From Nisaea sp. (GTDB taxonomy: Bacteria; Pseudomonadota; Alphaproteobacteria; Thalassobaculales; Thalassobaculaceae): DNA of 64,000 bases. The notes under the pieces were generated by a model. The model searched no databases. It was not told where the DNA came from and was given only the letters and a program-made list of their open reading frames with translations. How positions within the stretch are numbered: the stretch's first letter is position 1; every line of letters starts with the position of its first letter. Positions 1 through 64,000 of this stretch are shown here, piece by piece. The translations under genes and the position numbers were made by a program. The stretch lies in the NCBI RefSeq assembly GCF_017640745.1, contig NZ_JAEPQA010000013.1, positions 1 through 64,000 of the forward strand, in the 5' to 3' direction.

Positions 1-1
1 G

Positions 2-61
2 CCGAATGGCGCGCTGGGGCCGGGGCAGGCTCCGTGCGGCGATTATCGTACGAAAGGATGA
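2..61 (+). CDS. C-terminal tail of an upstream gene (partial)
   Basis: Frame 2 is open from the window edge to a TGA at 59-61 and ends in the residues GDYRTKG. The stop lies inside the ribosome binding site of the next gene, six bases before its GTG start, which is what a tightly packed operon looks like. Only about 19 residues are visible, so the product cannot be named. RimK-like genes often follow a GNAT/peptidase-C39-like gene, but that is context only. Confidence 0.35.
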   Translation, partial: PNGALGPGQAPCGDYRTKG

Positions 62-67
62 GAAACA

Positions 68-1531
68 GTGACGGACTGGCTGATTCTTACCGAGAGCCGC
101 AAGGACATCGACCATACCGACACGCCGCACAAGGTGCTGTCGGTCCGCGATTACCTGTCGGCGGCCGGGCTCTTCGACGGCCTCCGGCCCGTGGTCATCA
201 ACCTGGCGCGCAGCTACGCCTATCAGAGTGCGGGCTACTACGCCTCGTTGCTGGCCGAAGCGCGCGGCCACCGGGTGATCCCGACGGTCCAGACCATGCT
301 CGAACTGTCCCGCAAGGGACTGTACGCCTCGGCGCTTCCGGAACTGGAAGAGGCCATCAACCGGGACCGCAACCGCAAAACCGAGCCCGAACAGGAGAGC
401 TTTACCCTGCTGGTCGCCTTCGGCCGGCCGTCCGTCGCGGGATACGAGAAATTCGCCCGGTTGCTGTTCGACTGGTTCCGCTGCCCGATGATCGCGGTCG
501 AGGTCGATACCGGCGAATGGACCCGGATCAAGAGCCTGAAACCGGTCTCCCCGAAAGGCCTGACGACGGAAGACAGGGAATTCTTCACCCAGGCGATGGC
601 GGCCCATTGCCGGCGGTCCTGGTCGGGACCGAAATCGAAGACTCCTCTGCGCTGGAGCCTCGCGGTCCTGCACAATCCGAAGGAGGCCATGCCGCCGACC
701 CAGATCAGTTCCCTGAAACGGCTGGCATCTGTCGGCGCCAAGATGGGGATCGAAGTCGAACCGATCCAGCAGAAGGATCTGCCGCGCGTCGCCGAATTCG
801 ATGCCCTCTTCATCCGGGAAACAACGTCGGTCAACGATCATACTTTCCGCTTCGCCCGCCGGGCCGAGCAGGAAGGCATGCCGGTGATCGACGACACGAT
901 GTCGATGATCCGCTGCACCAACAAGGTGTACCTCAAGGAAATGATGGAAGCGGCAAAGCTGCCGATCCCGAAATCGATCGTCATGGCTTCCGCCGGCGGC
1001 CTCACGAAGGCGGCCGAAACGATCGGCTTTCCGATGGTCGTGAAGATTCCGGACGGCTCCTTCAGCCGCGGCGTTCACAAGGTCAACGACCTGGACGCGC
1101 TGACCTCGCTCTGCACCGATCTGTTCCATAAGACCGACCTGCTGCTGGCGCAGGAATTCATGCCGACCGATTTCGACTGGCGGGTCGGCGTGCTCGGCGG
1201 CAAGCCGCTCTATGTGAGCCAGTACCTGATGGCTCGCAAGCACTGGCAGATCGTACACCACAAGGCGGACGGCAAGTTCGACGAGGGCGGCTTCAAGACC
1301 ATGCCGGTAGAGCAGGCACCCGCAGAAGTGGTGGATGTCGCGGTCAAGGCCGCCGCCATGATGGGCGACGGCCTCTACGGAGTCGATCTGAAGCAGAATG
1401 CCGACGGGGTCTTCGTCATCGAGGTCAACGACAACCCGAACCTCGACACGAACATCGAGGGCGCCGCGCTCGGCGACGAACTCTGGCGCCGCCTGCTCGG
1501 CTGGTTCCTGGAACGGCTCGAGGCGAAGTAG
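68..1531 (+). CDS. RimK-family ATP-grasp ligase with RimK-like N-terminal domain
   Basis: The 487-residue protein has an N-terminal region typical of RimK-like ATP-grasp proteins (about residues 1-200) and a C-terminal ATP-grasp fold (about 275-475). The metal-binding end motif FVIEVNDNPNLDTNIEG lies near residue 450. Members join a carboxylate to an amine using ATP, usually extending a peptide or protein tail with glutamate; the substrate here is unknown. The GTG start at 68 is chosen because AAAGGATGAG precedes it. It is convergent with the chemoreceptor gene, with only 19 bases between their stops and no terminator visible there. Confidence 0.85.
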   Translation: MTDWLILTESRKDIDHTDTPHKVLSVRDYLSAAGLFDGLRPVVINLARSYAYQSAGYYASLLAEARGHRVIPTVQTMLELSRKGLYASALPELEEAINRDRNRKTEPEQESFTLLVAFGRPSVAGYEKFARLLFDWFRCPMIAVEVDTGEWTRIKSLKPVSPKGLTTEDREFFTQAMAAHCRRSWSGPKSKTPLRWSLAVLHNPKEAMPPTQISSLKRLASVGAKMGIEVEPIQQKDLPRVAEFDALFIRETTSVNDHTFRFARRAEQEGMPVIDDTMSMIRCTNKVYLKEMMEAAKLPIPKSIVMASAGGLTKAAETIGFPMVVKIPDGSFSRGVHKVNDLDALTSLCTDLFHKTDLLLAQEFMPTDFDWRVGVLGGKPLYVSQYLMARKHWQIVHHKADGKFDEGGFKTMPVEQAPAEVVDVAVKAAAMMGDGLYGVDLKQNADGVFVIEVNDNPNLDTNIEGAALGDELWRRLLGWFLERLEAK

Positions 1532-1550
1532 CCGCCGGACGCCCTCCTAT

Positions 1551-3695
1551 TTAGGCGTTGCGTACCTCGTCGAGGAAGCGGCGCACGGTCTCGTTCAGCG
1601 AATTGGACTGCTGTGCCACCTCGCGGGCGGTCTGCAGCACCTGGCTTGCCGCGGTGCCGGTTTCCTGCGCTCCCTCGGTCATCGAGGAGATGTTCGCGGA
1701 CACCATCTGCGTGCCCTGCGCGGCCTCCTGAACGTTGCGGCTGATCTCCGAGGTCGCCGAGTTCTGCTCCTCCACCGCCGAGGCGATGCCGGTCGCGATC
1801 TCGCTCACCCGGGCCACGGTCTCCGTGATGGTCCGGATCGCGTTCACCGCGCTTGCGGTCTCCGACTGCATGGCGGAAATCTGCGTCGTGATGTCCTCGG
1901 TCGCCTTGGCGGTCTGGTTGGCGAGATTCTTCACCTCGCTTGCCACCACGGCAAAGCCCTTGCCCGCCTCGCCGGCGCGCGCGGCCTCGATGGTCGCATT
2001 CAGGGCAAGCAGGTTGGTCTGTTCGGCGATGTCGTTGATGAGGCCGACGATCTCGCCGACCTTCTGCGCCGCCTGATCGAGCCCGACCACGGATTCCCGC
2101 GTATGCTCCGCCTGTTCCGAAGCCTCGGCGCTGATCCGAGTGGACTCGCTCACCTGCTGGCCGATCTCCCGGATCGAGGACGCAAGCTGCTCGGCCGCGG
2201 CCGCCACCATATCCACGTTCGAAGAAGCCTCGCTCGACGCGGCGGCAACGGAATCCGCCTGGGACTGGGTATTCTCGGCAATCCCCGCCATGGACTGGGC
2301 GGTTGAATCGAGTTCCGTGGTCGCGCTGGCGACGCTGCGGAGCGCCTCGCTCACGGCCTTGTCGAAGTTCTGGGTGATCTCCTCGATCTTCTTTGCCCGG
2401 GCCTCGCGGCGCTGCTGGGAGCGCTCCTGCTCCGCCTTCATTTCCTCGTTGCGGACCATGTTCTCGCGGAAAACCTCGACGGCCCCGGCCATCTCGCCGA
2501 TCTCGTCGCCACGTCCGGCACCGGGGATCTCGACCTCGAGATTGCCGTGGGAGAGTTCGTTCATGACCCCCGTCATCTGTACGACCGGCCGCAACGCATT
2601 CCGGGCCGTGGTATAGCCGATACCTGCCAGGAGAACGAACATCACCGCACCGACGATCGCGAGGATGTTCCGCATTTCACGCACCGGGCCTAGGATTTCG
2701 GCCTCGCTCATCTCGCCGAGCACCGCCCACTTGACCCCCGCGAACTCGAGCGGCTTGTACACGGTATAGACCGCGGTCCCGAGATAGTTCGCACCCTTGA
2801 CGGTACCTTCCTCGCCAGCGAGGGCACGATCCGTAGCCTCAGTCTCTGCTTTGGCCTGCAATATGGCTTCCGCGCCGGAAATCCGGGAGGAGCTGCGCAG
2901 CAGGCCGTCGGCGCCGACCAGAATCGTCTCGCCCGTCGCGCCCATTCCTGCGGTATCGCGCATCAGCCGGTCGATCAGGCCGTCGGGGATATGAAAAACC
3001 AGGCTGCCCGCGAATTCGTCGCGGACAAAGATCGGCGTCGCAATAAAGGCCGTCGGCGCGCCGCCGCGCGGCTCGTAGGGATGGAAATCGGTCATCACGA
3101 CCCGGCCGGGCTCCGGGTTCTCAGCCAGCGTGGCGACCGTTCCGGCCAGTTCCGTGTCCTTCCAGGGGCCTTCGACAAGATTGGTCGCGAAATCCTGGTC
3201 CTTCAGCACGCTGTAGACGATGTTGCCTTCGTTATCGATCAGCATCACGTCGGCATAGCCGCGATCCTCGGCCAGCTTGCGGAACCACGGGTGGTTTTCC
3301 AGGTGATATTTCGTGTATCCAGAATCGTCCTCGGCCTTGTCGAGCAGTTGCTTGCTGCCGGGCGGATTCGGATTGTCCTCGATATAGAGCTTCTGCAGCG
3401 TCTCTGTCGGATTGCCCTTGCGCGCGAACAGGCGGAACCCGAACTTGAACCCGTTCAGCGCCTTGTCGGTCCCGGTATTGGCGGCAACGATCTGCAGGTC
3501 GTCACGGATGGAATCCAGCAGGGTCCGGAGCGCGGCAACACGTGCCACCGACATGGCCTCGAGTTGGGCCACCGCCCGCTCTTCCATTTGCCGCGCGGAC
3601 TGGAAATAGCTGAAAGAAGCAACCACCAAGATCGAAAGCGCCGTCGCGATCCCGACAAGCGCCGGGATCTTGGTCGACAGATTGATGTTCTTCAC
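1551..3695 (-). CDS. methyl-accepting chemotaxis protein with large periplasmic sensor domain
   Basis: This 714-residue chemoreceptor has a first membrane segment at about residues 10-30 and a long Cache-like periplasmic sensor at about 40-330. A second membrane segment at about 335-357 is followed by a HAMP region and a coiled-coil signalling domain. The hairpin tip, near residues 555-580, reads [16 protein letters not shown], the conserved CheA/CheW contact site. The receptor would pass ligand binding to CheA; the ligand cannot be read from sequence. The start is a GTG at 3695 behind a purine-rich GGTGGGG. No che genes are nearby, so it is an orphan receptor. About 200 AT-rich bases (3696-3895) upstream probably hold its promoter. 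Confidence 0.93.
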
Positions 3696-3895
3696 GAAAC
3701 CCCACCCGAGAAAATTAGTATTGCCGATTCGAAATACCTAGCGACCGTATTCACTAAAACCTGACGAAATTCAAGTTCGGCTCAACGGCTCTCTTTATTA
3801 AAGCAAGGATAAGTTAAAAAGCCGTCGCCAACAGACGGGATAAATATAAAATTCAACGCATATTCAATACAGCAGCGAAGGCGCAGCACGCGCGG

Positions 3896-6571
3896 CTACT
3901 CGATGGCGCACCACTTTGCCCACATCGCGCGGCAGGCTGCCTCGAAATCGCGCGCGAATGCGGGACCGTCCATTAGCGGCGACCGCTCCATCTCCTGCCG
4001 CAGGGTCTGTCGCAGATATGCCAGCCTCTCGATGTCGGAAGCGAGGTCGCACGCAATGCGAACGTAGTCGTCCTCGGTTTCGGCGATCCATTCCGGATGC
4101 CCTAGCTGGGTCAACATCGAGCTGCCGAGCGTTCCTATCGCGGGTTTCCCACGTAAGGTCACCGCCGGCATTCCCATATAGAGGCACTCGCAGAACGTGA
4201 CTCCTGCACAGTGAGGGATTGTATCAAGCATGATGTCGATCTGCGCGTGAGCATCAAGGACACGGGGGCAGAAATCGACCGTCATGCGCTCCCGTTCGAC
4301 CCCGCATTTCTCGAAACGTTGGATCAGTTCCTCACGTATCTTGGGGTCGCGGCACGACTGGCTGAACAGAGCGAAGTGCGAATCTGGCGAGCGCATCATA
4401 AGCTCGGACCACACCCTGACGACTTGATCGTTGATTTTAATAGACCGCGCAATTGCCCCGAACGTCACATAGCCGTTCTTCAAGACTGGGGATGGCGTCA
4501 GAGGCAGGTCCTTGTCCAGCGGTGTATACGGGAACACCGTATGCGGAAGGTTCCAGATCTTTTCGGAGAATAATCCGTCCGAGCCCTCTGGCGTGAAGAC
4601 CGGATCGCCGAGAAAATAGTCAATCGCCGTGAGGCCGGTGGTCACTCCATGGTCGAGCCAATGAAAGGAAACCGGAGCAGGTTTCTCAGCGAAGACATTC
4701 AATCTGCTGGCCTTGGTGTGCCCACAAAGATCGACAAGAATATCAATCCCGTCGGCACGGATCCGATCCGCCAATTCGCGATCACCTATGCCGAAGGTCG
4801 GAACCCAATGATCCGAGAACCCGCGCATCTGCTCGGTGAGATTATCCGCGCGATCCGAATGGTACGCATAACTGTAAATCTCGAACTTGCCGTGATCGTG
4901 GTGCTGAAGCAAAGGCAGAAAAAAGCTCGTGCTCGAGTGTCGCTGAAAAGAACCACCGACATATCCGATCTTAAGACGCTTATCTGGATCCCGGCAGTTC
5001 GGATGAGGTTGCCACCGGCTCCGAAGGGGGCCGCCGATTTCCGCATCGAAACGCTTATAAGCCGACAGGTAGCGCTCTATCTCCAAGCCCGGGATGTATT
5101 GCAGGAAAAAAAGGAGCATTTTATGGATTTCGGGATTATGAGGCTGTCGCTCGACAGCACGCGTGGATAACGCGAAGGCCTCATCGAAACAGGCCAAGTC
5201 GGCGAGATAAAGCCCAAGACGCGCAAGAACAAGTGCTTCATCCGGGGCGATCATCTGGGCCCTGCGCAAGGGAACCTCCGCATCACAGATCTTCTGTTTT
5301 TCGATCTGTGTCAGACTCAGGTTCAAATACTGGGGAGCTTCATCGGGCGCCGCGATAATCGCACGACGCAAGATTGGCTCGGCCCGGCTATCACCTTTTG
5401 CCTGCCAGGCCATACCATGCGCCCCCATAAGGGCCGGGGAGAGAGGATCAACAGAAAGTCCGGCCTGCGCCAGTTTGATTGCGCCATCAAGATCCTGCAT
5501 GTCCCGCAGGACAGCGATCATATTAACCAGCGCGCTGAGTTCCGCCGGCGCCAGGCAGATTGCCTTGCGATATAAGTCCTTCGCCAGAAACAATTCGCCT
5601 TGCTTCTGTGCTACCGCCCCGAGATTCCCCCAGGCCTTGGCGTGTTCCGGCGTTGCCGCGACCACCTCCAAAAAGGTTCGCCTTGCCTCCTCTAGGGCCC
5701 TTTTCGCCAAATAGGCCGTCCCGAGATTGTATCCGGCGGCCGCGTATTTCGGCCGTATCGCAAGGGCCCGCCGGAGCCATGAGATACCGGTTTCGGCCCG
5801 TTGCAGAAGGGTGCCGAAATTGTAGCAGTTTTCAGCTGAACCAGGCTCGATGAGAAGGGCCCGGCGGAAAGGCATTACCGCGTCGTCCTTCGCTCCTGAG
5901 GCCTGCAGCCTGGTCCCGAGATTGCGATAGGCCGCAACAAATATCGGATTTGCCGAAAGCGCGGTGCGGTAACAGGCCAGCGCTTCCTCGTTGCGGCCAA
6001 GATTGGTCAACAGATTGCCGAGATTATTATGTCCCTCGGCCAATGCTGGTGTGGCTTCCAAACCGGTCCGGTATGCCGCGACCGCGGCATCGGTCCGCCC
6101 CAGTTTGTCGAGCACCATACCGAGGCTACACCACGCCAGACCAAGTCCCGGCGCATGCCGAACAGCGGCCTCGAAACTGCGTTCCGCGGCCTCTAGCGAC
6201 CCCGCTTCGTGTTGCATAATGCCAAGATTGTAATGCGCCGAGGCATAATCGGGCTGCAGACGGATCGCTTCCCGAAAGCAGCGTTCTGCATCGGTGTCGC
6301 GCCTGAGCCTACGATAGGCATTGCCAAGGTTATAGTGGGCCTCCGCGTTTGCAGGCTGGCGCTGGAGCGATTGCCCGATGAGATCCGCCGCGACGTCTGG
6401 CCGCCCCACCTGAAGCGCCACGACGCCCAACAGATAAAGCGCTACCGGCTGCCCCGGCTGCTCTGACAAAATCTGTCGGTAAAGCCTTTCGGCCTCAACG
6501 AGATTTCCCGCGCCATGCGCACTCGTCGCGCGTTGCAGGAGAACTTGAGGATTGGCAGCCTGATCCGTCAT
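3896..6571 (-). CDS. TPR-repeat O-GlcNAc-transferase-like (SPINDLY-type) glycosyltransferase
   Basis: The 891-residue protein starts with about 500 residues of tetratricopeptide repeats, with recurring blocks such as AEAHYNLGNAYRRLRRD and ASAHYNLGIMQHEAG. It ends in a SPY/OGT-type catalytic region (about 540-885) containing KIGYVGGSFQRHS, DILVDLCGHT and CAGVTFCECLYMGMPAVTLRG. Such proteins add a sugar to protein or glycan substrates; the acceptor is unknown. I place the start at the ATG at 6571 (MTDQAANP) rather than a TTG 15 codons upstream, because homology-like sequence begins there. No strong Shine-Dalgarno is visible. Several stretches (about 4200-5150) look more AT-rich than neighbouring genes, which hints at transfer. 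Confidence 0.85.
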   Translation of the reverse strand: MTDQAANPQVLLQRATSAHGAGNLVEAERLYRQILSEQPGQPVALYLLGVVALQVGRPDVAADLIGQSLQRQPANAEAHYNLGNAYRRLRRDTDAERCFREAIRLQPDYASAHYNLGIMQHEAGSLEAAERSFEAAVRHAPGLGLAWCSLGMVLDKLGRTDAAVAAYRTGLEATPALAEGHNNLGNLLTNLGRNEEALACYRTALSANPIFVAAYRNLGTRLQASGAKDDAVMPFRRALLIEPGSAENCYNFGTLLQRAETGISWLRRALAIRPKYAAAGYNLGTAYLAKRALEEARRTFLEVVAATPEHAKAWGNLGAVAQKQGELFLAKDLYRKAICLAPAELSALVNMIAVLRDMQDLDGAIKLAQAGLSVDPLSPALMGAHGMAWQAKGDSRAEPILRRAIIAAPDEAPQYLNLSLTQIEKQKICDAEVPLRRAQMIAPDEALVLARLGLYLADLACFDEAFALSTRAVERQPHNPEIHKMLLFFLQYIPGLEIERYLSAYKRFDAEIGGPLRSRWQPHPNCRDPDKRLKIGYVGGSFQRHSSTSFFLPLLQHHDHGKFEIYSYAYHSDRADNLTEQMRGFSDHWVPTFGIGDRELADRIRADGIDILVDLCGHTKASRLNVFAEKPAPVSFHWLDHGVTTGLTAIDYFLGDPVFTPEGSDGLFSEKIWNLPHTVFPYTPLDKDLPLTPSPVLKNGYVTFGAIARSIKINDQVVRVWSELMMRSPDSHFALFSQSCRDPKIREELIQRFEKCGVERERMTVDFCPRVLDAHAQIDIMLDTIPHCAGVTFCECLYMGMPAVTLRGKPAIGTLGSSMLTQLGHPEWIAETEDDYVRIACDLASDIERLAYLRQTLRQEMERSPLMDGPAFARDFEAACRAMWAKWCAIE

Positions 6572-6711
6572 GGACACTCTGACTTGAGGCGCGCCGTCAG
6601 GCGCTCGTTGCCGCAATCATAGCGCCTGAGATCGGGTTTGGAAGAACCCCGCAGGCCGGATCAAATCGATTGAAATGTCTCGCGACTGGCGGAGGCGCCG
6701 AGACCAGCATG

Positions 6712-6746
6712 GAACGGCGTCCGGGACCTGCTTTCGGACGCCGTTC
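6712..6746 (-). terminator. 12-bp perfect stem-loop after the heme operon, terminator-like
   Basis: Bases 6712-6723 and 6735-6746 form a perfect 12-base-pair stem (GAACGGCGTCCG and its complement) around an 11-base loop. It sits 25 bases past the stop of the last gene of the heme operon. The U-tract of a canonical intrinsic terminator is absent on the minus strand, so it may instead stabilise the 3' end of the mRNA. Confidence 0.55.
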
Positions 6747-6770
6747 TCAATAGATCGGTCACGTGAGGCC

Positions 6771-7079
6771 TCAGAGCTTCTGCACCGTTTCGAAACCCTC
6801 GAACTGCGGGTGACCCGCATAGAGCGGCTTGTTGTTGCCGGCATTGGCGTGCGCCTTGCGGAAATGCTCGGACTTGGTCCAGGCGACGAAGGAGTCGTAG
6901 TCCTTCCAGAGCGTGTGCGAGGCATAGAGCGTGTGATCCTCCGCCTCCGGCCCCTTGAGCAGGCGGAACTCGACGAAACCCGGGACCTGGTTCAACTGGC
7001 TGTCCCGCGTCTTCCAGACGGTCTCGAAATCCTGTTCCGATCCCTTCAGGACCTTGAACCGGTTCATGGCGATATACAT
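6771..7079 (-). CDS. antibiotic-biosynthesis-monooxygenase fold protein, probable heme-degrading monooxygenase
   Basis: The 102-residue protein has the ABM/IsdG-like ferredoxin fold pattern: it opens with MYIAMNRFKVLKGSE, has a central SHTLWKDYDSFVAWTKSE, and then the HFRKAH motif. IsdG/HmoA proteins split the heme ring to release iron, and small ABM proteins are common at the end of heme operons. It is the last gene of the hemP-hmuRSTUV operon, 18 bases after hmuV. That position makes heme breakdown the best guess, although the fold also occurs in quinol monooxygenases. The same operon encodes HmuS, so it would hold two unrelated heme-processing proteins. Confidence 0.75.
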   Translation of the reverse strand: MYIAMNRFKVLKGSEQDFETVWKTRDSQLNQVPGFVEFRLLKGPEAEDHTLYASHTLWKDYDSFVAWTKSEHFRKAHANAGNNKPLYAGHPQFEGFETVQKL

Positions 7080-7097
7080 GCGTCTCTCCTCTGACGT

Positions 7098-7895
7098 TCA
7101 GGCCCTTTGGGCCGGATGCGTGTCCGGATCGTAGACCGGCACGATACGCGGGCGGCCGTCCATGGCCTCTTCCACGACAATCTCGGTTTCATAGATGGCG
7201 CTCAGCCGCGCGGCTGTGAAGACGTCCGTCCCCGTCCCGTCCGCGACAACGCGCCCCCGATGCATCAGCACCACCCGGTCGGCGAAGGCGGCGGCGAGGT
7301 TGAGGTCGTGCAGCACCACGAGCACGCCCTCCCCCAGCCGCGCCGCGCGGCGGGCGATCCGCATGGTGGCGATCTGATGCGCGATGTCGAGGCTGGCGGT
7401 CGGCTCGTCCAGCATCAGGTAGCCGCAGGCCCTATCCGAGGCCGCAAGCTGGACCAGGACGCGCGCCAGATGCGCCCTGTGGCGCTGGCCTCCGGACAGG
7501 ATCAGGCAATTGTCGTCGGCGCGATCGAGAAGGGACACATCGCGCAGGGTTTCACTGATCAGCAGGTTGGCCCGCTCCGGCGGCACGTCGCGCGGAATGC
7601 CGAGCGCCAGAAGCTCGCGCACCGTGAAGGCCGCGCTCAGGGTCGGCGTCTGCTCCAGAACGGCGCGGCGGCGAGCGAGCACGTCCGGCGGAAGGCCGGT
7701 GACACTCTGCCCGTCGATATGCACCAGACCCTGCTGCGGCGCGTAGTCCCCGGCCATGACCGCGAGCAATGTCGATTTCCCGGCCCCGTTCGGTCCGCAG
7801 AGCGCGACCATCTCTCCGGGCCGCACCTTGACGCTGACGTCCCGCAGCACCTCGGTTGACCCGAAGCCGTGCCAGATCCCCTGGGCCTCCAGCAT
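7098..7895 (-). CDS. hmuV: heme ABC transporter ATP-binding protein HmuV
   Basis: The 265-residue ABC ATPase shows Walker A CGPNGAGKST near residue 35, signature LSGGQRHRAHLARVL, Walker B YLMLDEPTASLD and switch histidine VVLHDLN. It energises heme import through HmuU in the inner membrane. The open frame runs further upstream, but the start is placed at the ATG at 7895, which shares bases with the hmuU stop (TGATG), a coupling typical of this operon. The CGPNGAGKST and LHDLNLAA sequences match the FecE/HmuV branch of iron-chelate ATPases. Confidence 0.93.
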   Translation of the reverse strand: MLEAQGIWHGFGSTEVLRDVSVKVRPGEMVALCGPNGAGKSTLLAVMAGDYAPQQGLVHIDGQSVTGLPPDVLARRRAVLEQTPTLSAAFTVRELLALGIPRDVPPERANLLISETLRDVSLLDRADDNCLILSGGQRHRAHLARVLVQLAASDRACGYLMLDEPTASLDIAHQIATMRIARRAARLGEGVLVVLHDLNLAAAFADRVVLMHRGRVVADGTGTDVFTAARLSAIYETEIVVEEAMDGRPRIVPVYDPDTHPAQRA

Positions 7896-8953
7896 CAGAA
7901 ACCTCCCCTTTTCAGGCGCCGCATCAGCAGCCAGAGGAAGAACGGCCCGCCGATCATGCTGGTGGCAAGCCCGATCGGCGGCTCGGTCGGCGGCACGGCG
8001 AGCCGGACCGCCAGATCGGCGCCGAGGATCAGGGCCCCGCCAATGAGGGCGGCCGCCGGCAGCACGTTGCGGTGCGCCGGGCCGACGATCAGCCGCGCCA
8101 TGTGCGGCGCGACCAGGCCGATGAAGCCGATCGGCCCCGCCGCCGCCGTCACCGCGCCGACCGCGATCGCGGTCATCAGGGCGATGCGCCATTTCTCACG
8201 CTCGATATCGATCCCGGCGTGGAAGGCCGCGCGCTCGCCAAGCTGGAAAAGATCGAGGGAACGGCCCATGGTCAGCAGACCTAGTGCCGCCGCTAGTGCC
8301 AGCATCGTGGTGACCGAGACCTGCATCCAGTTGCCGGAAGCGATCGAGCCCATCGACCAGAAGGTCAGATCGCGCAGCTGCTGGTCGTCGCTGATATAGA
8401 CCATGGCGCCGATCAGGGCGCCGGCGATGGCATTCACCGCGACACCGGCGAGGATCAGCATGGCGACGTTGGTGCCGCCGCTGAGATGCGAGAGCGAAAA
8501 GACGAAAGCGGTGACGAGCAGCCCTCCGGCGAAGGCGCCGAGCGGAAGTGCATAGGGTCGGACCGGGGCCGGCAGGTCGCCGACGAAGTAATTTCCGAGC
8601 ACGATGACAGAGACGGCCCCGACCGCGGCACCCGCCGTCACGCCGATCAGGCCGGGATCCGCCAGCGGATTGCGCAGCACGCCCTGCATCGCGCAGCCCG
8701 AGAGCGCGAGACCGAACCCGACCGCGAGACCGAGCACGGCGCGCGGCAGGCGGATCTGCAGAAGGATCGCGCTCGGGCCCTGCTCGCCCTCGCCGAGGAG
8801 CACGGCCAGCAAGTCACCCGGTCCGAGTCTGACCGGCCCGAGCGCAAGTTCGGCGAAAACGACGATCAGCAGGGCCGCCCCGAGCAGCGCAAACACCGGG
8901 ATCCCGGCAAATCGCGCCGCCGCGTGGCGCGGCAGGGCCGAGGTCTCGGACAT
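7895..8953 (-). CDS. hmuU: heme ABC transporter permease HmuU
   Basis: This 352-residue FecCD-family permease has about ten hydrophobic segments. Diagnostic stretches are LRLPRAVLGL-like QIRLPRAVLGLAVGFGLALS, GVLRNPLADPGLIGVTAGA and PIGFIGLVAPHMARLIVG. It forms the inner-membrane channel for heme delivered by HmuT. It lies between hmuT (5 bases upstream) and hmuV, whose start overlaps its stop. Length and motif order are normal for the family. Confidence 0.93.
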   Translation of the reverse strand: MSETSALPRHAAARFAGIPVFALLGAALLIVVFAELALGPVRLGPGDLLAVLLGEGEQGPSAILLQIRLPRAVLGLAVGFGLALSGCAMQGVLRNPLADPGLIGVTAGAAVGAVSVIVLGNYFVGDLPAPVRPYALPLGAFAGGLLVTAFVFSLSHLSGGTNVAMLILAGVAVNAIAGALIGAMVYISDDQQLRDLTFWSMGSIASGNWMQVSVTTMLALAAALGLLTMGRSLDLFQLGERAAFHAGIDIEREKWRIALMTAIAVGAVTAAAGPIGFIGLVAPHMARLIVGPAHRNVLPAAALIGGALILGADLAVRLAVPPTEPPIGLATSMIGGPFFLWLLMRRLKRGGF

Positions 8954-8958
8954 TTCGT

Positions 8959-9801
8959 TCAGCCGCCCCGCAAGGCCGTGGCGAGCGAGCGCACCGCCTC
9001 CGGCGCACGGGGGCCGAAGCCGAGCAGAAGCAGGCCATCCATCGCGACGTAGCGGCGCTCCTGGCCGGCCGGCGTCAGGGCAAACTCGGGCCGGGAAAGC
9101 ATGACATCGATGCCTCCCAGACGCTCCACGGTCTGGGACATCATCAGCAGCACGTCCGGCGCCGCTTCGATGATCGCCTCCTGCGACATCGGCTTGTATC
9201 CGGAGAAGCCTTCGGCCGCGTTCGACGCGCCCGCGAGGGCGATGATCGCGTCGGCGGATGTCTCCGCGCCGGCAACCAGCGGCGCGCCGTCACGTTCGCT
9301 CAGGACGAAGATCACCCGAGGGGTATCGGTGTAGCCTTTGGCGGTTTCGAGGGCCTTGGCCATATCCCTCTCGACCCGCTGCGCGAGAGTCTCGCCCTCG
9401 GCCTCAAGGCCAATCGCCTTACCGACGAAGCGGACCTTTTCGAGCACGCCCTCCGGGGTATTCCCCTTCGGCGCCAGTTCGACGCGCAGCCCCGCGGCGC
9501 GAAGCTGCTCGACGGCCGCCGGAGGTCCGGCGTCATGCGCGGCGATCAGAAGATCCGGCTGCAGGGAGAGAATCCCTTCGGCGGCGAGCCTGCGGATATA
9601 GCCGATCTGCTCTTTCGAGACCGCTTCAGACGGATGGTTCGAGGTGCTGTCAACGGCGATCACCCGGTCGCCCGCCCCCAGCGCATATATGATCTCGGTG
9701 ATATCGCCGCCGGCGGAGACGATCCGCTGCGGGCTGTCCGCGTGCGCCGCTTCCGCGAGCAGCAGTGCCGCGGCGAGGAATAGGAACGGCAGCCGTCTCA
9801 T
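8959..9801 (-). CDS. hmuT: periplasmic heme-binding protein HmuT
   Basis: The 280-residue protein begins with a Sec signal peptide (MRRLPFLFLAAALLLAEAAHA, cleaved after AHA) followed by a BtuF/FhuD-type binding domain: QRIVSAGGDITEIIYALGAG, DLLIAAHDAGPPAAVEQL, and APDVLLMM in the C-terminal lobe. It hands heme to HmuUV. An apparent upstream extension is ignored because the ATG at 9801 overlaps the hmuS stop (ATGA) and begins exactly at the signal peptide. Confidence 0.92.
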   Translation of the reverse strand: MRRLPFLFLAAALLLAEAAHADSPQRIVSAGGDITEIIYALGAGDRVIAVDSTSNHPSEAVSKEQIGYIRRLAAEGILSLQPDLLIAAHDAGPPAAVEQLRAAGLRVELAPKGNTPEGVLEKVRFVGKAIGLEAEGETLAQRVERDMAKALETAKGYTDTPRVIFVLSERDGAPLVAGAETSADAIIALAGASNAAEGFSGYKPMSQEAIIEAAPDVLLMMSQTVERLGGIDVMLSRPEFALTPAGQERRYVAMDGLLLLGFGPRAPEAVRSLATALRGG

Positions 9802-10865
9802 GCCGCCGCTCCCGTGACGAAGCCGTTGACCAGATCGAGCCAGGCTTCCGGCTCCTCGGCGCCTTCCTCCCGGACCGGGAAGAACTGGCAGATCACGTTT
9901 CCGTCGGAATCGAAGCTGTCGAGCGAGGTGATGTTCAGCCCCTTTTCCGTCGAGGTCTTGCAGACCAGGTAGCAGGCGGCGATCGCGTCGTCCCTCAGAT
10001 GCAGGTTGAAGCGCGGATCGAGGATGTTGAGCCACCCCGCGGCCCGCTTGATGGTCTTGACCGGCCCCGAATGGACCTGCACGCAGCCGGGACCGCGCAC
10101 GAAACACATGATCGGCAGGCCGCTTTCGGCGACGCTGTTCAGCATGTACTCGACCGAGGTCACCGGCACCGGCCGGGCGAACTCCTGCCCCGCCAGCCGG
10201 AGTGCCTGCTGACGCCCGATACCGAGTTCCGCCAGCATCCGGTTGAACTGATGCCCGTTGCCGAGACGGCTCCAGCGTCCGCGGAGATCCTCGACGTCGA
10301 TCTCGGAATCGGGCCTGTCCTGCTTTGCTGGTTCCGGCGCCGAGAACTCAAGCGGTTTCGGCGACGGGTCCGTGTACTCCTCCGCAAGCGCGACGAAAGC
10401 GTCCAGATCCGTGCCCTTGACGGCGTAGATCTTGAACGCAGCCGTCCCCGTCGCGTCGAAGAACTGCAGCGAATGCCGCGTCATTTTCGGCGACTCGTCA
10501 ACCACATGGAATCCCGTCACCCATTTGGTGAAGAACATCCGGAGGTCGATCTCCTTCCCGAATGCCGAGCCCATATGGGTGTTGAAGCGCATGTTCTCGA
10601 ACACGCCGGTCTTCTCGTGCACGCAATACTCGTTGCGCGTGAGAACCATGACGTCGCCGACGGCCGGGAGGCGCTCGATCAGCGGGACGACTTCCATGCC
10701 GGAGACCGACAACCGGCGGACGCCGCCGTCGAGCTCCATCGCTTCCAGAAGCGCCGCCTCAGGGACGCCGAGGGCGGCGGCCGCGGTACGCGCACGGACC
10801 GCTCCCTCCTCTTCCTTCATGCGATTGAGCTCAGCGAGCAGCTGTTCCGCCGATTGTCTTGTCAT
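9798..10865 (-). CDS. hmuS: cytoplasmic heme-handling/degrading factor HmuS
   Basis: The 355-residue protein is a two-repeat HemS/ChuS-type factor. Repeat one carries VMVLTRNEYCVHEKTGVFEN and repeat two the parallel PIMCFVRGPGCVQVHSGPV, followed by NILDPRFNLHLRDDAIAACY. Family members bind incoming heme in the cytoplasm, and some degrade it. The gene sits between hmuR (10 bases upstream) and hmuT (4-base overlap), the standard hmu order. The start ATG at 10865 follows GAGAGAAAC. Confidence 0.93.
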   Translation of the reverse strand: MTRQSAEQLLAELNRMKEEEGAVRARTAAAALGVPEAALLEAMELDGGVRRLSVSGMEVVPLIERLPAVGDVMVLTRNEYCVHEKTGVFENMRFNTHMGSAFGKEIDLRMFFTKWVTGFHVVDESPKMTRHSLQFFDATGTAAFKIYAVKGTDLDAFVALAEEYTDPSPKPLEFSAPEPAKQDRPDSEIDVEDLRGRWSRLGNGHQFNRMLAELGIGRQQALRLAGQEFARPVPVTSVEYMLNSVAESGLPIMCFVRGPGCVQVHSGPVKTIKRAAGWLNILDPRFNLHLRDDAIAACYLVCKTSTEKGLNITSLDSFDSDGNVICQFFPVREEGAEEPEAWLDLVNGFVTGAAA

Positions 10866-10875
10866 GTTTCTCTCC

Positions 10876-12894
10876 TCAGAACTGGCGTGCGAGTGTGATC
10901 CGGAAGGTCCGGCCTGCCGCGTTGTCGCCCGAAAGATGTTCGCGATAATTCTTGTCGAGCAGGTTCTCGACGCCGAAGCGCACCTCGGTCCCGCCCATGA
11001 CGCCTTCCGTCGGCTTCCAGCTGGCGAACAGGTTGTGCACCGTGTAGCCGTCGGTCGTGAGGGTGGTGCCGGAGACCTTGTCCTGCCCTGCGGCGAAGAC
11101 GCCGCGCCAGCCGAAACTCAGGTCCTGCTCGGGAAGCCGCCCGCCCAGGGTCAGGACGAGTTCGTCGGCCGGGATCGAGTTGAGATCCTCGTCGGTCTCC
11201 GTGTTCTCGCCGCGGATCATGGTGTAGGCCGCTCGCGAGAAGAAATACGTCGATTCGTAGGCCGCTTCGAACTCGACGCCGACGATCTCCGCCTGGCCGA
11301 CATTGTAGAAGGTCGCCCGGGTGTTCTCGCGCTCGATCAGGTTCTCGACCTCGTTGCGGAACAGCGTGGTCTTCGCGGTGAAGGCATCGCTTTTCATCGC
11401 GACATCGCGGAAGGACGCGGCGACGCCGCCCTCGACGTTGAAGGACTGTTCCGGATCGAGATTGAGATTGCCGCTATTGGCATCGAACAGCTCGTCCAGG
11501 ACCGGCAGCCGCTCCGTGTAGGAGACGGAGCCGAACACGCCCCAGTTCCGGTTCATCTGGTAATGCGCCGCCAGTTTCGGGGAAACAGCGGTATTCTCGA
11601 CTCCATCCTGACTGAAGCTTACGCTGCTCGTCGGCGTGATGGACTGGTGATCGAGCCTCACGCCCGGGATCAGGGTCAGCTTGTCCCAGAGCACCAGTTC
11701 ATCCTGGACATAGATGCCGTACTGCTCCGTCTCGCCACCCGGATGGAAGTCGATCCCGCCGGTCGTGTTGATCGAGCTGACCGGTGTGTCTGCCGTCCGG
11801 GTCTGATAGGCGGTGCTGATGCCCGTGATCAGGTGGTTCTCGAACGAGTCGCCACTGAAGGACGCTGTGTTCTCGACCCGCGCCTGCCAGGTTTCATAGG
11901 CGTAGTAAGTGTCCTGGAAGAGCTGGGACGTGCTGACATTCTTCAGGGTCGAATTGTACTGGTCGACTTCGGTGTTCGAATAGGAGCCGTGGACCTCCAG
12001 GTCGATCAGCGGGTTGTTCGCCGGCGTATAGCCGTAGCTCAGAACCGCGGTCTGATCCCGCACCTCGCGGTCGATATAGCCGAAGCTGAGCGAGGTATTG
12101 GTCTGCGAATAATTGTCGTTCTTGTCCTCGGTTTCCCAGTGCTGGTAGGAGGCACGGAGCTTGTGCTCCTTGTCCGCACCGAACCTGTAGGTCCCCTTCA
12201 GAAGACCCGACGGAGCCTCGAAATCCGAGCCGGTCACGGCATTGCCGTCACCATCCTCGTACTCTCCCGCCCGGCGGTAGTTGAAGGCGCCGAGGAGATC
12301 GAGGTCGTCCACGGGCCGCGCGGCGAAGATGCTCGAGGTCAGGAAACCGGATTCGTTGTCGTGGGCCTCGAATTTCTGCCGGAAAGCATACTTGTCGTCG
12401 CCCTTCAGGTAGTCGGCGGCATCCTTGGTCGTAACGTCGATGACTCCGCCGAGCGCACCGGAACCATAGAGTGTCGAGGAGGCCGGACCGCGCAGGACTT
12501 CGACGCCCTTGTAGAGTTCCGGGTCCGAGAAGAAGGAGCCCATCCGGTACTGCTCGTGGAACTTCGTGGCGCCGTCCACGCGGACGATCAGCCGGTTCTC
12601 GTCGGCCGAGCCGAGCGAGCCGATACCGCGGATGTTGAAGCTTTCGCCGAGCACCCGCTCGGAGCCGATCGCCTTCACGCCCGGAAGGTCGGTCAGCACG
12701 TCGCCGATGGTGGTCGGCTGCGCCGCTTCCAGGTCCTCCTGGTCCACGACGGACACCGATTGCGGAGTCTCGATGGCTACTTTTTCCTTGCCCGCGGAAA
12801 CCACGATCCGGTCGAGCCGTGTGGCCTCCTGGGCATCAGCCGGCAGGGCCACAGCGGAGGCGATACACGCCGCCGCAGCGATATAAACACGCAT
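10876..12894 (-). CDS. hmuR: TonB-dependent heme receptor HmuR
   Basis: This 672-residue outer-membrane receptor has a signal peptide (MRVYIAAAACIASAVALPADA), a TonB-box-like DRIVVSAGK, a plug domain (about 40-160, with ADENRLIVRVDG and VEVLRGPASSTLYGSGALGG) and a 22-strand barrel ending in the canonical aromatic F. The heme-receptor signature region reads ERLPVLDELFDANSGNLNLDPEQ, corresponding to FRAP...NPNL of ShuA/HmuR. The histidine usually found between those two motifs is not visible here. It is the second gene of the Fur-type operon, 100 bases after hemP. Confidence 0.92.
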   Translation of the reverse strand: MRVYIAAAACIASAVALPADAQEATRLDRIVVSAGKEKVAIETPQSVSVVDQEDLEAAQPTTIGDVLTDLPGVKAIGSERVLGESFNIRGIGSLGSADENRLIVRVDGATKFHEQYRMGSFFSDPELYKGVEVLRGPASSTLYGSGALGGVIDVTTKDAADYLKGDDKYAFRQKFEAHDNESGFLTSSIFAARPVDDLDLLGAFNYRRAGEYEDGDGNAVTGSDFEAPSGLLKGTYRFGADKEHKLRASYQHWETEDKNDNYSQTNTSLSFGYIDREVRDQTAVLSYGYTPANNPLIDLEVHGSYSNTEVDQYNSTLKNVSTSQLFQDTYYAYETWQARVENTASFSGDSFENHLITGISTAYQTRTADTPVSSINTTGGIDFHPGGETEQYGIYVQDELVLWDKLTLIPGVRLDHQSITPTSSVSFSQDGVENTAVSPKLAAHYQMNRNWGVFGSVSYTERLPVLDELFDANSGNLNLDPEQSFNVEGGVAASFRDVAMKSDAFTAKTTLFRNEVENLIERENTRATFYNVGQAEIVGVEFEAAYESTYFFSRAAYTMIRGENTETDEDLNSIPADELVLTLGGRLPEQDLSFGWRGVFAAGQDKVSGTTLTTDGYTVHNLFASWKPTEGVMGGTEVRFGVENLLDKNYREHLSGDNAAGRTFRITLARQF

Positions 12895-12994
12895 TCGAAA
12901 GCCTCTTCGTCAGAAGGTCGCTGGTGGTTAGCTGCCTAGCGAAAAGGCTGGGTGGCTGGATGTTGCAGGCCGGAGCGGCGCCCCGGTGATCCGG

Positions 12995-13192
12995 TTATTT
13001 CGTCAGGATAAGCTTGTTGTTGTTGGTGACGCGGAGCCGGTACTCGGCGCCGTTGAAGAGAAGAAAGACCTCCCGATCGTTCCCCATCAGATCGCTCACA
13101 TGGATTCGGGTTTTCTCATCCGAACCGTCCGATCGCGAAACGGAAGCGGTCTCACCGTCTTCCGGCTTGTCCGAGGGTGTCCCCGCCAACAA
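12995..13192 (-). CDS. hemP: hemin uptake protein HemP, TTG start
   Basis: The 65-residue protein has the HemP C-terminal signature, with a REV motif, then EYRLRVTNNNKLILTK at the very end. HemP homologues promote expression of heme receptors under iron starvation in several proteobacteria. No ATG or GTG fits. The start is a TTG at 13192, supported by an AGGAG eight bases upstream, and an in-frame TAA stop lies just before it. Weak initiation may keep expression low. It is the first gene of the hmu operon, with a Fur-like box 87 bases upstream. Confidence 0.85.
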   Translation of the reverse strand: MLAGTPSDKPEDGETASVSRSDGSDEKTRIHVSDLMGNDREVFLLFNGAEYRLRVTNNNKLILTK

Positions 13193-13278
13193 CTCGGCTA
13201 CTCCTGCTTATTCCAGATCACGCGAAGCGGCATTCCCCACCGCATTGTTGATCAATGTCATAATGCAGTGATTTCGTA

Positions 13279-13297
13279 AATGCAAATCATTCTCATT
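13279..13297 (-). promoter_or_regulatory. Fur-like box upstream of hemP-hmuRSTUV
   Basis: The 19-mer AATGCAAATCATTCTCATT agrees at 16 of 19 positions with the box upstream of the exb-tonB operon at 16392-16410, and resembles the ferric uptake regulator consensus built on GATAATGATAATCATTATC. The shared half is TCATTCTCATT. The position, in the only intergenic gap before hemP, fits iron repression of the heme operon. Confidence 0.75.
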
Positions 13298-13345
13298 TGT
13301 AATGCGCATATTTACGCATGACAGTGACTGCCGCGATGTCCGTCG

Positions 13346-14380
13346 TCAGCGCAGTCTGAAATCGATCGATGTCGTGAGTTCGAGCGTGGCGCCGGCGATT
13401 TCCGGCGGCATCGAGGGCATCGGATCCGCACGCTTCAGGAGTTCCAGGACAGCCTCGTCGAGCACCCGCTTGCCGGAGCTCTCGACGATCGAATGCTCGA
13501 GCACACTGCCGGCGCGGTCGATCAGGAAGCGGAACTGGACCGTTCCCTCATAGCGCCGCAGGCGTGCCGCACGCGGATACTTCTTATGCCGCTCGAGCCA
13601 GCTTTGCAGCGATGCGAGATAGGATTTGCGGGCTCCCGCCGCACCACCTCCACTCGAAGAAGCCTGCAAGGTGCCGGCTGCAGTCGAGAGGGTCGGCGAA
13701 GAGGCCGCCGCATCGAAGACCGCGCCCGATCCCTTCTTCTGCTCCGCAACCGACCGTTCTGACGCTGGCTCCACTGCCGGATCAGGGCTCGCGGCCTTTG
13801 CCTCGACCACTTCCACCGCCTTGACCGGGCGAGGTGGGACCGCGACCGCCGCCTTGACGGGCTGCGGCTTCGGCTCCGGCCGCGCCTGGGGTATCGGCGC
13901 CGGGGCAACCGGTTCCGCGACTGCCTGGACGGTCTCCGCCTCCACGACCGGTACTTCGACCGGCTCCGCTGCAACCGGCTCGGGTTCAACCGGCTCAGAG
14001 ACCTTCACAGGTTCGGCCGGCACCGTCGCCGCGACCACCGTCTCCACAACCTCCGGGATCGGAGCCGCTTCGACCGGCACCGTCGTGTCGGTGATGCTTT
14101 GGACCATCTCCACAGGAGGCGCCTGTTCCAGCGTCGCCTGCTCGGCCGTGCCCTCGACAACCCCTTCGGCCTGCGCCGCACCGACCTCGCCGATCTCCCG
14201 CGCGCCTCCGGCCTCGCCGATCATCACGGTGAGTCCGCCCGACGCGCTATCGAAAGCACTCGTCGCGGGCTCCTGGAACGCGGCCATCGACCAGACCGCC
14301 GCGCCATGCAGCGCCACGGCGACCGCAAAACCGGCCACCTTGGAAGAGATGTCCCCGCGCCGCTGGATAACCGCACTCAT
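13346..14380 (-). CDS. tonB: TonB-family energy transducer
   Basis: The 344-residue protein has an N-terminal membrane anchor (about residues 17-36), a long Pro/Glu/Val-rich periplasmic spacer (about 90-210, with repeats such as EPVEPEPVAAEPVEVP) and a C-terminal TonB domain. That domain contains WLERHKKYPRAARLRRYEG, VQFRFLIDRAGSV and DEAVLELLKRADP. It carries proton-motive energy to HmuR across the periplasm. The ATG at 14380 overlaps the exbD stop by four bases. It is the last gene of the exb-tonB operon. Confidence 0.93.
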   Translation of the reverse strand: MSAVIQRRGDISSKVAGFAVAVALHGAAVWSMAAFQEPATSAFDSASGGLTVMIGEAGGAREIGEVGAAQAEGVVEGTAEQATLEQAPPVEMVQSITDTTVPVEAAPIPEVVETVVAATVPAEPVKVSEPVEPEPVAAEPVEVPVVEAETVQAVAEPVAPAPIPQARPEPKPQPVKAAVAVPPRPVKAVEVVEAKAASPDPAVEPASERSVAEQKKGSGAVFDAAASSPTLSTAAGTLQASSSGGGAAGARKSYLASLQSWLERHKKYPRAARLRRYEGTVQFRFLIDRAGSVLEHSIVESSGKRVLDEAVLELLKRADPMPSMPPEIAGATLELTTSIDFRLR

Positions 14381-14778
14381 GACGCCCCCGTCGCCAGCAG
14401 CCCGAGTTCCTTCAGGCCCGCTGAACGAAGCTCTTCGATCAACGCGATCACGTCGGCCGCGTCACTCCTGGCATCGGCCTTCAGCTTCAGACGTCCGTCA
14501 GGATGCTCCACGAACCAGGCCTTGAGCCGCGCAACGATCTCGTCGCGCCGGACGATCTCGTCGCGGAACGAGAGGGTACCGTCGTCATCCACGAGGAGTA
14601 TCGCGGTGGTGTCGTCGGGCAGGTCTGTCCCGAGAGTCTCCGGCGGCTGGATATCGAGCAGATCCGCTTTCTCCAGCGCTCCCGCCAGCATGAAGAAGAT
14701 CAGCAGCAGGAAGACTACATTGATCAGCGGCAGCACGTTCTCGGCGGCGGATTTCCGTTTCGGCTTGACGAGACGCAT
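14377..14778 (-). CDS. exbD: ExbD-family proton channel subunit (second copy)
   Basis: The 133-residue protein has one N-terminal membrane helix, NVLPLINVVFLLLIFFMLAG, and a periplasmic domain. The usual channel aspartate in the helix (PLIDVVF) is replaced by asparagine (PLINVVF), whereas the upstream copy keeps it. ExbD subunits assemble with ExbB to power TonB. The second copy may act as a partner without its own proton-carrying residue. It lies 3 bases after the first exbD and overlaps tonB. Confidence 0.88.
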   Translation of the reverse strand: MRLVKPKRKSAAENVLPLINVVFLLLIFFMLAGALEKADLLDIQPPETLGTDLPDDTTAILLVDDDGTLSFRDEIVRRDEIVARLKAWFVEHPDGRLKLKADARSDAADVIALIEELRSAGLKELGLLATGAS

Positions 14779-14781
14779 CGC

Positions 14782-15186
14782 TCAGCGCTCCGGCCGGCTG
14801 GCGAGGGTCACCTCGGTCAGCCCCTGCGCCGCCGCCTGGTCGACCGTGTCGACCACCGCCTGCAGCGGGACGCCGCGCTCCGCCTCGAGCACGATCTTCG
14901 GCTTGGTCTCGCGCCCGGCCAGCTTCGCCAGCCGCTCGGTAAAGCCGGCATGATCCATGTTCTCGCCGGAGACGAGGAAGCCTCCGTCGGCCTTCAGCTT
15001 TACCAGCACAGAACCCTCGGACGCACTGCCCGCGCCACCGAGCTTGGCCGTCTGCAGGCCGATCGATCGCCAGTCGAGAAAGCTCGAAGCCAGCATGAAG
15101 AACACCAGAAGGATGAAGACCACGTCGATCAGCGGCGTGAGAGATATCTCCGCCGTAGGACGCCGCCGCCGCGCTGCGAGGCGCAT
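14782..15186 (-). CDS. exbD: ExbD-family proton channel subunit (first copy)
   Basis: The 134-residue protein has a short basic cytoplasmic tail (MRLAARRRRPTAE), one helix ISLTPLIDVVFILLVFFMLA with the conserved channel aspartate in PLIDVVF, and a periplasmic domain. It forms the ion channel with ExbB. It follows exbB by six bases, which supports co-transcription. The two exbD proteins differ clearly outside the helix, so this is an old duplication or two lineages rather than a recent copy. Confidence 0.92.
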   Translation of the reverse strand: MRLAARRRRPTAEISLTPLIDVVFILLVFFMLASSFLDWRSIGLQTAKLGGAGSASEGSVLVKLKADGGFLVSGENMDHAGFTERLAKLAGRETKPKIVLEAERGVPLQAVVDTVDQAAAQGLTEVTLASRPER

Positions 15187-15192
15187 GTCTGC

Positions 15193-15885
15193 CTACTCCG
15201 CGCCCTGCAGAACGGCCGATGCCGGCGCATGGCGCGCCACCTTGTCCTCGGCGATACCCGGCGCGGCGGTGAAGACCTGCGTCGCCGCGTCTTCCATTGC
15301 CCGCCCTGCGCGCTCGACGATGCCGTCGAGCAACTGGTGCGCCGCGGTCGCGGGAATGGCGACGACGAGCCCGGCTGCCGTGGTCAGCAGGGCGACCCAG
15401 ATGCCACCCGAGAGGATCGAGGGATCGACCTTGTTGCCGGCCTCTTCAAGCGCCTGGAAGGCGTCGATCATGCCGATCACCGTGCCGAGCAGCCCGATCA
15501 GCGGGCTCAGCATCGCGATTGCGGAAAGCAACCTGAGGCCGGAGGACAGGCGGTCGAGAAAAAGTCCTGCGACACGCTCCACTTCCTCGCGCATCTCGGC
15601 ATCGTCCAGCTCCCGGCTCAGCCGGAGCTGCATCGCATATCGTGCGATTGCCGAGGCGGGGTGTCCTGCGCCCTCGAGTCGCGCAATAGCGGCACGATTC
15701 TGTCCCGAGCGCCACAGCCTGAGCGCTTCGTCCCGATCTCCGCCGCTCCAGAGACGCAGCATCAGGAACTGAACCAGCTTGGAGACGAAAACAGTGGTCG
15801 CCAGGACGGACATAAGCGCGAGCAGATACATGATCGGCCCGCCCGCTTCCATGAACCCCCGCACCTGATCGATAGCTGACGTCAT
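15193..15885 (-). CDS. exbB: ExbB/TolQ-family proton channel protein
   Basis: The 230-residue MotA/TolQ/ExbB-type protein has three membrane segments: one near residues 15-35 (IMYLLALMSVLATTVFVSK) and two in the C-terminal half. These include LLSAIAMLSPLIGLLGTVIGMIDAF and SGGIWVALLTTAAGLVVAIPA, the family hallmarks. The ATG at 15885 is chosen because GGGAG lies seven bases upstream and the protein then begins at the first conserved part; the open frame upstream is spurious. It lies between the small exported protein gene and exbD. Confidence 0.93.
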   Translation of the reverse strand: MTSAIDQVRGFMEAGGPIMYLLALMSVLATTVFVSKLVQFLMLRLWSGGDRDEALRLWRSGQNRAAIARLEGAGHPASAIARYAMQLRLSRELDDAEMREEVERVAGLFLDRLSSGLRLLSAIAMLSPLIGLLGTVIGMIDAFQALEEAGNKVDPSILSGGIWVALLTTAAGLVVAIPATAAHQLLDGIVERAGRAMEDAATQVFTAAPGIAEDKVARHAPASAVLQGAE

Positions 15886-15919
15886 TGCATTACTCCCGGG
15901 ACCGGCGCGCGCCGTCCGC

Positions 15920-16366
15920 TCACTGGGTGAAGGGAACCGTCGTCCGCGTGGCGGTTTCGAGGCTGTTGGCACAATGGTCGGGCGAAACGGCCTCGGCGCC
16001 CTCGACCTCGCAGGCGAGCACACCGTTCATCAGCATCCGGCCCACATTGCCGCAGTCGATGGATTTGAGATCGAAGAGCTTGACCCGCGTGTGCTCGCGA
16101 CGGATCGGCCCGAGTTCGGCACCGACGCGGCGCACCACGATCCCGTCGGTATCGAAAGCGACGATGTCGAGTTTCAGCCGGGCCAGATCCGTTCCGGTAC
16201 CGTTGTTCAGCACCCAGGTGGTGCGGCAATCCTCGCCCGCCGGTTCAAGCTTGTTCAGCTCGACAAGCAGCCGCTTTCCGGACAGGTCGGCCGCACCCGC
16301 GTCGAGCGAGAGCAATGTCACGGTCAGCGCGACCAGAACCGTCCGGGAAAGTCGCTCGAAGCGCAT
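15920..16366 (-). CDS. small exported protein of the exb-tonB operon, function unknown
   Basis: The 148-residue protein has a signal peptide (MRFERLSRTVLVALTVTLLSLDAGA, cleaved before ADLSG) and a compact periplasmic domain. It has four cysteines (in EDCRTTW, SIDCGN, LACEVEG and DHCANS) that could form two disulfides. Its best-defined core is TTWVLNNGTGTDL and LKLDIVAFDTDGIVVRR. I recognise it only as a type of exported protein found beside heme or exb genes in related bacteria. It is first in the exb-tonB operon, 26 bases after a Fur-like box, so an iron-related role is likely. The ATG at 16366 is preferred over a GTG four codons upstream. Confidence 0.7.
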   Translation of the reverse strand: MRFERLSRTVLVALTVTLLSLDAGAADLSGKRLLVELNKLEPAGEDCRTTWVLNNGTGTDLARLKLDIVAFDTDGIVVRRVGAELGPIRREHTRVKLFDLKSIDCGNVGRMLMNGVLACEVEGAEAVSPDHCANSLETATRTTVPFTQ

Positions 16367-16391
16367 GGGCACACCCACCTGGAAAATCCGA

Positions 16392-16410
16392 AATGAGAGT
16401 CATTCTCATT
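16392..16410 (-). promoter_or_regulatory. Fur-like box upstream of the exb-tonB operon
   Basis: AATGAGAGTCATTCTCATT contains perfect 7-base inverted arms (AATGAGA and TCTCATT) around a 5-base centre. It matches the Fur box pattern and lies 26 bases before the first start codon of the operon. Its right half is identical to the box upstream of hemP. Confidence 0.82.
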
Positions 16411-16473
16411 AAGAACCTTCTTGGTACAGGAAGGAATTGCCGAATGCAACCGCTCACGGTGTCGCAGACGGCG

Positions 16474-17586
16474 TCAGCGCGGCTCGATAACTCCATCCAC
16501 TTCGGCGCGGGCGAAATTCAGCCGTTCCATGATCGGTGCATCCGAGAAACGGAAGAGGTCAAAGCCGGTTTCAGCTTGCAGCGACCACTGGATCCAGGAC
16601 GGGACGACGAACATGTCGCCTTTTTCCAGCTTGTGCTCCGTGCCGTTCAGCACCACCGCGCCCGTGCCGTCGAACACCTGGAAGACGGACGAGCCAACCT
16701 CGCGGCGCGACACCGTCTCGGTTCCGGCGCGAAGGCGGTGAAACTCGGTGCGCATGGTCGACATCACATCGCCGCCGGTGGTCGGGTTCACATAGCGGAT
16801 CGCCGCATGGCCCTTCTCGACGGTGACATCGTAGCCTTCTTCCTCGAGCTTCAGCTGTTCGGAGAGCGCCCGGTCGGTATGTGCCCAGCGGTAGGCGCCG
16901 ATCGGCGAACTCGCCGTCGCCTTCAGGCGGGAGAGCGGACGCAGCCCCGGATGGCACCAGAGCCGCTCGCCGCGGGAGAATTCCGGCGTCGAGCTGTCGC
17001 TGACCTTCTCCGGGCCGAATTCGAAGAAGCCGACATCGTTCTGCTGGGAGAACGGGATATCGAGCCCGTCGATCCAGGCCATCGGTTTGTCGGTGACGTT
17101 CTGGTGGCCGTGGAAATGCCATCCGGGCGTCAGCAGCAGGTCGCCCCGGCTCATTCGCACCGGATCGCCATTCACCACCGTCCAGACCCCCTCGCCCTCG
17201 ACGACGAAGCGGAAGGCGTTCTGCGAGTGTCGATGCTCCGGCGCGGTCTCCTTCGGGCCGAGATACTGGATCGCCGCCCACATGGTCGGGCTGACATAGG
17301 CATTGCCGCCCAGCCCCGGGTTGGCCAGGCCGATGGCCCGGCGCTCTCCGCCGCGACCGACCGGCACCAATTCGCCGGATTTCTCCGCAAGCGGCAGCAG
17401 CTTCGACCATTTCCAGACATGCGGCACCGCCTTCGGAGACGGATGCGCGGGCATCAGATCTGCGCGCTGGGTCCAGAGCGGCAGCAGCGACTCTTCCTCG
17501 AAGCCCTTGTAGAGCGCGCGCAGCTCCGGCGTATCCTCCGGCTGCATGCCATGCGGCGCCGCCGCCTTGTCCTTGTCCGGTCCCAT
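16474..17586 (-). CDS. gtdA: gentisate 1,2-dioxygenase
   Basis: The 370-residue bicupin iron dioxygenase opens the gentisate ring to maleylpyruvate. The first cupin (about 100-170) holds the metal-binding histidines in PEHRHSQNAFRFVVEGEG and TPGWHFHGHQN. The second (about 290-345) is degenerate, with FQVFDGTGAVVLNGTEHKLEKGD. The ATG at 17586 follows GAGGAG, and the longer open frame runs into the upstream gene. It is 14 bases after the 3-hydroxybenzoate 6-hydroxylase gene, so the pair converts 3-hydroxybenzoate to gentisate and then opens the ring. Maleylpyruvate isomerase and fumarylpyruvate hydrolase are not in the window. Confidence 0.92.
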   Translation of the reverse strand: MGPDKDKAAAPHGMQPEDTPELRALYKGFEEESLLPLWTQRADLMPAHPSPKAVPHVWKWSKLLPLAEKSGELVPVGRGGERRAIGLANPGLGGNAYVSPTMWAAIQYLGPKETAPEHRHSQNAFRFVVEGEGVWTVVNGDPVRMSRGDLLLTPGWHFHGHQNVTDKPMAWIDGLDIPFSQQNDVGFFEFGPEKVSDSSTPEFSRGERLWCHPGLRPLSRLKATASSPIGAYRWAHTDRALSEQLKLEEEGYDVTVEKGHAAIRYVNPTTGGDVMSTMRTEFHRLRAGTETVSRREVGSSVFQVFDGTGAVVLNGTEHKLEKGDMFVVPSWIQWSLQAETGFDLFRFSDAPIMERLNFARAEVDGVIEPR

Positions 17587-17600
17587 AGCCTCGTCTCCTC

Positions 17601-18782
17601 TCAGTTCTGCAATCCGTTCGAGCCGTAGAGCCAGTGCAGTCGGTCGTACCATTCCTCCGGCGTGCGGCTCGACATGATCTGGTTCCGGGCCGCCGCGATG
17701 GCGCCGTCCGGGTGATAGATGTAATCGCCGATCAGGCGGCTGCTGACCTGCACCCGCGTGGTGCGCGGCAGGCGCATGTCACGATAGGTGTTCAGCGCCG
17801 TCTCGATCCCGTCGTGGCTATCCATGCAATGGGCGAGGCAGACCGCATCCTCCATCGCCATGCAGGCACCCTGCGCGAAGTACTGCAGCATGGGATGGGC
17901 GGCATCGCCGAGCAGCGCGACGCGTCCGTCGATCCATTTGTCGGTCGGGTCGCGGTCGCAAAGCACCCAGAGCTTCCAGTTGTCGCCATGCTCGATGATC
18001 TGACGGGCACGCGGATGGATATGCTCAAAGCCCTGCGCAACCTCCTCTTTCGAGACCGGCCGGCCGGAAATCGCTTCCTGCAGATCGCGATGATAGGTCA
18101 CCACGAGGTTGAAGACCTTCCAGCCCTTCAGCGGGTAATGGACGATATGGCATTTCGGCCCGGCCCAGAGGGTTGCGGCGTTCCAGCGCAGATCCTCGGG
18201 CATCTGCTCGGTCGGGATCACGGACCGGTAGGTGGTATGACCGGAGATGCGCGGCTCTCCGTCGCCGACGAGCTGTGCGCGGATCGGAGAGCGCAGCCCT
18301 TCGGCCGCGATCAGCGCACTGCCGCTGACCGGCTCCCGGTCTTTAAGTTTCAACGTGACGCTGCTACCGTCCTGCTCGTAGCCCAGCGACTTGTGACTGG
18401 TGCGGAGCTCGACCAGTGGGCTCGCCACGCAATAATCCAGCAGCACCTTATGCAGATCGGCCCGGTGAACGACGGCATAAGGATTGCCCATGTGGCGGCG
18501 GAAATCCTCGCCGAGCGGGATCTGCGCGATCTCGCCGCCTTCCTTGGCATCCATCAGCCGGAGCGCGTCGATATAGACCGCCTTCGCCCGCGCCTCGTCG
18601 CCGACGCCGAGGGTATCGAAAGAATGGAAGGCATTCGGCCCGATCTGGATGCCGGCCCCGATCTCACTCAGCTCGGCCGCCTGCTCGAACACGATCGAAG
18701 CAATGCCCTTCTGCGCCAGGCCCGCCGCCGCAGCAAGTCCGCCAATGCCACCGCCGGCGATCAGTATGGGTCGGTCCGCCAT
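17601..18782 (-). CDS. FAD-dependent 3-hydroxybenzoate 6-hydroxylase
   Basis: The 393-residue class A flavoprotein monooxygenase has an N-terminal FAD fingerprint ILIAGGGIGGLAAAAGLAQKG and the second FAD motif ALLGDAAHPMLQYFAQGACM (about 290-310). It matches salicylate/3-hydroxybenzoate hydroxylases. The adjacent gentisate dioxygenase decides between these: a 6-hydroxylase making gentisate from 3-hydroxybenzoate. Salicylate 5-hydroxylation is usually done by a different enzyme type. The ATG at 18782 has GGGAGGA at the right distance. It is first in a two-gene operon divergent from marR. Confidence 0.87.
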   Translation of the reverse strand: MADRPILIAGGGIGGLAAAAGLAQKGIASIVFEQAAELSEIGAGIQIGPNAFHSFDTLGVGDEARAKAVYIDALRLMDAKEGGEIAQIPLGEDFRRHMGNPYAVVHRADLHKVLLDYCVASPLVELRTSHKSLGYEQDGSSVTLKLKDREPVSGSALIAAEGLRSPIRAQLVGDGEPRISGHTTYRSVIPTEQMPEDLRWNAATLWAGPKCHIVHYPLKGWKVFNLVVTYHRDLQEAISGRPVSKEEVAQGFEHIHPRARQIIEHGDNWKLWVLCDRDPTDKWIDGRVALLGDAAHPMLQYFAQGACMAMEDAVCLAHCMDSHDGIETALNTYRDMRLPRTTRVQVSSRLIGDYIYHPDGAIAAARNQIMSSRTPEEWYDRLHWLYGSNGLQN

Positions 18783-18875
18783 CAATTCCTCCCTTGCCTG
18801 CCGTCTTGCATGCGGCCGATTCCGGTATTGGCGCCGATGGAACTGAATACCCGTTGCGCCCCGAGGTCAAGTTGA

Positions 18876-18887
18876 TAAGTATACTTA
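18876..18887. promoter_or_regulatory. palindromic operator between the gentisate operon and marR
   Basis: TAAGTATACTTA is a perfect 12-base palindrome inside GATAAGTATACTTACTATC. It lies in the 133-base divergent gap between the hydroxylase start (18782) and the marR start (18916), about 30 bases before marR. MarR dimers bind such AT-rich palindromes, so it is the likely site through which the regulator controls both itself and the catabolic operon. Confidence 0.7.
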
Positions 18888-18915
18888 CTATCTAGATTGC
18901 AGATGGAGATCCGGG

Positions 18916-19395
18916 ATGACGCTTGAGATCCACGGCATGATCGGCCACCTGATCCGGCGGCTGAACCAGATCTCGGTGTCCGTGTTCCAGGACCGGATGA
19001 GAGCGGAAGGCTACGATCTGACGCAAGTGCAGTACGCTGCGATGGCGGCGCTCGCGCACCATCCCGGGGTGGATCAGGCGACGTTGGCGGGCCTCATCGC
19101 CTATGACCGTGCGACCATGGGAAGCGTGCTTGAGCGACTGGTCGAACGCGGCTGGGTGGACCGGCGGGTCAGCGAACGGGACCGGCGGGCACGGGAGCTA
19201 TTCCTGACCTCAGAAGGCACCGCCCTGATCGAGGCCGTCTCGCCGATGGTGAGGGAAATCCAGGGACTGATCGTGGACGGGCTCGACACCAGGGAGCAGG
19301 CGGAGTTCCTCAGGCTTGCGGCCAAACTGGCGGATGCGGGTAACACGCGCAGCCGCGTTCCCCTTATCGTCCCGGAAACCTATTCCGCAGCGTGA
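18916..19395 (+). CDS. MarR-family regulator, probable repressor of 3-hydroxybenzoate/gentisate genes
   Basis: The 159-residue protein has a winged-helix core: LTQVQYAAMAALAHHPGVDQ, ATLAGLIAYDRATMGSVLERL (recognition helix) and GWVDRRVSERDRRARELFLT (wing). MarR proteins are usually released from DNA by aromatic ligands. It is divergent from the hydroxylase-dioxygenase pair and ends six bases from the convergent TRAP permease gene. GGAG seven bases before the ATG fixes the start. Confidence 0.88.
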   Translation: MTLEIHGMIGHLIRRLNQISVSVFQDRMRAEGYDLTQVQYAAMAALAHHPGVDQATLAGLIAYDRATMGSVLERLVERGWVDRRVSERDRRARELFLTSEGTALIEAVSPMVREIQGLIVDGLDTREQAEFLRLAAKLADAGNTRSRVPLIVPETYSAA

Positions 19396-19401
19396 GCTTC
19401 G

Positions 19402-20709
19402 TCAGCTCTTCCGGACCATGTATTCGACCGGCCAGGTCACCAGTTCCGGGAAGATCCCGATGATCAGGATGCCGAGCAGCATCAGGAAGAAGAACGGCAC
19501 GGACGCCTTCGTCACCTGAAGGATGTCGCGCCCGGTCATGCCCTGCAGCACGAACAGGTTGAAGCCGACCGGCGGGGTGATCTGCGCCATCTCGACGACA
19601 ATCACCGTGAAGATCCCGAACCAGATCAGATCGATGCCGGCATTCTCCACCATCGGCAGCACCACGGCGGCCGTCAGCACCATCATCGAGACCCCGTCAA
19701 GGAAGCAGCCGAGGAAGATGTAGAGCAGGGTCAGAAGAACGAGCAGCATCGCCGGCGAGAGGTTCCAGGCATCGACATAGCCCGCCAGCACGCGCGGCAC
19801 GCCGGTGAAACCCATGGCGATGGAAAGGAACGCCGCTCCCGCCAGAATGAACGCAATCATGCAGGAGGTCCGGACCGCCCCCATCAGGCTTTCCATGAAG
19901 GACGCCCAGGTCAGAGACTTCGACCACCAGGCGAGCGCCAGCGCGCCGAGCACGCCGATCGTCGCCGCCTCGGTCGGCGTCGCGAAACCGCCATAGATCG
20001 AGCCGATGACACAGAAGATCAGCAGCACCACCGGGAACAGCAGACGCGAGGCCTTCACCTTCTGCCAGAAACTCAGCCGTTCCGGCTCCGGCGGGGCCAG
20101 TTCGGGATTGAGCAGGGCACGGATCGCAACATAGGCCATGAAGATCCCGATGATCATGATGCCCGGGATCACGCCGGCGATGAACATGCGGGAAATCGAT
20201 TGCTGCGCGATCACCCCGTAGACGATCAGCATGATCGAGGGCGGGATCAGCAGGCCGAGCGTGCCGGATCCGGCGAGCGTGCCGATGGAAAGTCTCTCGT
20301 CGTAACCGCGCTTCTTCAGTTCCGGAATGCTCATCCGTCCGACGGTGGCACAGGTGACGGCGCTGGAGCCCGCGACCGCCGCCATCACGCCGCAGCCGAC
20401 GATATTGACGTGCAGCAGTCCGCCCGGAAGCCGCGCCAGCCAGGGCGAGAGCCCGTTGAACATATCGGAGGACAATCGCGTCCTAAACAGGATCTCGCCC
20501 ATCCAGACGAAAAGCGGCAGGGCGGTCAGCGCCCAGTTCCAGCTCGCATCCCAGACGGTGCCGGCAAGGGTGATGCCGGCAGGCACGGTGGAGAAGAACT
20601 GGATGGCAACAAACCCCACGGCCAGCAGCGCCGGCGCGACCCAGATGCCCGATGCCAGCAGGCCGAGCATCAGCACGAACAGAATGATGGAAATGACGCC
20701 CGCATCCAT
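19402..20709 (-). CDS. dctM: TRAP transporter large permease (DctM)
   Basis: The 435-residue protein has about twelve hydrophobic segments and DctM signatures, including AVAGSSAVTCATVGRMSIPE, GSGTLGLLIPPSIMLIVYGV and EMAQITPPVGFNLFVLQG. It uses a sodium or proton gradient to import the solute caught by DctP. Its start overlaps the dctQ stop by one base. It is the last gene of dctPQM. Its place beside the gentisate operon suggests aromatic acid import, but this is inference. Confidence 0.92.
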   Translation of the reverse strand: MDAGVISIILFVLMLGLLASGIWVAPALLAVGFVAIQFFSTVPAGITLAGTVWDASWNWALTALPLFVWMGEILFRTRLSSDMFNGLSPWLARLPGGLLHVNIVGCGVMAAVAGSSAVTCATVGRMSIPELKKRGYDERLSIGTLAGSGTLGLLIPPSIMLIVYGVIAQQSISRMFIAGVIPGIMIIGIFMAYVAIRALLNPELAPPEPERLSFWQKVKASRLLFPVVLLIFCVIGSIYGGFATPTEAATIGVLGALALAWWSKSLTWASFMESLMGAVRTSCMIAFILAGAAFLSIAMGFTGVPRVLAGYVDAWNLSPAMLLVLLTLLYIFLGCFLDGVSMMVLTAAVVLPMVENAGIDLIWFGIFTVIVVEMAQITPPVGFNLFVLQGMTGRDILQVTKASVPFFFLMLLGILIIGIFPELVTWPVEYMVRKS

Positions 20710-21233
20710 CAGTCATTCTCCCCCTGGAAGAGAGCGGTGGAGTTCTCGACATAGCTCGGCGTGCGGCCGAGCAGGATGCTGATGAACTCGTCGACAAGGG
20801 CGATGGTCAGGATCCCGGTGCCGAGAGCCATGGCGGACTGCGGGATCCAGAGCGGGATGGCGAGCAGACCTTTGCTCTTCTCCCCGAACGTGAAGGAGAA
20901 ATAGACCTGATCGCCGGCCCAGTAGGCCATGTAGGCCATGCCGGCAGCGCAGAAACCGACGGCCCAGAGCTCGGTCAGCTTGCCGAGGGGCCCGGAGGCG
21001 AGCCGGACCAGCAGCGTCACGCGGATATGACCGTCATGCCTGAAAGTGTAGGCGAGACCGAGGAACGTCGAAGCGGCCAGGCAGAAGCCGGCGCTTTCCG
21101 TCGAGTCCACGGCCACGCCGAAGAAGCGTCCGACGATCTGCGCGACAATGGTGAGCGCAATCGCCACCAGGAACAGCGCGGAAAGATAACCGCTTCCGAG
21201 ATAGAGCCCGTCCAACAGACGTCGTACCGCCAT
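20709..21233 (-). CDS. dctQ: TRAP transporter small permease (DctQ)
   Basis: The 174-residue protein has four membrane helices and the DctQ motif VIALTIVAQIVGRFFGVAVDSTE, followed by FLGLAYTFRHDGHIRV and LAIPLWIPQSAMALGTGIL. It joins DctM in the inner membrane. The gene lies 81 bases after dctP and overlaps dctM, as is usual for TRAP operons. Confidence 0.9.
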   Translation of the reverse strand: MAVRRLLDGLYLGSGYLSALFLVAIALTIVAQIVGRFFGVAVDSTESAGFCLAASTFLGLAYTFRHDGHIRVTLLVRLASGPLGKLTELWAVGFCAAGMAYMAYWAGDQVYFSFTFGEKSKGLLAIPLWIPQSAMALGTGILTIALVDEFISILLGRTPSYVENSTALFQGEND

Positions 21234-21314
21234 GGAATGTCCCCGGAATAAATCCTGAAATTCTTTGTGAGAGGTGTGCGGCCGCCGGAGCTCCGGCGGC
21301 CGCCGCCCAATAGG

Positions 21315-22295
21315 TTACTGAAGGGCGAGATAACGATCGAGGATCGCGATCGCTTCCGGGCTCGCCGTTTCGCGCCAGCCTTTCATCATCTCGAGACCGA
21401 TTTCCTTCATCTTCGCGGTCACGGCTTCCGGCGCCTTGGCCGTCGTCATGCCGTTCTTCGCCAGCACCGCCATCTGCTCGGCAGTGGTCGCCGCGCTCAT
21501 TTCCCAGGCGCGGAGCTCGGCCTTTTCGGCCGCGGCCAGCATGGCCGCCTGGTCTTCCGCGGAGAGCGCCGAGAAGGCCCGCTCGCTTACGATGACCGCG
21601 TTCTTGGAGAAGATCGCGCCGGCATAGGTGAAGTTGGAGGTGTTGTCCCAGGCCTGGATGTCGATACCGGTCTGCGGAGAGGTGAAGAGGGCCTCGATCA
21701 GGCCGGTGGAGAAGGCCTGCGGAATCTCCGCGAAGGGCAGGATGGTGGCGTCGAAGCCGAGCATCTCACCCATCTTCTGGGTCGCGGTGGAATAGATCCG
21801 CAGCTTCTTGCCGGAGAAGTCCTCGACCTTGGTCACCGGGAACTTGGTGTAGAAGCCCTGGCCCGGCCACGGTTGATAGAACAGCACGCGCATGCCGGCC
21901 TTCTTGAAGATCGCGTCGAAATATTCCTTCTGCAGATCCTTCAGCAGCCAGGCCGAAGCGTAATCCGGCGCAATGAAAGGCAGGCCGGCGAGGATATACA
22001 TCGGGTCCTCGTTGCCGTAGACGCCGAGACGGATCTCGCCGATCGGCACCTGGCCGCGCTGCACGGCGGTCTTGATCGCATCGAGCTTGATCAGCGTGTC
22101 GTTCGGGTTCAGCTGGATATTCACCGAAGAGCTGGATTTAACGTCCTCGATAAACAGCTTGAGGTTCTTGGTGAGGAAGTTGCTGTCCGGATAGCCGGAG
22201 GCCATGATCCAGTCGACCGCCTGGGCCTGGCCGGCCGAGGCCAGCATGCCAGCGCCGATGACGGCCGATGCCACGAGAGTCTTGAATTTACCCAT
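21315..22295 (-). CDS. dctP: TRAP transporter substrate-binding protein (DctP)
   Basis: The 326-residue periplasmic protein has a Sec signal peptide (MGKFKTLVASAVIGAGMLASAGQAQA) and DctP motifs. These include KLRIYSTATQKMGEMLGFDA, with the conserved arginine that binds the substrate carboxylate, and IPQAFSTGLIEALFTSPQTG. The start ATG at 22295 follows AGGAG; a longer open frame upstream is rejected. The binding protein does not resemble the ectoine proteins TeaA or UehA as I remember them. Given the gentisate operon nearby, a hydroxybenzoate-type acid is the best guess. Confidence 0.88.
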   Translation of the reverse strand: MGKFKTLVASAVIGAGMLASAGQAQAVDWIMASGYPDSNFLTKNLKLFIEDVKSSSSVNIQLNPNDTLIKLDAIKTAVQRGQVPIGEIRLGVYGNEDPMYILAGLPFIAPDYASAWLLKDLQKEYFDAIFKKAGMRVLFYQPWPGQGFYTKFPVTKVEDFSGKKLRIYSTATQKMGEMLGFDATILPFAEIPQAFSTGLIEALFTSPQTGIDIQAWDNTSNFTYAGAIFSKNAVIVSERAFSALSAEDQAAMLAAAEKAELRAWEMSAATTAEQMAVLAKNGMTTAKAPEAVTAKMKEIGLEMMKGWRETASPEAIAILDRYLALQ

Positions 22296-22446
22296 TTGCC
22301 ACTCCTGTTCTTTGATTTTTGACGGTGAGGAACCGCCTGGGAGGAAGAGAGCGTTGAGGAGTCCGGAACCCGCAAGGAAGCGGGCCAAACCTGCGCCTGC
22401 TGCACATCTGCAAGATAGGGACCAGAATGCACCCGGCTTTTTTACT

Positions 22447-22466
22447 TTGGAATCATAACGTTCCAA
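22447..22466. promoter_or_regulatory. inverted repeat, possible operator of the TRAP operon
   Basis: TTGGAA and TTCCAA form a 6-base inverted repeat separated by 8 bases, about 150 bases upstream of dctP. It is the right size for a dimeric regulator. No regulator gene adjoins the TRAP operon, so the binding protein is unknown. Confidence 0.4.
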
Positions 22467-22494
22467 GATCCACCAGATGTCGCCGGGCTATATT

Positions 22495-22515
22495 CCTGCT
22501 CACTTTCTGAGCAGG
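22495..22515. terminator. 8-bp stem-loop downstream of the PuuE-like operon
   Basis: CCTGCTCA at 22495-22502 pairs perfectly with TGAGCAGG at 22508-22515 around a 5-base loop. It lies 40 bases past the stop of the PuuE-like gene, between two minus-strand operons. There is no U-tract, so it is a weak terminator candidate. Confidence 0.4.
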
Positions 22516-22555
22516 AGCCGCCCTTATCTGATCGCATACCGGGCAAACGTCCCCC

Positions 22556-23473
22556 TCAGGCACCCTTTCCCTCTTGCCATTCTGGCAGACCTGCAAGCTG
22601 GCGCCAATGATGCGCGATCTCGTCGCGCCGGGCGCACCAGATTCCGTCGAGGCCGGCGAGGTGTTTCAGAACCGCCTCGAGCCCGGCGATCCGACCCGGG
22701 CGGCCGATGATGCGGAGATGCAGGCCGATGGTGATCATCTTCGGCCGCTCCGCGCCCTCGGCCCAGAGCCAGTCGATGGCGTCAATGCAGTACCTGGCAA
22801 AATCCTCGGCGAAGACGAAACCGCCGCCGCGCTGGAAGCGCATGTCGTTTGTGTCGAACCCGTAGGGCACGACCACATGACTTTTCCCGCCGACCTCCAT
22901 GACAAAGGGCAGGTCGTCGTTATAGGCGTCGCTGTCATAGAGAAAGCCGCCCTCCTCGACCAGCAGGCGGCGGGTGTTCGGGCTCGGCGCCGAGCGGGTA
23001 TGCCAGCCGACCGGACGCGTTCCCGCGACCGCCTCGATGTCGCGGACGCAGTTCGCGATGATCTCCCGCTCCCGCGCCTCGTCCATCCCCGCGTGGCGTT
23101 CCCAAAGATAGGAATGACAGCCGATCTCGTGACCACGCGCGACCAGGTCCTCCGCCATCCAGGGCGACAGGGTCAGCGCCCGGGCGCAGCAATTGGCATA
23201 GGCTTTCACACCGTAGCGGTCGAGCAGGTCCATGACGCGCCAGTAGCCGGCGCGAGTACCGTACTCGAAATGGGTGTCCTTGCAGGGGTCGGGCGCCCCC
23301 GCGACTCCCTCGACGATCTCGTAGACATCCTCGTTCCGCGCATCGCCAAGGCTGACGGAATATTCCGCCCCTTCCTCGACATTCACCACGAAGGAGACCG
23401 CGAGCCGGGCGCCGCCGGGCCATTCGGCATGTGGCGGCGTGCGGCCGTAACCGAGGAAATCGCGTCCGCTCAC
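22556..23473 (-). CDS. PuuE-like polysaccharide-deacetylase-fold hydrolase, possible allantoinase or cyclic ureide hydrolase
   Basis: The 305-residue protein belongs to the polysaccharide deacetylase superfamily in its PuuE-like branch. Visible motifs are VSFVVNVEEGAEYS, YGVKAYANCCARAL, HEIGCHSYLWERH and GWHTRSAPSPNTRRLL. PuuE is the cofactor-light allantoinase that opens the hydantoin ring of allantoin. The gene ends an operon with a racemase (1 base apart) and a D-carbamoylase. Two readings fit: allantoinase beside an allantoin racemase, or a ring-opening enzyme for 5-substituted hydantoins feeding the carbamoylase. No classical metal-dependent hydantoinase is adjacent. Confidence 0.8.
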   Translation of the reverse strand: MSGRDFLGYGRTPPHAEWPGGARLAVSFVVNVEEGAEYSVSLGDARNEDVYEIVEGVAGAPDPCKDTHFEYGTRAGYWRVMDLLDRYGVKAYANCCARALTLSPWMAEDLVARGHEIGCHSYLWERHAGMDEAREREIIANCVRDIEAVAGTRPVGWHTRSAPSPNTRRLLVEEGGFLYDSDAYNDDLPFVMEVGGKSHVVVPYGFDTNDMRFQRGGGFVFAEDFARYCIDAIDWLWAEGAERPKMITIGLHLRIIGRPGRIAGLEAVLKHLAGLDGIWCARRDEIAHHWRQLAGLPEWQEGKGA

Positions 23474-23474
23474 A

Positions 23475-24137
23475 TCAGGCGCCCTCGATCATCTTACGGA
23501 TCCGGCGCGCGGCGGCCGGCACCGGCCCGACGATCGGGCAGGGCGGATTATTCGCGGCGAGCGCCTTGGCCGCATCGGCAAGCGGGCCGCCGCCGATCAC
23601 AACGGCGTTGACGTCGCCGCGCGCGACCACCTCGTCGATCATCCCGCGCAAGGTCTTCACCAGCGCTTCCGGCTGGCTCATCAGGACATAGGCGTCGGTC
23701 TTGGTGGACAGCTGGACCACCAGCTTGTCGCGGACACCGTATCGTTCGGCCAGCCCGTTGATCGGATCGAACAGGTCCGGCGTCGGCGTGACGATGGCAA
23801 AGCTTCCGTATTCGGCGGCTTCCAGCATCCCCGACTCCGCAATCCCCACCACCGGCACGGAAAGCTTTGTCTTCAGTTCCTGCAGCGCCGGGTCTCCGAA
23901 GGCCGCGACGATCACCCCGTCGAGCGGATCGCGCCCCTTGTCAAAGGCCTCAACCATCAGGTTGGTCGCAAGTTCGAGCCCGGCATCGTCGGTGATGATA
24001 GAGGGCGCGCCCACATTGGTCATCTCCTCGACATACCAGTCGGGACCGAGTTCCTCGCGCACGGCTACCGCCATGCGCTCGGTGACGTATTCGGTCGCGT
24101 TCGGATTGATCAGCAGGATGCGGTGCTCGGCAGCCAA
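23475..24137 (-). CDS. Asp/Glu racemase-superfamily protein, hydantoin or allantoin racemase-like, TTG start
   Basis: The 220-residue protein starts HRILLINPNATEYVTERM, the signature of the hydantoin/allantoin racemase branch. It continues with GVIVAAFGDPALQELK and VVIGGGPLADAAKALA. The first catalytic cysteine usually found in the AxFDxP region is not evident (AAFGDPAL), and the second cysteine position reads GGGPLAD instead of GCAG, so activity as a two-cysteine racemase is doubtful. The start is a TTG at 24137 because GGAGGAGG lies just upstream; no better ATG exists. It sits between the D-carbamoylase and the PuuE-like gene. Confidence 0.75.
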   Translation of the reverse strand: MAAEHRILLINPNATEYVTERMAVAVREELGPDWYVEEMTNVGAPSIITDDAGLELATNLMVEAFDKGRDPLDGVIVAAFGDPALQELKTKLSVPVVGIAESGMLEAAEYGSFAIVTPTPDLFDPINGLAERYGVRDKLVVQLSTKTDAYVLMSQPEALVKTLRGMIDEVVARGDVNAVVIGGGPLADAAKALAANNPPCPIVGPVPAAARRIRKMIEGA

Positions 24138-24186
24138 GTTTTCCTCCTCCGTGAGCGGAGAGCGCTCGAAAATGAAAGACGCCGGG

Positions 24187-25149
24187 CTAATCCTCATGAC
24201 CGAGCGCCGGATCGATGCGGACCGCCTCCTCCGGCGTGACGCAGCCCTTTGTTCCCGTGATGAGCCGGTAGGCCTCCGGCTCGCGATGACGTTCGAAAGC
24301 GAAGACACTTTGCCGGTAGGATGCGCAGAGGTCGAGATCGCAATCCGCGACGATCACCTCGTCCCCCTCGGTCACCGCGCATGCGATGGCCTCCCCGGTG
24401 GGCGCGATGATCTGGGTGCCGCCCATATGGTGCACCCCCTCCTCCATCCCGGCCTTGGCGACGCCGACGACGAAGGTGGCATTCTGATAGGCGCCCGCCT
24501 GCATGACCAGACTATTATGGTGCCAGGACAAGCGGTCATGCTCCGGCGCCGGAGGATTGTGGATCGGCGTATTGTAGCCAAGCAGCACCATCTCGACGCC
24601 CTGCAGTCCCATCACCCGATAGGTTTCCGGCCAGCGGCGGTCGTTGCAGATGCACATGCCGATGCGCCCGCCGAAACCGTCGAAAACGCGGAAGCCGAGA
24701 TTGCCGGGCAGGAAGTAGCGCTTCTCCAGATGCTGGAAGGCGCGCCAGGGCTCGTTCTCCCGGTGCCCAGGCAAGTGGATCTTGCGGTACTTGCCAAGAA
24801 GCGCGCCGTCCGGACCGACAAGGATCGCGGTATTGAAACGCCGCCCGTCCGGCGTCAGCTCCGCATACCCGATCGAGATCCCCATCCCGAGCTGCTTCGC
24901 CTTCTCGAACAAGGGAGCGGTTTCCGGTCCCGGCATCTCGCGCTCGTAGTAGGCATCGAGATCCGCCTCTTTTTCGAAATACCAGCGGGGAAAGAAGGTC
25001 GTGAGCGCCAGTTCCGGATAGACGACAAGGTCCGCGCCGTGACCGGCCGCCGTCTCCAGCATGGCGATCAGCCGCTCGACGACCCGGCTACGGGTTTCGG
25101 ACTTCGCCACCGGTCCCATCTGGGCGGCGGCAACCGTGACTATTCGCAT
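24187..25149 (-). CDS. N-carbamoyl-D-amino-acid hydrolase (D-carbamoylase, nitrilase superfamily)
   Basis: The 320-residue enzyme hydrolyses N-carbamoyl-D-amino acids to D-amino acid, carbon dioxide and ammonia. The nitrilase triad is visible: Glu in VVYPELALTTFFPRWYFEKE, Lys in GKYRKIHLPGHRE and Cys in GMCICNDRRWPETYRVMG. The residues around the triad closely follow Agrobacterium D-carbamoylase. The ATG at 25149 has GGAG seven bases upstream; five extra codons upstream are not needed. It is first in a three-gene operon with the racemase-like and PuuE-like genes, which points to hydantoin-type ureide breakdown. Confidence 0.88.
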   Translation of the reverse strand: MRIVTVAAAQMGPVAKSETRSRVVERLIAMLETAAGHGADLVVYPELALTTFFPRWYFEKEADLDAYYEREMPGPETAPLFEKAKQLGMGISIGYAELTPDGRRFNTAILVGPDGALLGKYRKIHLPGHRENEPWRAFQHLEKRYFLPGNLGFRVFDGFGGRIGMCICNDRRWPETYRVMGLQGVEMVLLGYNTPIHNPPAPEHDRLSWHHNSLVMQAGAYQNATFVVGVAKAGMEEGVHHMGGTQIIAPTGEAIACAVTEGDEVIVADCDLDLCASYRQSVFAFERHREPEAYRLITGTKGCVTPEEAVRIDPALGHED

Positions 25150-25763
25150 GATCGATCTCCGCAAAGGCTATGCGGTCGGGAGAGTTTCCCGGACATTCTG
25201 CAAGATGCGGACCGAGTTCAACATCTGCCGGGAGCCAAGCATGCCGGGCTACGCGGAGGCATTGGAATTTTGCCCGTTTTGTCCGGATATCGCCCAGGCC
25301 GGGCCGGTGCACGGCTGGAGCAGGACCGAGGATCAGGATGCACAGATTTGCGGCACCAAGATTGCGGCAATGCACAAAAAATAGGACCGCTCTTGCGTAT
25401 TATTTGGCGACAAATTTCATAATTAATTGAAAAAACAAACAAACCTGACTTGGTACAGTAATTGCGATTTCTGCTGTAGCGCAGCATCGCCTCGGCGATT
25501 GCTTATTGGTTGGCGTGCCACCCACTGTTGCGGTGATGCTTCTGCATTCCACGATAGTGCCGGTCGGGCACCGCCCGACCCGCCAGGACGGCACAGAGGG
25601 TTCCTCCCTTATCCGCGTGCCGGACGCGCTGAATGCAAGGTGTTCCCGTGACACCGCCCCCGCTGCCAAGCGGGGTGCGCGGAGGGCCACAACATCCCTC
25701 CGATGGCGCTGAACCGAACCGAAAAATCGGCGGCGGCGCAATGCTACACGGGGAGTGCTTAGC
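25150..25763. other. 614-base divergent intergenic region
   Basis: No convincing gene lies here on either strand. The left part (25150-25380) is ordinary GC-rich sequence upstream of the D-carbamoylase operon. A short AT-rich patch at about 25385-25450 could hold divergent promoters. From about 25550 to 25702 there are three strong hairpins upstream of the importer operon, listed separately. Confidence 0.7.
25557..25702 (+). promoter_or_regulatory. structured 5' leader of the SsuABC-like operon, possible cis-regulatory RNA
   Basis: Three stems occur in a row. GGTCGGGC (25562-25569) pairs with GCCCGACC (25573-25580), and that hairpin is framed by GTGCCG (25557-25562) against CGGCAC (25589-25594). 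CCCCGCT (25658-25664) pairs with AGCGGGG (25669-25675). CGGAGGG (25680-25686) pairs with CCCTCCG (25696-25702). All are perfect and precede the binding-protein gene by 62-207 bases. I cannot match them to a known riboswitch class; TPP-box and guanidine-I motifs are absent. Confidence 0.45.
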
Positions 25764-26828
25764 ATGTGCGAACGACATGGATGCAACCATCTGCCTGACT
25801 TCGAAGCGATCCGGATGGATCGCCGCAAATTCCTGAAAACCACCGCCGCTGCCGGCGCAATCACCATGGCGGTCGGACCCGGCATGTTCGGCTCCGCGGC
25901 CTGGGCGGCGGACAGCACGATCAAGTCCACGCACGGGACCGGGTTCTGCAATCTCAATATCTTCCTCTCGCATGCCGTCCAGACGGCGAAGGAAGACGGC
26001 CTGACACTCGAATTCGTCAACACCCCGACCTTCGCCGAACAGGTCACCTTCCTCGGCATCGGTCAGGTCGACGTCGGTCTGATGCCCTACACCAGCTTCA
26101 TGGCGCTCTATGATGCGGGCGCCCCGGTCAAGGTCGTCGCCGGCGGCGGCATCGAGGGCTGCGTCATCGTCGCCCGTCCGGGCCTCGACAGCGCGGAGAA
26201 GCTGAAGGGCAAGACCCTCGCGACCTTCCAGCTCGATACGCTGGAAGTGATGCCCTACGACTGGCTGAAGAAGCACGGCGTCAGCTTCAAGGACGTGAAT
26301 GTCCGCTACATGGGCTCGACCCCGGAAGCGGTCGAGGCCTTCAAGGCCGGCGCGGTCGACTGGATCTGCACCATCGAGCCCTACGGCACCGCACTGGTGA
26401 ACGACGTTCCGGGCGCAGTGATGCTCTCCGATGGTACGGACATCTACGGTAAGGGCTACACGGACTGCGTCCTCGCTGCCCGCTCCTCGCTGATCGACGA
26501 GAACCGCGACGGTCTGAAAGCGCTCATCAAGGGCATGATGAAAGCCCAGCTGATGGCCGAGTCCGATCCGGCGGGCACGCTCGAGAAGCTGGTCGGCACC
26601 TACTACAAGACCTCGATGGAGAACGCGAAGATCGCCATGGCGAAACAGCCGGCGGTGGTCGATGCCCGTCCGCAAACCGACTTCATCCTCGACCGGACCG
26701 ACAGCCTGGTCGAGATGGGCTACATCAAGAACAAGCCCGACCGGAACGCCATCGACTGGGGACCGCTCGAAGAGGTCATCGCCGAGAATCCGGACCTCTA
26801 CGGCAAGCTCAAATACAAGGCGGCCTGA
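25764..26828 (+). CDS. ABC transporter substrate-binding protein (NMT1/THI5/SsuA type), Tat-exported
   Basis: The 354-residue protein carries a twin-arginine signal, MDRRKFLKTTAAAGAITMAV, starting about 17 residues in, with a cleavage-like AAWAA. The mature part has TFAEQVTFLGIGQVDVGLMP, GSTPEAVEAFKAGAVDWICT and other features of NMT1/SsuA-type solute-binding proteins. The ATG at 25764 has GGGGAG eight bases upstream; the ATG at the twin-arginine motif (25815) has no clear ribosome site. It is first in a binding protein-permease-ATPase-amidohydrolase operon, so the ligand is probably the substrate of that amidohydrolase (a nucleobase, triazine-like or ureide compound). Confidence 0.88.
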   Translation: MCERHGCNHLPDFEAIRMDRRKFLKTTAAAGAITMAVGPGMFGSAAWAADSTIKSTHGTGFCNLNIFLSHAVQTAKEDGLTLEFVNTPTFAEQVTFLGIGQVDVGLMPYTSFMALYDAGAPVKVVAGGGIEGCVIVARPGLDSAEKLKGKTLATFQLDTLEVMPYDWLKKHGVSFKDVNVRYMGSTPEAVEAFKAGAVDWICTIEPYGTALVNDVPGAVMLSDGTDIYGKGYTDCVLAARSSLIDENRDGLKALIKGMMKAQLMAESDPAGTLEKLVGTYYKTSMENAKIAMAKQPAVVDARPQTDFILDRTDSLVEMGYIKNKPDRNAIDWGPLEEVIAENPDLYGKLKYKAA

Positions 26829-26831
26829 TCC

Positions 26832-27779
26832 ATGGCCGCGGTCTCAACTGACCGGACTTCGGTCGGCGAGACCGGCAAGATTGCCGGCGGACAGAAAAGT
26901 CCGCCGGCGCCCGCCGGTCTGACCCTGCCGGAGCCGCTGCGCGAGATCCTGCCGAAGATCGGCTGGACGCTCGTATCCGTCGGGATGTTTTCCCTGATTT
27001 GGGAGATCCTCTGGGCCATCGGATGGGCGGACCCAAAACTCCTCCCGCCGCCGCATATCTTCCTCGGCGACTTCGCGGACCAAGCGAAGTTCTTCAACAC
27101 CGCCCAGCGCTGGGCAATCGGCGTTTCCGCCTCTGCCGGACCGAGCCCCTGGCAGGCGGTTCTCATCACCGTCGTCTCGTCGGCGATGCGAGTCTTCGTC
27201 GGCATCACCATTGCCGCTCTGCTCGCCCTCTCGCTCGGCGTGGCGATCCGTTACTGGGTCGCCGTCGAGCGCCTGACCCTGCCGACGGTCACCCTGCTCT
27301 CACCGGTCTCGCCCATTGCCTGGCTGCCGGTGGCGATCTTCCTCTTCGGCATCGGCAACGCGCCGGCCATCTTCATGGTGGTGATCGCGCTGTTTTTCCA
27401 CATGACCATCGCCACCATCAACCACATCGACGGCGTGAACAGGAACCTGATCAACGTCGCCCGGACCATGGGGGCGACCAAGGCGCAGATCTACCGCCGC
27501 GTGATCATTCCCGCGATCCTGCCGGGCGTCTTCGTCATCCTGCGTCTCAATCTCTTCGGCGCCTGGATGGTGGTGCTGATCGCCGAATCCACCGGCGTCG
27601 GCTACGGCCTCGGCCAGGTCATCATGCTCGCGCGCAATACCTTCAATCCGTCGCTCGTCTTCTTCTGCATCGCGCTGATCGGCTTCCTCGGCTTTGCCAC
27701 CGACTACGCCATGCGCATGGTCCAGAAGCGGGTGCTTTACTGGGTCAACGACCCATCGGGGGTGCTCCGTGGCCTCTAA
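26832..27779 (+). CDS. ABC transporter permease (SsuC/TauC family)
   Basis: The 315-residue permease has about six membrane helices. The ATPase-docking EAA-like loop reads NVARTMGATKAQIYRRVIIPAI in its start (about residues 212-235). The neighbouring GVFVILRLNLFGAWMVVLIAE and ESTGVGYGLGQVIMLARNTF stretches are typical of the SsuC/TauC group. The N-terminal 50 residues are hydrophilic and Pro/Gly-rich. It begins three bases after the binding-protein gene and overlaps the ATPase gene by 11 bases. Confidence 0.9.
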   Translation: MAAVSTDRTSVGETGKIAGGQKSPPAPAGLTLPEPLREILPKIGWTLVSVGMFSLIWEILWAIGWADPKLLPPPHIFLGDFADQAKFFNTAQRWAIGVSASAGPSPWQAVLITVVSSAMRVFVGITIAALLALSLGVAIRYWVAVERLTLPTVTLLSPVSPIAWLPVAIFLFGIGNAPAIFMVVIALFFHMTIATINHIDGVNRNLINVARTMGATKAQIYRRVIIPAILPGVFVILRLNLFGAWMVVLIAESTGVGYGLGQVIMLARNTFNPSLVFFCIALIGFLGFATDYAMRMVQKRVLYWVNDPSGVLRGL

Positions 27780-28590
27780 CGCGAACGAAACCAACGGCCC
27801 CGCGGTCTCCTGCCGCGGCGTCGGCAAGATCTGGGCGGCCGGCACGTCCCGGGCCCACGAGGCGCTGAAGGATATCGATCTCGAAATCGAACCTGGCGAG
27901 TTCGTCGTTCTTCTCGGTCCTTCCGGTTGCGGCAAGAGCACCCTGCTCTACCTGATCGCCGGTCTGGAGGAAAAAACCTCGGGGCTGCTGACCTATTTCG
28001 GCGATGCGGTCTCCGCGCCCTCGCCGGACCGCAGTCTCATCTTCCAGGAGACCTCGCTCTTTCCATGGCTCAGCGTCTGGGAGAATGTCAGCTTCGGCCT
28101 GCAGATTCGCGGCGAGAGCGAGCCGGACAGGCGTGCGGCTGCAAAAGAGGTGCTGCAACGGGTTGGGCTCGCCGAAGCGGGCTCGAAACGGCCGGACGAA
28201 CTCTCCGGCGGCATGCGCCAGCGCGTTGCCGTGGCGCGAGCTTTGGCGATGCGGCCCCGGGTGCTGCTGATGGACGAGCCCTTTGCGGCCCTCGACGTCC
28301 AGACCCGGCAGAAGATGCAGGATTTCCTGATCGATGTCTGGCGGGACAGCGGCGCCTCGGTGGTCTTCGTCACCCACCATATCGACGAGGCCGTCGCCCT
28401 CGCCGACCGGGTCTGCGTGTTCACTTCACGGCCCGGCCGCATCAAGGAGACCGTCAAGGTCGACCTGCCCCGTCCCCGCGATCCCTTCTCGCCGGAATGC
28501 GAGGAGCTACGCAAGCAGCTGACCCAGCTGCTGAAGGACGAGGTCGACCGCGCCTTCGAGGAGCAGGAAAAGATGGCTGAAGCCGTCTGA
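27769..28590 (+). CDS. ABC transporter ATP-binding protein (SsuB/TauB family), GTG start
   Basis: The 273-residue ATPase has Walker A LLGPSGCGKSTLL, Q-loop LIFQETSLFPWLSVWENVSF, signature LSGGMRQRVAVARALA, Walker B VLLMDEPFAALD and switch VFVTHHIDEA. The GTG at 27769 lies inside the end of the permease gene and has GGGGTG upstream; this gives the N-terminus ASNANETNGPAVSC. It powers the importer made with the two preceding genes. Confidence 0.91.
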   Translation: MASNANETNGPAVSCRGVGKIWAAGTSRAHEALKDIDLEIEPGEFVVLLGPSGCGKSTLLYLIAGLEEKTSGLLTYFGDAVSAPSPDRSLIFQETSLFPWLSVWENVSFGLQIRGESEPDRRAAAKEVLQRVGLAEAGSKRPDELSGGMRQRVAVARALAMRPRVLLMDEPFAALDVQTRQKMQDFLIDVWRDSGASVVFVTHHIDEAVALADRVCVFTSRPGRIKETVKVDLPRPRDPFSPECEELRKQLTQLLKDEVDRAFEEQEKMAEAV

Positions 28591-28648
28591 GGCGGTCCGC
28601 CCGCATCCCGCTCCACAACCGAATTCTTCTTTTCAACGGAGGGACGTC

Positions 28649-30187
28649 ATGTCCAGTTCCCTGATCCGCAGCAGCGCCATGATCACGCGCGCCATCGACC
28701 GCCACACTATCGAGGAGATCGCCGACGGCGCCGTGCTCCAGGAAGACGGTGTGATCACCAAAATCGGCACCTATGCCGACCTCTCACGCCAGCATCCGGA
28801 CGTGCCGGTGGTCGGCACCGGCCGCGAGGTCATGCTGCCCGGTTTCGTCAACGGCCATCACCATGTCGGCCTGACGCCGGTGCAGCTCGGCTCGCCGGAC
28901 ATGCCGCTTGAGCTCTGGTTCATCACGCGGATGATCTGCCGCAACGTGAACGTCTATCTCGACACGCTCTATTCGGCCTTCGAGATGATCTCTTCCGGCA
29001 TCACCACCGTGCAGCACATCCATGGCTGGATGCCGGGCAAGCTGAACCAGGTCGAAGGCTATTCCGAGCAGGTCCTCAAGGCCTATGACGATATCGGCAT
29101 GCGGGTGTCCTATTGCTTCGCCGTGCGCGACCAGAACCGGCTGGTCTATCAGGCGGACGAGGAGTTCGTCGCCTCCCTGCCGAAAGCCCTGCAGGACCCG
29201 ATGAAGCGCTGGTTCGACCGCTTCCAGATGAGCCTCGACGATTCCATGGCGATGTTCGAGAGCCTCTACGGCAAGCATCACAACAAGTCGCGCACCAAGA
29301 TCCAGCTCGCGCCGGCGAACCTGCACTGGTGCTCCGACAGGGCGCTGACCGCGCTCTCGGACACCTCGAAGAAATACGACGCTCCGCTGCACATGCATCT
29401 GGTGGAGACCGCCTACCAGAAAGAATATGCGCGGCGCCGGGGCGACTGCACGGCGCTCGAATATCTCGACCGGTTCGACCTCTTGAGCCCGCGCCTGACC
29501 CTCGGGCACGGCGTCTGGCTGAATGAGAGCGACATCGACAAGATCGCCGAGACAGGCGTCTGCGTCTGCCACAACTGCTCCTCCAACTTCCGCCTGCGCT
29601 CTGGGCTCGCCGCGCTCAACGTGTTCGAGATCAAGGGCGTGAACACCGCCATCGGCCTCGACGAGGCCGGGATCAACGACGACCGCGACATGCTGCAGGA
29701 AATGCGCATGGTGCTCCGCGCCCACCGCGTTCCCGGCATGGACGACGTGGTTCCGACCTCGCCGCAGGTGCTGCGCATGGCGACCAGCGGCGGCGCGAAG
29801 ACCACGCCCTACGGCGAGACCATCGGAACGCTGGAGGTCGGCAAGAAGGCGGACCTGTCGCTGATCGACTGGGCGCAGGTCTCCTATCCCTATCTCGACG
29901 AAGAGATGCCGCTGCTCGACGCGGTGGTACAGCGCGCCAAGACCGAGGGCGTGCGCATGGTGATGTGCGACGGCGAGATCATCTATCGCGACGGAATCTT
30001 CACCAAGGTCGACAAGGAAGGCGCCCTGAAGGCGCTGCACGACGACCTGCAATCCGCCCTCTCGAACGACGAGGTCGAGCGCCGGGAACTCTCGAAGGCG
30101 CTGCTGCCGCACGTGAAGGAGTTCTACGCGAACTATTACGACCCGGAGAAACACGAGCCGTTCTACCGGCCGAGTTCCCGGGTCTAA
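28649..30187 (+). CDS. amidohydrolase-superfamily protein, cytosine-deaminase/chlorohydrolase-like
   Basis: The 512-residue metal-dependent hydrolase shows the superfamily ligands: HxH in MLPGFVNGHHHVGLT, a His in PLHMHLVETAYQKEYA, a second His in LTLGHGVWLNESDI and the catalytic Asp in NTAIGLDEAGINDDRD. The pattern fits the ATZ/TRZ/SsnA deaminase group with one metal. It is the fourth gene of the importer operon (58 bases after the ATPase gene, GGAGGG before its ATG). It probably deaminates or dechlorinates the imported heterocycle; the substrate is not known. A ring-opening role for the neighbouring ureide genes is possible but this subgroup usually deaminates. Confidence 0.8.
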   Translation: MSSSLIRSSAMITRAIDRHTIEEIADGAVLQEDGVITKIGTYADLSRQHPDVPVVGTGREVMLPGFVNGHHHVGLTPVQLGSPDMPLELWFITRMICRNVNVYLDTLYSAFEMISSGITTVQHIHGWMPGKLNQVEGYSEQVLKAYDDIGMRVSYCFAVRDQNRLVYQADEEFVASLPKALQDPMKRWFDRFQMSLDDSMAMFESLYGKHHNKSRTKIQLAPANLHWCSDRALTALSDTSKKYDAPLHMHLVETAYQKEYARRRGDCTALEYLDRFDLLSPRLTLGHGVWLNESDIDKIAETGVCVCHNCSSNFRLRSGLAALNVFEIKGVNTAIGLDEAGINDDRDMLQEMRMVLRAHRVPGMDDVVPTSPQVLRMATSGGAKTTPYGETIGTLEVGKKADLSLIDWAQVSYPYLDEEMPLLDAVVQRAKTEGVRMVMCDGEIIYRDGIFTKVDKEGALKALHDDLQSALSNDEVERRELSKALLPHVKEFYANYYDPEKHEPFYRPSSRV

Positions 30188-30200
30188 GGGGATCGCGGGG

Positions 30201-31046
30201 TCACCCCAGTTCGAAGGAGGTGACCCCGAAGATCCGGGAGAGGTCCATGTCGGGGGCCGCGCCCCTGTACATGCGCGCGGTCTCGAAGACGGGGCTCAGC
30301 CCCAGCTGCTCGGCGAGCCGGACCGCCGCCGCGTTGGGTTCCGGGACATCGAGAAAGATCTCGTTCGTCTCGACCGCGCCGATGGTGGCGGCGGCAAGCG
30401 CGCCGGCCACTTCCGCATCCATGGCGAAAAGCGGGCCGATCTTCGCCCCGGATACGCAGGGGCGCGACACGGCATATCCGGCAAGAGTTCCGCCCCGATA
30501 GGCCGCGAAAGCGGCATGGCCGCGCGTCCGGAGCCAGGCATCCAGAAAAGTCTCGCGTGCGACCGGAAACGCGGTCCGGTCAAAAGCTTTCAACGCCTCG
30601 TCGGGTGCCTTCAGCGCACGGATCTCGAGCCCAGGAACGGCCGCCGGCAGAGCCGGCGCCCCACCATAACGGATGTTCCGATAGGCCAGCTCGAATCCGG
30701 AGCGCTTGTAGTTCTCCTGCTCCGCCACCACACCGTCGAGCCCGACCGTACGGTCGCCCGCATGGGCCATGCCTTCCTGCCAGAGCCGGTAGCCGTAGCC
30801 TTTGCCGCGATGCTCCGGCTGCACGATGTAGAAACCGAGAAACGAGAAGGCGTCGTCGTAATTCACCACCGAGATCGAGGCGATCATCCGGCCGTCGAGA
30901 AAACCGCCGATGAAGCCTGCCGGATCGACGCTGGCAAAACACTGCGCGTCGCGCTCTCCGGGGTTCCAGCCTTCCGCCGCCGCCCAGGCCACCGCGTCAT
31001 CGATATCCGCGGCAGTCATCGGCCTCATCACGTAATTGTCGCCCAT
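30201..31046 (-). CDS. GNAT N-acetyltransferase with C-terminal second acetyltransferase-like domain
   Basis: The 281-residue protein has an N-terminal GNAT domain (about 1-140) with the acetyl-CoA loop FYIVQPEHRGKGYGYRLWQE. A C-terminal domain of the YitH/Acetyltransf_18 type (about 150-275) carries GYAVSRPCVSGAKIGPLFA. The ATG at 31046 shares bases with the stop of the racemase gene, so the two are translationally coupled. A role in acetylating the D- or L-amino acid released by ureide hydrolysis is possible. It is convergent with the amidohydrolase gene, stops 13 bases apart. Confidence 0.8.
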   Translation of the reverse strand: MGDNYVMRPMTAADIDDAVAWAAAEGWNPGERDAQCFASVDPAGFIGGFLDGRMIASISVVNYDDAFSFLGFYIVQPEHRGKGYGYRLWQEGMAHAGDRTVGLDGVVAEQENYKRSGFELAYRNIRYGGAPALPAAVPGLEIRALKAPDEALKAFDRTAFPVARETFLDAWLRTRGHAAFAAYRGGTLAGYAVSRPCVSGAKIGPLFAMDAEVAGALAAATIGAVETNEIFLDVPEPNAAAVRLAEQLGLSPVFETARMYRGAAPDMDLSRIFGVTSFELG

Positions 31047-31789
31047 CAGGCCTTTGCCTCCGGGGCCGCGAAGGCGAAGGCGCCGGTATATTTCTTCGCC
31101 CGCGGCGCCTCGTAGGCGCGCCGCTTGCAGGTCTTGATCCCGAGCCCGACCATCGCCTCGGCGAATTTCACCGCGGCCGCGACGCCGTCGATCACGGGCA
31201 CCCCGGTTTCCTTCGTCAGCGCATCGGCAAGGTCGGTCATCCCGGCGCAGCCGAGCAGCACCGCCTCGGCATGATCGTGCTCGATCGCGGCCAGTACCTC
31301 TTCGCGCACTTTCGCCGCCGCGCCGCCGCCCTCTTCCTCGAGCGCGAGCACGGGGATCTCGGCGGAACGCACCTTCCGGCACTGACGTTCGAAGCCGTAT
31401 TTGAAGGCCAGCGCCTCTATGATCGGCACCGCGCGCGGCAGAGTGGTCACGACCGAAAAGCCATGCCCCACCATGGAGGCTGCCGCCATCGCCGCCTCGC
31501 AGATACCGATCACCGGGATATCCAGAACCTCGCGGCAGGCCTCGAGGCCCGGATCGTCGAAACAGGCGATGACCAAAGCGTCGGCGCCTTCCGCCGCCCC
31601 CTTCTTCGCCTCGCAGAGCAATCCCGGCACGCAATAGGCCTCGTCGTAATGTCCCTCGATACTGACCGGCCCGTCGGCAGGATTGCGCGCGACGATTTCG
31701 GTGCCCGGCGCCGCGACGGCGATGGCCGTCTCGCGGATCTTGTCCGTCATCGAGGCGGTGGTGTTCGGATTGACGACCAGAATCTTCAT
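31046..31789 (-). CDS. hydantoin racemase-like protein (Asp/Glu racemase superfamily)
   Basis: The 247-residue protein starts MKILVVNPNTTASMTDKI, the HyuE signature. It retains both catalytic cysteine contexts, LVIACFDDPGLEACREV (about residue 75) and AVLLGCAGMTDLADAL (about 180), unlike the paralogue at 23475-24137. Hydantoin racemases interconvert D- and L-5-substituted hydantoins. It is coupled to the GNAT gene and lies 8 bases downstream of a decayed ABC permease gene on the same strand. GAGGGA precedes the ATG. Confidence 0.83.
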   Translation of the reverse strand: MKILVVNPNTTASMTDKIRETAIAVAAPGTEIVARNPADGPVSIEGHYDEAYCVPGLLCEAKKGAAEGADALVIACFDDPGLEACREVLDIPVIGICEAAMAAASMVGHGFSVVTTLPRAVPIIEALAFKYGFERQCRKVRSAEIPVLALEEEGGGAAAKVREEVLAAIEHDHAEAVLLGCAGMTDLADALTKETGVPVIDGVAAAVKFAEAMVGLGIKTCKRRAYEAPRAKKYTGAFAFAAPEAKA

Positions 31790-31797
31790 GGAATCCC

Positions 31798-32016
31798 TCA
31801 GACCATTCCCTTGTCCGCGTCCGAACCGCGGCGCCTCTGGCGCCAGCGGAAGAGCAGGACGGCGGACAGGCTAACACCGATCACGACGAGGGACAGCGCT
31901 CTCGTTCATCGCCTTGCGGAACCACACTCATGGCAGCGATCTGATGGACAGCGGGCCGGCCGGCCCGCAAAATGCCAGTCTTCCAATCGGTCAATCAGAG
32001 GTCGCGACGGCGTCAT
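31798..32016 (-). pseudogene. decayed ABC transporter permease gene upstream of the racemase
   Basis: In one minus-strand frame an ATG at 32016, preceded by GGAGGAG, opens MTPSRPLIDRLEDWHFAG. This is the kind of N-terminus seen in PotC-like ABC permeases. The frame then passes through poorly permease-like sequence to a TGA at 31906-31908. Directly after it the same frame continues as ALSLVVIGVSLSAVLLFRWR, a membrane helix with a basic tail, ending at a TGA at 31798-31800, 8 bases before the racemase gene. This looks like a permease that lost its middle and gained a stop. The identity rests on eye recognition of two short ends. Confidence 0.5.
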
Positions 32017-32060
32017 ATCCGCTCCTCCGAAACCGGCGCGCCCTTTCAAGGACTCCGAAA

Positions 32061-33071
32061 TTGGTCAGCGAGCCAGACAAGAAAACCGCCTCCGCCCCTG
32101 TCTCCGCCCTCGCCGATCGTCTGTCGCAGTTCACCGCCCGCATCATGGAGCCCGTCGCTGGCCCGTTCCGGACGCTTCCCGGTAATGCGCGGGGCGCGAT
32201 CTGGATCCTGCTCGCGAGCTTCTTCTTCACCGTCATGGTCGCGCTGATCAAATCGGTCGGCGGTGAGATATCGGTGTTCCAGATCCTGCTCTTCCGGCAG
32301 ATCGTGATGACCTGCACGGTGCTGCCGATCCTGGTCTCCGGCTTTCCCGAGATCCTGAAGACGCGCCACCTTCACCTGCATCTGGTGCGCGTCGCGCTCG
32401 CCGTCGTCGCCATGACCTGCGGCTTCACCGCCTTCATTCACCTGCCCCTCGCGGAGGCGACCGCCATCGGTTTCGCCAAGAGTCTGTTCGTGACGGTTCT
32501 CGCCCTCTTCATCCTGCGTGAGGTCGCGGGGCCGCGACGCTGGCTCGCCGTTCTGGTCGGTTTCGCCGGCGTGCTGATCATGGTCCAGCCTGGGCCGGCC
32601 GGGTTCAATTTCTACTCGATCCTCGCCGTCATCGCGGCGGCGGCCGCGGCGGGGGTCATGGTGATCATCCGCAAGCTGTCCCGTCACGACCGCTCGGTCA
32701 CGATCCTCAGCTACCAGGCGATCATGGTCGGGCTGCTGATGCTGGTGCCGACCGTCTATTACTGGGTGACGCCGACGCTGGAACAATGGCTGATCATGGG
32801 CGCCATCGGCCTCTTCTCGGTGGTCGGCCAGCTGATGAACATCCAGGGCTTCAAGGAGGGCGAGGCCTCGGCGGTGGCGCCCATGGATTATACCCGCCTG
32901 ATCTACGCCGCCCTGATCGGCTTCGCGGTGTTCGGCGAGGTCCCGGATCTCGACACCGCGCTCGGCGCCGCGCTGATCATCGGGACCTCGATCTATACCG
33001 TCCGCGCCGAGAAGCGCGCCGGCGAGCGCAGCCGCAAGGCCGAGCCCGCCGGAGACAGCAGCTCTTCCTAG
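32061..33071 (+). CDS. DMT-superfamily (EamA) transporter
   Basis: The 336-residue protein has ten membrane helices in two EamA repeats. The first helix is RGAIWILLASFFFTVMVALI, and the C-terminal repeat contains GFKEGEASAVAPMDYTRLIYAALIG. The open frame extends upstream, but that part overlaps the decayed permease on the other strand. I therefore choose the TTG at 32061 with AAGGA eight bases upstream. DMT proteins move small metabolites, often outward. It adjoins the ectoine cluster and its stop shares CTAG with the stop of the aminotransferase gene. Its solute is unknown. Confidence 0.82.
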   Translation: MVSEPDKKTASAPVSALADRLSQFTARIMEPVAGPFRTLPGNARGAIWILLASFFFTVMVALIKSVGGEISVFQILLFRQIVMTCTVLPILVSGFPEILKTRHLHLHLVRVALAVVAMTCGFTAFIHLPLAEATAIGFAKSLFVTVLALFILREVAGPRRWLAVLVGFAGVLIMVQPGPAGFNFYSILAVIAAAAAAGVMVIIRKLSRHDRSVTILSYQAIMVGLLMLVPTVYYWVTPTLEQWLIMGAIGLFSVVGQLMNIQGFKEGEASAVAPMDYTRLIYAALIGFAVFGEVPDLDTALGAALIIGTSIYTVRAEKRAGERSRKAEPAGDSSSS

Positions 33072-34441
33072 GCACCGAGCCCCTTCTTCACCGCCTTCAC
33101 CGCCGCGTCAACGATGATGTCCGCCTCGGCCCGCGTCAGGCAGAGCGGCGGAGCGAAGCCGATGACGTCGGAATGCGGCATGGCGCGGGCGATCACGCCC
33201 TCACCGAGCAGCGCGTTCGCCACCGACCATCCGGCCTTTTTCGCGGGATCGAAGAAGCGCCTGTCGTCCCTGTCCTCGACCAGCTCGACCGCCGCGATCA
33301 TGCCTTCGCCGCGCACCTCGCCCACATTCGGATGGCCGCCGAGCGCGTCCCGGAGCGCCGAGCTGAAATAGGCGCCGGTCTCGCCGGCATTCGCGACAAG
33401 GCCGAGGCTGTCGATCAGCTTCAGGTTGGCGATGCCGGCCGCGGCCCCTATCGGATGGGCGGAATAGGTCCAGCCATGGCCGATGGCGCCGAACTCGTCC
33501 GTGCCCTGCTCCAGCACCTTCCAGACCCTGTCCGAAATGATCGAGCCGGAAAGCGGCGCGTAGGCCGAGGTCAGGCCCTTGGCGATGGAGATGATATCGG
33601 CCTCGATGCCGTAGTGGTCCGAACCCATCATCGAGCCGAGACGGCCGAAGCCTGTGACCACCTCGTCGGCGATCAGCAGGATGTCGTGCTTCTTAAGGAT
33701 CGGCTGGATCGCCTCCCAGTAGCCGGGCGGCGGCGGCACGATCCCGCCGGTGCCGAGCAGCGGCTCGCCGATGAAGGCGGCGATTGTGTCCGCGCCCTCG
33801 CGCTCGATCAGCGCTTCCAGCTCGGCCGCGCAATGGGCGGTGAACTGTTCCTCGCTCATGCCCGGCTTGGCCTGGCGGTAATAGTAGGGCGCCTCGGTGT
33901 GCAGCACCTGCGGCAGCGGCAGATCGAATTTCTTATGGAAAAGCTCCAGTCCGGTCAGCGAGCCGGTCATCAGCCCGGAGCCGTGATAGCCGCGCCAGCG
34001 CGAGATGATCTTCTTCTTCTCGGGCCGTCCGAGCACGTTGTTGTAGTACCAGACGAGCTTGATGTTGGTCTCGTTCGCGTCGGAGCCGCCGAGGCCGAAA
34101 TAGACCTTGGACATGTTCTTCGGCGCCCGGTCGACGACCATCTTGGCAAGCGTGATCGAGGCCTCGGTGCCGTGCCCGACATAGGAATGATAATAGGCCA
34201 GCTCATGCGCCTGCGCGGCGATGGCGTCGGCGATCTCGGTCCGGCCATAGCCGACATTCACGCAATAGAGCCCGGCGAAGGCATCGAGCATCTGCTTGCC
34301 GTCCCGGTCCTCGATATAGACCCCGGAGCCGCCGGTGATGACCCGGGTGGGGGTCTCCCCGCGGGCATGCTGGGCGAGATGGGTCGAGGGATGGAAGAAG
34401 TTCTCCCGGTCCCACTGGGCGAGCTGGTCGTTGGTGAGCAT
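33068..34441 (-). CDS. doeD: class III aminotransferase, probable L-2,4-diaminobutyrate transaminase of ectoine degradation
   Basis: The 457-residue PLP enzyme has LADEVVTGFGRLGSM-like IADEVVTGFGRLGSM (Asp that binds the pyridinium nitrogen) and IISIAKGLTSAYAPLSG with the Schiff-base lysine near residue 288. In ectoine breakdown DoeD converts 2,4-diaminobutyrate to aspartate semialdehyde. The gene is the fourth of eutB-eutC-doeX-doeD, which supports that role over the related putrescine or taurine aminotransferases. AAAGGAG precedes the ATG. DoeC, which would oxidise the semialdehyde, is not in the window. Confidence 0.82.
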   Translation of the reverse strand: MLTNDQLAQWDRENFFHPSTHLAQHARGETPTRVITGGSGVYIEDRDGKQMLDAFAGLYCVNVGYGRTEIADAIAAQAHELAYYHSYVGHGTEASITLAKMVVDRAPKNMSKVYFGLGGSDANETNIKLVWYYNNVLGRPEKKKIISRWRGYHGSGLMTGSLTGLELFHKKFDLPLPQVLHTEAPYYYRQAKPGMSEEQFTAHCAAELEALIEREGADTIAAFIGEPLLGTGGIVPPPPGYWEAIQPILKKHDILLIADEVVTGFGRLGSMMGSDHYGIEADIISIAKGLTSAYAPLSGSIISDRVWKVLEQGTDEFGAIGHGWTYSAHPIGAAAGIANLKLIDSLGLVANAGETGAYFSSALRDALGGHPNVGEVRGEGMIAAVELVEDRDDRRFFDPAKKAGWSVANALLGEGVIARAMPHSDVIGFAPPLCLTRAEADIIVDAAVKAVKKGLGA

Positions 34442-34559
34442 GGCTGCTCCTTTCGAAAGCCTGTTCTCAATGCTGGGCTGGTTTCGAAGGAGAGTATCGG
34501 GAGCGGCGGGAGAATGTCTGTCTGAATTGCGCGGGGACGGCAGAGAGATTTTCGCGCTA

Positions 34560-35039
34560 TCAGCCGCCTGCCAGAAGGTCTATCGGGAAACCCGCTGCGC
34601 CTTTCACCTCCTTGGTGACGACATAGGTGTAATAGCGCTTCACTCCGGCGTCGCTCTCCAGCAGCCGGTCGATCAGGCGCTGGTAGCTCGCGACATTGCG
34701 GGTCACGACCTGAAGGAGATAGTCGAGCCCGCCGCCGAGAGCCCAGCAGGCGACGATCTCGCGCTCCGCCCTAACCTTCGCCTCGAAACGCGAGAAATCC
34801 TCGCTCCTGTGATTGTCGAGCTCGACGGTGACGAAGACCGCCATGTGTTCCGCCAGCGCCTCGAGCGCGATGCGGGCACCGTAGCCGCGCACGATGCCGG
34901 CCGCCTCCAGCCGCTGCAGCCGCTCCCAGCAGGGCGTGTTGGAGAGATTGACCCGCTTCGCCAGCTCGGATTTCGAGATCCGTCCCTCCTCCTGCAGGAT
35001 GGCGAGGATCTTCAGGTCGCGGGCGTCGAGCTTCAGCAT
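34560..35039 (-). CDS. doeX: Lrp/AsnC-family regulator, probable DoeX
   Basis: The 159-residue protein has an N-terminal winged helix-turn-helix (DLKILAILQEEGRISKSELAKR and LSNTPCWERLQRLEAAGIV) and a C-terminal RAM ligand domain (AVFVTVELDNH, VACWALGGGLDYLLQVV). In halophiles DoeX binds upstream of the ectoine degradation genes and responds to pathway intermediates. Position between eutC (9 bases) and the aminotransferase gene supports the assignment. A perfect palindrome upstream of eutB and doeA is a candidate binding site. Confidence 0.85.
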   Translation of the reverse strand: MLKLDARDLKILAILQEEGRISKSELAKRVNLSNTPCWERLQRLEAAGIVRGYGARIALEALAEHMAVFVTVELDNHRSEDFSRFEAKVRAEREIVACWALGGGLDYLLQVVTRNVASYQRLIDRLLESDAGVKRYYTYVVTKEVKGAAGFPIDLLAGG

Positions 35040-35048
35040 CGGCGGGCC

Positions 35049-36041
35049 TCAGGCGGAAATGACGGCGCCGGTCCCGGCCCGCGCCGCCAGCGCGACGGCA
35101 TGGGTGGCGATGGCGGTATCCTGCGCTCCGGTCCCGGTCAGGTCCGCGAGGGTGATGTCGCTCGGAGCCTGGCGTCCTTTCGCCTTGCCTGCGATCACAT
35201 CGCCAAGCTCCGAGAACGTCTGGTCAGGCCTGGCGGCACCGGCCGCGATGGCAGCGCGCAGCTCGCCCTGGATACGGCACTGGCTGAGCCGGTCGGGGAC
35301 ATAGGCGGAGAGCCGCTCGAAGGCGGTGGGGTCGATCTCCACCTTTCCAGGCTGGTCCGAACCCATCGCGGTCACATGCAGGCCGTCGTGCAGCCAGTCC
35401 GCCCGCAGCACCGGCTCCCGCGCCGGCGTCGTGGTGACGACAAGCTGGCTCTCGGCGACGAGCCGGGCCGGATCCGACTCCGCCCACGCTTCGATGCCGA
35501 GCATCCGGGCGAGATCGGCGGCACAGGCCGTAGCGCGCTCCGGATCGCGCCCCCAGACCAGCACCCGTTCGAACGGCCGGACCAGCCGCGCCGCCTCGAT
35601 CTGCAGCCGCGCCTGCACACCGGTCCCGAACACGCCCGCCGTATGCACATTTCCCGGGGCGAGATGGCGCGCTGCTACGGCACCCGCAGCGGCAGTGCGA
35701 ACATCGGTCAGGTATCCGTTATCCAGCAGAAGCGCCTCGACGAGGCCTGTCTTCGCCGAAAAGAGGATCATCAGGCCGTTGAGGCTCGGCAGGCCAAGCT
35801 TCGGATTGTCGAAAAAGCCCGGACTGACCTTGATCGCGAACCCGTCGAATCCGGGGATATAGGCGGTCTTCACATCCACCTCGCCGTTCGCGGCCGGAAT
35901 CTCCATGGAGAGGATCGGCGGCATGACGACCTCGCCCGAGGCGAGCGCCCGGAACGCGCTCTCGACCACGTCGACGGCCGCGAGATCGAGCTTCACCAGG
36001 TCCCGGAGGTCGGCTTCGGTCAGGATCTTGATGTCAGGCAT
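35049..36041 (-). CDS. eutC: ornithine cyclodeaminase-family protein, EutC of ectoine utilisation
   Basis: The 330-residue protein is an ornithine cyclodeaminase/mu-crystallin family member. It has the NAD-binding GVFGTGVQARLQIEAARL (about residue 140), KVSPGFFDNPKLGLPSLNG and TAMGSDQPGKVEIDP. EutC is encoded with EutB in ectoine clusters and is linked to hydroxyectoine conversion. The ATG at 36041 overlaps the eutB stop by 8 bases, which argues for this start rather than one 21 codons upstream. A plain ornithine or alanine dehydrogenase is the alternative. Confidence 0.85.
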   Translation of the reverse strand: MPDIKILTEADLRDLVKLDLAAVDVVESAFRALASGEVVMPPILSMEIPAANGEVDVKTAYIPGFDGFAIKVSPGFFDNPKLGLPSLNGLMILFSAKTGLVEALLLDNGYLTDVRTAAAGAVAARHLAPGNVHTAGVFGTGVQARLQIEAARLVRPFERVLVWGRDPERATACAADLARMLGIEAWAESDPARLVAESQLVVTTTPAREPVLRADWLHDGLHVTAMGSDQPGKVEIDPTAFERLSAYVPDRLSQCRIQGELRAAIAAGAARPDQTFSELGDVIAGKAKGRQAPSDITLADLTGTGAQDTAIATHAVALAARAGTGAVISA

Positions 36042-37056
36042 GATAGGGCCGCCCTTCGAGCGTGAGGTCTCCGAGGCGGACGGAACGCCCGGCCATGATG
36101 TCATGATGCACGGACATGTCGAGATTGCGACCGGTCACGATCATCGCCGCCGGGCCCGCGAGCCGGGGCAGCTTGCCCGCGATAAGCGCCGCCGCGCCGA
36201 CCGCCGAGCCGCCTTCGCAGACGATCCGGTCTTCGTAATAGAGCGTCTGCATCGCACGGTAGATCTCTTCCTCGGTCACCAGAATGGCGTCGTCCAGCAG
36301 GTCGCGGCACATATCGAGGGTCAGCCGGTTTTCGGCCCCGAGCCCGCCGCCAAGCGAATCCGCAAGGCTCGGCACCTCCTCGACGGAGACATTGCGCCCG
36401 GCCGCAAGCGATTCATACATCGCCGCGCCCCGATCCATCGAGATCCCGATCACCCGGACGGCGGGTTTCACCGCCTTCGCCGCGAGCGCGATCCCGGCCG
36501 CGAGTCCGCCGCCCGAGAGCGGGATCAGCAAAGTCTCCAGACCCGGGCGTGCCTCCATGAGCTCAAGCCCGATGGTCCCCTGCCCCGCGATCACCAGCGG
36601 ATCGTCGAAGGGCGGAATCTCCGCCAAGCCCTCCTGCTCGACCAGCCGCCGGCTTTCCTCCGCCGCCTCGTCCTGCGAGCGTCCGATGATCCGGACCTCG
36701 GCGCCGAGCGCGCGGATGCCGTCCACCTTCGCCTGCGGCACCAGCTCCGACATGCAGACCGCCGCCCTCATCCCCCGAGCCTTCGCGGCATAGGCAACAC
36801 CTCGCCCGTGATTGCCGGTCGAGCAGCAGGTGACACCCGGGCAATCGTCCGGAAGTGCCGCAATGGCATTCGCCGCACCACGGATCTTGAAGGCGCCGAT
36901 CGGCTGGGCGAGTTCAAGTTTCAACAGGATTTCCGTCCCGGCATGGGCCGAAAGATACGACGAGGGCACCAGCGGCGTCTCCAGCGCGATCCCGGCGATC
37001 GCACCGCGCGCCGCTTCCACCGTCGCGTTCGAGAGTTCCCGGCGCCAATCGCTCAC
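36034..37056 (-). CDS. eutB: threonine dehydratase-like PLP enzyme, EutB of hydroxyectoine utilisation
   Basis: The 340-residue fold-type II PLP enzyme has the lysine motif QPIGAFKIRGAANAI (about residue 50), the phosphate-binding loop CSTGNHGRGVAYAAKARG and LLIPLSGGGLAAGIALA. In ectoine clusters this paralogue, EutB, is required for hydroxyectoine use. The long upstream frame is spurious; a GTG at 37056 with AAGGA eight bases upstream yields the family's normal N-terminus. It is first in the minus-strand ectoine operon and divergent from doeA. Confidence 0.86.
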   Translation of the reverse strand: MSDWRRELSNATVEAARGAIAGIALETPLVPSSYLSAHAGTEILLKLELAQPIGAFKIRGAANAIAALPDDCPGVTCCSTGNHGRGVAYAAKARGMRAAVCMSELVPQAKVDGIRALGAEVRIIGRSQDEAAEESRRLVEQEGLAEIPPFDDPLVIAGQGTIGLELMEARPGLETLLIPLSGGGLAAGIALAAKAVKPAVRVIGISMDRGAAMYESLAAGRNVSVEEVPSLADSLGGGLGAENRLTLDMCRDLLDDAILVTEEEIYRAMQTLYYEDRIVCEGGSAVGAAALIAGKLPRLAGPAAMIVTGRNLDMSVHHDIMAGRSVRLGDLTLEGRPYHA

Positions 37057-37112
37057 AGACAAATTTCCTTCCGAAGGGGACAAGTAATTGTGCTTTTTTC
37101 TTTTCAGCATCG

Positions 37113-37124
37113 GCCACATGTGGC
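37113..37124. promoter_or_regulatory. perfect 12-base palindrome between eutB and doeA
   Basis: GCCACATGTGGC is a perfect palindrome centred in the 148-base divergent region. It is well placed to control both the eutB-eutC-doeX-doeD operon and doeA. The Lrp-type DoeX encoded in the cluster is the natural candidate to bind it. Confidence 0.55.
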
Positions 37125-37164
37125 GGCGATTGTCAAATCGACGATGTTGATGCTCAATCGCCGC
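37123..37164. repeat. 10-base perfect inverted repeat with 22-base spacer
   Basis: GCGGCGATTG at 37123-37132 is repeated inverted as CAATCGCCGC at 37155-37164. It overlaps the end of the 12-base palindrome and stops 40 bases before the doeA start. The arms are about three helical turns apart (32 bases), suiting a dimer-of-dimers regulator, or it could fold as an mRNA leader hairpin. Confidence 0.55.
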
Positions 37165-37204
37165 AACTGCCTGATTTCGCAACGCCATCCATGGATTTCC
37201 CGCG

Positions 37205-38404
37205 ATGCCCGACGTCAAACTGCCGTTTTCCCGCGACGAATATGCCGAACGTCTCGCCAGGGTCCGTGTTGCCATGGAGAAGGCCGGGGTCGAGGTCCTG
37301 TTCGTATCCGACCCCTCGAACATGGCCTGGCTGACCGGCTATGACGGCTGGTCCTTCTATGTCCACCAGGGCGTGATCGTCGGCCCCGAAGGCCAGCCGA
37401 TCTTCTGGGGCCGCGGCATGGACGCCAAGGGCGCGATGCGCACCTGCTACATGGACGAGGACAATATCCGCGGCTACGCCGACGATTACGTCATGGCCTC
37501 CGACCGGCATGCGATGCAGGACCTCGCGCAGGTCCTCGCCGACCGCGGCTGGAACGGCAAGACCCTCGGCGTCGAGATGGAGAACTACTACTACTCCGCC
37601 CGCGCCCACTCTGTGCTGACCAAACACCACGAAGGCGAGGTCGAGGACGCGACGGGCCTCGTGAACTGGCAGCGCGGCGTGAAGTCCCCGACCGAGCTCA
37701 AATACATGCGCCGGGCGGCCCGCATCGTCGAGAAGATGCATTCCGCGATCTACGAGCTGATGCGACCGGGCCTCAGGAAGAACGAACTGGTGGCGGAGAT
37801 CTACCGCACCGGCCTGATGGGCGGCGAGGACGAGGAAGGCAGCTTCGGCGGCGACTATCCCGCCATCGTGCCGCTGCTGCCCACCGGCAAGGACGCCAGT
37901 GCCGCGCATCTGACCTGGGACGATGCAGAGCTGGAGCCGCACGCAGCCACCTTCTTCGAGATCGCCGGCTGCTACCGCCACTATCACGCCCCGCTCTGCC
38001 GCACGATCCATCTCGGCCCGCCGCCGCTCGACATGCTGCGCGCAGAGGAAGTGGTCCTCGAAGGGATCACGGACGGGATCGAGGCGGCGCGCGCCGGCAA
38101 CACCACAGGCGACATCGCCCGCGCTTTCTATGCTGTGCTGGAGAAGCACGGCGTGAAGCGCGAGGGCCGCTGCGGCTATCCGATCGGGCTCTCCTATCCA
38201 CCGGACTGGGGCGAGCGCACCATGTCGATCCGCCCGAGCGACAATTCCGTGCTGCAGCCGAACATGACCTTCCACTTCATGCCGGCACTCTGGATGGACG
38301 ATTGGGGGCTGGAGATCACCGAGACCATCCGCATCACCGAGGACGGCCCGGCCGAATGCCTCGCCAATGTCGAGCGCAAGCTCTTCGTAAAGGAGGATGC
38401 ATAA
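37205..38404 (+). CDS. doeA: ectoine hydrolase (peptidase M24 fold)
   Basis: The 399-residue protein has a creatinase-like N-terminal domain (about 1-165, with VLFVSDPSNMAWLTGYDGWS) and an M24 pita-bread domain. Motifs include FFEIAGCYRHYHAPLCRTIH and MTFHFMPALWMDDWGLEITE. DoeA (EutD) opens the ectoine ring to N-acetyl-2,4-diaminobutyrate. Length and sequence follow DoeA of Halomonas closely as remembered. The gene is divergent from eutB and is followed by a deacetylase-like gene after 6 bases. The ribosome site before its ATG is weak. Confidence 0.92.
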   Translation: MPDVKLPFSRDEYAERLARVRVAMEKAGVEVLFVSDPSNMAWLTGYDGWSFYVHQGVIVGPEGQPIFWGRGMDAKGAMRTCYMDEDNIRGYADDYVMASDRHAMQDLAQVLADRGWNGKTLGVEMENYYYSARAHSVLTKHHEGEVEDATGLVNWQRGVKSPTELKYMRRAARIVEKMHSAIYELMRPGLRKNELVAEIYRTGLMGGEDEEGSFGGDYPAIVPLLPTGKDASAAHLTWDDAELEPHAATFFEIAGCYRHYHAPLCRTIHLGPPPLDMLRAEEVVLEGITDGIEAARAGNTTGDIARAFYAVLEKHGVKREGRCGYPIGLSYPPDWGERTMSIRPSDNSVLQPNMTFHFMPALWMDDWGLEITETIRITEDGPAECLANVERKLFVKEDA

Positions 38405-38410
38405 GCCGTT

Positions 38411-39574
38411 ATGCAGGCAACCCGCGAAGAGACCCTCTCGATCCTCCAGGACCTGATCGGCTTCCCGACGGTTTCCGCCGACAGCAATCTGGCGCTGATC
38501 GGCTATGCGGCGGACCGGCTCCGCGATCTCGGAGCCGAGGTGAAGCTCTACCGCGACGAAAGCGGGGCCAAGGCCAATCTCTTCGCCACCATCGGCCCCG
38601 AGGTCGACGGCGGGATCGTGCTCTCAGGGCACAGCGACGTGGTGCCGGTTGCGGATCAGGACTGGTCGAGCGACCCGTTCGAGATGCGGATCGCGGACGG
38701 CAAGGCCTACGGGCGCGGCACCTGCGACATGAAGGGCTTCATCGCCGCCTCCCTGGCGATGGCGCCGCACTATGCCGCGCAGGACCTGAAGCGGCCGGTG
38801 CATTTTGCCTTCACCCATGACGAGGAGGTTGGCTGCCTCGGCGCGCAGGCACTGATGCACGACCTTGCCCTGCTGCCCTTCCGCCCCGCCGTCTGCATCA
38901 TCGGCGAGCCGACCGAGATGCGGATCATCGAAGGGCACAAGGGTTGCTGCGAATATACCGTCACCTTCACCGGCATGGAGGGGCACGGCTCGCAGCCCGA
39001 CCTCGGCGTCAACGCGGTCGAATATGCGGTGCGCTACGTGACCAAGCTGATGGAACTGCGCGAGGCGCTGAAAGGCCGGGTGCCGGAGGGCTCGCGCTTC
39101 GATCCGCCCTGGAGCACCCTGCAGATCGGCCGGCTTTCCGGCGGCGTCGCCCATAACGTCATTCCCGGCCTGGCGACCCTCGACTGGGAAATGCGCCCAG
39201 TCGTGAAGGCGGACATGGATTTCGTGAAAGACCGGATCGCCGATTATGTGAAAGACGAGCTGCTGCCCGCCATGCGCAAGGTCTCGCCGGATGCCGACAT
39301 TGTCACGCAAGTGATTGGAGAGGTCGACGGGCTGGAGCCGGTTCCAGAAAACGAGGCGCTCCGCATCGTCGCCGAGCTGACCGGGGCAAACGGCGCTGAT
39401 CTCGTGGCCTTCGGCACCGAGGCCGGACTGTTCCAGAAGCTCGGGATCTCCACCGTCGTCTGCGGCCCCGGCTCCATCGAGCAGGCCCACAAACCCGACG
39501 AGTTCATCGCACTCGACCAGATCGACCAGTGCCTGACCATGCTGGAAAGGCTGACGGCGAAGCTGACCACCTAG
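38411..39574 (+). CDS. M20-family deacetylase (ArgE-like), probable N-acetyl-diaminobutyrate deacetylase
   Basis: The 387-residue metallopeptidase shows the M20 metal site: GGIVLSGHSDVVPVADQDW, DGKAYGRGTCDMKGFIAAS, HDEEVGCLGAQ and IIGEPTEMRIIEGHKG. Its sequence reads like acetylornithine deacetylase. Directly after doeA it most likely removes the acetyl group from N-acetyl-2,4-diaminobutyrate, the step done in Halomonas by DoeB, which belongs to the unrelated AspA/AstE family. A housekeeping arginine role cannot be ruled out. Its stop shares CTAG with the stop of the convergent lysR gene. Confidence 0.82.
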   Translation: MQATREETLSILQDLIGFPTVSADSNLALIGYAADRLRDLGAEVKLYRDESGAKANLFATIGPEVDGGIVLSGHSDVVPVADQDWSSDPFEMRIADGKAYGRGTCDMKGFIAASLAMAPHYAAQDLKRPVHFAFTHDEEVGCLGAQALMHDLALLPFRPAVCIIGEPTEMRIIEGHKGCCEYTVTFTGMEGHGSQPDLGVNAVEYAVRYVTKLMELREALKGRVPEGSRFDPPWSTLQIGRLSGGVAHNVIPGLATLDWEMRPVVKADMDFVKDRIADYVKDELLPAMRKVSPDADIVTQVIGEVDGLEPVPENEALRIVAELTGANGADLVAFGTEAGLFQKLGISTVVCGPGSIEQAHKPDEFIALDQIDQCLTMLERLTAKLTT

Positions 39575-40455
39575 GGCGCAAACGCGCTCGCGATATCGCC
39601 GAGGGAAGACACCAGGATCGGCAGCGGATCTCGGTCCTGCACGGCAAGGCCGACAGTGTATTCCACAACCGGATCGACCAGCCTGATGGCCGTCAACCCG
39701 CTCGCCGTCCCGATCGTCCGCTCAACGATCTCGGGCAGGACCGCCGCGAAGCCGCCATCCTGCACATGGGCACAGATGCTGATGATCGAATTGCTCTCGA
39801 CCTCCGGAACGGCGACGCAGGAGGCCTGCCGGAAGGCCGCATCGACGATCCGGCGGTTCTGCATGTCGCGCGTCAGCAGACAGAGCGGGAGCGACGCCGC
39901 CTCGGCCCAGGAAACGGTCTCACGTCCGGCGAAGGGGTGCTCCCGGGCAACGAACAAGCGGTAAGACTCCCGGTACAGCGGCCAGGTCTTGCAGTCCTCC
40001 AGCGGCTCGTTGTCGAGATAGGTGATACCGGCGTCGATCGAGTAATCCTCAAGCTGACGGATGATCTCGTTCGAGGTCCGCGAGACGATGCTGAAGCCGA
40101 CCTGGGGATAGAGCTTGCGCAGCGGCCCCGTCAGATCGGGCGTCATCGGCAGGGCGGAGGGGATCACGCCGAGGGTGATGGAGCCGCGCAGATCCCCGGT
40201 CAGCGCCTCAAGCTCCTCGCGCATGCCCTCGCAATCCTCGACGATGCGCTTGGCCCAGCGCAGCACGCGCTGCCCCTCCTCCGTCAGACCGTGATACCGC
40301 TGCCCGCGCATCACGATGGAGACGCCGAGTTCCTGCTCAAGCTGGCGGATCCGGCCGGAAAGGGTCGGCTGGGTGACGTTGCAGATTTCGGCCGCGCGGG
40401 TGAAATGTTCTTCCTGGGCGAGCGCGATGAGATAGCGGAGCTGGCGAATATCCAT
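39571..40455 (-). CDS. LysR-family regulator of the formate dehydrogenase cluster
   Basis: The 294-residue protein has an N-terminal winged helix (MDIRQLRYLIALAQEEHFTR, AEICNVTQPTLSGRIRQLEQ) and a periplasmic-binding-like effector domain. LysR genes of this type commonly flank fds formate dehydrogenase genes and control them, as FdsR does. Here it follows fdsD by 22 bases on the same strand, so it may be both in the operon and its regulator. Ectoine regulation is less likely because that cluster has its own DoeX. Confidence 0.86.
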   Translation of the reverse strand: MDIRQLRYLIALAQEEHFTRAAEICNVTQPTLSGRIRQLEQELGVSIVMRGQRYHGLTEEGQRVLRWAKRIVEDCEGMREELEALTGDLRGSITLGVIPSALPMTPDLTGPLRKLYPQVGFSIVSRTSNEIIRQLEDYSIDAGITYLDNEPLEDCKTWPLYRESYRLFVAREHPFAGRETVSWAEAASLPLCLLTRDMQNRRIVDAAFRQASCVAVPEVESNSIISICAHVQDGGFAAVLPEIVERTIGTASGLTAIRLVDPVVEYTVGLAVQDRDPLPILVSSLGDIASAFAP

Positions 40456-40477
40456 CGGGAGGGAACTGCTCTCGGAT

Positions 40478-40690
40478 CTAGCTGGCGATCGCCTTTTCTA
40501 CACCCTCCCGCGCGAGATCGGTCAAACCATCCGCATTTTTCCTGAGGGTATCCGCAATGCCGGCCCGCATCCGCGGATCCCAGAAATCCCGGATATGCTG
40601 GGCGATCCCCGCCACCGCATCGTCGTGACCGTAGGGTTTGAAGAAGTCGGCGATCTGGTTGGCCATACGGATCAGTTCGTCGGAATTCAT
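40478..40690 (-). CDS. fdsD: NAD-dependent formate dehydrogenase delta subunit
   Basis: The 70-residue protein begins MNSDELIRMANQIADFFKPY and continues HDDAVAGIAQHIRDFWDPRM, the pattern of FdsD. This small subunit is needed for assembly of the soluble molybdenum formate dehydrogenase. Its ATG at 40690 overlaps the fdhD stop (ATGA). Confidence 0.9.
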   Translation of the reverse strand: MNSDELIRMANQIADFFKPYGHDDAVAGIAQHIRDFWDPRMRAGIADTLRKNADGLTDLAREGVEKAIAS

Positions 40691-41502
40691 GCTGCCGGCT
40701 CCTCGGCCGTGAGTGTGTCGAAGATCATGAGTTCGCCCTCGCCCGCGACGGCGAGGGTCAGTCCCGCCTCTTCCGCCGCCCGGAGCGAGAGACTTGTCGG
40801 AGCGGAGGCCGCGGCCACGAACGGCACGCCGATCGCCGCCGCCTTCTGCACCATCTCGAAGCTGATCCGGCTGGACAGCAGGATGAAACAGCGGGAGCGG
40901 TCGATATCGAGCCGTGCCGCCACGCCGGCGAGCTTGTCGAGTGCGTTGTGACGGCCGACATCCTCCCGTACCGCGAGGATCTCGCCCCCTGTTCCGCACA
41001 GTGCGGCCGCGTGGGTCGAGCGGTTCTCGCGCCGCATCTCCTGCAGCCCCGGAAACGCCGCATAGGCGGCGAGCACCGCGTCCGTCCGGGGAATATACCC
41101 GCGCACTTTCGGCAAGGTCGGAACCGCCGCGGCCAAAGTCTGCGCGCCGCAGATCCCGCAGCCGGCGCGGGCAGGAAGATTGCGCCGCCGAGCCTCCGCC
41201 CGTAAGGCATCGGCCTCGGAGACCCTAAGATTGATCACGTAGCCGTCCGCCGCACCGGCGACGGCGCACCGGAGCAGGCCGTTCCGGTCGCGAACGATCC
41301 CCTCATTGAGCGCGAAGCCGATGGCAAAATCCTCAAGATCCGCAGGCGTCGCCATGACCACGGCGAAATGCGCGCCGTTCACCAGGATCGCGACGGGAAC
41401 CTCCTCGGCGACGGACCATCGTGCCGGTCCCGGCCGGGCGCCTCCGCTGACCGTGCCCCAAACCGCCTGGGAGACCGGATACTCGGTAGAGTTCACCCGC
41501 AT
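40687..41502 (-). CDS. fdhD: formate dehydrogenase sulfurtransferase FdhD
   Basis: The 271-residue FdhD/FdsC-type protein passes sulfur to the molybdenum cofactor of formate dehydrogenase. Visible motifs are LEDFAIGFALNEGIV, RAGCGICGAQTLAAAV (paired cysteines of the sulfur relay), REDVGRHNALDKLAG and ILLSSRISFEMVQKA. The ATG at 41502 follows the fdsA stop by one base. Gene order fdsGBA-fdhD-fdsD is the standard fdsGBACD arrangement. Confidence 0.93.
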   Translation of the reverse strand: MRVNSTEYPVSQAVWGTVSGGARPGPARWSVAEEVPVAILVNGAHFAVVMATPADLEDFAIGFALNEGIVRDRNGLLRCAVAGAADGYVINLRVSEADALRAEARRRNLPARAGCGICGAQTLAAAVPTLPKVRGYIPRTDAVLAAYAAFPGLQEMRRENRSTHAAALCGTGGEILAVREDVGRHNALDKLAGVAARLDIDRSRCFILLSSRISFEMVQKAAAIGVPFVAAASAPTSLSLRAAEEAGLTLAVAGEGELMIFDTLTAEEPAA

Positions 41503-41503
41503 T

Positions 41504-44356
41504 TTACTCCGCCGCCTCGATCTCGATCCGGTAGTTCTTCCGCCGCGCCTCTTCATGCTCGTCCTGCCAGCCGGACGGACGGTTGGAGCGCGTCACCTGA
41601 ACGGCGGTAACCTTGTATTCGGGGCAGTTGGTCGCCCAGTCGGAATTGTCCGTGGTGATGACGTTGGCGCCGGTCAGCGGATGGTGGAAGGTCGTGTAGA
41701 CGACGCCTTGCGGCATCCGTTCCGACACCTCGGCCCGGAGCGTGGTCGCACCCATGCGGCTGGCAAGCGAAACCATGTCGCCGTCGGCGATCCCGCGCTC
41801 CTCCGCATCGAAGGGATGGATCTCCAGGATGTCCTCGCCATGCCAGCGGTTGTTCTCGGTGCGGCGGGTCTGTGCGCCGACATTGTACTGGCTGAGGATC
41901 CGGCCGGTCGTCAGGATCAGCGGATACATCCGCGTGCTGCGTTCGGTGGTCGGGACATATTCCGTCACCATGAACAGGCCCTTGCCACGCACGAAGCCAT
42001 CCACATGCATGACCGGCGAGCCGTTCGGGAAGGCCTCGTTCACCGGCCATTGCAGCTGTTCGCCCGCATCCAGCCGGGCATGGGAAACGCCGGCGAAGCT
42101 CGGCGTCAGACGCGCAATCTCCACCATGATCTCGTGGCTGCCGGAATAGGACATCGGATAGCCCATGGCGGTCGCAAGGCGGCAGACAGCTTCCCACTCG
42201 CTGAGACCGGACTTCTCTTGCATCGCCGGACGCACCCGGTTGATGCGGCGCTCGGCATTGGTGAAGGTGCCGTCCTTCTCGAGGAAGGAGGTGCCCGGCA
42301 GGAAGACATGGGCGAAGGCCGCGGTCTCGTTCAGGAACAGGTCCTGCACGATCAGGCAATCGAGCGACTTCAACGCCTCTTCCACATGCTGGGTATTCGG
42401 GTCCGACTGGGCGATGTCCTCGCCCTGCACGAACATGCCCCGGAAGCTGCCGTCGATCGCGGCGGAGAACATGTTCGGAATGCGCAGGCCCGGCTCGCTC
42501 AAGAGCGGCACGCCCCAGTCCGTCTCGAACAGGTTTCGCACCACGTCGTCGCCGACATGGCGGTATCCCGGAAACTCGTGCGGGAAGGAGCCCATGTCGC
42601 AGGAGCCCTGCACGTTGTTCTGGCCCCGAAGCGGGTTCACGCCGACGCCCTCGCGCCCGATATTGCCGGTCGCCATGGCGAGGTTGGCCATCGCCATGAC
42701 CATGGTCGAACCCTGGGAATGTTCGGTGACGCCGAGGCCGTAATAGATCGCCCCGTTGCCGCCGCTGGCGAAAAGACGGGCAGCCTTGCGGATGTCCTCT
42801 GCCGGAGCGCCGATGATTTCGGCCAGCGCTTCCGGACTGTTCCGCTCTTCCGCGACGAAGGAGACCCAGCGGGCGAACTCCTTCACGTCGCAGCGCTCGC
42901 GGACGAAATCCTCGTCCACCAGCCCCTCGGTCACGATCACATGCGCAAGCGCGTTCATCACGGCGACGTTCGTACCCGGACGGAGCTGGATATGATGCGC
43001 CGCCTTGATATGCGGCGATTTCACGAGGTCGATCCGGCGCGGATCGAGCACGATGATCTCGGCCCCTTCCCTGAGCCGCTTCTTCATCCGGCTGGCGAAA
43101 ACCGGATGCGCGTCGGTCGGGTTGGCGCCGATCAGCAAGATCACGTCGGACTTTTCGACCGACTTGAAGTTCTGCGTGCCGGCGGAGGTGCCAAAGGTGG
43201 TCTTCAGGCCGTAGCCGGTCGGCGAGTGGCAGACCCGGGCGCAGGTATCGACGTTGTTGGTGCCGAAGGCCGCGCGGATCATCTTCTGCACGACATAGAC
43301 TTCCTCGTTCGTGCAGCGCGAGGAGGTGATGCCGCCGATGGAGCCCTTGCCGTATTTCGCCTGCACTGCCTTCAGCCTCTCGGCGGCGAAGGAGATCGCC
43401 TCGTCCCAGGAAACCTTGCGCCAGGGGTCGGTGATCTTCTCGCGGATCATCGGCTTGGTCTGGCGGTCCTTGTGGGTGGCGTAGCCGAAGGCGAAACGGC
43501 CCTTCACGCAGGAATGGCCCTCGTTCGCGCCACCATCCTTCCACGGCACCATGCGGACGACCTCGTCGCCCTGCATCTCGGCCCGGAAGGAGCATCCGAC
43601 GCCGCAATAGGCGCAGGTGGTCACGACGCTGCGCGACGGGATGCCCTTCTCGACCACGGATTTCTCGACCAGCGTCGCGGTCGGGCAGGCCTGCACGCAG
43701 GCGCCGCAGGAGACGCAGTCGGAGGCGAAGAAATCGTCGGCGGCCGTGCCCGGCGAGACCCGGCTCTCGAAACCGCGTCCGGAAATGGTCAGAGCGAACG
43801 TGCCCTGAACTTCCTCGCAGGCGCGCACGCAGCGCGAGCAGACAATGCATTTCGACGGGTCGTACTGGAAATAGGGATTGGAGACGTCCGCCTCGGCCTT
43901 CGTCTCCGGCGCGAAATGGCTCTCTCCGTCCATGCCGTAGCGGACCTCGCGCAGACCGACCGTGCCGGCCATGTCCTGCAGCTCGCAGTCGCCGTTGGTC
44001 GGGCAGGTCAGACAGTCCAGCGGGTGGTCGGAGATATAGAGCTCCATGATGCCCTTGCGGATGCGCTCCAGACGCGTGTTCTGGGTCGTCACCTTCATGC
44101 CCTCGGTGACGGGCGTGGTGCAGGAGGACGGGGTGCCGCGCACGCCCTCGATCTCCACCAGGCACATGCGGCAGGAGCCCCAGGCGTCGACCATGTCTGT
44201 GGCGCAGAGCTTGGGGATCGGCCGGTCGATCCGGGAGGCCGCGTACATGACGGAGCTGCCTTCCGGCACTGTAACTTCCGAGCCGTCGATGAAGAGGGTG
44301 ACCGGCTTGCCGTCGCCCGCAGGCGTGCCGTGATCGTGCTGCCTTTGATAGGTCAT
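41504..44356 (-). CDS. fdsA: NAD-dependent formate dehydrogenase alpha (catalytic) subunit
   Basis: The 950-residue molybdoenzyme oxidises formate to carbon dioxide. It has an N-terminal [2Fe-2S] ferredoxin domain (WGSCRMCLVEI), a His/Cys cluster region, two [4Fe-4S] sites (CIVCSRCVRACEE and CVSCGACVQACPT) and a further cluster (CAYCGVGCSF). The molybdenum ligand is Cys376 in ARVCHSPTGYGL, so it is a cysteine rather than selenocysteine enzyme. The C-terminal cofactor-binding region contains HPLTGANVITTDNSDWATNC. The ATG at 44356 follows GGAGG. Confidence 0.95.
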   Translation of the reverse strand: MTYQRQHDHGTPAGDGKPVTLFIDGSEVTVPEGSSVMYAASRIDRPIPKLCATDMVDAWGSCRMCLVEIEGVRGTPSSCTTPVTEGMKVTTQNTRLERIRKGIMELYISDHPLDCLTCPTNGDCELQDMAGTVGLREVRYGMDGESHFAPETKAEADVSNPYFQYDPSKCIVCSRCVRACEEVQGTFALTISGRGFESRVSPGTAADDFFASDCVSCGACVQACPTATLVEKSVVEKGIPSRSVVTTCAYCGVGCSFRAEMQGDEVVRMVPWKDGGANEGHSCVKGRFAFGYATHKDRQTKPMIREKITDPWRKVSWDEAISFAAERLKAVQAKYGKGSIGGITSSRCTNEEVYVVQKMIRAAFGTNNVDTCARVCHSPTGYGLKTTFGTSAGTQNFKSVEKSDVILLIGANPTDAHPVFASRMKKRLREGAEIIVLDPRRIDLVKSPHIKAAHHIQLRPGTNVAVMNALAHVIVTEGLVDEDFVRERCDVKEFARWVSFVAEERNSPEALAEIIGAPAEDIRKAARLFASGGNGAIYYGLGVTEHSQGSTMVMAMANLAMATGNIGREGVGVNPLRGQNNVQGSCDMGSFPHEFPGYRHVGDDVVRNLFETDWGVPLLSEPGLRIPNMFSAAIDGSFRGMFVQGEDIAQSDPNTQHVEEALKSLDCLIVQDLFLNETAAFAHVFLPGTSFLEKDGTFTNAERRINRVRPAMQEKSGLSEWEAVCRLATAMGYPMSYSGSHEIMVEIARLTPSFAGVSHARLDAGEQLQWPVNEAFPNGSPVMHVDGFVRGKGLFMVTEYVPTTERSTRMYPLILTTGRILSQYNVGAQTRRTENNRWHGEDILEIHPFDAEERGIADGDMVSLASRMGATTLRAEVSERMPQGVVYTTFHHPLTGANVITTDNSDWATNCPEYKVTAVQVTRSNRPSGWQDEHEEARRKNYRIEIEAAE

Positions 44357-44369
44357 TCTTGTTTCCTCC

Positions 44370-45920
44370 CTATTCGGCCGCGAGGACCGAAGCGCGTTCA
44401 AAATCCTCGGGGAACAGCCGGATGGCGGAGAGCACGGGCACGGGAGTCAGGCCGCCCATGGCGCAGAGCGAGCCATCCGTCATCAGTTCGCAGAGGTCTC
44501 CGACGAGCGCGATGTTGCGGGCGACATTCTCGCCCCGGAGTATCTTCTCGACGGTCTCCCGGCCGCGCACTGCGCCGATCCGGCAGGGTGTGCATTTCCC
44601 GCAGCTTTCCTCCGCGCAGAATTGGAAGGCGAAGCGGGCCATCTCGGCCATGTCGACCGTCTCGTCGAACACGGTGATGCCGCCATGGCCGAGCATTGCG
44701 TTATTCTCAGCGAGTGCCTCGTAATCCATCGGAAGGTCGAGCATCTCCTCCGAGACATAGGCGCCGAGCGGGCCGCCGAGCTGTGCGGAGCGGAAGGGAC
44801 GACCGGTCGCGGTGCCGCCGCCGAACGTCTCGATGAGCTCGCGGATGGTGACGCCGAAGGCCTTCTCGACAAGGCCGCCGCGCCGAATGTTGCCGGCAAG
44901 CTGGAAGGCCTGGGTCCCGCGCGAGCGCCCCATGCCGAATTCCCTATAGAACTCCGCGCCTTTGGCGAGGATCACCGGCACGGTCGCGAGCGTGAGGACA
45001 TTGTTCACCACCGTCGGCTTTCCGAAGAGCCCGCGGATCGCCGGGATCGGCGGCTTCGAGCGCACCGTCCCGCGCCTGCCCTCGATGCTGTTGAGCATCG
45101 AGCTTTCCTCGCCGCAGATATAGGCGCCGGCGCCGCGCCGGATCGAGATTTGAAAGTCCTTCCCGCTGCCGCGGATGTTCGCGCCGAGCCAGCCCGCCTC
45201 CCCCAGCGCCTCGATGGCACGGGCCATCTTGGAGATCGCGTGCGGGTACTCCGAACGGATATAGACGATGCCGTGCCGGGCGCCGGTGGCGAGACCGGCG
45301 ATCGCCATGCCCTCCAGCAGAGTGAAGGGATCGCCCTCCATCAGCATGCGGTCGGCAAAGGTTCCGCTGTCGCCCTCGTCGGCGTTGCAGCAGATGTATT
45401 TCTCCGCCGCGTCCTGCTTGCGTACGGTGTGCCATTTGATACCAGCGGGGAAACCGGCGCCGCCGCGGCCCCGGAGGCCGGCCTGCAACACCGCCTCACA
45501 GATCGTCTCGTCGGTCATGATGAGCGCAACCTTCAAGCCCTCGAGCCCGCCATGCGCCTCGTAGTCCTTCACCGAGAGCGGATCGATCACGCCGACACGC
45601 GCGAAGGTCAACCGCTCCTGGTTCTTCAGATAATCGATCTCCTCGGTCGGGCCGAGGGCGAGCGGGTGCTCCGTACCGGCTTGGATCGCGTCGAGCAGCG
45701 CTCCGGCCTGATCCGGCGTCACCGGTCCGAAGGCCATGCGTCCGTCGGGACCGTCCCACTCGACCAGCGGCTCCAGCCAGAGCAGCCCGCGCGACCCGTT
45801 GCGCACAATTGTCAGATTAAGGCCGCGCCCGACAGCCGCAGCCGCAAGCGCCTTGGCGACCCGCTCCGCGCCGACCGAGAGAGCGGCAGCATCGTCCGGG
45901 ACATAGAGGATCATGCTCAT
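44370..45920 (-). CDS. fdsB: NAD-dependent formate dehydrogenase beta (diaphorase) subunit
   Basis: The 516-residue subunit carries the FMN and NADH sites. It has an N-terminal thioredoxin-like part (about 1-90), then GLRGRGGAGFPAGIKW, CNADEGDSGTFADRMLMEGD and GAYICGEESSMLNSIEGRRG. A C-terminal [4Fe-4S] site reads ESCGKCTPCRIG. It is homologous to NuoF and passes electrons from FdsA to NAD. The ATG at 45920 overlaps the fdsG stop. Confidence 0.95.
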   Translation of the reverse strand: MSMILYVPDDAAALSVGAERVAKALAAAAVGRGLNLTIVRNGSRGLLWLEPLVEWDGPDGRMAFGPVTPDQAGALLDAIQAGTEHPLALGPTEEIDYLKNQERLTFARVGVIDPLSVKDYEAHGGLEGLKVALIMTDETICEAVLQAGLRGRGGAGFPAGIKWHTVRKQDAAEKYICCNADEGDSGTFADRMLMEGDPFTLLEGMAIAGLATGARHGIVYIRSEYPHAISKMARAIEALGEAGWLGANIRGSGKDFQISIRRGAGAYICGEESSMLNSIEGRRGTVRSKPPIPAIRGLFGKPTVVNNVLTLATVPVILAKGAEFYREFGMGRSRGTQAFQLAGNIRRGGLVEKAFGVTIRELIETFGGGTATGRPFRSAQLGGPLGAYVSEEMLDLPMDYEALAENNAMLGHGGITVFDETVDMAEMARFAFQFCAEESCGKCTPCRIGAVRGRETVEKILRGENVARNIALVGDLCELMTDGSLCAMGGLTPVPVLSAIRLFPEDFERASVLAAE

Positions 45921-46396
45921 CGTCCGGCCTCCTCGATCGCGGCGTCGAGCGAGGGTCCGTCGGCCCGGCCGATCAATTCGGAACCGACCATTGCCGCCGG
46001 GGCGAGGGCGCAATTTCCGAGGCAATAGACCGGCTCGAAAGTGATGCCCGCCACCGTCGCCTCGGAGAGCGACACGCCATAGCGCGACAGGATCTGCTCG
46101 GTCAGCGCTTCCGCCCCCATGGAGCGGCAGGCCTCCGCCTGGCAGATCCTGACCGTGACCCGGCCTCCCGGCGCGGTCCTGAAATCGTGATAGAAGCTGA
46201 CGACGCCGTGGACTTCCGCCTTCGAGAGATTCAGGCATTCGGCGAGCGCCGGAACGCAGGCTTCCGGCACGTACCCGATTTTCTCCTGCAGGTCATGCAG
46301 GACCTCCAGCAGCATCGGCGCCTGATTGCCATATGCGGCGCAGAGCGTGCGCACATCAAGGGTTTCGGGCCGTTCAGCGGTCACCGGCATGAGCAT
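45917..46396 (-). CDS. fdsG: NAD-dependent formate dehydrogenase gamma subunit
   Basis: The 159-residue NuoE-like subunit binds a [2Fe-2S] cluster through four cysteines: RICQAEACRSMGA, and PVYCLGNCALAPA later. It is the first gene of the fds operon. I choose the ATG at 46396 over a TTG three codons earlier; an ATG at 46390 is also possible. The 158 bases upstream (46397-46554) separate it from the stress kinase gene and should contain the promoter; I see no clear hairpin there. Confidence 0.93.
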   Translation of the reverse strand: MLMPVTAERPETLDVRTLCAAYGNQAPMLLEVLHDLQEKIGYVPEACVPALAECLNLSKAEVHGVVSFYHDFRTAPGGRVTVRICQAEACRSMGAEALTEQILSRYGVSLSEATVAGITFEPVYCLGNCALAPAAMVGSELIGRADGPSLDAAIEEAGR

Positions 46397-46554
46397 ATCT
46401 CGCAATCGTCTTGTCGCATGCCCGCTTTACCGCGGGTTGAGACAGAAGCATTTACGAGCAGCGCCGCGCGATCCAATCGTTAGTACCGATGGATCGATTG
46501 ATATCCTCTATGACGCGAGCGAGGTTTGCGACCGGCGGGCGGCCGGCCGCGCGG

Positions 46555-48201
46555 TCAGCCGGCCTCCTCGGCCGGTTCCGCCAAGGGAATGCTGATGAAG
46601 ATCCGCGAGCGGGAAGCGGAGAATGCGCGCTCGATGGTGCCGCCGAGTTCGAGCTTGATACTGGCGTCGATCAGCCGGGTTCCGAAGCCTTTGCGCCCAG
46701 TACTCTCGGCAACGTCCGGCTCTGCGTCCGGGGCCGCCTCGGGACGCTCCTCGATCCATTCGAGAGACAGGTGGTCACCATCGTTGATCAGTTCCCAGCT
46801 TACCTTGAGGCTGCCGCCGGGTCCCGACACGCCGCCATATTTCAGCGCATTGGTCGCCAGTTCGTGGAAGGTCAGGCCAAGCGCCTGGATCGCCGTGTCG
46901 CCAAGCTCCACCGCCGGTCCATCGACTGCACCGTCAGCAATATGATCGCCGAAGACCTGTTGCAGTTCGCCGCGCAGCAAGGTCTCGAGATCCGGGTTCC
47001 GGTGTCCCGACCGGGTCAGCAGGTCCTGGGCGTTCGCCATCGCCTGCATGCGCGCCTCGAAGGACCGGCTGAAATCCTCCAGCGTCTCTGAATTCAGCGC
47101 GGTCTGCCGCGCCATGGCGAGGATCCGGGTGATCGAGTTCTTGATCCGGTGCTTGGTCTCGTGCAGGAGAAGGTCCTTCTCCTCCACCGCCTTCTCTGTC
47201 AGGACCTGGATTTCCCTGGCCGCTTCCATCGCACGGGCCTGCAGCCGCGCAACCGCGGCAAGCGCGGCGGAGAGCAACAGGAAAATCGCTCCGAGGACAG
47301 TGGTACGCCAGTAACGCGATGCATCGAAGAAAGCCTGGGTCTCGTGCGCCGTGATGGTCCAAGAGCGCCCTGCGATGGGGATCTTGCGTTCGACGGTGAA
47401 GCTGCTCGATGCGGACATCTCGTCATATCCTTCCGAATGGAAGAGGAGCTCGGACTGCCCGTCGGTCGTGTCCCGGGTCTCGACGACAAGCGGGAGCTGG
47501 TCAGGGCGCTCCAACGCCGCCTGGTGAAAATCCCCGGCCCGGAACGCGGCATAGACGAAACCGATCGGCTCTGCCCGATAGGCGATCCCGGTTCCAGAAC
47601 GGTAGAGCGGCGTATAGACAAGGAACCCGGCCTGCTTGACCGATGTCACCTCCTGCACCAGCGAGACCGGCGCGCTCGCCGTATCTTGTCCGGTCTCGAT
47701 CGCGGTCTGCATCGCACGTCGGCGCAGCGGCTCGCTGAACATGTCGTAGCCGAGCGCGGCCTCGTTCCGGAAATTGTGCGGCTCGAGCAGCACGATGACC
47801 GCGCGCCGGTCCTGGTCCGTTTCCGGCCAGGCCTTGATCGCCCAGTCGTAGTTCCGCTCCAGCTCCGCCTCGACGTCCCGCTCCTGACCCGCCGGCAGGA
47901 AACGCGCAAAGCCGAGGCCCTGCAGGCCGTCAAACCGCTGCTCGATTTCCAGTCCGTCGACATAGGAGATGAAATCCTGCCGGGACACCGAACCGCGGCT
48001 GGTGGTGAAATAGGCGTTGGTCGCACGAAGCAATGCAAGTGAGCGCCTCAGACGCTCGCCGATCCGGTCGACCGTATCGTCGGCAAGGGCCTCGAAACGG
48101 GCTTGTTCGGCAGCTTCTTCGGCCCGGTAGACAACGATCGTTGTCGCCAGTCCGATCGATCCGACCAGGAGGAAAACCAGCAGCGGGAAATATCGGCTCA
48201 A
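46555..48201 (-). CDS. membrane sensor histidine kinase, CHASE domain plus HWE/HisKA_2 kinase
   Basis: The 548-residue kinase has a membrane helix at about 5-25, a CHASE periplasmic sensor (about 40-270, with FLVYTPLYRSGTGIAYRAEP), a second helix near 305-325 and a kinase core. The phospho-acceptor region reads LLHETKHRIKNSITRILAMA (about 345-365), the N box FHELATNALKYGGVSG and the G box KGFGTRLIDASI. Such kinases, called PhyK, phosphorylate PhyR. Its place 1.7 kb from phyR makes it a candidate. The start is a TTG at 48201 with AAGGA upstream. Confidence 0.85.
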   Translation of the reverse strand: MSRYFPLLVFLLVGSIGLATTIVVYRAEEAAEQARFEALADDTVDRIGERLRRSLALLRATNAYFTTSRGSVSRQDFISYVDGLEIEQRFDGLQGLGFARFLPAGQERDVEAELERNYDWAIKAWPETDQDRRAVIVLLEPHNFRNEAALGYDMFSEPLRRRAMQTAIETGQDTASAPVSLVQEVTSVKQAGFLVYTPLYRSGTGIAYRAEPIGFVYAAFRAGDFHQAALERPDQLPLVVETRDTTDGQSELLFHSEGYDEMSASSSFTVERKIPIAGRSWTITAHETQAFFDASRYWRTTVLGAIFLLLSAALAAVARLQARAMEAAREIQVLTEKAVEEKDLLLHETKHRIKNSITRILAMARQTALNSETLEDFSRSFEARMQAMANAQDLLTRSGHRNPDLETLLRGELQQVFGDHIADGAVDGPAVELGDTAIQALGLTFHELATNALKYGGVSGPGGSLKVSWELINDGDHLSLEWIEERPEAAPDAEPDVAESTGRKGFGTRLIDASIKLELGGTIERAFSASRSRIFISIPLAEPAEEAG

Positions 48202-48368
48202 GAATACGGTCCTTGAAAATTCGTTAACTTTTTACGGCCTCCCCCGCGCTTCCGCAATTCTTTCAATTTGAAGCAATTCCGACCCGCCTCATGAGCGGGA
48301 ACCGGGGGATATCGGCAGCCTCAGCGGACCTGAAACTGAGAGAGGAAGAAGGTCTGTAGAAGGCGGGA

Positions 48369-48393
48369 GGAACAAATTCGGGCCTTAATCGTT
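48369..48393 (+). promoter_or_regulatory. EcfG-type promoter without a gene downstream (sRNA promoter)
   Basis: GGAAC at 48369-48373 and CGTT at 48390-48393 are separated by exactly 16 bases, the consensus form of alphaproteobacterial EcfG promoters. It points into a stretch that has no open reading frame on the plus strand but ends in an intrinsic terminator at 48482-48521. Confidence 0.8.
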
Positions 48394-48399
48394 ATCACT

Positions 48400-48521
48400 A
48401 TAACTGCAGCAACGCTGAGCGTTCTTACAAAAAAGAAAGCCGCACGACTGCAGACGGAATTCCAACTCCCGAGAGGTTTAGGCCGGCGCTGTCGCTCCCC
48501 TGACGGCGCCGGCAATTTTTT
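48400..48521 (+). ncRNA. candidate general-stress small RNA, about 120 nt
   Basis: The predicted transcript starts about seven bases after an EcfG-type -10 and ends at a strong intrinsic terminator, with no coding frame between. It has a small hairpin AACGC/GCGTT (48411-48423). Two exposed C-rich segments follow: ACTCCC near 48465-48470, and the terminator loop GCTCCCCT at 48494-48501. Both could pair with Shine-Dalgarno sequences. The Caulobacter stress sRNA GsrN is likewise sigma-T dependent and uses a C-rich loop. Homology to GsrN is not claimed. Ends are inferred from promoter and terminator positions. Confidence 0.6.
48482..48521 (+). terminator. intrinsic terminator on the plus strand
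   Basis: GCCGGCGC (48482-48489) pairs with GCGCCGGC (48506-48513). The stem extends inward by GTC/GAC, leaving an 8-base loop, and is followed by AATTTTTT (T-run 48516-48521). The polarity fits only a plus-strand transcript, yet no plus-strand gene lies upstream. Its T-run overlaps the TAA stop of the convergent kinase gene. Confidence 0.85.
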
Positions 48522-49521
48522 AGTCTTCTGCGCGTTGCTGGAATTTCAGCCTGTAGCAGACCCGGTCGTCGTCATAACTGTATTCGGCCTCGCCGCCGAC
48601 CGCGTTCGGAACGACCCGCTGCAATACAATGCTGCCGAACACGCTCTGATCCGCGATCGCATCATCGCTGAGAGTCAGTCCCTTCCTGTTCTCCGACCAG
48701 GTGACGGCAACCTGCGGACACTCGTTCTTCTTGCGGACCGAGACGCAGGAAATTTCGATCGGCGCGCCGCCGGCGCGCATCGTTCCGGCACCCGCCGCGT
48801 TCACCACAAGCTCATGCAGCGCGAGCCCGACATGCAGCGCCTCGTTCGGATTGAGCCAGAGATTCTCGCCCGTGACGGAGACAGAACCCGGCACTTCCGG
48901 CAGGTATTTCTCGATCTGCTGCTCGGCAAGATCGTAGAAACGCGCGCCGCGCCAGCTTGAATCCGTGATCAGGTCCTGGGATTGGGAAAGGGAATGGAGA
49001 CGGCCGAAGAACTTGCGCTTGAAGAACTCCAGGTCCGGCGCGAAACGCGCGGTCTGGTTCGCGATGCTCTGGATGATCGCCAGCAGGTTCTTCGAGCGGT
49101 GACTCAGCTCCCGCAGCAAGGCGCGCAGAATTCTCTCCCGTCGCCGCTCTTCGGTCAGATCGATTATCGTCGTCATGACAGAGACGGATCCGTCGGCCGC
49201 GCGGATCGGCTCGACATGGATTTCGAAGAACAGCTCGTCTCCCGGGGAGATTTCGGTTCGTCGCTTTTCCCCGGCCCCCATCGCCTCGCGTTTCAGCGCG
49301 GCGATCTCGGCGCCGCTGCCGGCACCGAAAATGGTGCTGTCGTCGGGGTCGCGCTCGGCCTCCACCGACCAGCAGTCCGGGAGATTGGCGATAAATACAT
49401 AACCGAGATCGGCGCCCTGGAGCGTTACGCAGACACCGGACCGGATCAGTGCCCGAACCAGATAATCGCTGAGCTCGGACTCGTCCTGGTCTGCCTTCTT
49501 CCAGGTCAGAGACTCTTTCAC
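48520..49521 (-). CDS. soluble PAS-HWE histidine kinase, candidate PhyR kinase
   Basis: The 333-residue protein has an N-terminal PAS-like domain (about 20-125, ending EPIRAADGSVSVMTTIIDLT) and an HWE core. The acceptor box is LLRELSHRSKNLLAIIQSIA (about residues 135-155). The N box reads LHELVVNAAGAGTM, which keeps the asparagine but loses the usual KYG, and the G box is also unusual (DQSVFGSIVLQRVV). There is no membrane helix. The GTG at 49521 is chosen because GGGAGG lies upstream, but a TTG six codons earlier is possible. It lies between the sRNA and a DUF1328 gene near phyR. Confidence 0.82.
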   Translation of the reverse strand: MKESLTWKKADQDESELSDYLVRALIRSGVCVTLQGADLGYVFIANLPDCWSVEAERDPDDSTIFGAGSGAEIAALKREAMGAGEKRRTEISPGDELFFEIHVEPIRAADGSVSVMTTIIDLTEERRRERILRALLRELSHRSKNLLAIIQSIANQTARFAPDLEFFKRKFFGRLHSLSQSQDLITDSSWRGARFYDLAEQQIEKYLPEVPGSVSVTGENLWLNPNEALHVGLALHELVVNAAGAGTMRAGGAPIEISCVSVRKKNECPQVAVTWSENRKGLTLSDDAIADQSVFGSIVLQRVVPNAVGGEAEYSYDDDRVCYRLKFQQRAED

Positions 49522-49555
49522 AGCCTTCGAACCTCCCAAGATACCGGAATCGGTT

Positions 49556-49583
49556 GCGGGCGCCGCACCCTCGCAGCGCCCGC
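49556..49583 (-). terminator. stem-loop between the DUF1328 gene and the HWE kinase gene
   Basis: GCGGGCGC (49556-49563) pairs with GCGCCCGC (49576-49583) around a 12-base loop, 26 bases after the stop of the DUF1328 gene. No U-tract follows on the minus strand, so it may only partly end transcription from the upstream EcfG promoter and lower kinase expression. Confidence 0.45.
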
Positions 49584-49608
49584 TTTGGCGACCGGGCCGG
49601 CTAATTCA

Positions 49609-49773
49609 CTAAACCCGCCTGAACAGCCGCGCCAGAAGCGAGACCACGAACAGAACGAGGAACAGGAAAAACAGAACTTGTGCGATACCGGCACTGGCAC
49701 CAGCCACACCTCCAAAACCAAGAACGCCTGCAACTATCGCGACAAGAAAGAAAAGAAGAGCATAGAAAAGCAT
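49609..49773 (-). CDS. DUF1328 small membrane protein
   Basis: This 54-residue gene is easily missed. The protein starts [20 protein letters not shown], continues through the glycine-rich turn [12 protein letters not shown] to a second helix, and ends LLARLFRRV, matching DUF1328/YtjA proteins. GGAGG lies five bases before the ATG. An EcfG-type promoter lies 30-54 bases upstream, so it should be strongly stress-induced, as DUF1328 genes often are. The molecular role of the family is unknown. Confidence 0.9.
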
Positions 49774-49802
49774 AACAGCCTCCATTGTCTTGATAGAGTA
49801 GA

Positions 49803-49827
49803 AACGCTTTTCTTGCCTTTTCGTTCC
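49803..49827 (-). promoter_or_regulatory. EcfG-type promoter of the DUF1328 gene
   Basis: On the minus strand GGAAC (49827-49823) is followed after 16 bases by CGTT (49806-49803). The expected transcription start is about 23 bases before the ATG at 49773. The HWE kinase gene may be read from the same promoter. Confidence 0.85.
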
Positions 49828-49862
49828 GCAATCGCTGGAATTTTCGGCTGTGCGGCGTCAAA

Positions 49863-50666
49863 TCATTCAGCGGCCGCCGCCGGAACCTCCCGCATGAAGA
49901 ACAGGGCCTGACTGATCAGCGCCTTGACCATGTCCGGGTTGAACGGCTTGGTGACCAGGAAGGCCGGCTCCGGGCGCTCGCCCGTCAGGAACCGCTCCGG
50001 GAACGCGGTGATGAAGATCACCGGAATATTGCTGTCGGTCTTCAGGATATCGTTGACCGCGTCGATCCCCGAGCTGCCGTCGGCGAGCTGGATATCGGCC
50101 AGAACCATCTTCGGCTTCGTGCGTGCGAAAAGGTCGACGGCCTCGGAATGGGTCCGCGCGATGCCGGTGACGTTGTGACCGAGGGATTCGACCATCTGCT
50201 CGATATCCATCGCGATCAGCGGCTCGTCCTCGATGATCATGATGTCGGTCTCGACCTGGCGGGAAATCTCCTGAGACGCTTCGTTGAGCAAGGCGCCGAC
50301 GCCTTCTTCGTCCCGCCCAAGGATCTCACCGATCTCGGCATGGGAGAAACCTTCAATGACGGCCAGAAGAAACGCCTGGCGGGCCACCGGCGGCACCGCG
50401 GCGAGATTCGCCGCCGCGCGCTTTTCCCAGGCATAGGGCGAGTCCTTCGGTTCGATCTCGATCGGAACGGAACCGAACAGGCGGGCGAAGAGTTTAAACA
50501 GGGACACGCGGTCGCTGGATGTTTCCGGGAAGCAGGAAACGTCGGCGATCAACGCCTCGAGGGTTGCCGCCACGTAGGCGTCCCCGGACGTCTGCGACCC
50601 GCTGACAGCGCGCGCATGGCGGCGCAAACTCGGAAGATGCGGAGCGACGCGAGTGGATAAAGACAT
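49863..50666 (-). CDS. phyR: PhyR, anti-anti-sigma response regulator of the general stress response
   Basis: The 267-residue protein has an N-terminal sigma-like domain (about 1-125, including AFLLAVIEGFSHAEIGEILG, a decoy of sigma region 4) and a C-terminal receiver (about 140-260). The phospho-acceptor is Asp191 in MVLADIQLADGSSG, and the acidic pocket is IIEDEPLIAMD. Phosphorylated PhyR captures NepR and so frees EcfG. It is divergent from nepR-ecfG, each with its own EcfG-type promoter, giving a positive loop. Confidence 0.96.
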   Translation of the reverse strand: MSLSTRVAPHLPSLRRHARAVSGSQTSGDAYVAATLEALIADVSCFPETSSDRVSLFKLFARLFGSVPIEIEPKDSPYAWEKRAAANLAAVPPVARQAFLLAVIEGFSHAEIGEILGRDEEGVGALLNEASQEISRQVETDIMIIEDEPLIAMDIEQMVESLGHNVTGIARTHSEAVDLFARTKPKMVLADIQLADGSSGIDAVNDILKTDSNIPVIFITAFPERFLTGERPEPAFLVTKPFNPDMVKALISQALFFMREVPAAAAE

Positions 50667-50714
50667 GAAACGAACTCCCTCAGAGCCCTCGAAACGGGCG
50701 GTTCACCGACGTAT

Positions 50715-50739
50715 AACGGGCGGGATGAAAAAAAGTTCC
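50715..50739 (-). promoter_or_regulatory. EcfG-type promoter of phyR
   Basis: On the minus strand GGAAC (50739-50735) and CGTT (50718-50715) are separated by 16 bases. The predicted start lies about 42 bases before the phyR ATG. It is back-to-back with the nepR promoter, the -35 elements only 8 bases apart. Confidence 0.88.
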
Positions 50740-50747
50740 CCGGCATC

Positions 50748-50772
50748 GGAACTTTTTTGGTTGCCGTGCGTT
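50748..50772 (+). promoter_or_regulatory. EcfG-type promoter of nepR-ecfG
   Basis: GGAAC (50748-50752) and CGTT (50769-50772) are separated by 16 bases, with the predicted start about 28 bases before the nepR ATG. EcfG would thus amplify its own operon. Confidence 0.9.
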
Positions 50773-50806
50773 GTATTGCCGACTGACTCAGGTGGGAAAG
50801 AGATCC

Positions 50807-51010
50807 ATGGCCGATACAAACAATACAGAGAACCGGGGACCGGCCCCCAGCGGACCGCCCCGTGACAATGACATAAACGCCCAGATTTCCGGGAAATTGC
50901 GGGAGCTTTATGATTCCGTGCGCGAGGAGGCGATCCCCGACCGTTTCCTCGACCTGCTCGAGAAACTCGACGAGGCGGAACAGAAATCCAAGCTGGCGGT
51001 GAAGAAATGA
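50807..51010 (+). CDS. nepR: anti-sigma factor NepR
   Basis: The 67-residue protein has the NepR core INAQISGKLRELYDSVREEA followed by IPDRFLDLLEKLDEAEQ, two helices that clamp sigma factor EcfG. The open frame extends 12 codons upstream, but that would place the start inside the -10 element of its own promoter. The ATG at 50807 is therefore used. Its stop overlaps the ecfG ATG (ATGA), coupling anti-sigma and sigma synthesis. Confidence 0.94.
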   Translation: MADTNNTENRGPAPSGPPRDNDINAQISGKLRELYDSVREEAIPDRFLDLLEKLDEAEQKSKLAVKK

Positions 51011-51582
51011 GTGCGGACCGATCGACGGACGGCGCCGCTGCCGCCAGTTTCAAGCGCGACATGATTGCGGCATTGCCCAATCTCCGCGCCTTCGCCGTAT
51101 CCCTGATCGGCGCCTCCGACAAGGCCGACGATCTGGTTCAGGACACGATCATGAAAGCCTGGGCAAAGCAGGACAGCTTCACCCACGGCACGAACATCAA
51201 GGCCTGGCTCTTCACCATCCTGCGCAACGAGTTCTACAGCCAGATGCGCAAGCGCGGCCGCGAGGTGCAGGACAGCGAGGGCACGTTTACCGAGCGGCTC
51301 TCCGTTCATCCGGAACAGTACGGTTCGCTCGACATGCGGGATTTCCGACGGGCGCTCGACACCCTGCCGGAAGACCAGCGCGAGGCGTTGATTCTCGTCG
51401 GGGCCTCCGGGTTCTCCTACGAGGAGGCCTCTGAAATCTGCGGCTGTGCCGTCGGAACCATCAAGAGCCGGATCAACCGGGGGCGGCAGAAACTGCAGGA
51501 AGTCCTCTATATCGAGGGTCCCGCCGACTACGGTCCGGATGCCGTTTCCGCTCCCGTCACTTCCCAGGCCTTCGTCGCCTGA
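51007..51582 (+). CDS. ecfG: ECF sigma factor EcfG, general stress response
   Basis: The 191-residue sigma factor has region 2 (DDLVQDTIMKAWAK and IKAWLFTILRNEFYSQMRKR) and region 4 (LPEDQREALILVGASGFSYE, with recognition helix GTIKSRINRGRQKLQE). The ECF15/EcfG group recognises GGAAC-N16/17-CGTT, which occurs seven times in this window. It is translationally coupled to nepR. Confidence 0.95.
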   Translation: MSADRSTDGAAAASFKRDMIAALPNLRAFAVSLIGASDKADDLVQDTIMKAWAKQDSFTHGTNIKAWLFTILRNEFYSQMRKRGREVQDSEGTFTERLSVHPEQYGSLDMRDFRRALDTLPEDQREALILVGASGFSYEEASEICGCAVGTIKSRINRGRQKLQEVLYIEGPADYGPDAVSAPVTSQAFVA

Positions 51583-51640
51583 TCCCGGCGTCGTTCACGC
51601 CAAGCACGGGTTTGACCCGCCCACCTTCCGGAGACCTCAG

Positions 51641-52540
51641 ATGCGCGTCGTTGCAGTCCTGAACCGCGACGGCGGCACCTTCAAGACGACGGACATGGAG
51701 TCCTATTGCGATACCCTTCGGCGGAGCTTTTCCGCGAGGGGAGGCGAGATCGACTGCCGGCCCACCTCCGGCAAGGAGATTGTCGATGCGCTCGAGGACG
51801 CGGCCGGCGAGGACAAATACGACGCCCTGATCGCTGGCGGTGGCGACGGTACCGTTTCCGCCGCGACTTCGATCGCTTGGAAGAAAGGCAAACCGCTCGG
51901 CGTTCTCCCCGCCGGGACGATGAATATGTTCGCCCGCGCTCTCGGCCTGCCGCTCGACCTTGAGCAGGCTGCCGATGCATTGGCCGAGGCGGATCAGAGC
52001 CCCTGCGATATCGCCACCGCCAACGGGCGGCCCTTCGTGCACCAGTTTTCCGTCGGCATGCAGCCCCGGATCATCGGGGACCGCAACAGCTTCCAGTACT
52101 ATTCCCGGATCGGGAAGATGATCGCGGGCCTGCGGGCGACGCTAGCGACCTTTCACCGGCCACCAGCCTTCCCGGCCAGGATCGCGACCGATGACGACCG
52201 CCTGGAGGGCCGCTACAGCCTTATCGTCGTCAGCAACAACCTCTATGGCGACGGGCATCTGCCTTACGCGGACGACCTTTCCGGGGGCGCCCTGGGCCTC
52301 GGCCAGGCCGCCCCGCTGAAACCGCATCAGAACCTCCAGCTGATTGCCGATTTCGTCATCGGCAACTGGCGCGCCAATCCCGACTTCGAGATGGCGCCGG
52401 CACGCTCTGTCACGCTCGAGTTCCCGAAGCTGACGCGCAAGGCGAAAGCCACGATCGACGGCGAACTGGTCAGGCTGGAAAAAAATGTGGAACTGAAGAT
52501 CCACCCGGGCGCGCTCACGGTCCTCAAACCGAAGCCGTAA
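51641..52540 (+). CDS. diacylglycerol/lipid kinase-family protein (YegS-like)
   Basis: The 299-residue protein has the catalytic motif ALIAGGGDGTVSAATSIAW (about residue 67) and PLGVLPAGTMNMFARALGLP of the diacylglycerol kinase catalytic domain. A beta-sandwich C-terminal domain follows. It would phosphorylate a membrane lipid or lipid-like alcohol. It follows ecfG by 58 bases in the same direction and may be co-transcribed under stress. GGAG lies before the ATG at 51641; the longer frame overlapping ecfG is rejected. Confidence 0.88.
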   Translation: MRVVAVLNRDGGTFKTTDMESYCDTLRRSFSARGGEIDCRPTSGKEIVDALEDAAGEDKYDALIAGGGDGTVSAATSIAWKKGKPLGVLPAGTMNMFARALGLPLDLEQAADALAEADQSPCDIATANGRPFVHQFSVGMQPRIIGDRNSFQYYSRIGKMIAGLRATLATFHRPPAFPARIATDDDRLEGRYSLIVVSNNLYGDGHLPYADDLSGGALGLGQAAPLKPHQNLQLIADFVIGNWRANPDFEMAPARSVTLEFPKLTRKAKATIDGELVRLEKNVELKIHPGALTVLKPKP

Positions 52541-52579
52541 AGGTACGAGGAGGGGGCGGATCGGAGAGCCGATCGCGCT

Positions 52580-53020
52580 TCAGTCCGCCTCGCCTCCACC
52601 AGCTTCCGACCCGTCATGACCGATCGCGAAATAGGCCAGCGCTGCGCCCGCCGCAGCCATCACGGCGAGATTGGAACCCTTGAGCATCGGCAATGCAGGG
52701 AGTGCGGTCGAGACCGTTTCGGCACTCGCGCGCCGCACCTCGGCCTCGCGCCGACGCTCCGTCGCATTGATCGCCATCGCGATTGCGGCAACCACGACCG
52801 CAAGGGCGGCCGAAACCACCCCCACCACCGCGAGCGCACCAGGCAAACCGAGTTTACCGGCCAGCCAGAGCGTGCCCGCAATGAGACCCGCGCCGTAGGC
52901 CGTCGTCCCGAACACGCCGGAAACCGCGGCGAGAACCAGGTTGCGCCGCGTTCGGGCCGCGAGGCGCTCCGCATTCCAGGCCGCGATCCGTCCGACATGG
53001 GTTGCAAGACGTCCGATCAC
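52580..53020 (-). CDS. holin-superfamily/YqjE-like membrane protein
   Basis: The 146-residue protein has two long helices (about 28-55 and 60-85: LVLAAVSGVFGTTAYGAGLI and ALAVVGVVSAALAVVVAAIA), an amphipathic charged region and a third C-terminal helix (NLAVMAAAGAALAYFAIG). This layout resembles DUF1469/YqjE-type proteins, which are usually paired with a DUF883/YqjD protein, here the next gene three bases upstream. It is probably an inner-membrane stress protein. It is convergent with the lipid kinase gene. Confidence 0.7.
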   Translation of the reverse strand: MIGRLATHVGRIAAWNAERLAARTRRNLVLAAVSGVFGTTAYGAGLIAGTLWLAGKLGLPGALAVVGVVSAALAVVVAAIAMAINATERRREAEVRRASAETVSTALPALPMLKGSNLAVMAAAGAALAYFAIGHDGSEAGGGEAD

Positions 53021-53023
53021 GGC

Positions 53024-53371
53024 CTAGCGCCTGATCAGATAGCCTGCGACGAGACCGATCCCGGCCGCGATCGCGATCGAGCGAAGAGGACGCTCCCGCA
53101 CACCGGTGCTGACGCCGTCCTCGATCCGTTTCAGATCGTCCCGGACGCGGCGCGCAGCGGCACCCGACCTTTCGGCGGCCTTCGACGCCATGTCCTGGCC
53201 GCGCACCTTGGCCTCGCCGGCCTTGCTCCGGCCGAGATCGGCGAAGCTGCCCGCAAGCGCCGCGACATCCTCGCGCAGCGCGGCGAGCTGGCTCTCGATA
53301 TCTTCCTGGGAAGCGTTCTTTCCATCCGATGCCTTCTTGGCCGTGGTGGCATTTGCCTGAGCGGTCGCCAT
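53024..53371 (-). CDS. DUF883/ElaB/YqjD-family membrane-anchored protein
   Basis: The 115-residue protein is largely helical and alanine-rich (QEDIESQLAALREDVAALAG, then KAAERSGAAARRVRDDLKRI). It ends in the family signature RERPLRSIAIAAGIGLVAGY followed by LIRR, a C-terminal membrane anchor. ElaB/YqjD proteins bind ribosomes in Escherichia coli in stationary phase. AAGGAG precedes the ATG at 53371. No EcfG-type promoter is visible within 90 bases upstream. Confidence 0.88.
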   Translation of the reverse strand: MATAQANATTAKKASDGKNASQEDIESQLAALREDVAALAGSFADLGRSKAGEAKVRGQDMASKAAERSGAAARRVRDDLKRIEDGVSTGVRERPLRSIAIAAGIGLVAGYLIRR

Positions 53372-53463
53372 GATGGTCTCCTTTCGGGTCTGGGGAAAAG
53401 TGCGGGGGCCGGATCGGGCCGGCACCCCGCCGCCGGGACTGTCGCCGGCAGTTGCATGCTCGA

Positions 53464-54351
53464 TCAGCGCAGGATCATGATGTCCGGATCGTTGTCGTAG
53501 GCCTCGGACCTGAAGGCCGGATGGGCCTCGAGCTGCGCCTGGGTGAAGGGCATTTGGATCACGATGCCGCCATCCGCCCGGTCCATCATCACCCGGCCTG
53601 TACCGGAACCGAGGGCTACGCGCTTCTCGCCGATGCCAAGGAAACCGCCGACATCGACGACATAGGCTTCGACCCGGTTGCCGTCAGCCAGCAGAACCCG
53701 GCTGATCTCGCCGATATCCTCCTTGTCGGCACCGAAGACCGGCGCACCGACCAGTTCCTGCGGCTGGACCGTCGCAAGGTCCACCGGCATCAGGTCACTG
53801 TCGTCCGGCATGTAGCCGCCGAGGGCCTTCTTCGTATCCGTCTTGAACTCGCTGAACGCCTTGTCGACGTCTTTCATGTCCGGCGCCGAGATGCTGAGTC
53901 CGGTGAGCTTCTCGAACTTCTTGCGATCATATTCCGGCGCGGCCTCAAGCTCGGTCCTGGAGGCGTTCACGGTAAGCCGGCGGCCATCCTCCAGCGGAAT
54001 CCAGACGAGACGATCGATATCGACCGCGACGTCCTTCTCACCGATACCGAGTACGCCGCCGACACCGATCACGGTCGCCACGACGATGCCGTCCGTGGTC
54101 ATCACGATATCGTTGATGTCGCCGATCGGTTCCGCGTCGCTAGAGGCGGAGTTGTAGACCGCCTGCCCGATCAGTACCGAGGCCAGGATCTGGTCGCGCT
54201 CCACCTTGTGGTAAGAGTTCGCGCTCGCGGCGCTTCCGGCCTTGGCTTCATTGTCGAATACAACCTTGCCAGTTGCAGCGCCGGACGGCACGCCCCCGGA
54301 CAGAACCACGGCGGCGCTCAATGCAGTCGTCGCAAGAAGATTACGGATCAT
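53464..54351 (-). CDS. exported protein with two PRC-barrel domains
   Basis: The 295-residue protein has a signal peptide (MIRNLLATTALSAAVVLSGG) and two PRC-barrel modules, with the parallel motifs IGDINDIVMTTDGIVVATVI / VGGVLGIGEKDVAVD and IGEISRVLLADGNRVEAYVV / VGGFLGIGEKRVALG. PRC-barrel proteins of this kind recur in alphaproteobacterial stress regulons; their task is unclear. The ATG at 54351 follows AGGAG. An EcfG-type promoter with a 17-base spacer lies 85-110 bases upstream. Confidence 0.88.
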   Translation of the reverse strand: MIRNLLATTALSAAVVLSGGVPSGAATGKVVFDNEAKAGSAASANSYHKVERDQILASVLIGQAVYNSASSDAEPIGDINDIVMTTDGIVVATVIGVGGVLGIGEKDVAVDIDRLVWIPLEDGRRLTVNASRTELEAAPEYDRKKFEKLTGLSISAPDMKDVDKAFSEFKTDTKKALGGYMPDDSDLMPVDLATVQPQELVGAPVFGADKEDIGEISRVLLADGNRVEAYVVDVGGFLGIGEKRVALGSGTGRVMMDRADGGIVIQMPFTQAQLEAHPAFRSEAYDNDPDIMILR

Positions 54352-54435
54352 AACTTTCTTCTCCTCATTGAATAAAATTTCTACGTCTCTGAATTCAAAA
54401 CGCATCTTTGAAACAACATGCGCGTTCAATGAGGA

Positions 54436-54461
54436 AACGCCGGAAGCCCGTTTATTGTTCC
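54436..54461 (-). promoter_or_regulatory. EcfG-type promoter of the PRC-barrel gene
   Basis: On the minus strand GGAAC (54461-54457) is followed after 17 bases by CGTT (54439-54436). The predicted start is about 78 bases before the ATG at 54351. The spacer is one base longer than in the other six sites. Confidence 0.75.
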
Positions 54462-54481
54462 TTTTCTATTGCACAAAAACA

Positions 54482-54510
54482 AAAACCCCCGCGGCAAGCG
54501 CGGGGGTTTT
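54482..54510. terminator. bidirectional-looking intrinsic terminator after the OmpA-family gene
   Basis: A perfect 12-base-pair stem (AAAACCCCCGCG against CGCGGGGGTTTT) closes a 5-base loop. On the minus strand, downstream of the OmpA-family gene that stops at 54531, it is followed by a T-rich run (TTTTTGTTTTTG). On the plus strand it ends in TTTT. It insulates the OmpA gene from the PRC-barrel promoter just beyond. Confidence 0.92.
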
Positions 54511-54530
54511 CGCGGTCGAAAGTTTTTATT

Positions 54531-55481
54531 TTATTGCGGAACAACCGCAAGCGACTCCGTCTTGGTAACCTGGCCACGGGCGATGATAACCACGCGCCGG
54601 TTCAGCTCTTCGCGCACACCATCTCCGAGATCGACAGCCGGCTCGCCCTCGCCTTCCGGCTCGACTTCCAGCTTCTTGTAATCGCCGAGGTTCATGCCCT
54701 GACGGCCGAGCTCGGTCCGCACAGAACGCGCACGCTCAGCCGAAAGCTTCATGTTGTAATCCGCGGGACCGGAGGTATCCGCATGCCCTTCGATATAGAG
54801 GGTGACGACCGGCTGGATGCCTTTCATCTCGGTAACGAAAGCGTCGATCTTGGCCTGCTCGGCCGGACGGATCGAGGCGCTGTCAAAACCGAAATAGACG
54901 GTTTCGCGGGCGACCTCCTCGACGACCGTGGTCACCGTGGTGGTCTTGGGCGCCGGCTTGGCCTCGGACACCTTCGGTTGCATGGCAAGATCAAGGGCCG
55001 CCATAGCCGCGTCGAATTCCTGCTTACAGGCGGCAATGTGCGCCGGCTGATGGCCTTCTTCCTGCTGCTCGACCCAGCAGTCGTATTTCGCTTGGGCGTG
55101 GGCGGCCTGTTTCGGCGCCGTGGTCCGCGCGCCCTTGTCGAACAGGGCCATCATACCGGCACGGGCCGTTTCAAGCTCACGCAGCTTGAGCGAGTCCTCG
55201 ATGCCCCACTCTTTCGGGTCGGACGGCATCGGAGTCTGGCCCTTCGCGGCCATCATGCCTTTCTCGGCATGGTTCTCCGCATCGAACCAGTCATACATCT
55301 CGTCGGCCTCGTAGATCGTGAGATCCTTGTACTCGCGCACCAGGTTCGCGCGGAAATCATCGCCGGCCGGAGCTTCCTTCCGGATCTCCTCGACCTGTTC
55401 GAAGAAAATGTTCGCGTCCGCATTGGCCGGAACAATGGCCAGAAACGCCACCGGAACGGTGCTGAGAAGATACTTTTTCAT
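54531..55481 (-). CDS. OmpA-family outer-membrane protein
   Basis: The 316-residue protein has a signal peptide (MKKYLLSTVPVAFLAIVPANA, cleaved before DANI). A helical middle contains two cysteines (YDCWVEQQEEG and IAACKQEF), and a C-terminal OmpA peptidoglycan-binding domain (about 195-305) reads VYFGFDSASIRPAEQAKIDA, YIEGHADTSGPADYN, LSAERARSV and LNRRVVI. It probably tethers the envelope. An EcfG-type promoter lies about 120 bases upstream and a strong terminator follows. Confidence 0.9.
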   Translation of the reverse strand: MKKYLLSTVPVAFLAIVPANADANIFFEQVEEIRKEAPAGDDFRANLVREYKDLTIYEADEMYDWFDAENHAEKGMMAAKGQTPMPSDPKEWGIEDSLKLRELETARAGMMALFDKGARTTAPKQAAHAQAKYDCWVEQQEEGHQPAHIAACKQEFDAAMAALDLAMQPKVSEAKPAPKTTTVTTVVEEVARETVYFGFDSASIRPAEQAKIDAFVTEMKGIQPVVTLYIEGHADTSGPADYNMKLSAERARSVRTELGRQGMNLGDYKKLEVEPEGEGEPAVDLGDGVREELNRRVVIIARGQVTKTESLAVVPQ

Positions 55482-55600
55482 GATTGCCTCCTGAAACGAT
55501 CAAACAACTTTGCGGTATTCAGAATACGACCCGGTCAAATGCGGGACGCCTTCCATCTGATTTCCTTTGTCCGGTCTTCTCGAACCCGACACACTTAGAA

Positions 55601-55625
55601 AACGTCAGACTGAATAAATTGTTCC
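55601..55625 (-). promoter_or_regulatory. EcfG-type promoter of the OmpA-family gene
   Basis: On the minus strand GGAAC (55625-55621) is followed after 16 bases by CGTT (55604-55601). The expected leader is about 110 bases, long enough for post-transcriptional control. It lies just after the terminator of the lipoprotein gene. Confidence 0.85.
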
Positions 55626-55654
55626 CGAATGATTTATTGTTTTCATAAAAATAA

Positions 55655-55683
55655 AAAACAGCCGCGATGCTTGCGGCTGTTTT
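55655..55683. terminator. intrinsic terminator after the small lipoprotein gene
   Basis: AAAACAGCCGC (55655-55665) pairs with GCGGCTGTTTT (55673-55683) around a 7-base loop, flanked by A and T runs on both sides. It ends the minus-strand lipoprotein gene and could also work on the plus strand. Confidence 0.9.
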
Positions 55684-55740
55684 ATTACTAATCTATTATT
55701 TTCCACTTCGATGTAAACAGATCGACAGACAGATTGATTT

Positions 55741-55911
55741 TTACTTGTCGGTCGCATCCTCGATCGCATCGCCGGCCTGCTCGACGGTGTCGTCAATTTT
55801 TTCGCCAAGCTGCTCGGCGGGGCCCTGGCGGTCACAAGCCATCAGGCCGAGCGATCCGGCAGCGACGAAGGCAATGACCAGAAGAGTGCGCAGCTGAAGG
55901 GGGATATTCAT
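55741..55911 (-). CDS. small lipoprotein, about 56 residues
   Basis: The 56-residue protein has a lipoprotein signal peptide with lipobox GLMAC (cysteine at 26). After it comes a short acidic helix, DRQGPAEQLGEKIDDTVEQA followed by GDAIEDATDK. Mature length is about 31 residues. The family is not identified; small lipoproteins of this kind, some entericidin-like, are common among envelope stress genes. AAGGGA precedes the ATG. It may be read from the EcfG-type promoter upstream of the PLDc_N gene through the AI-2E gene, and it ends at a strong terminator. Confidence 0.85.
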   Translation of the reverse strand: MNIPLQLRTLLVIAFVAAGSLGLMACDRQGPAEQLGEKIDDTVEQAGDAIEDATDK

Positions 55912-55972
55912 CACGGAGTCCCTTTCGTCCTTGTGAGGGTCAGCGGCGCGGAAGCGCCCGCTTTCTAATGAC

Positions 55973-57076
55973 TCAACGCCCGGTCGGGGAATTGGTTCCG
56001 CCGGTCTTGTTTCCCGCCGCGAAATCGTAGGCCAGCTTGCCGAAGACGGCGATCGGAGCTGCCAGGAACGCCCCAGGCATGCCCCAGCACCAGGTCCAGA
56101 ACAGCATGGAGAGGAAGACCAGGATCGGATTGAGGGTCATCTTCCGCCCCATCACGACGGGGGTTACCGCATAGCATTCGACCGCATTGATCATGGCGAA
56201 GGCGGCCGGCGCCGCCGCGATCTGGAGCGGCGCCTCGAAACTCGCGATTCCGGCAAGGGTCAGCACCGCGATCATTGCGAACGGACCGACGAACGGCAGG
56301 AAATTCAAGAAGAAAGCGAGCACGCCCCAGATCGCCGGATTGGGCAGGCCGATCGCGAACATGGCGAGCCCGGTCAGCAGCCCCACGGCGAGATTGATCG
56401 CCGTCAGCGACCGGACATAGGTAGAGAATTTTTCCTGCACCGCGTTCATGAAGGCGACGAAGCGGCTCCGGTCGGAGACCCGGCGTACCAGGGCACGCAC
56501 CGTCTTCCGGCCCTGCGCCAGCAGCATGTAAAGCAGCCCGAGGGTGATCGCCATCTGCGCGAAGGTGAGCCAGGTGTAACTGGCAAGCTGCTCCAGCATG
56601 GACGGGCCGCGCACCACGACCTCGGCGTCGTTGGCGCCGCCGTTGTCGGCCATGTTCTTGATTTTCTCGGTGGCCTCGGACGCCTGCTCGATTGAGTGCC
56701 GGAGGCCCCAGAACTCGCGCTCCAACTTGCGCAGCATGGCCGGTAGTTCGTCGAGCCAGTAGCCGGCGGGTTCAGTGAGCTGGAACAGGGCGAACGCGCC
56801 GGTGCCGATGAGCCCGGCAAGCACGACCAGCGCGCCGAGCCAGTCCGGCAGGCCGACAGACTTCATGGTCCGGACGGCCGGATAGAGAATGACGCTGAGA
56901 AAAAGCGCCAGGAAGACCGGAAGGAAAAGCTCGGACGCGAGATAGAGTATCGAGCCGGCCGCGAACAGAAACAGTCCGATGACGGCGACGGACTCAGCGT
57001 CGCGCATGCACTGTCTCCACGCGGCCGGCTCGCCCCCTACTCCGTCAGGGCTGGCGGATCGGTCAAGTAACGACAT
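55973..57076 (-). CDS. AI-2E-family transporter (PF01594-type permease)
   Basis: The 367-residue membrane protein has about eight helices, with ELFLPVFLALFLSVILYPAV near the N-terminus, a soluble central segment (about 110-175) and family motifs such as LNFLPFVGPFAMIAVLTLAG, VVMGRKMTLNPILVFLSMLF and PGAFLAAPIAVFGKLAYDF. Family members export small molecules or exchange sodium and protons. It lies 10 bases after the PLDc_N gene and probably shares its EcfG-type promoter. Confidence 0.88.
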   Translation of the reverse strand: MSLLDRSASPDGVGGEPAAWRQCMRDAESVAVIGLFLFAAGSILYLASELFLPVFLALFLSVILYPAVRTMKSVGLPDWLGALVVLAGLIGTGAFALFQLTEPAGYWLDELPAMLRKLEREFWGLRHSIEQASEATEKIKNMADNGGANDAEVVVRGPSMLEQLASYTWLTFAQMAITLGLLYMLLAQGRKTVRALVRRVSDRSRFVAFMNAVQEKFSTYVRSLTAINLAVGLLTGLAMFAIGLPNPAIWGVLAFFLNFLPFVGPFAMIAVLTLAGIASFEAPLQIAAAPAAFAMINAVECYAVTPVVMGRKMTLNPILVFLSMLFWTWCWGMPGAFLAAPIAVFGKLAYDFAAGNKTGGTNSPTGR

Positions 57077-57086
57077 TTCGGCCCGT

Positions 57087-57281
57087 TCAGGCCGTCACAT
57101 TCGACGTAAGGCGCGGACCGGCGAACAGCCAGATCAGCAGACCGATGACCGGCAGCAGAACGATCAGCAGGATCCAGACGAGTTTGTTTATGCCCGGCTC
57201 ACGGCTCGCGAGCACCTGGATGATGGCGTAGATATCGGCGATCAGAACGACCAGGCCGAACAGGCCAGAAAAGAGTTCCAT
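57087..57281 (-). CDS. PLDc_N-domain two-helix membrane protein
   Basis: The 64-residue protein has two helices: LFSGLFGLVVLIADIYAIIQ and NKLVWILLIVLLPVIGLLIW, with a short polar loop, the layout of PLDc_N (phospholipase D N-terminal-like) proteins. The ATG at 57281 has GGAG eight bases upstream; a GTG three codons earlier is rejected. An EcfG-type promoter ends 36 bases upstream. Confidence 0.87.
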   Translation of the reverse strand: MELFSGLFGLVVLIADIYAIIQVLASREPGINKLVWILLIVLLPVIGLLIWLFAGPRLTSNVTA

Positions 57282-57316
57282 TGGTCCCACTCCGGAAAAT
57301 TTCTCTCTGTCCGGAG

Positions 57317-57341
57317 AACGCGCGGATGGGGATATGGTTCC
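57317..57341 (-). promoter_or_regulatory. EcfG-type promoter of the PLDc_N / AI-2E genes
   Basis: On the minus strand GGAAC (57341-57337) is followed after 16 bases by CGTT (57320-57317). The predicted start lies about 29 bases before the ATG at 57281. Confidence 0.85.
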
Positions 57342-57359
57342 GGAAGCGCCGCCGGTTGA

Positions 57360-58040
57360 TCAGGACAGATGGGCCCGACCGGCCCGCCGAGGGACGAGAC
57401 AGACCAGCAGAGAAGCGACGACCGCGACCGGAAGAACCCAGGCTTCCCAGGTACCCAGCGTCGCGAGCGTCGCCCAGCTGGCAAGGCACCAGCCGAGCGG
57501 CAAGATAGCGAGTATCGCGGCGCGCGGCGTCCATCCCGCAGCGGCCACGGCCCCGAGCGTCACGATTGCGGTCGGGTCGGGGGTGAGGGCAAACAGCTCG
57601 CCGCCGCCGATCGGGCGTCCTGCGACCACCGAGAGGAACGGGTGCAGGAAAATGCCGTAGGCAGCAAGCATGGCTCCTGCAGCGCGCTGCACCCTGCTCC
57701 TGCAGGGCCGCAACGCGTCTCCATATATCCCGAGCGCGCCCAAAAGAATTGCCTGGGCGAGAAAAACCCAGACCAGATCGCCCGCGAGCCAGTTGATCGT
57801 CGCGTAGCGGGGCAGGAAAGCGACTGCGCAGACCGTCCATGCCAGCGCCACGAGGCCGGCGATCACGCGTCCTGACCAGTGTCGTTGACGGAGCATTGCG
57901 AAGAGAACCATCGCCCCGGCGGCCAGCGCTGCAATCTGGCCGGGCCAGAGCGCCGCGTTGTGCAATTCGAACAGGCGCCAGTAGACCTCCTCGGAGAACA
58001 GCAGGAAGTCCTCCGGGCTATAGGTCAGCCAGATCTCCAT
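57360..58040 (-). CDS. multi-pass membrane protein, DUF6064-like
   Basis: The 226-residue protein has seven or eight hydrophobic segments. It begins MEIWLTYSPEDFLLFSEEVY and contains LPRYATINWLAGDLVWVFLA and NRGG-free LALTPDPTA-like FALTPDPTAIVTLGAVAAAG. It resembles the DUF6064 group, whose function is unknown. The ATG at 58040 shares bases with the stop of the aldo/keto reductase gene. The longer upstream frame is rejected. Confidence 0.72.
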   Translation of the reverse strand: MEIWLTYSPEDFLLFSEEVYWRLFELHNAALWPGQIAALAAGAMVLFAMLRQRHWSGRVIAGLVALAWTVCAVAFLPRYATINWLAGDLVWVFLAQAILLGALGIYGDALRPCRSRVQRAAGAMLAAYGIFLHPFLSVVAGRPIGGGELFALTPDPTAIVTLGAVAAAGWTPRAAILAILPLGWCLASWATLATLGTWEAWVLPVAVVASLLVCLVPRRAGRAHLS

Positions 58041-58975
58041 CACACATCCCGGATGAAGGCGGAGAGACGCTCTCGCGTGACGGCATCGAGCAGCGGTCCG
58101 GTTGCGGCAGCGACATTCTCTCGCGCATGGTCCGGTTTCGTCGTCGCCGGGATGGGAAGGGTCTCCGCCGGTGCCGACAGGATGAATTTCAGAATTACCT
58201 GCGCCCAACTTGAAGCACCGGTTTCCGCCGCCCAGTCCGGAAGTGGCATGCGCTCAAGGCGCCGGGTCAGGTCGCCACGGCGGAACGGGCGGTTGACGAT
58301 CACCGCAATCCCCCGCTCGCGCGCCAGCGGCAGGATGCGCTGCTCTATCTCGCGGTCGACGGGATTGTAGGTCACCTGAATGAAGTCGAGATTCCGGGAG
58401 CGCATCACCCGCTCGAACAGGTCGTGCCGCCGTCCATGCGAGGTGGTGATCCCGAGATAGCGGACCTGCCCGGCCTCCTTCATCGTCGCGAGCGTGTCGA
58501 GATGCGCCTCCCAGCCAACGAGATTATGCACCTGCACCAGATCGAAGCGCGGGACCCGCCAGTAAGCGCGCGACTGTTCGATCTGCGCCGGCCCCTCGCC
58601 CGTGTCACCGGTCCAGACCTTGTCGGCGGAAAAGACATCGCCCGTCCGGCCCAGTTTCTCCAGTCCCGCGCCGATCACGTCCTGCGCAGAACCGTACATC
58701 GGCGAGCTGTCGATGATCCGTCCGCCAGCCTCGAAGAAGGCGCGCATCACCTCCGCCGAGGAGGCGCGCAGGACCGGATCGTTCCCGACATTGAAGGTGA
58801 TCCAGCTTCCGAGGCCGACCGCAGGCACGCGTTCTCCCGAGGACGGGATCGTGCGCATCAGCGACGCGGAAGCGCGCGCATTTCCGGGAATAAGCGGGAT
58901 CGACAGTGCGGCGGCGGCGCCGGCAAGAAAGCGGCGGCGGGTCGCGCCGGGAAGAGGCGGCTTCGGATCGGTCAT
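58040..58975 (-). CDS. Tat-exported aldo/keto reductase
   Basis: The 311-residue protein has a twin-arginine signal (ATRRRFLAGAAAALSIPLIP) and an aldo/keto reductase barrel. Motifs are GGRIIDSSPMYGSAQDVIG (catalytic tyrosine), PRFDLVQVHNLVGWEAHLDT and FIQVTYNPVDREIEQ. Export of an NADPH-dependent enzyme is odd unless the cofactor is bound before translocation. It is 26 bases after the DUF3237 gene and may be the tail of the aromatic acid operon. The C-terminal NADPH-binding part is PIPATTKPDHARENVAA. Confidence 0.85.
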   Translation of the reverse strand: MTDPKPPLPGATRRRFLAGAAAALSIPLIPGNARASASLMRTIPSSGERVPAVGLGSWITFNVGNDPVLRASSAEVMRAFFEAGGRIIDSSPMYGSAQDVIGAGLEKLGRTGDVFSADKVWTGDTGEGPAQIEQSRAYWRVPRFDLVQVHNLVGWEAHLDTLATMKEAGQVRYLGITTSHGRRHDLFERVMRSRNLDFIQVTYNPVDREIEQRILPLARERGIAVIVNRPFRRGDLTRRLERMPLPDWAAETGASSWAQVILKFILSAPAETLPIPATTKPDHARENVAAATGPLLDAVTRERLSAFIRDV

Positions 58976-59001
58976 ACCGAATATCTGGGCCGCCGGCGCC
59001 T

Positions 59002-59463
59002 TCAGGCAACCGCGAACAGCGCGATTTCGACGGCAGACGGCAGACGCGCGCCGGTGCCGACGAAGAGCGTCCGGTTGACCCAGTCGTAGCGCGGGTCGCC
59101 GGTCTCGAGATGCGCGGCGGTCCGCATGTAATATTCGTCCGGATCGACCGCCTCGCCCGCCGCGAGACGCTCGATCACGGCCTGCGGCCCATGCCGGAAC
59201 CCCTTGTTCACGACCTCGATCAGCGCCCCGTCCGGGGTCTCGAAGGCATAGCGCGCGTCGAGAAAGGCGCAGCCGTCGTCATAGATTGTCTGCCAGTCCG
59301 CCCCGACATTCAGGATCGTGCCCTGCAGCTCCGGTCCCTCGACCCGGCCGCCGACGATCGGAATGATCCGGCGCTTGCCGGCACGGCCTCGGCCGAGCTC
59401 CCGGATCGGTGAGAGTTCCACCGTCAGCGTGCAGACCGGGCGAAGGCCGGGCGCCGCGCGCAT
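59002..59463 (-). CDS. DUF3237-family protein
   Basis: The 153-residue protein has the DUF3237 pattern: GRVEGPELQGTILNVGADWQ, YAFETPDGALIEVVNKGFRH and DPDEYYMRTAAHLETGDPRY, ending RTLFVGTGARLPSAVEIALF. Family members often sit in aromatic or CoA-thioester catabolic clusters; the function is unknown. Its ATG at 59463 abuts the stop of the amidohydrolase gene. Confidence 0.87.
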   Translation of the reverse strand: MRAAPGLRPVCTLTVELSPIRELGRGRAGKRRIIPIVGGRVEGPELQGTILNVGADWQTIYDDGCAFLDARYAFETPDGALIEVVNKGFRHGPQAVIERLAAGEAVDPDEYYMRTAAHLETGDPRYDWVNRTLFVGTGARLPSAVEIALFAVA

Positions 59464-59464
59464 C

Positions 59465-60337
59465 TCAGACGAACCCGAGCAGGCGGGCGGCGTTGTTCTT
59501 CAGGATGTCCGGCCGGATCTCGTCCTTGATGCTGATCTGTTCGAAATCGGCAAGCCAGCGCTCCGGCGTGATCATCGGCCAATCGGAGCCGAAGAGGACC
59601 TTCTTCCGGAGGATCGAGTTGCAGTAGCGCACCAGGATTTCCGGGAAGTATTTCGGGCTCCAGCCGGAGAGGTCGATATAGACGTTCGGCTTGTGCTGGG
59701 CGACGGCGAGTGCCTCCTCCTGCCAGGGAAAGGAGGGGTGCGCGAGGATGATCTTCATCTCCGGAAAATCGACCGCGACGTCGTCCATATACATCGGGTT
59801 GGAGTATTTCAGCCGCATCCCGTTGCCGCCCGGCATGCCGGAGCCGACGCCTGTCTGTCCGGTATGGAAAAGCGCGATGCAGCCCTCCTCCGCGATCGCC
59901 TCGTAGAGCGGATAGGCCATGCGGTCGTTCGGGTAGAAGCCCTGCATGGTCGGGTGGAACTTGAAGCCCTTGATACCGAAATCGCAGATCAGGCGGCGCG
60001 CCTCGCGCACGCCCATCTTGCCCTTCCAGGGATCGATCGAGGCGAAGGGGATCAGGACGTCGTCGTTTTCCGCCGCGAGTTCCGCCACTTCCTCGTTCTT
60101 GTAACGCCGGTACCCGGTCTCGCGCTCGGCATCGACCGGGAAGATCACCGCGGCGATGTTCTGCTCACGGTAATGCTGGGCCGTCTCCGGCACGGTCGGC
60201 GGATGGCTCCAGGGCGCGCGGAAATATTTCGCCATGGTGGCCTGCAGCTCGTCATAGCCGTCGTCGGTATGACAGCCGCAGGGCTCCTCGGCATGGGTAT
60301 GGATGTCGATCGCGCGGACCTTGGAGATATCGACCAT
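59465..60337 (-). CDS. amidohydrolase_2-family TIM-barrel hydrolase or decarboxylase
   Basis: The 290-residue protein has AIDIHTHAEEP (metal-binding HxH), GIKGFKFHPTMQGF, PEMKIILAHPSFPW and KVLFGSDWPMITPERW (catalytic aspartate). This is the amidohydrolase_2 group that includes ACMSD-like decarboxylases and oxalomesaconate hydratase. In this operon it probably acts on a CoA-pathway or ring-derived intermediate. AGGAAG precedes the ATG. Confidence 0.85.
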   Translation of the reverse strand: MVDISKVRAIDIHTHAEEPCGCHTDDGYDELQATMAKYFRAPWSHPPTVPETAQHYREQNIAAVIFPVDAERETGYRRYKNEEVAELAAENDDVLIPFASIDPWKGKMGVREARRLICDFGIKGFKFHPTMQGFYPNDRMAYPLYEAIAEEGCIALFHTGQTGVGSGMPGGNGMRLKYSNPMYMDDVAVDFPEMKIILAHPSFPWQEEALAVAQHKPNVYIDLSGWSPKYFPEILVRYCNSILRKKVLFGSDWPMITPERWLADFEQISIKDEIRPDILKNNAARLLGFV

Positions 60338-60348
60338 GGTTGCTTCCT

Positions 60349-62169
60349 TCAGATCCTTGTGACGGCAGGATCGCCGTCGTCATAGAGCCGTTCGAGCAGC
60401 GCGGCGCGGCGCTGCAGGATGCGGCGAAAATTGAGATTGCCCTTGGCGGTCATTTCCGCCTCCGGCATCGAGGCCGGCTCGGCGAGCACGATGGCCCTGC
60501 TCACCCGGGTCGAGCTGCCGGAAATCGCACGCGCTCTGGCGGCGAGCCGGCGATGGATGTCTCCGAGCAGCAGCTTGTCGGTCAGCGCGCCGGCCTCTTC
60601 CGCAAGAGAGTAGCCCTCCCGCTCCAGTTCGGCGAGGTTCGGGAAGATCATCACCCCGATCTCGTTCCGGTCGGCACCCGTCACAACGAGATCGGCGGCC
60701 AGCGGCGCGAGACAGGAGAGCACATCGATGCGGAGCTGCGCCGCCCTGACCCAGGTGCCCGTCAGTAGCTTGAAATCCTCCGAGACCCGCCCGTCGAACC
60801 GCAAACCGCGGTTATGGTCCGATGCGTCGACGAAGGTCACGGCGTCACCGGTGATGAAGAAGCCCTCCTCGTCGAACGCCTCCTTCGTCTTCTCCGGCGC
60901 CTCGAAATAGCCGGGCATGATGGTCGGCCCCTTGACCCGGATCTCGCAGCGCATGTCGGCGTCGGGGATCAGCTTCACAATGACACCGTTCAGCGGCACA
61001 CCGACGACGCCGGAGCGTTCCGTCGGCTCCATCTGCATCAGCGCGGCCGGCGCGGTCTCGGTGAGCCCCCAGGAAGAAGTGATCAGCGGCACCTCGCCCT
61101 TCACCTCGGATGCCATGCGTTCCAGCCCTTCCCAGACCTCCTGCGGCAGGGAAGCGCCGGCATAGAAGATCAGGTCGAGATCCTCGAAGAAGCGCTGGCG
61201 GAGATCCGCATCGTCGGTCAGCGCCTTGAGCAGCATGGAAAAGCCGACCGGGACGTTGAAGGAGAGCGTGCCGGGCATCAGCGAAAGGTTCTCCACCGTG
61301 CGCTCGAAGAGCCCCTTCACCGGCTTGCCGTCGTCGATATAGAGGCTGCCGCCGTTCGCCAGCATCATGTTGAAATTGTGCGAGCCGCCGAAAACATGGT
61401 TCCAGGGCAGCCAATCGGTGATCCGGGGCGGACGCTTGCGCAGAAACGGCAAGGCGTCGGCGATCTGCGTCTGGTTGGTGCACATCATCCGATGCGTGGT
61501 GAGCACGCCTTTCGGGTCGGACGTGGAGCCGGACGTCATCAGGATCTTGGCCACGGTATCAGGGGTCACCGCCGCGAAGGCGGCATCGACCTCGCTCCCG
61601 GCCCTCGCCTTGAGGAGATCGTCGAATGCGGTGACGCCCGTGCGGCCGCCGGTGCGGCTGGCAACGATCTCGATCCCGTCGAAGATGTCGAGGTCGAGGG
61701 CCTCTCCGTACTGCACCGCATCCACCGTATAGGCCATTTTCGGCTTCACCAGTTCGACAGCATGGCGCAGCCGGTTGTGGGCACCGTGCACGAGCGAGTA
61801 CTGCTCCGCCACGGGCACGATGGGCGCGCCGATGTACTGCGCCGCCAAAGCCAGCAGCCCATGATCGACGCCCGCGCCGGAGAGCACCATGATCGGGGTT
61901 GTTGCGTCCAGCCCGCGCTCCAACAGCGCGCCCGCAAGCGCCCGGACCTTTTGCAGCGCCGAACCGTAGCGTTCCTCGCGCCAACCCGCACCACTGCGTT
62001 CGGCGAGAAACACCCGGTTCGGCGCCTCCCCGGCCCAATGGTGCAGCCAGTCCCCGGTGCACCTCACCACTGGGCCAAGCGAATAGGCCGAGCGCAGGCG
62101 AATACTTCCGTCCGGCCTGTCCTCTCTCTCGGATTTGTGCGGTTTGAAATTGCTCGCCCGCTTGATCAT
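60349..62169 (-). CDS. fcs: feruloyl-CoA synthase-like AMP-forming ligase
   Basis: The 606-residue acyl-CoA synthetase has the P-loop ILMTSGSTSDPKGVLTTHRM (about residue 210), SSWGLTETAPAALM and the hinge region GLRFDGRVSEDFKLLTGTWV. It closely follows feruloyl-CoA synthase in length and in the long N-terminal part. It would activate ferulate, coumarate or a related cinnamate. The downstream aldolase/hydratase step may be done by the enoyl-CoA hydratase in the same operon, but vanillin dehydrogenase is not in view. The ATG overlaps the marR stop. Confidence 0.85.
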   Translation of the reverse strand: MIKRASNFKPHKSEREDRPDGSIRLRSAYSLGPVVRCTGDWLHHWAGEAPNRVFLAERSGAGWREERYGSALQKVRALAGALLERGLDATTPIMVLSGAGVDHGLLALAAQYIGAPIVPVAEQYSLVHGAHNRLRHAVELVKPKMAYTVDAVQYGEALDLDIFDGIEIVASRTGGRTGVTAFDDLLKARAGSEVDAAFAAVTPDTVAKILMTSGSTSDPKGVLTTHRMMCTNQTQIADALPFLRKRPPRITDWLPWNHVFGGSHNFNMMLANGGSLYIDDGKPVKGLFERTVENLSLMPGTLSFNVPVGFSMLLKALTDDADLRQRFFEDLDLIFYAGASLPQEVWEGLERMASEVKGEVPLITSSWGLTETAPAALMQMEPTERSGVVGVPLNGVIVKLIPDADMRCEIRVKGPTIMPGYFEAPEKTKEAFDEEGFFITGDAVTFVDASDHNRGLRFDGRVSEDFKLLTGTWVRAAQLRIDVLSCLAPLAADLVVTGADRNEIGVMIFPNLAELEREGYSLAEEAGALTDKLLLGDIHRRLAARARAISGSSTRVSRAIVLAEPASMPEAEMTAKGNLNFRRILQRRAALLERLYDDGDPAVTRI

Positions 62170-62642
62170 GCGACTGCTCCGGAACGGATCAACGCCATCG
62201 CTTCGGCGACGGTCGCGCGTTGCTCGGGAGTCAGCCGCTTCAGCACCCGCGCCTCGTGCCGTTCCGCCGCTTTCATCGCCTTCTCGCAGAGCCGCCGCCC
62301 CGCGAGGGTCACGTTGAGCGCATAGGTCCGTCGGTCGGTTTCCAGACGGTCGCGGGTGATCAGGTCGCGGCGCTCCAGCTCGTCGACGATGACCACGAGA
62401 TTGGGCCGTTCGATATCCATCACCGCGGCGAGCTGCGACTGGCTGAGGCCAGGATTGTCCATGATCAGCACCAGCGCGGTGTAGGAGGTCATGCGCAGAT
62501 CGAAGGGCTTCAGGGTTTCGGCGAGATCGGACCGGATGACGTTGAAGGCGCGCTTCATGCTGTAGCCGAGGAAACGCTCAAGCGCGGCATCGGAAACCTC
62601 CGCGTCCGCCGGCGGAACGATGGCGGGCTTCGCTCCGCTCAT
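62166..62642 (-). CDS. MarR-family regulator inside the aromatic acid operon
   Basis: The 158-residue winged-helix protein contains MTSYTALVLIMDNPGLSQSQ, AAVMDIERPNLVVIVDELER (recognition helix) and RDRLETDRRTYALNVTLAGR. MarR regulators such as CouR and FerC sense hydroxycinnamoyl-CoA and repress the ferulate or coumarate genes. It overlaps both neighbours by four bases, so it is made together with the enzymes and may close a feedback loop. Confidence 0.88.
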   Translation of the reverse strand: MSGAKPAIVPPADAEVSDAALERFLGYSMKRAFNVIRSDLAETLKPFDLRMTSYTALVLIMDNPGLSQSQLAAVMDIERPNLVVIVDELERRDLITRDRLETDRRTYALNVTLAGRRLCEKAMKAAERHEARVLKRLTPEQRATVAEAMALIRSGAVA

Positions 62643-63415
62643 GCCCCGCCTCCGAAGCTCGGCGCCCGCTTCTCGAGAAAGGCTGCGAGCCCCTCGATCG
62701 CGTCCGGACTGGTTTGGGTCAGCGCCGCGCAGAGACTTTCGGTGAACAGCCCGTCGGCCTTGGACATGTCCTCGATCCGGGCCAGCGCCTGGATCATGAT
62801 GTAGTTCGACAGCGGCGCGTTCGTCGCGATCTTGCCGGCCAGATCGAGCGCCATATCCAGCGCCTCACCTTCGCCGACGGAATAGTGGGTCAGACCCAGC
62901 ACCAGCCCCTCCTCCGCGGAATAGCGCCTCCCGGTGAGCATCATCTCGATCATCCGGTCGGCGCCGAGGATGCGCCCGACCCGGACGCTGGCACCGCCGC
63001 CGACGAAGATCCCGCGCCGCCCTTCCGGCAGCTGGAAGATCGTCGAGGGCTCGGCGATGCGGACATGGGTCGCGGTCGCCAGCTCGAGCCCACCGCCGAT
63101 GACCGCGCCGCTCATGGCGGAGACCACCGGCAGGCCGCCGAACTGCACCCGGTTCATCACCTCGTGCCAGGCGCGGGAATGACGCATCGTGCTTTCGGCA
63201 TCGCGCGCGACATGCTCGCTCAGATCGAGACCGGAGCAGTAATGCTCGCCGGATCCTGTCAGCACCGCCGCCTTCACGCCCGCAGGCGGCGCCTTGAAAA
63301 AACCGTCGATGGCGTTCAGCAAAGCGTCACTCATCGCGTTGCGCTTCTCCGGCCGGTTCATCGTCAGCAGCGCGATCTCGCCGCGCGTCTCGATCTTCAG
63401 GACGGGCTCGCTCAT
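62639..63415 (-). CDS. enoyl-CoA hydratase/isomerase-family protein
   Basis: The 258-residue crotonase has the oxyanion-hole segments LTGSGEHYCSGLDLSEHV and SAMSGAVIGGGLELATATHV, with the second catalytic region EGRRGIFVGGGASVRVGRIL. It hydrates or cleaves an enoyl-CoA, here probably one made by the CoA ligase of the operon. It does not show the features I would expect of a typical feruloyl-CoA hydratase/lyase, so a beta-oxidation-like route is also possible. Confidence 0.88.
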   Translation of the reverse strand: MSEPVLKIETRGEIALLTMNRPEKRNAMSDALLNAIDGFFKAPPAGVKAAVLTGSGEHYCSGLDLSEHVARDAESTMRHSRAWHEVMNRVQFGGLPVVSAMSGAVIGGGLELATATHVRIAEPSTIFQLPEGRRGIFVGGGASVRVGRILGADRMIEMMLTGRRYSAEEGLVLGLTHYSVGEGEALDMALDLAGKIATNAPLSNYIMIQALARIEDMSKADGLFTESLCAALTQTSPDAIEGLAAFLEKRAPSFGGGA

Positions 63416-63424
63416 GGGCTTTCC

Positions 63425-64000
63425 TCATCGCCGGGGCAGCCGCACCGCCCCGTCGAGGCGGATGGTCGTGCCGTTCAGATAGGGGTTGGTAATGATCTGC
63501 CCCGCGAGCAGGGCATATTCCTCCGGCTGGCCGAGGCGGTCCGGGAAGGGAATGTTCTCGGTGATTTTCTTGGTCACCTCCTCCGGCAGACCCTGCATCA
63601 TCGGGGTGTGGAAGAGGCCCGGCGCGATGGCGACGACCCGGATGCCGAACTGGGCCAGCTCCCGTGCCGCGGGGAGGCAGAGCGAGGCGATGCCGCCCTT
63701 GGACGCGGCGTAGGCCGCCTGACCGAGCTGGCCATCCTCGAACGCGACGGACGCGGTATTGACGATGATCCCTCGTTCGCCGCCATCCAGCGGCTCCAGT
63801 GCCGAGATCAGACGCGCCGCATGGCTCATCACGTTGTAGGTGCCGAACAGATTGACCTTCAGGGTCCGCTCGAAGACGTCGATGGAGAGCTTGCCCTCGC
63901 GGCCGACGATGCGGGCCGCGGTGCCGATCCCGGCGCAGTTCACGACGACGCGCGGAGCCGCCCCGAGGTCTCCTGCAACGCTTTCCAGCGCGGCGCCGAC
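63425..64000 (-). CDS. short-chain dehydrogenase, HSD10-like 3-hydroxyacyl-CoA dehydrogenase (5' part missing)
   Basis: The visible 191 residues run off the window end; the N-terminal NAD-binding glycine motif lies outside. They include [20 protein letters not shown] (the NNAG-type strand), [37 protein letters not shown] with the catalytic Ser, Tyr and Lys, and [17 protein letters not shown]. The pattern fits 3-hydroxyacyl-CoA dehydrogenase type 2. With the hydratase it would oxidise a beta-hydroxyacyl-CoA side chain. Confidence 0.87.

Follow-up and report, generated by a model that had tools for sequence, protein, structure and literature searches.

Between the two stress kinase genes of a general stress locus, the plus strand very probably carries a real gene for an EcfG-dependent small RNA of about 120 nt, as judged from the sequence of the window (the whole stretch of 64,000 nucleotides analyzed here; Table 1). 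An EcfG consensus promoter stands directly 5' of the predicted RNA, which forms a short, conserved, non-coding unit that ends at a terminator, with phyR ∼1.3 kb and nepR ∼2.3 kb away. We consider it probable that the product is an sRNA of the general stress regulon, transcribed by EcfG and acting in trans with Hfq via an exposed CUCCCC loop; this reading draws on the promoter, the terminator, the conservation, a terminator structure that survives base changes, the neighborhood and the presence of an Hfq gene. Below, G000 is the genome of the window and G001 to G004 are other genomes of the same genus.

Promoter, terminator and fold of the predicted RNA

The first-pass annotation had claimed a perfect EcfG promoter, and the plus strand indeed reads GGAAC (48369-48373), 16 bases and CGTT (48390-48393). 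Transcription from ECF promoters commonly starts about 7 bases past the -10 element, and the predicted RNA start at 48400 was set ∼7 bases 3' of the CGTT. The window holds 11 GGAAC-N15-18-CGTT sites against 1.95 expected, a number reached in 0 of 100 shuffles, so that a chance origin of this promoter is unlikely. In the whole genome the pattern (N16-17) occurs 81 times and the same pattern written backwards 46 times; isolated EcfG-type sites elsewhere must therefore often be chance matches. Eight of the 81 genomic sites fall within 9.1 kb of the contig (48.3-57.4 kb), where the control rate predicts 0.09.

Several of the other sites in the locus face genes. The site at 49803-49827 (minus strand) faces the gene of a DUF1328 protein (49609-49773), those at 50715-50739 (minus) and 50748-50772 (plus) face the divergent phyR and nepR, and those at 54436-54461, 55601-55625 and 57317-57341 (all minus) precede PRC-barrel, OmpA-family and AI-2E transporter genes; these six sites are up to ∼240 bases 5' of the gene starts. 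Together these six likely mark a stress regulon island. The nepR start was placed at ATG 50807 because the start of the listed ORF, 50771, falls inside the promoter at 50748-50772. One more site (55975-55999, minus) falls within the final part of the AI-2E transporter gene and before a 76-codon ORF (55605-55835), for which a Pfam search gave no match. Away from the stress locus, pattern matches at 22329-22355 (plus), 28635-28660 (minus) and 31364-31389 (plus) may be chance.

Table 1. Predicted RNA elements and stress-locus genes, in window coordinates.
Feature	Position	Strand	Basis
EcfG-type (general stress sigma) promoter, GGAAC-N16-CGTT	48369-48393	+	motif; kept in G004 and G003
Predicted small RNA, ∼120 nt	48400-48521	+	identity in G004, related RNA in G003, free of start codons
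5' hairpin, base stem CUGCAG/CUGCAG, A-rich loop	48404-48453	+	fold; base stem kept in G003
Linker ACUCCCGAGAGG	48465-48476	+	CCGAGAG identical in G003, CUCCC differs
Intrinsic terminator, loop CUCCCC, U-run overlapping the HK2 stop codon	48482-48521	+	hairpin; kept in G004 and G003
HK1, CHASE and HWE histidine kinase, divergent from the RNA	46555-48201	-	domain content
HK2, HWE histidine kinase, convergent with the RNA	48520-49539	-	domain content
PhyR	49863-50666	-	
NepR	50807-51010	+	ATG at 50807 taken as the presumed start
EcfG-type ECF sigma factor	51007-51582	+	

The ∼120-nt unit is flanked by HK1 and HK2, in keeping with its earlier description as lying between two stress kinases. No ATG, GTG or TTG was found on the plus strand of 48400-48521 in G000, in line with the claim that no plus-strand gene follows the promoter. 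The strong plus-strand terminator with its T-run is also present: 13 pairs enclose the loop CTCCCC and are followed by AATTTTTT. Such a hairpin taken alone is little proof, since shuffled sequences yield 1.6 terminator-like sites per 1.2 kb, against 2 found in the 1.2 kb searched. The RNA as a whole (48400-48520) folds with -45.2 kcal/mol (z -3.84, 200 shuffles). Two C-rich segments had been pointed out, and both are in place (GCTCCCCT at 48494-48501 and ACTCCC at 48465-48470). In the terminator loop, the CCCC is fully exposed (1.0 unpaired), and it is kept and wholly unpaired in G003 too; the ACTCCC segment, by contrast, is partly exposed (mean of 0.45 unpaired for its CCC) and is not kept in G003.

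Conservation in the genus and distribution beyond it

In G004, which carries the locus, the RNA is identical at 122 of 122 bases and the promoter at 24 of 25. Over the 6.5 kb of the comparison, no identical run between the two genomes is longer than the 128 bases of 48395-48522, which start two bases past the -10 element and reach to the end of the U-run. The next longest, of 106 and 91 bases, lie in phyR and across the phyR start. Around the block, identity is 57/69 in the bases 5' of the promoter and 93/98 in those adjoining HK1, and at third codon positions it is 387/549 for HK1 (0.705), 276/340 for HK2 (0.812), 225/268 for PhyR (0.84), 165/192 for EcfG (0.859) and 66/80 for NepR (0.825). 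From this single comparison we infer selection on 48395-48522, whose limits resemble those of the predicted transcript, with the caveats that the next longest runs approach it in length and that the bases adjoining HK1 are well kept too.

The third carrier, G003, is more distant (PhyR 84% and HK2 57% identical to those of the window). BLASTN with the RNA region gave no match in G003, and the counterpart was located via the neighboring genes: the same gap between the kinases contains GGAAC-N16-CGTT, an RNA of ∼128 nt and a T8 terminator. The G000/G003 alignment score was reached by none of 1000 dinucleotide shuffles for the whole RNA and for the terminator, by 7 for the body without the terminator, and by 201 for the upstream gap. 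Between the two terminators three pairs are changed on both sides, two on one side and eight not at all, and none is broken; this covariation counts as one independent comparison, because only three genomes carry the RNA and those of G000 and G004 are identical. The terminator loop is CUCCCC in G000 and UUCCCC in G003 (YUCCCC kept). The base stem of the 5' hairpin, CUGCAG/CUGCAG, is kept with one U-A pair changed to U-G, 4 of the 7 inner pairs of that hairpin are broken, and the CCGAGAG of the linker is identical. The conservation check in close relatives thus bore out the promoter, the terminator and the terminator loop, but not the second C-rich segment, ACTCCC.

Two additional C runs occur in the G003 RNA: CCCCCC, at nt 26 within the 5' hairpin, is 0.67 unpaired, and CCCCC, at nt 42, is 0.98 unpaired. 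The 5' hairpin of G003 is similar to the window RNA's terminator hairpin, with a score reached by 4 of 2000 shuffles, or by 65 of 2000 with the entire RNA, in a comparison that was picked after viewing the sequences. Tentatively, and with the odds against it, these RNAs could be a stress sRNA family with a fixed frame (EcfG promoter, CUGCAG stem, CCGAGAG linker and YUCCCC-looped terminator) whose 5' recognition hairpin has been exchanged between species of one genus, being A-rich in the species of the window and C-rich, GsrN-like, in G003. If that were true, the module swap would amount to re-targeting of a stress regulon through one RNA module.

The RNA tracks the stress locus in the five genomes of the genus, three having both and two neither. 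In the latter two, G001 and G002, we found no PhyR at E ≤ 1e-20 and no close EcfG (their ECF factors are distant, with 27 and 35% identity at best); BLASTN with the RNA region gave nothing better than E 0.38, and the covariance model gave nothing at E ≤ 1. Among 36 genomes of the family, PhyR was detected at E ≤ 1e-30 in 3, all of this genus, and HK2 at the same threshold likewise in 3 of the 36; a search of genome contigs with HK2 returned 8 relatives with 28-43% identity. The PhyR stress switch is patchy across the family, in which several genomes are incomplete.

BLASTN of the region against 61 genomes found some match at E ≤ 1 in 44, and below 0.03 matched only G000 itself and G004. The covariance model reached E ≤ 3.4e-22 in its three source sequences (G000, G004, and G003). 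Elsewhere, 16 of 29 other genomes matched at E ≤ 1, the best at 0.0022 (G087), which was also the best value among the 27 other genomes of the class with PhyR. We took the matches outside the genus as chance; an EcfG-like promoter within 80 bases upstream was present at 0 of the 7 best-scoring loci (L164-L170). The covariance search that had been suggested for relatives recovered its three source genomes and, at the seven best-scoring loci beyond the genus, nothing convincing.

We also scanned 31 stress loci for the arrangement itself. A terminator followed 50-260 nt past an EcfG site in 9 of 81 cases, against 1 of 44 for four permuted motifs; without the three sites of the genus the count was 6 of 78, so the scan does not show the arrangement to be general, and it is the literature that shows its spread. 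The part of the scan outside the genus covered 28 stress loci in 27 other genomes of the class and gave six candidates, four of which were judged by eye. Those in G171 and G193 (7195) look like the starts of small ORFs and that in G072 looks coding; the remaining two of the six are in G047 and G193 (298). In G096, an EcfG-type site from position 3831 of L154 is followed ∼100 nt on by a terminator-like stem of 14 pairs, near two ecfG-like genes, and this site is a possible analogue in another family.

Proposed action and competing readings

By the established workings of PhyR, NepR, and EcfG, stress would cause the HWE kinases to phosphorylate PhyR, which would then remove NepR from EcfG. The released EcfG would transcribe the ∼120-nt RNA from the promoter at 48369-48393 as far as the terminator at 48482-48521. 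The product is predicted to consist of the 5' hairpin, a short linker and the C-looped terminator, and most likely acts in trans with Hfq through its C-rich loop, the exposed CUCCCC presumably serving as a seed that pairs with G-rich ribosome-binding regions of mRNAs. GsrN is processed to a stable 5' half that Hfq stabilizes, and of this trait the analysis covered the Hfq gene, which is present in 5 of 5 genomes of the genus. In this way the RNA may add a post-transcriptional arm to the stress response.

The position of the RNA would also fit another mode of action. It lies opposite the 318-base gap that separates the minus-strand genes of the two kinases, and in G000 and G003 alike the HK2 stop codon is overlapped by its U-run, as might be expected of a cis-acting antisense RNA that lowers HK1 or HK2 output through antisense pairing or through transcription interference and so provides local feedback on the kinases. 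The overlap with coding sequence is confined to the end of the U-run, however, with a strong terminator before HK2, and the terminator structure is kept through two-sided changes that a purely antisense RNA would not need beyond termination. We regard antisense action as unlikely.

HK2 ends at the hairpin and HK1 starts 318 bases on, both on the minus strand, so the hairpin could be the HK2 terminator or an element of the HK1 leader, with the plus-strand promoter incidental. In both species, though, the hairpin has 13/13 pairs and a T-run on the plus strand, and on the minus strand 11/13 pairs followed by CTAAACCTCTCGGGA (G000) or AAATGACTCTCGGAT (G003), without a T-run; from the G-U pairs and the T-run the element reads as a plus-strand one. 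The consensus promoter is moreover kept in place in G003, and the identity block runs from two bases past the -10 element to the U-run, which makes a minus-strand element improbable. It is still harder to credit that promoter and terminator merely happen to frame a non-functional gap: a terminator-like hairpin is expected ∼1.6 times per 1.2 kb and a genome contains 46 matches to the backwards control, yet exactly this stretch is identical in G004 and has a counterpart in the same slot of G003. That the transcript encodes a small stress peptide is scarcely credible: a 38-codon frame in G003 does start inside the RNA and extend past its end, but the 122 nt of G000 or G004 contain no ATG, GTG or TTG and the minus-strand ORF of 64 codons (48321-48515) has no Pfam match.

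Known stress sRNAs and target searches

The EcfG-dependent sRNA that we favor belongs to a published kind. EcfG-regulated sRNAs are described as prevalent in Alphaproteobacteria and typically found near ecfG-nepR-phyR (PMC5869019). GsrN of Caulobacter crescentus works via a 5' loop with six tandem C, and shares with the window RNA an EcfG/sigma-T promoter, a length of ∼100 nt and an exposed C-rich loop; its predicted homologs, like the window RNA, typically lie near the stress genes (PMC5869019). The two differ in that the C run of GsrN, taken by its description, is in the 5' loop, whereas the 5' loop of the RNA in the window and G004 is A-rich and CCCC is exposed only in the terminator loop. 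BLASTN matches of GsrN are confined to Caulobacteraceae (PMC5869019), and sequence searches with the RNA described here fail beyond the genus in the same way. ReC64 of Rhizobium etli is an ncRNA 3' of phyR-tcrY with an EcfG1 consensus promoter and a fitting start by 5' RACE (PMC3892343). Like the window RNA it is an ncRNA of the phyR region with an EcfG-type promoter; it differs in being 88 nt long and in its expression, demonstrated by 5' RACE and reporter fusions (PMC3892343), while the window RNA is known from sequence alone. In other lineages, Brucella Bsr6 needs RpoE1 (PMC12772402) and sigma-E2 motifs lie 5' of 23 sRNAs of Sinorhizobium meliloti (PMC3616915); these RNAs, too, depend on an EcfG-type sigma factor or are preceded by its promoters.

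An earlier claim of novelty was thus overstated, given that EcfG-driven sRNAs at stress loci have already been published (PMC5869019; PMC3892343). Within a partial coverage of the literature we recognized no published EcfG-sRNA work as concerning this lineage, an absence of little weight. The window RNA is judged real from its sequence; it is ordinary in kind and, as far as Rfam shows, new in sequence. It would extend the known range of EcfG-driven stress-locus sRNAs by one more lineage, with a conservation block and two-sided pair changes that go beyond promoter and position. Two questions become testable: whether the stress-locus sRNAs of Alphaproteobacteria form a single rapidly evolving family or arose independently at the same location, and whether the C-rich loop matters rather than its place in the RNA.

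The window had no Rfam match at the gathering threshold, and no family named for GsrN was among the weak matches. CcsR1 (RF02791) was rejected, at 12 bits for the window and 16.9 bits for the G003 RNA against a gathering threshold of 65.3.

Target pairing was tried with 9 leaders from G000 and 6 from G003, and no pairing held up; it was scored on the duplexes alone, and some G003 leader positions came from tblastn borders. The EcfG start region with the RNA body scored 0.015 here and 0.585 in G003, and the terminator loop with the HK1 leader scored 0.085 here and 0.075 in G003; for the number of tests made, such single low values are not significant. Against random segments the HK1 leader gave 0.018 here and 0.39 in G003. 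The HK1 leader includes 62 consecutive bases identical between G000 and G004 (48229-48290), in which GGGGGAGG on the minus strand could pair with the terminator loop, a pairing not borne out in G003. GsrN pairs with a G-tract in the katG leader. Here all four katG leaders examined (G000, G004, G003, and G002) carry GGGAGGG ahead of the start codon; the duplex energies are no better than those of shuffled leaders, and the sequence around the ribosome site is the same in G002, a genome in which the searches detected no such RNA. As targets, katG, stress-gene leaders and the HK1 leader went unsupported. Of the suggested functional equivalence to GsrN, what stands is the EcfG-type promoter and the short, terminated, conserved unit beside phyR, nepR, and ecfG; the equivalence itself stays a conjecture, as the 5' C-rich loop is missing, the katG leader is the same around its ribosome site in G002 and no target gained support. 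The katG match holds one TGA in three of the five genomes of the genus (L158, L159, and L160).
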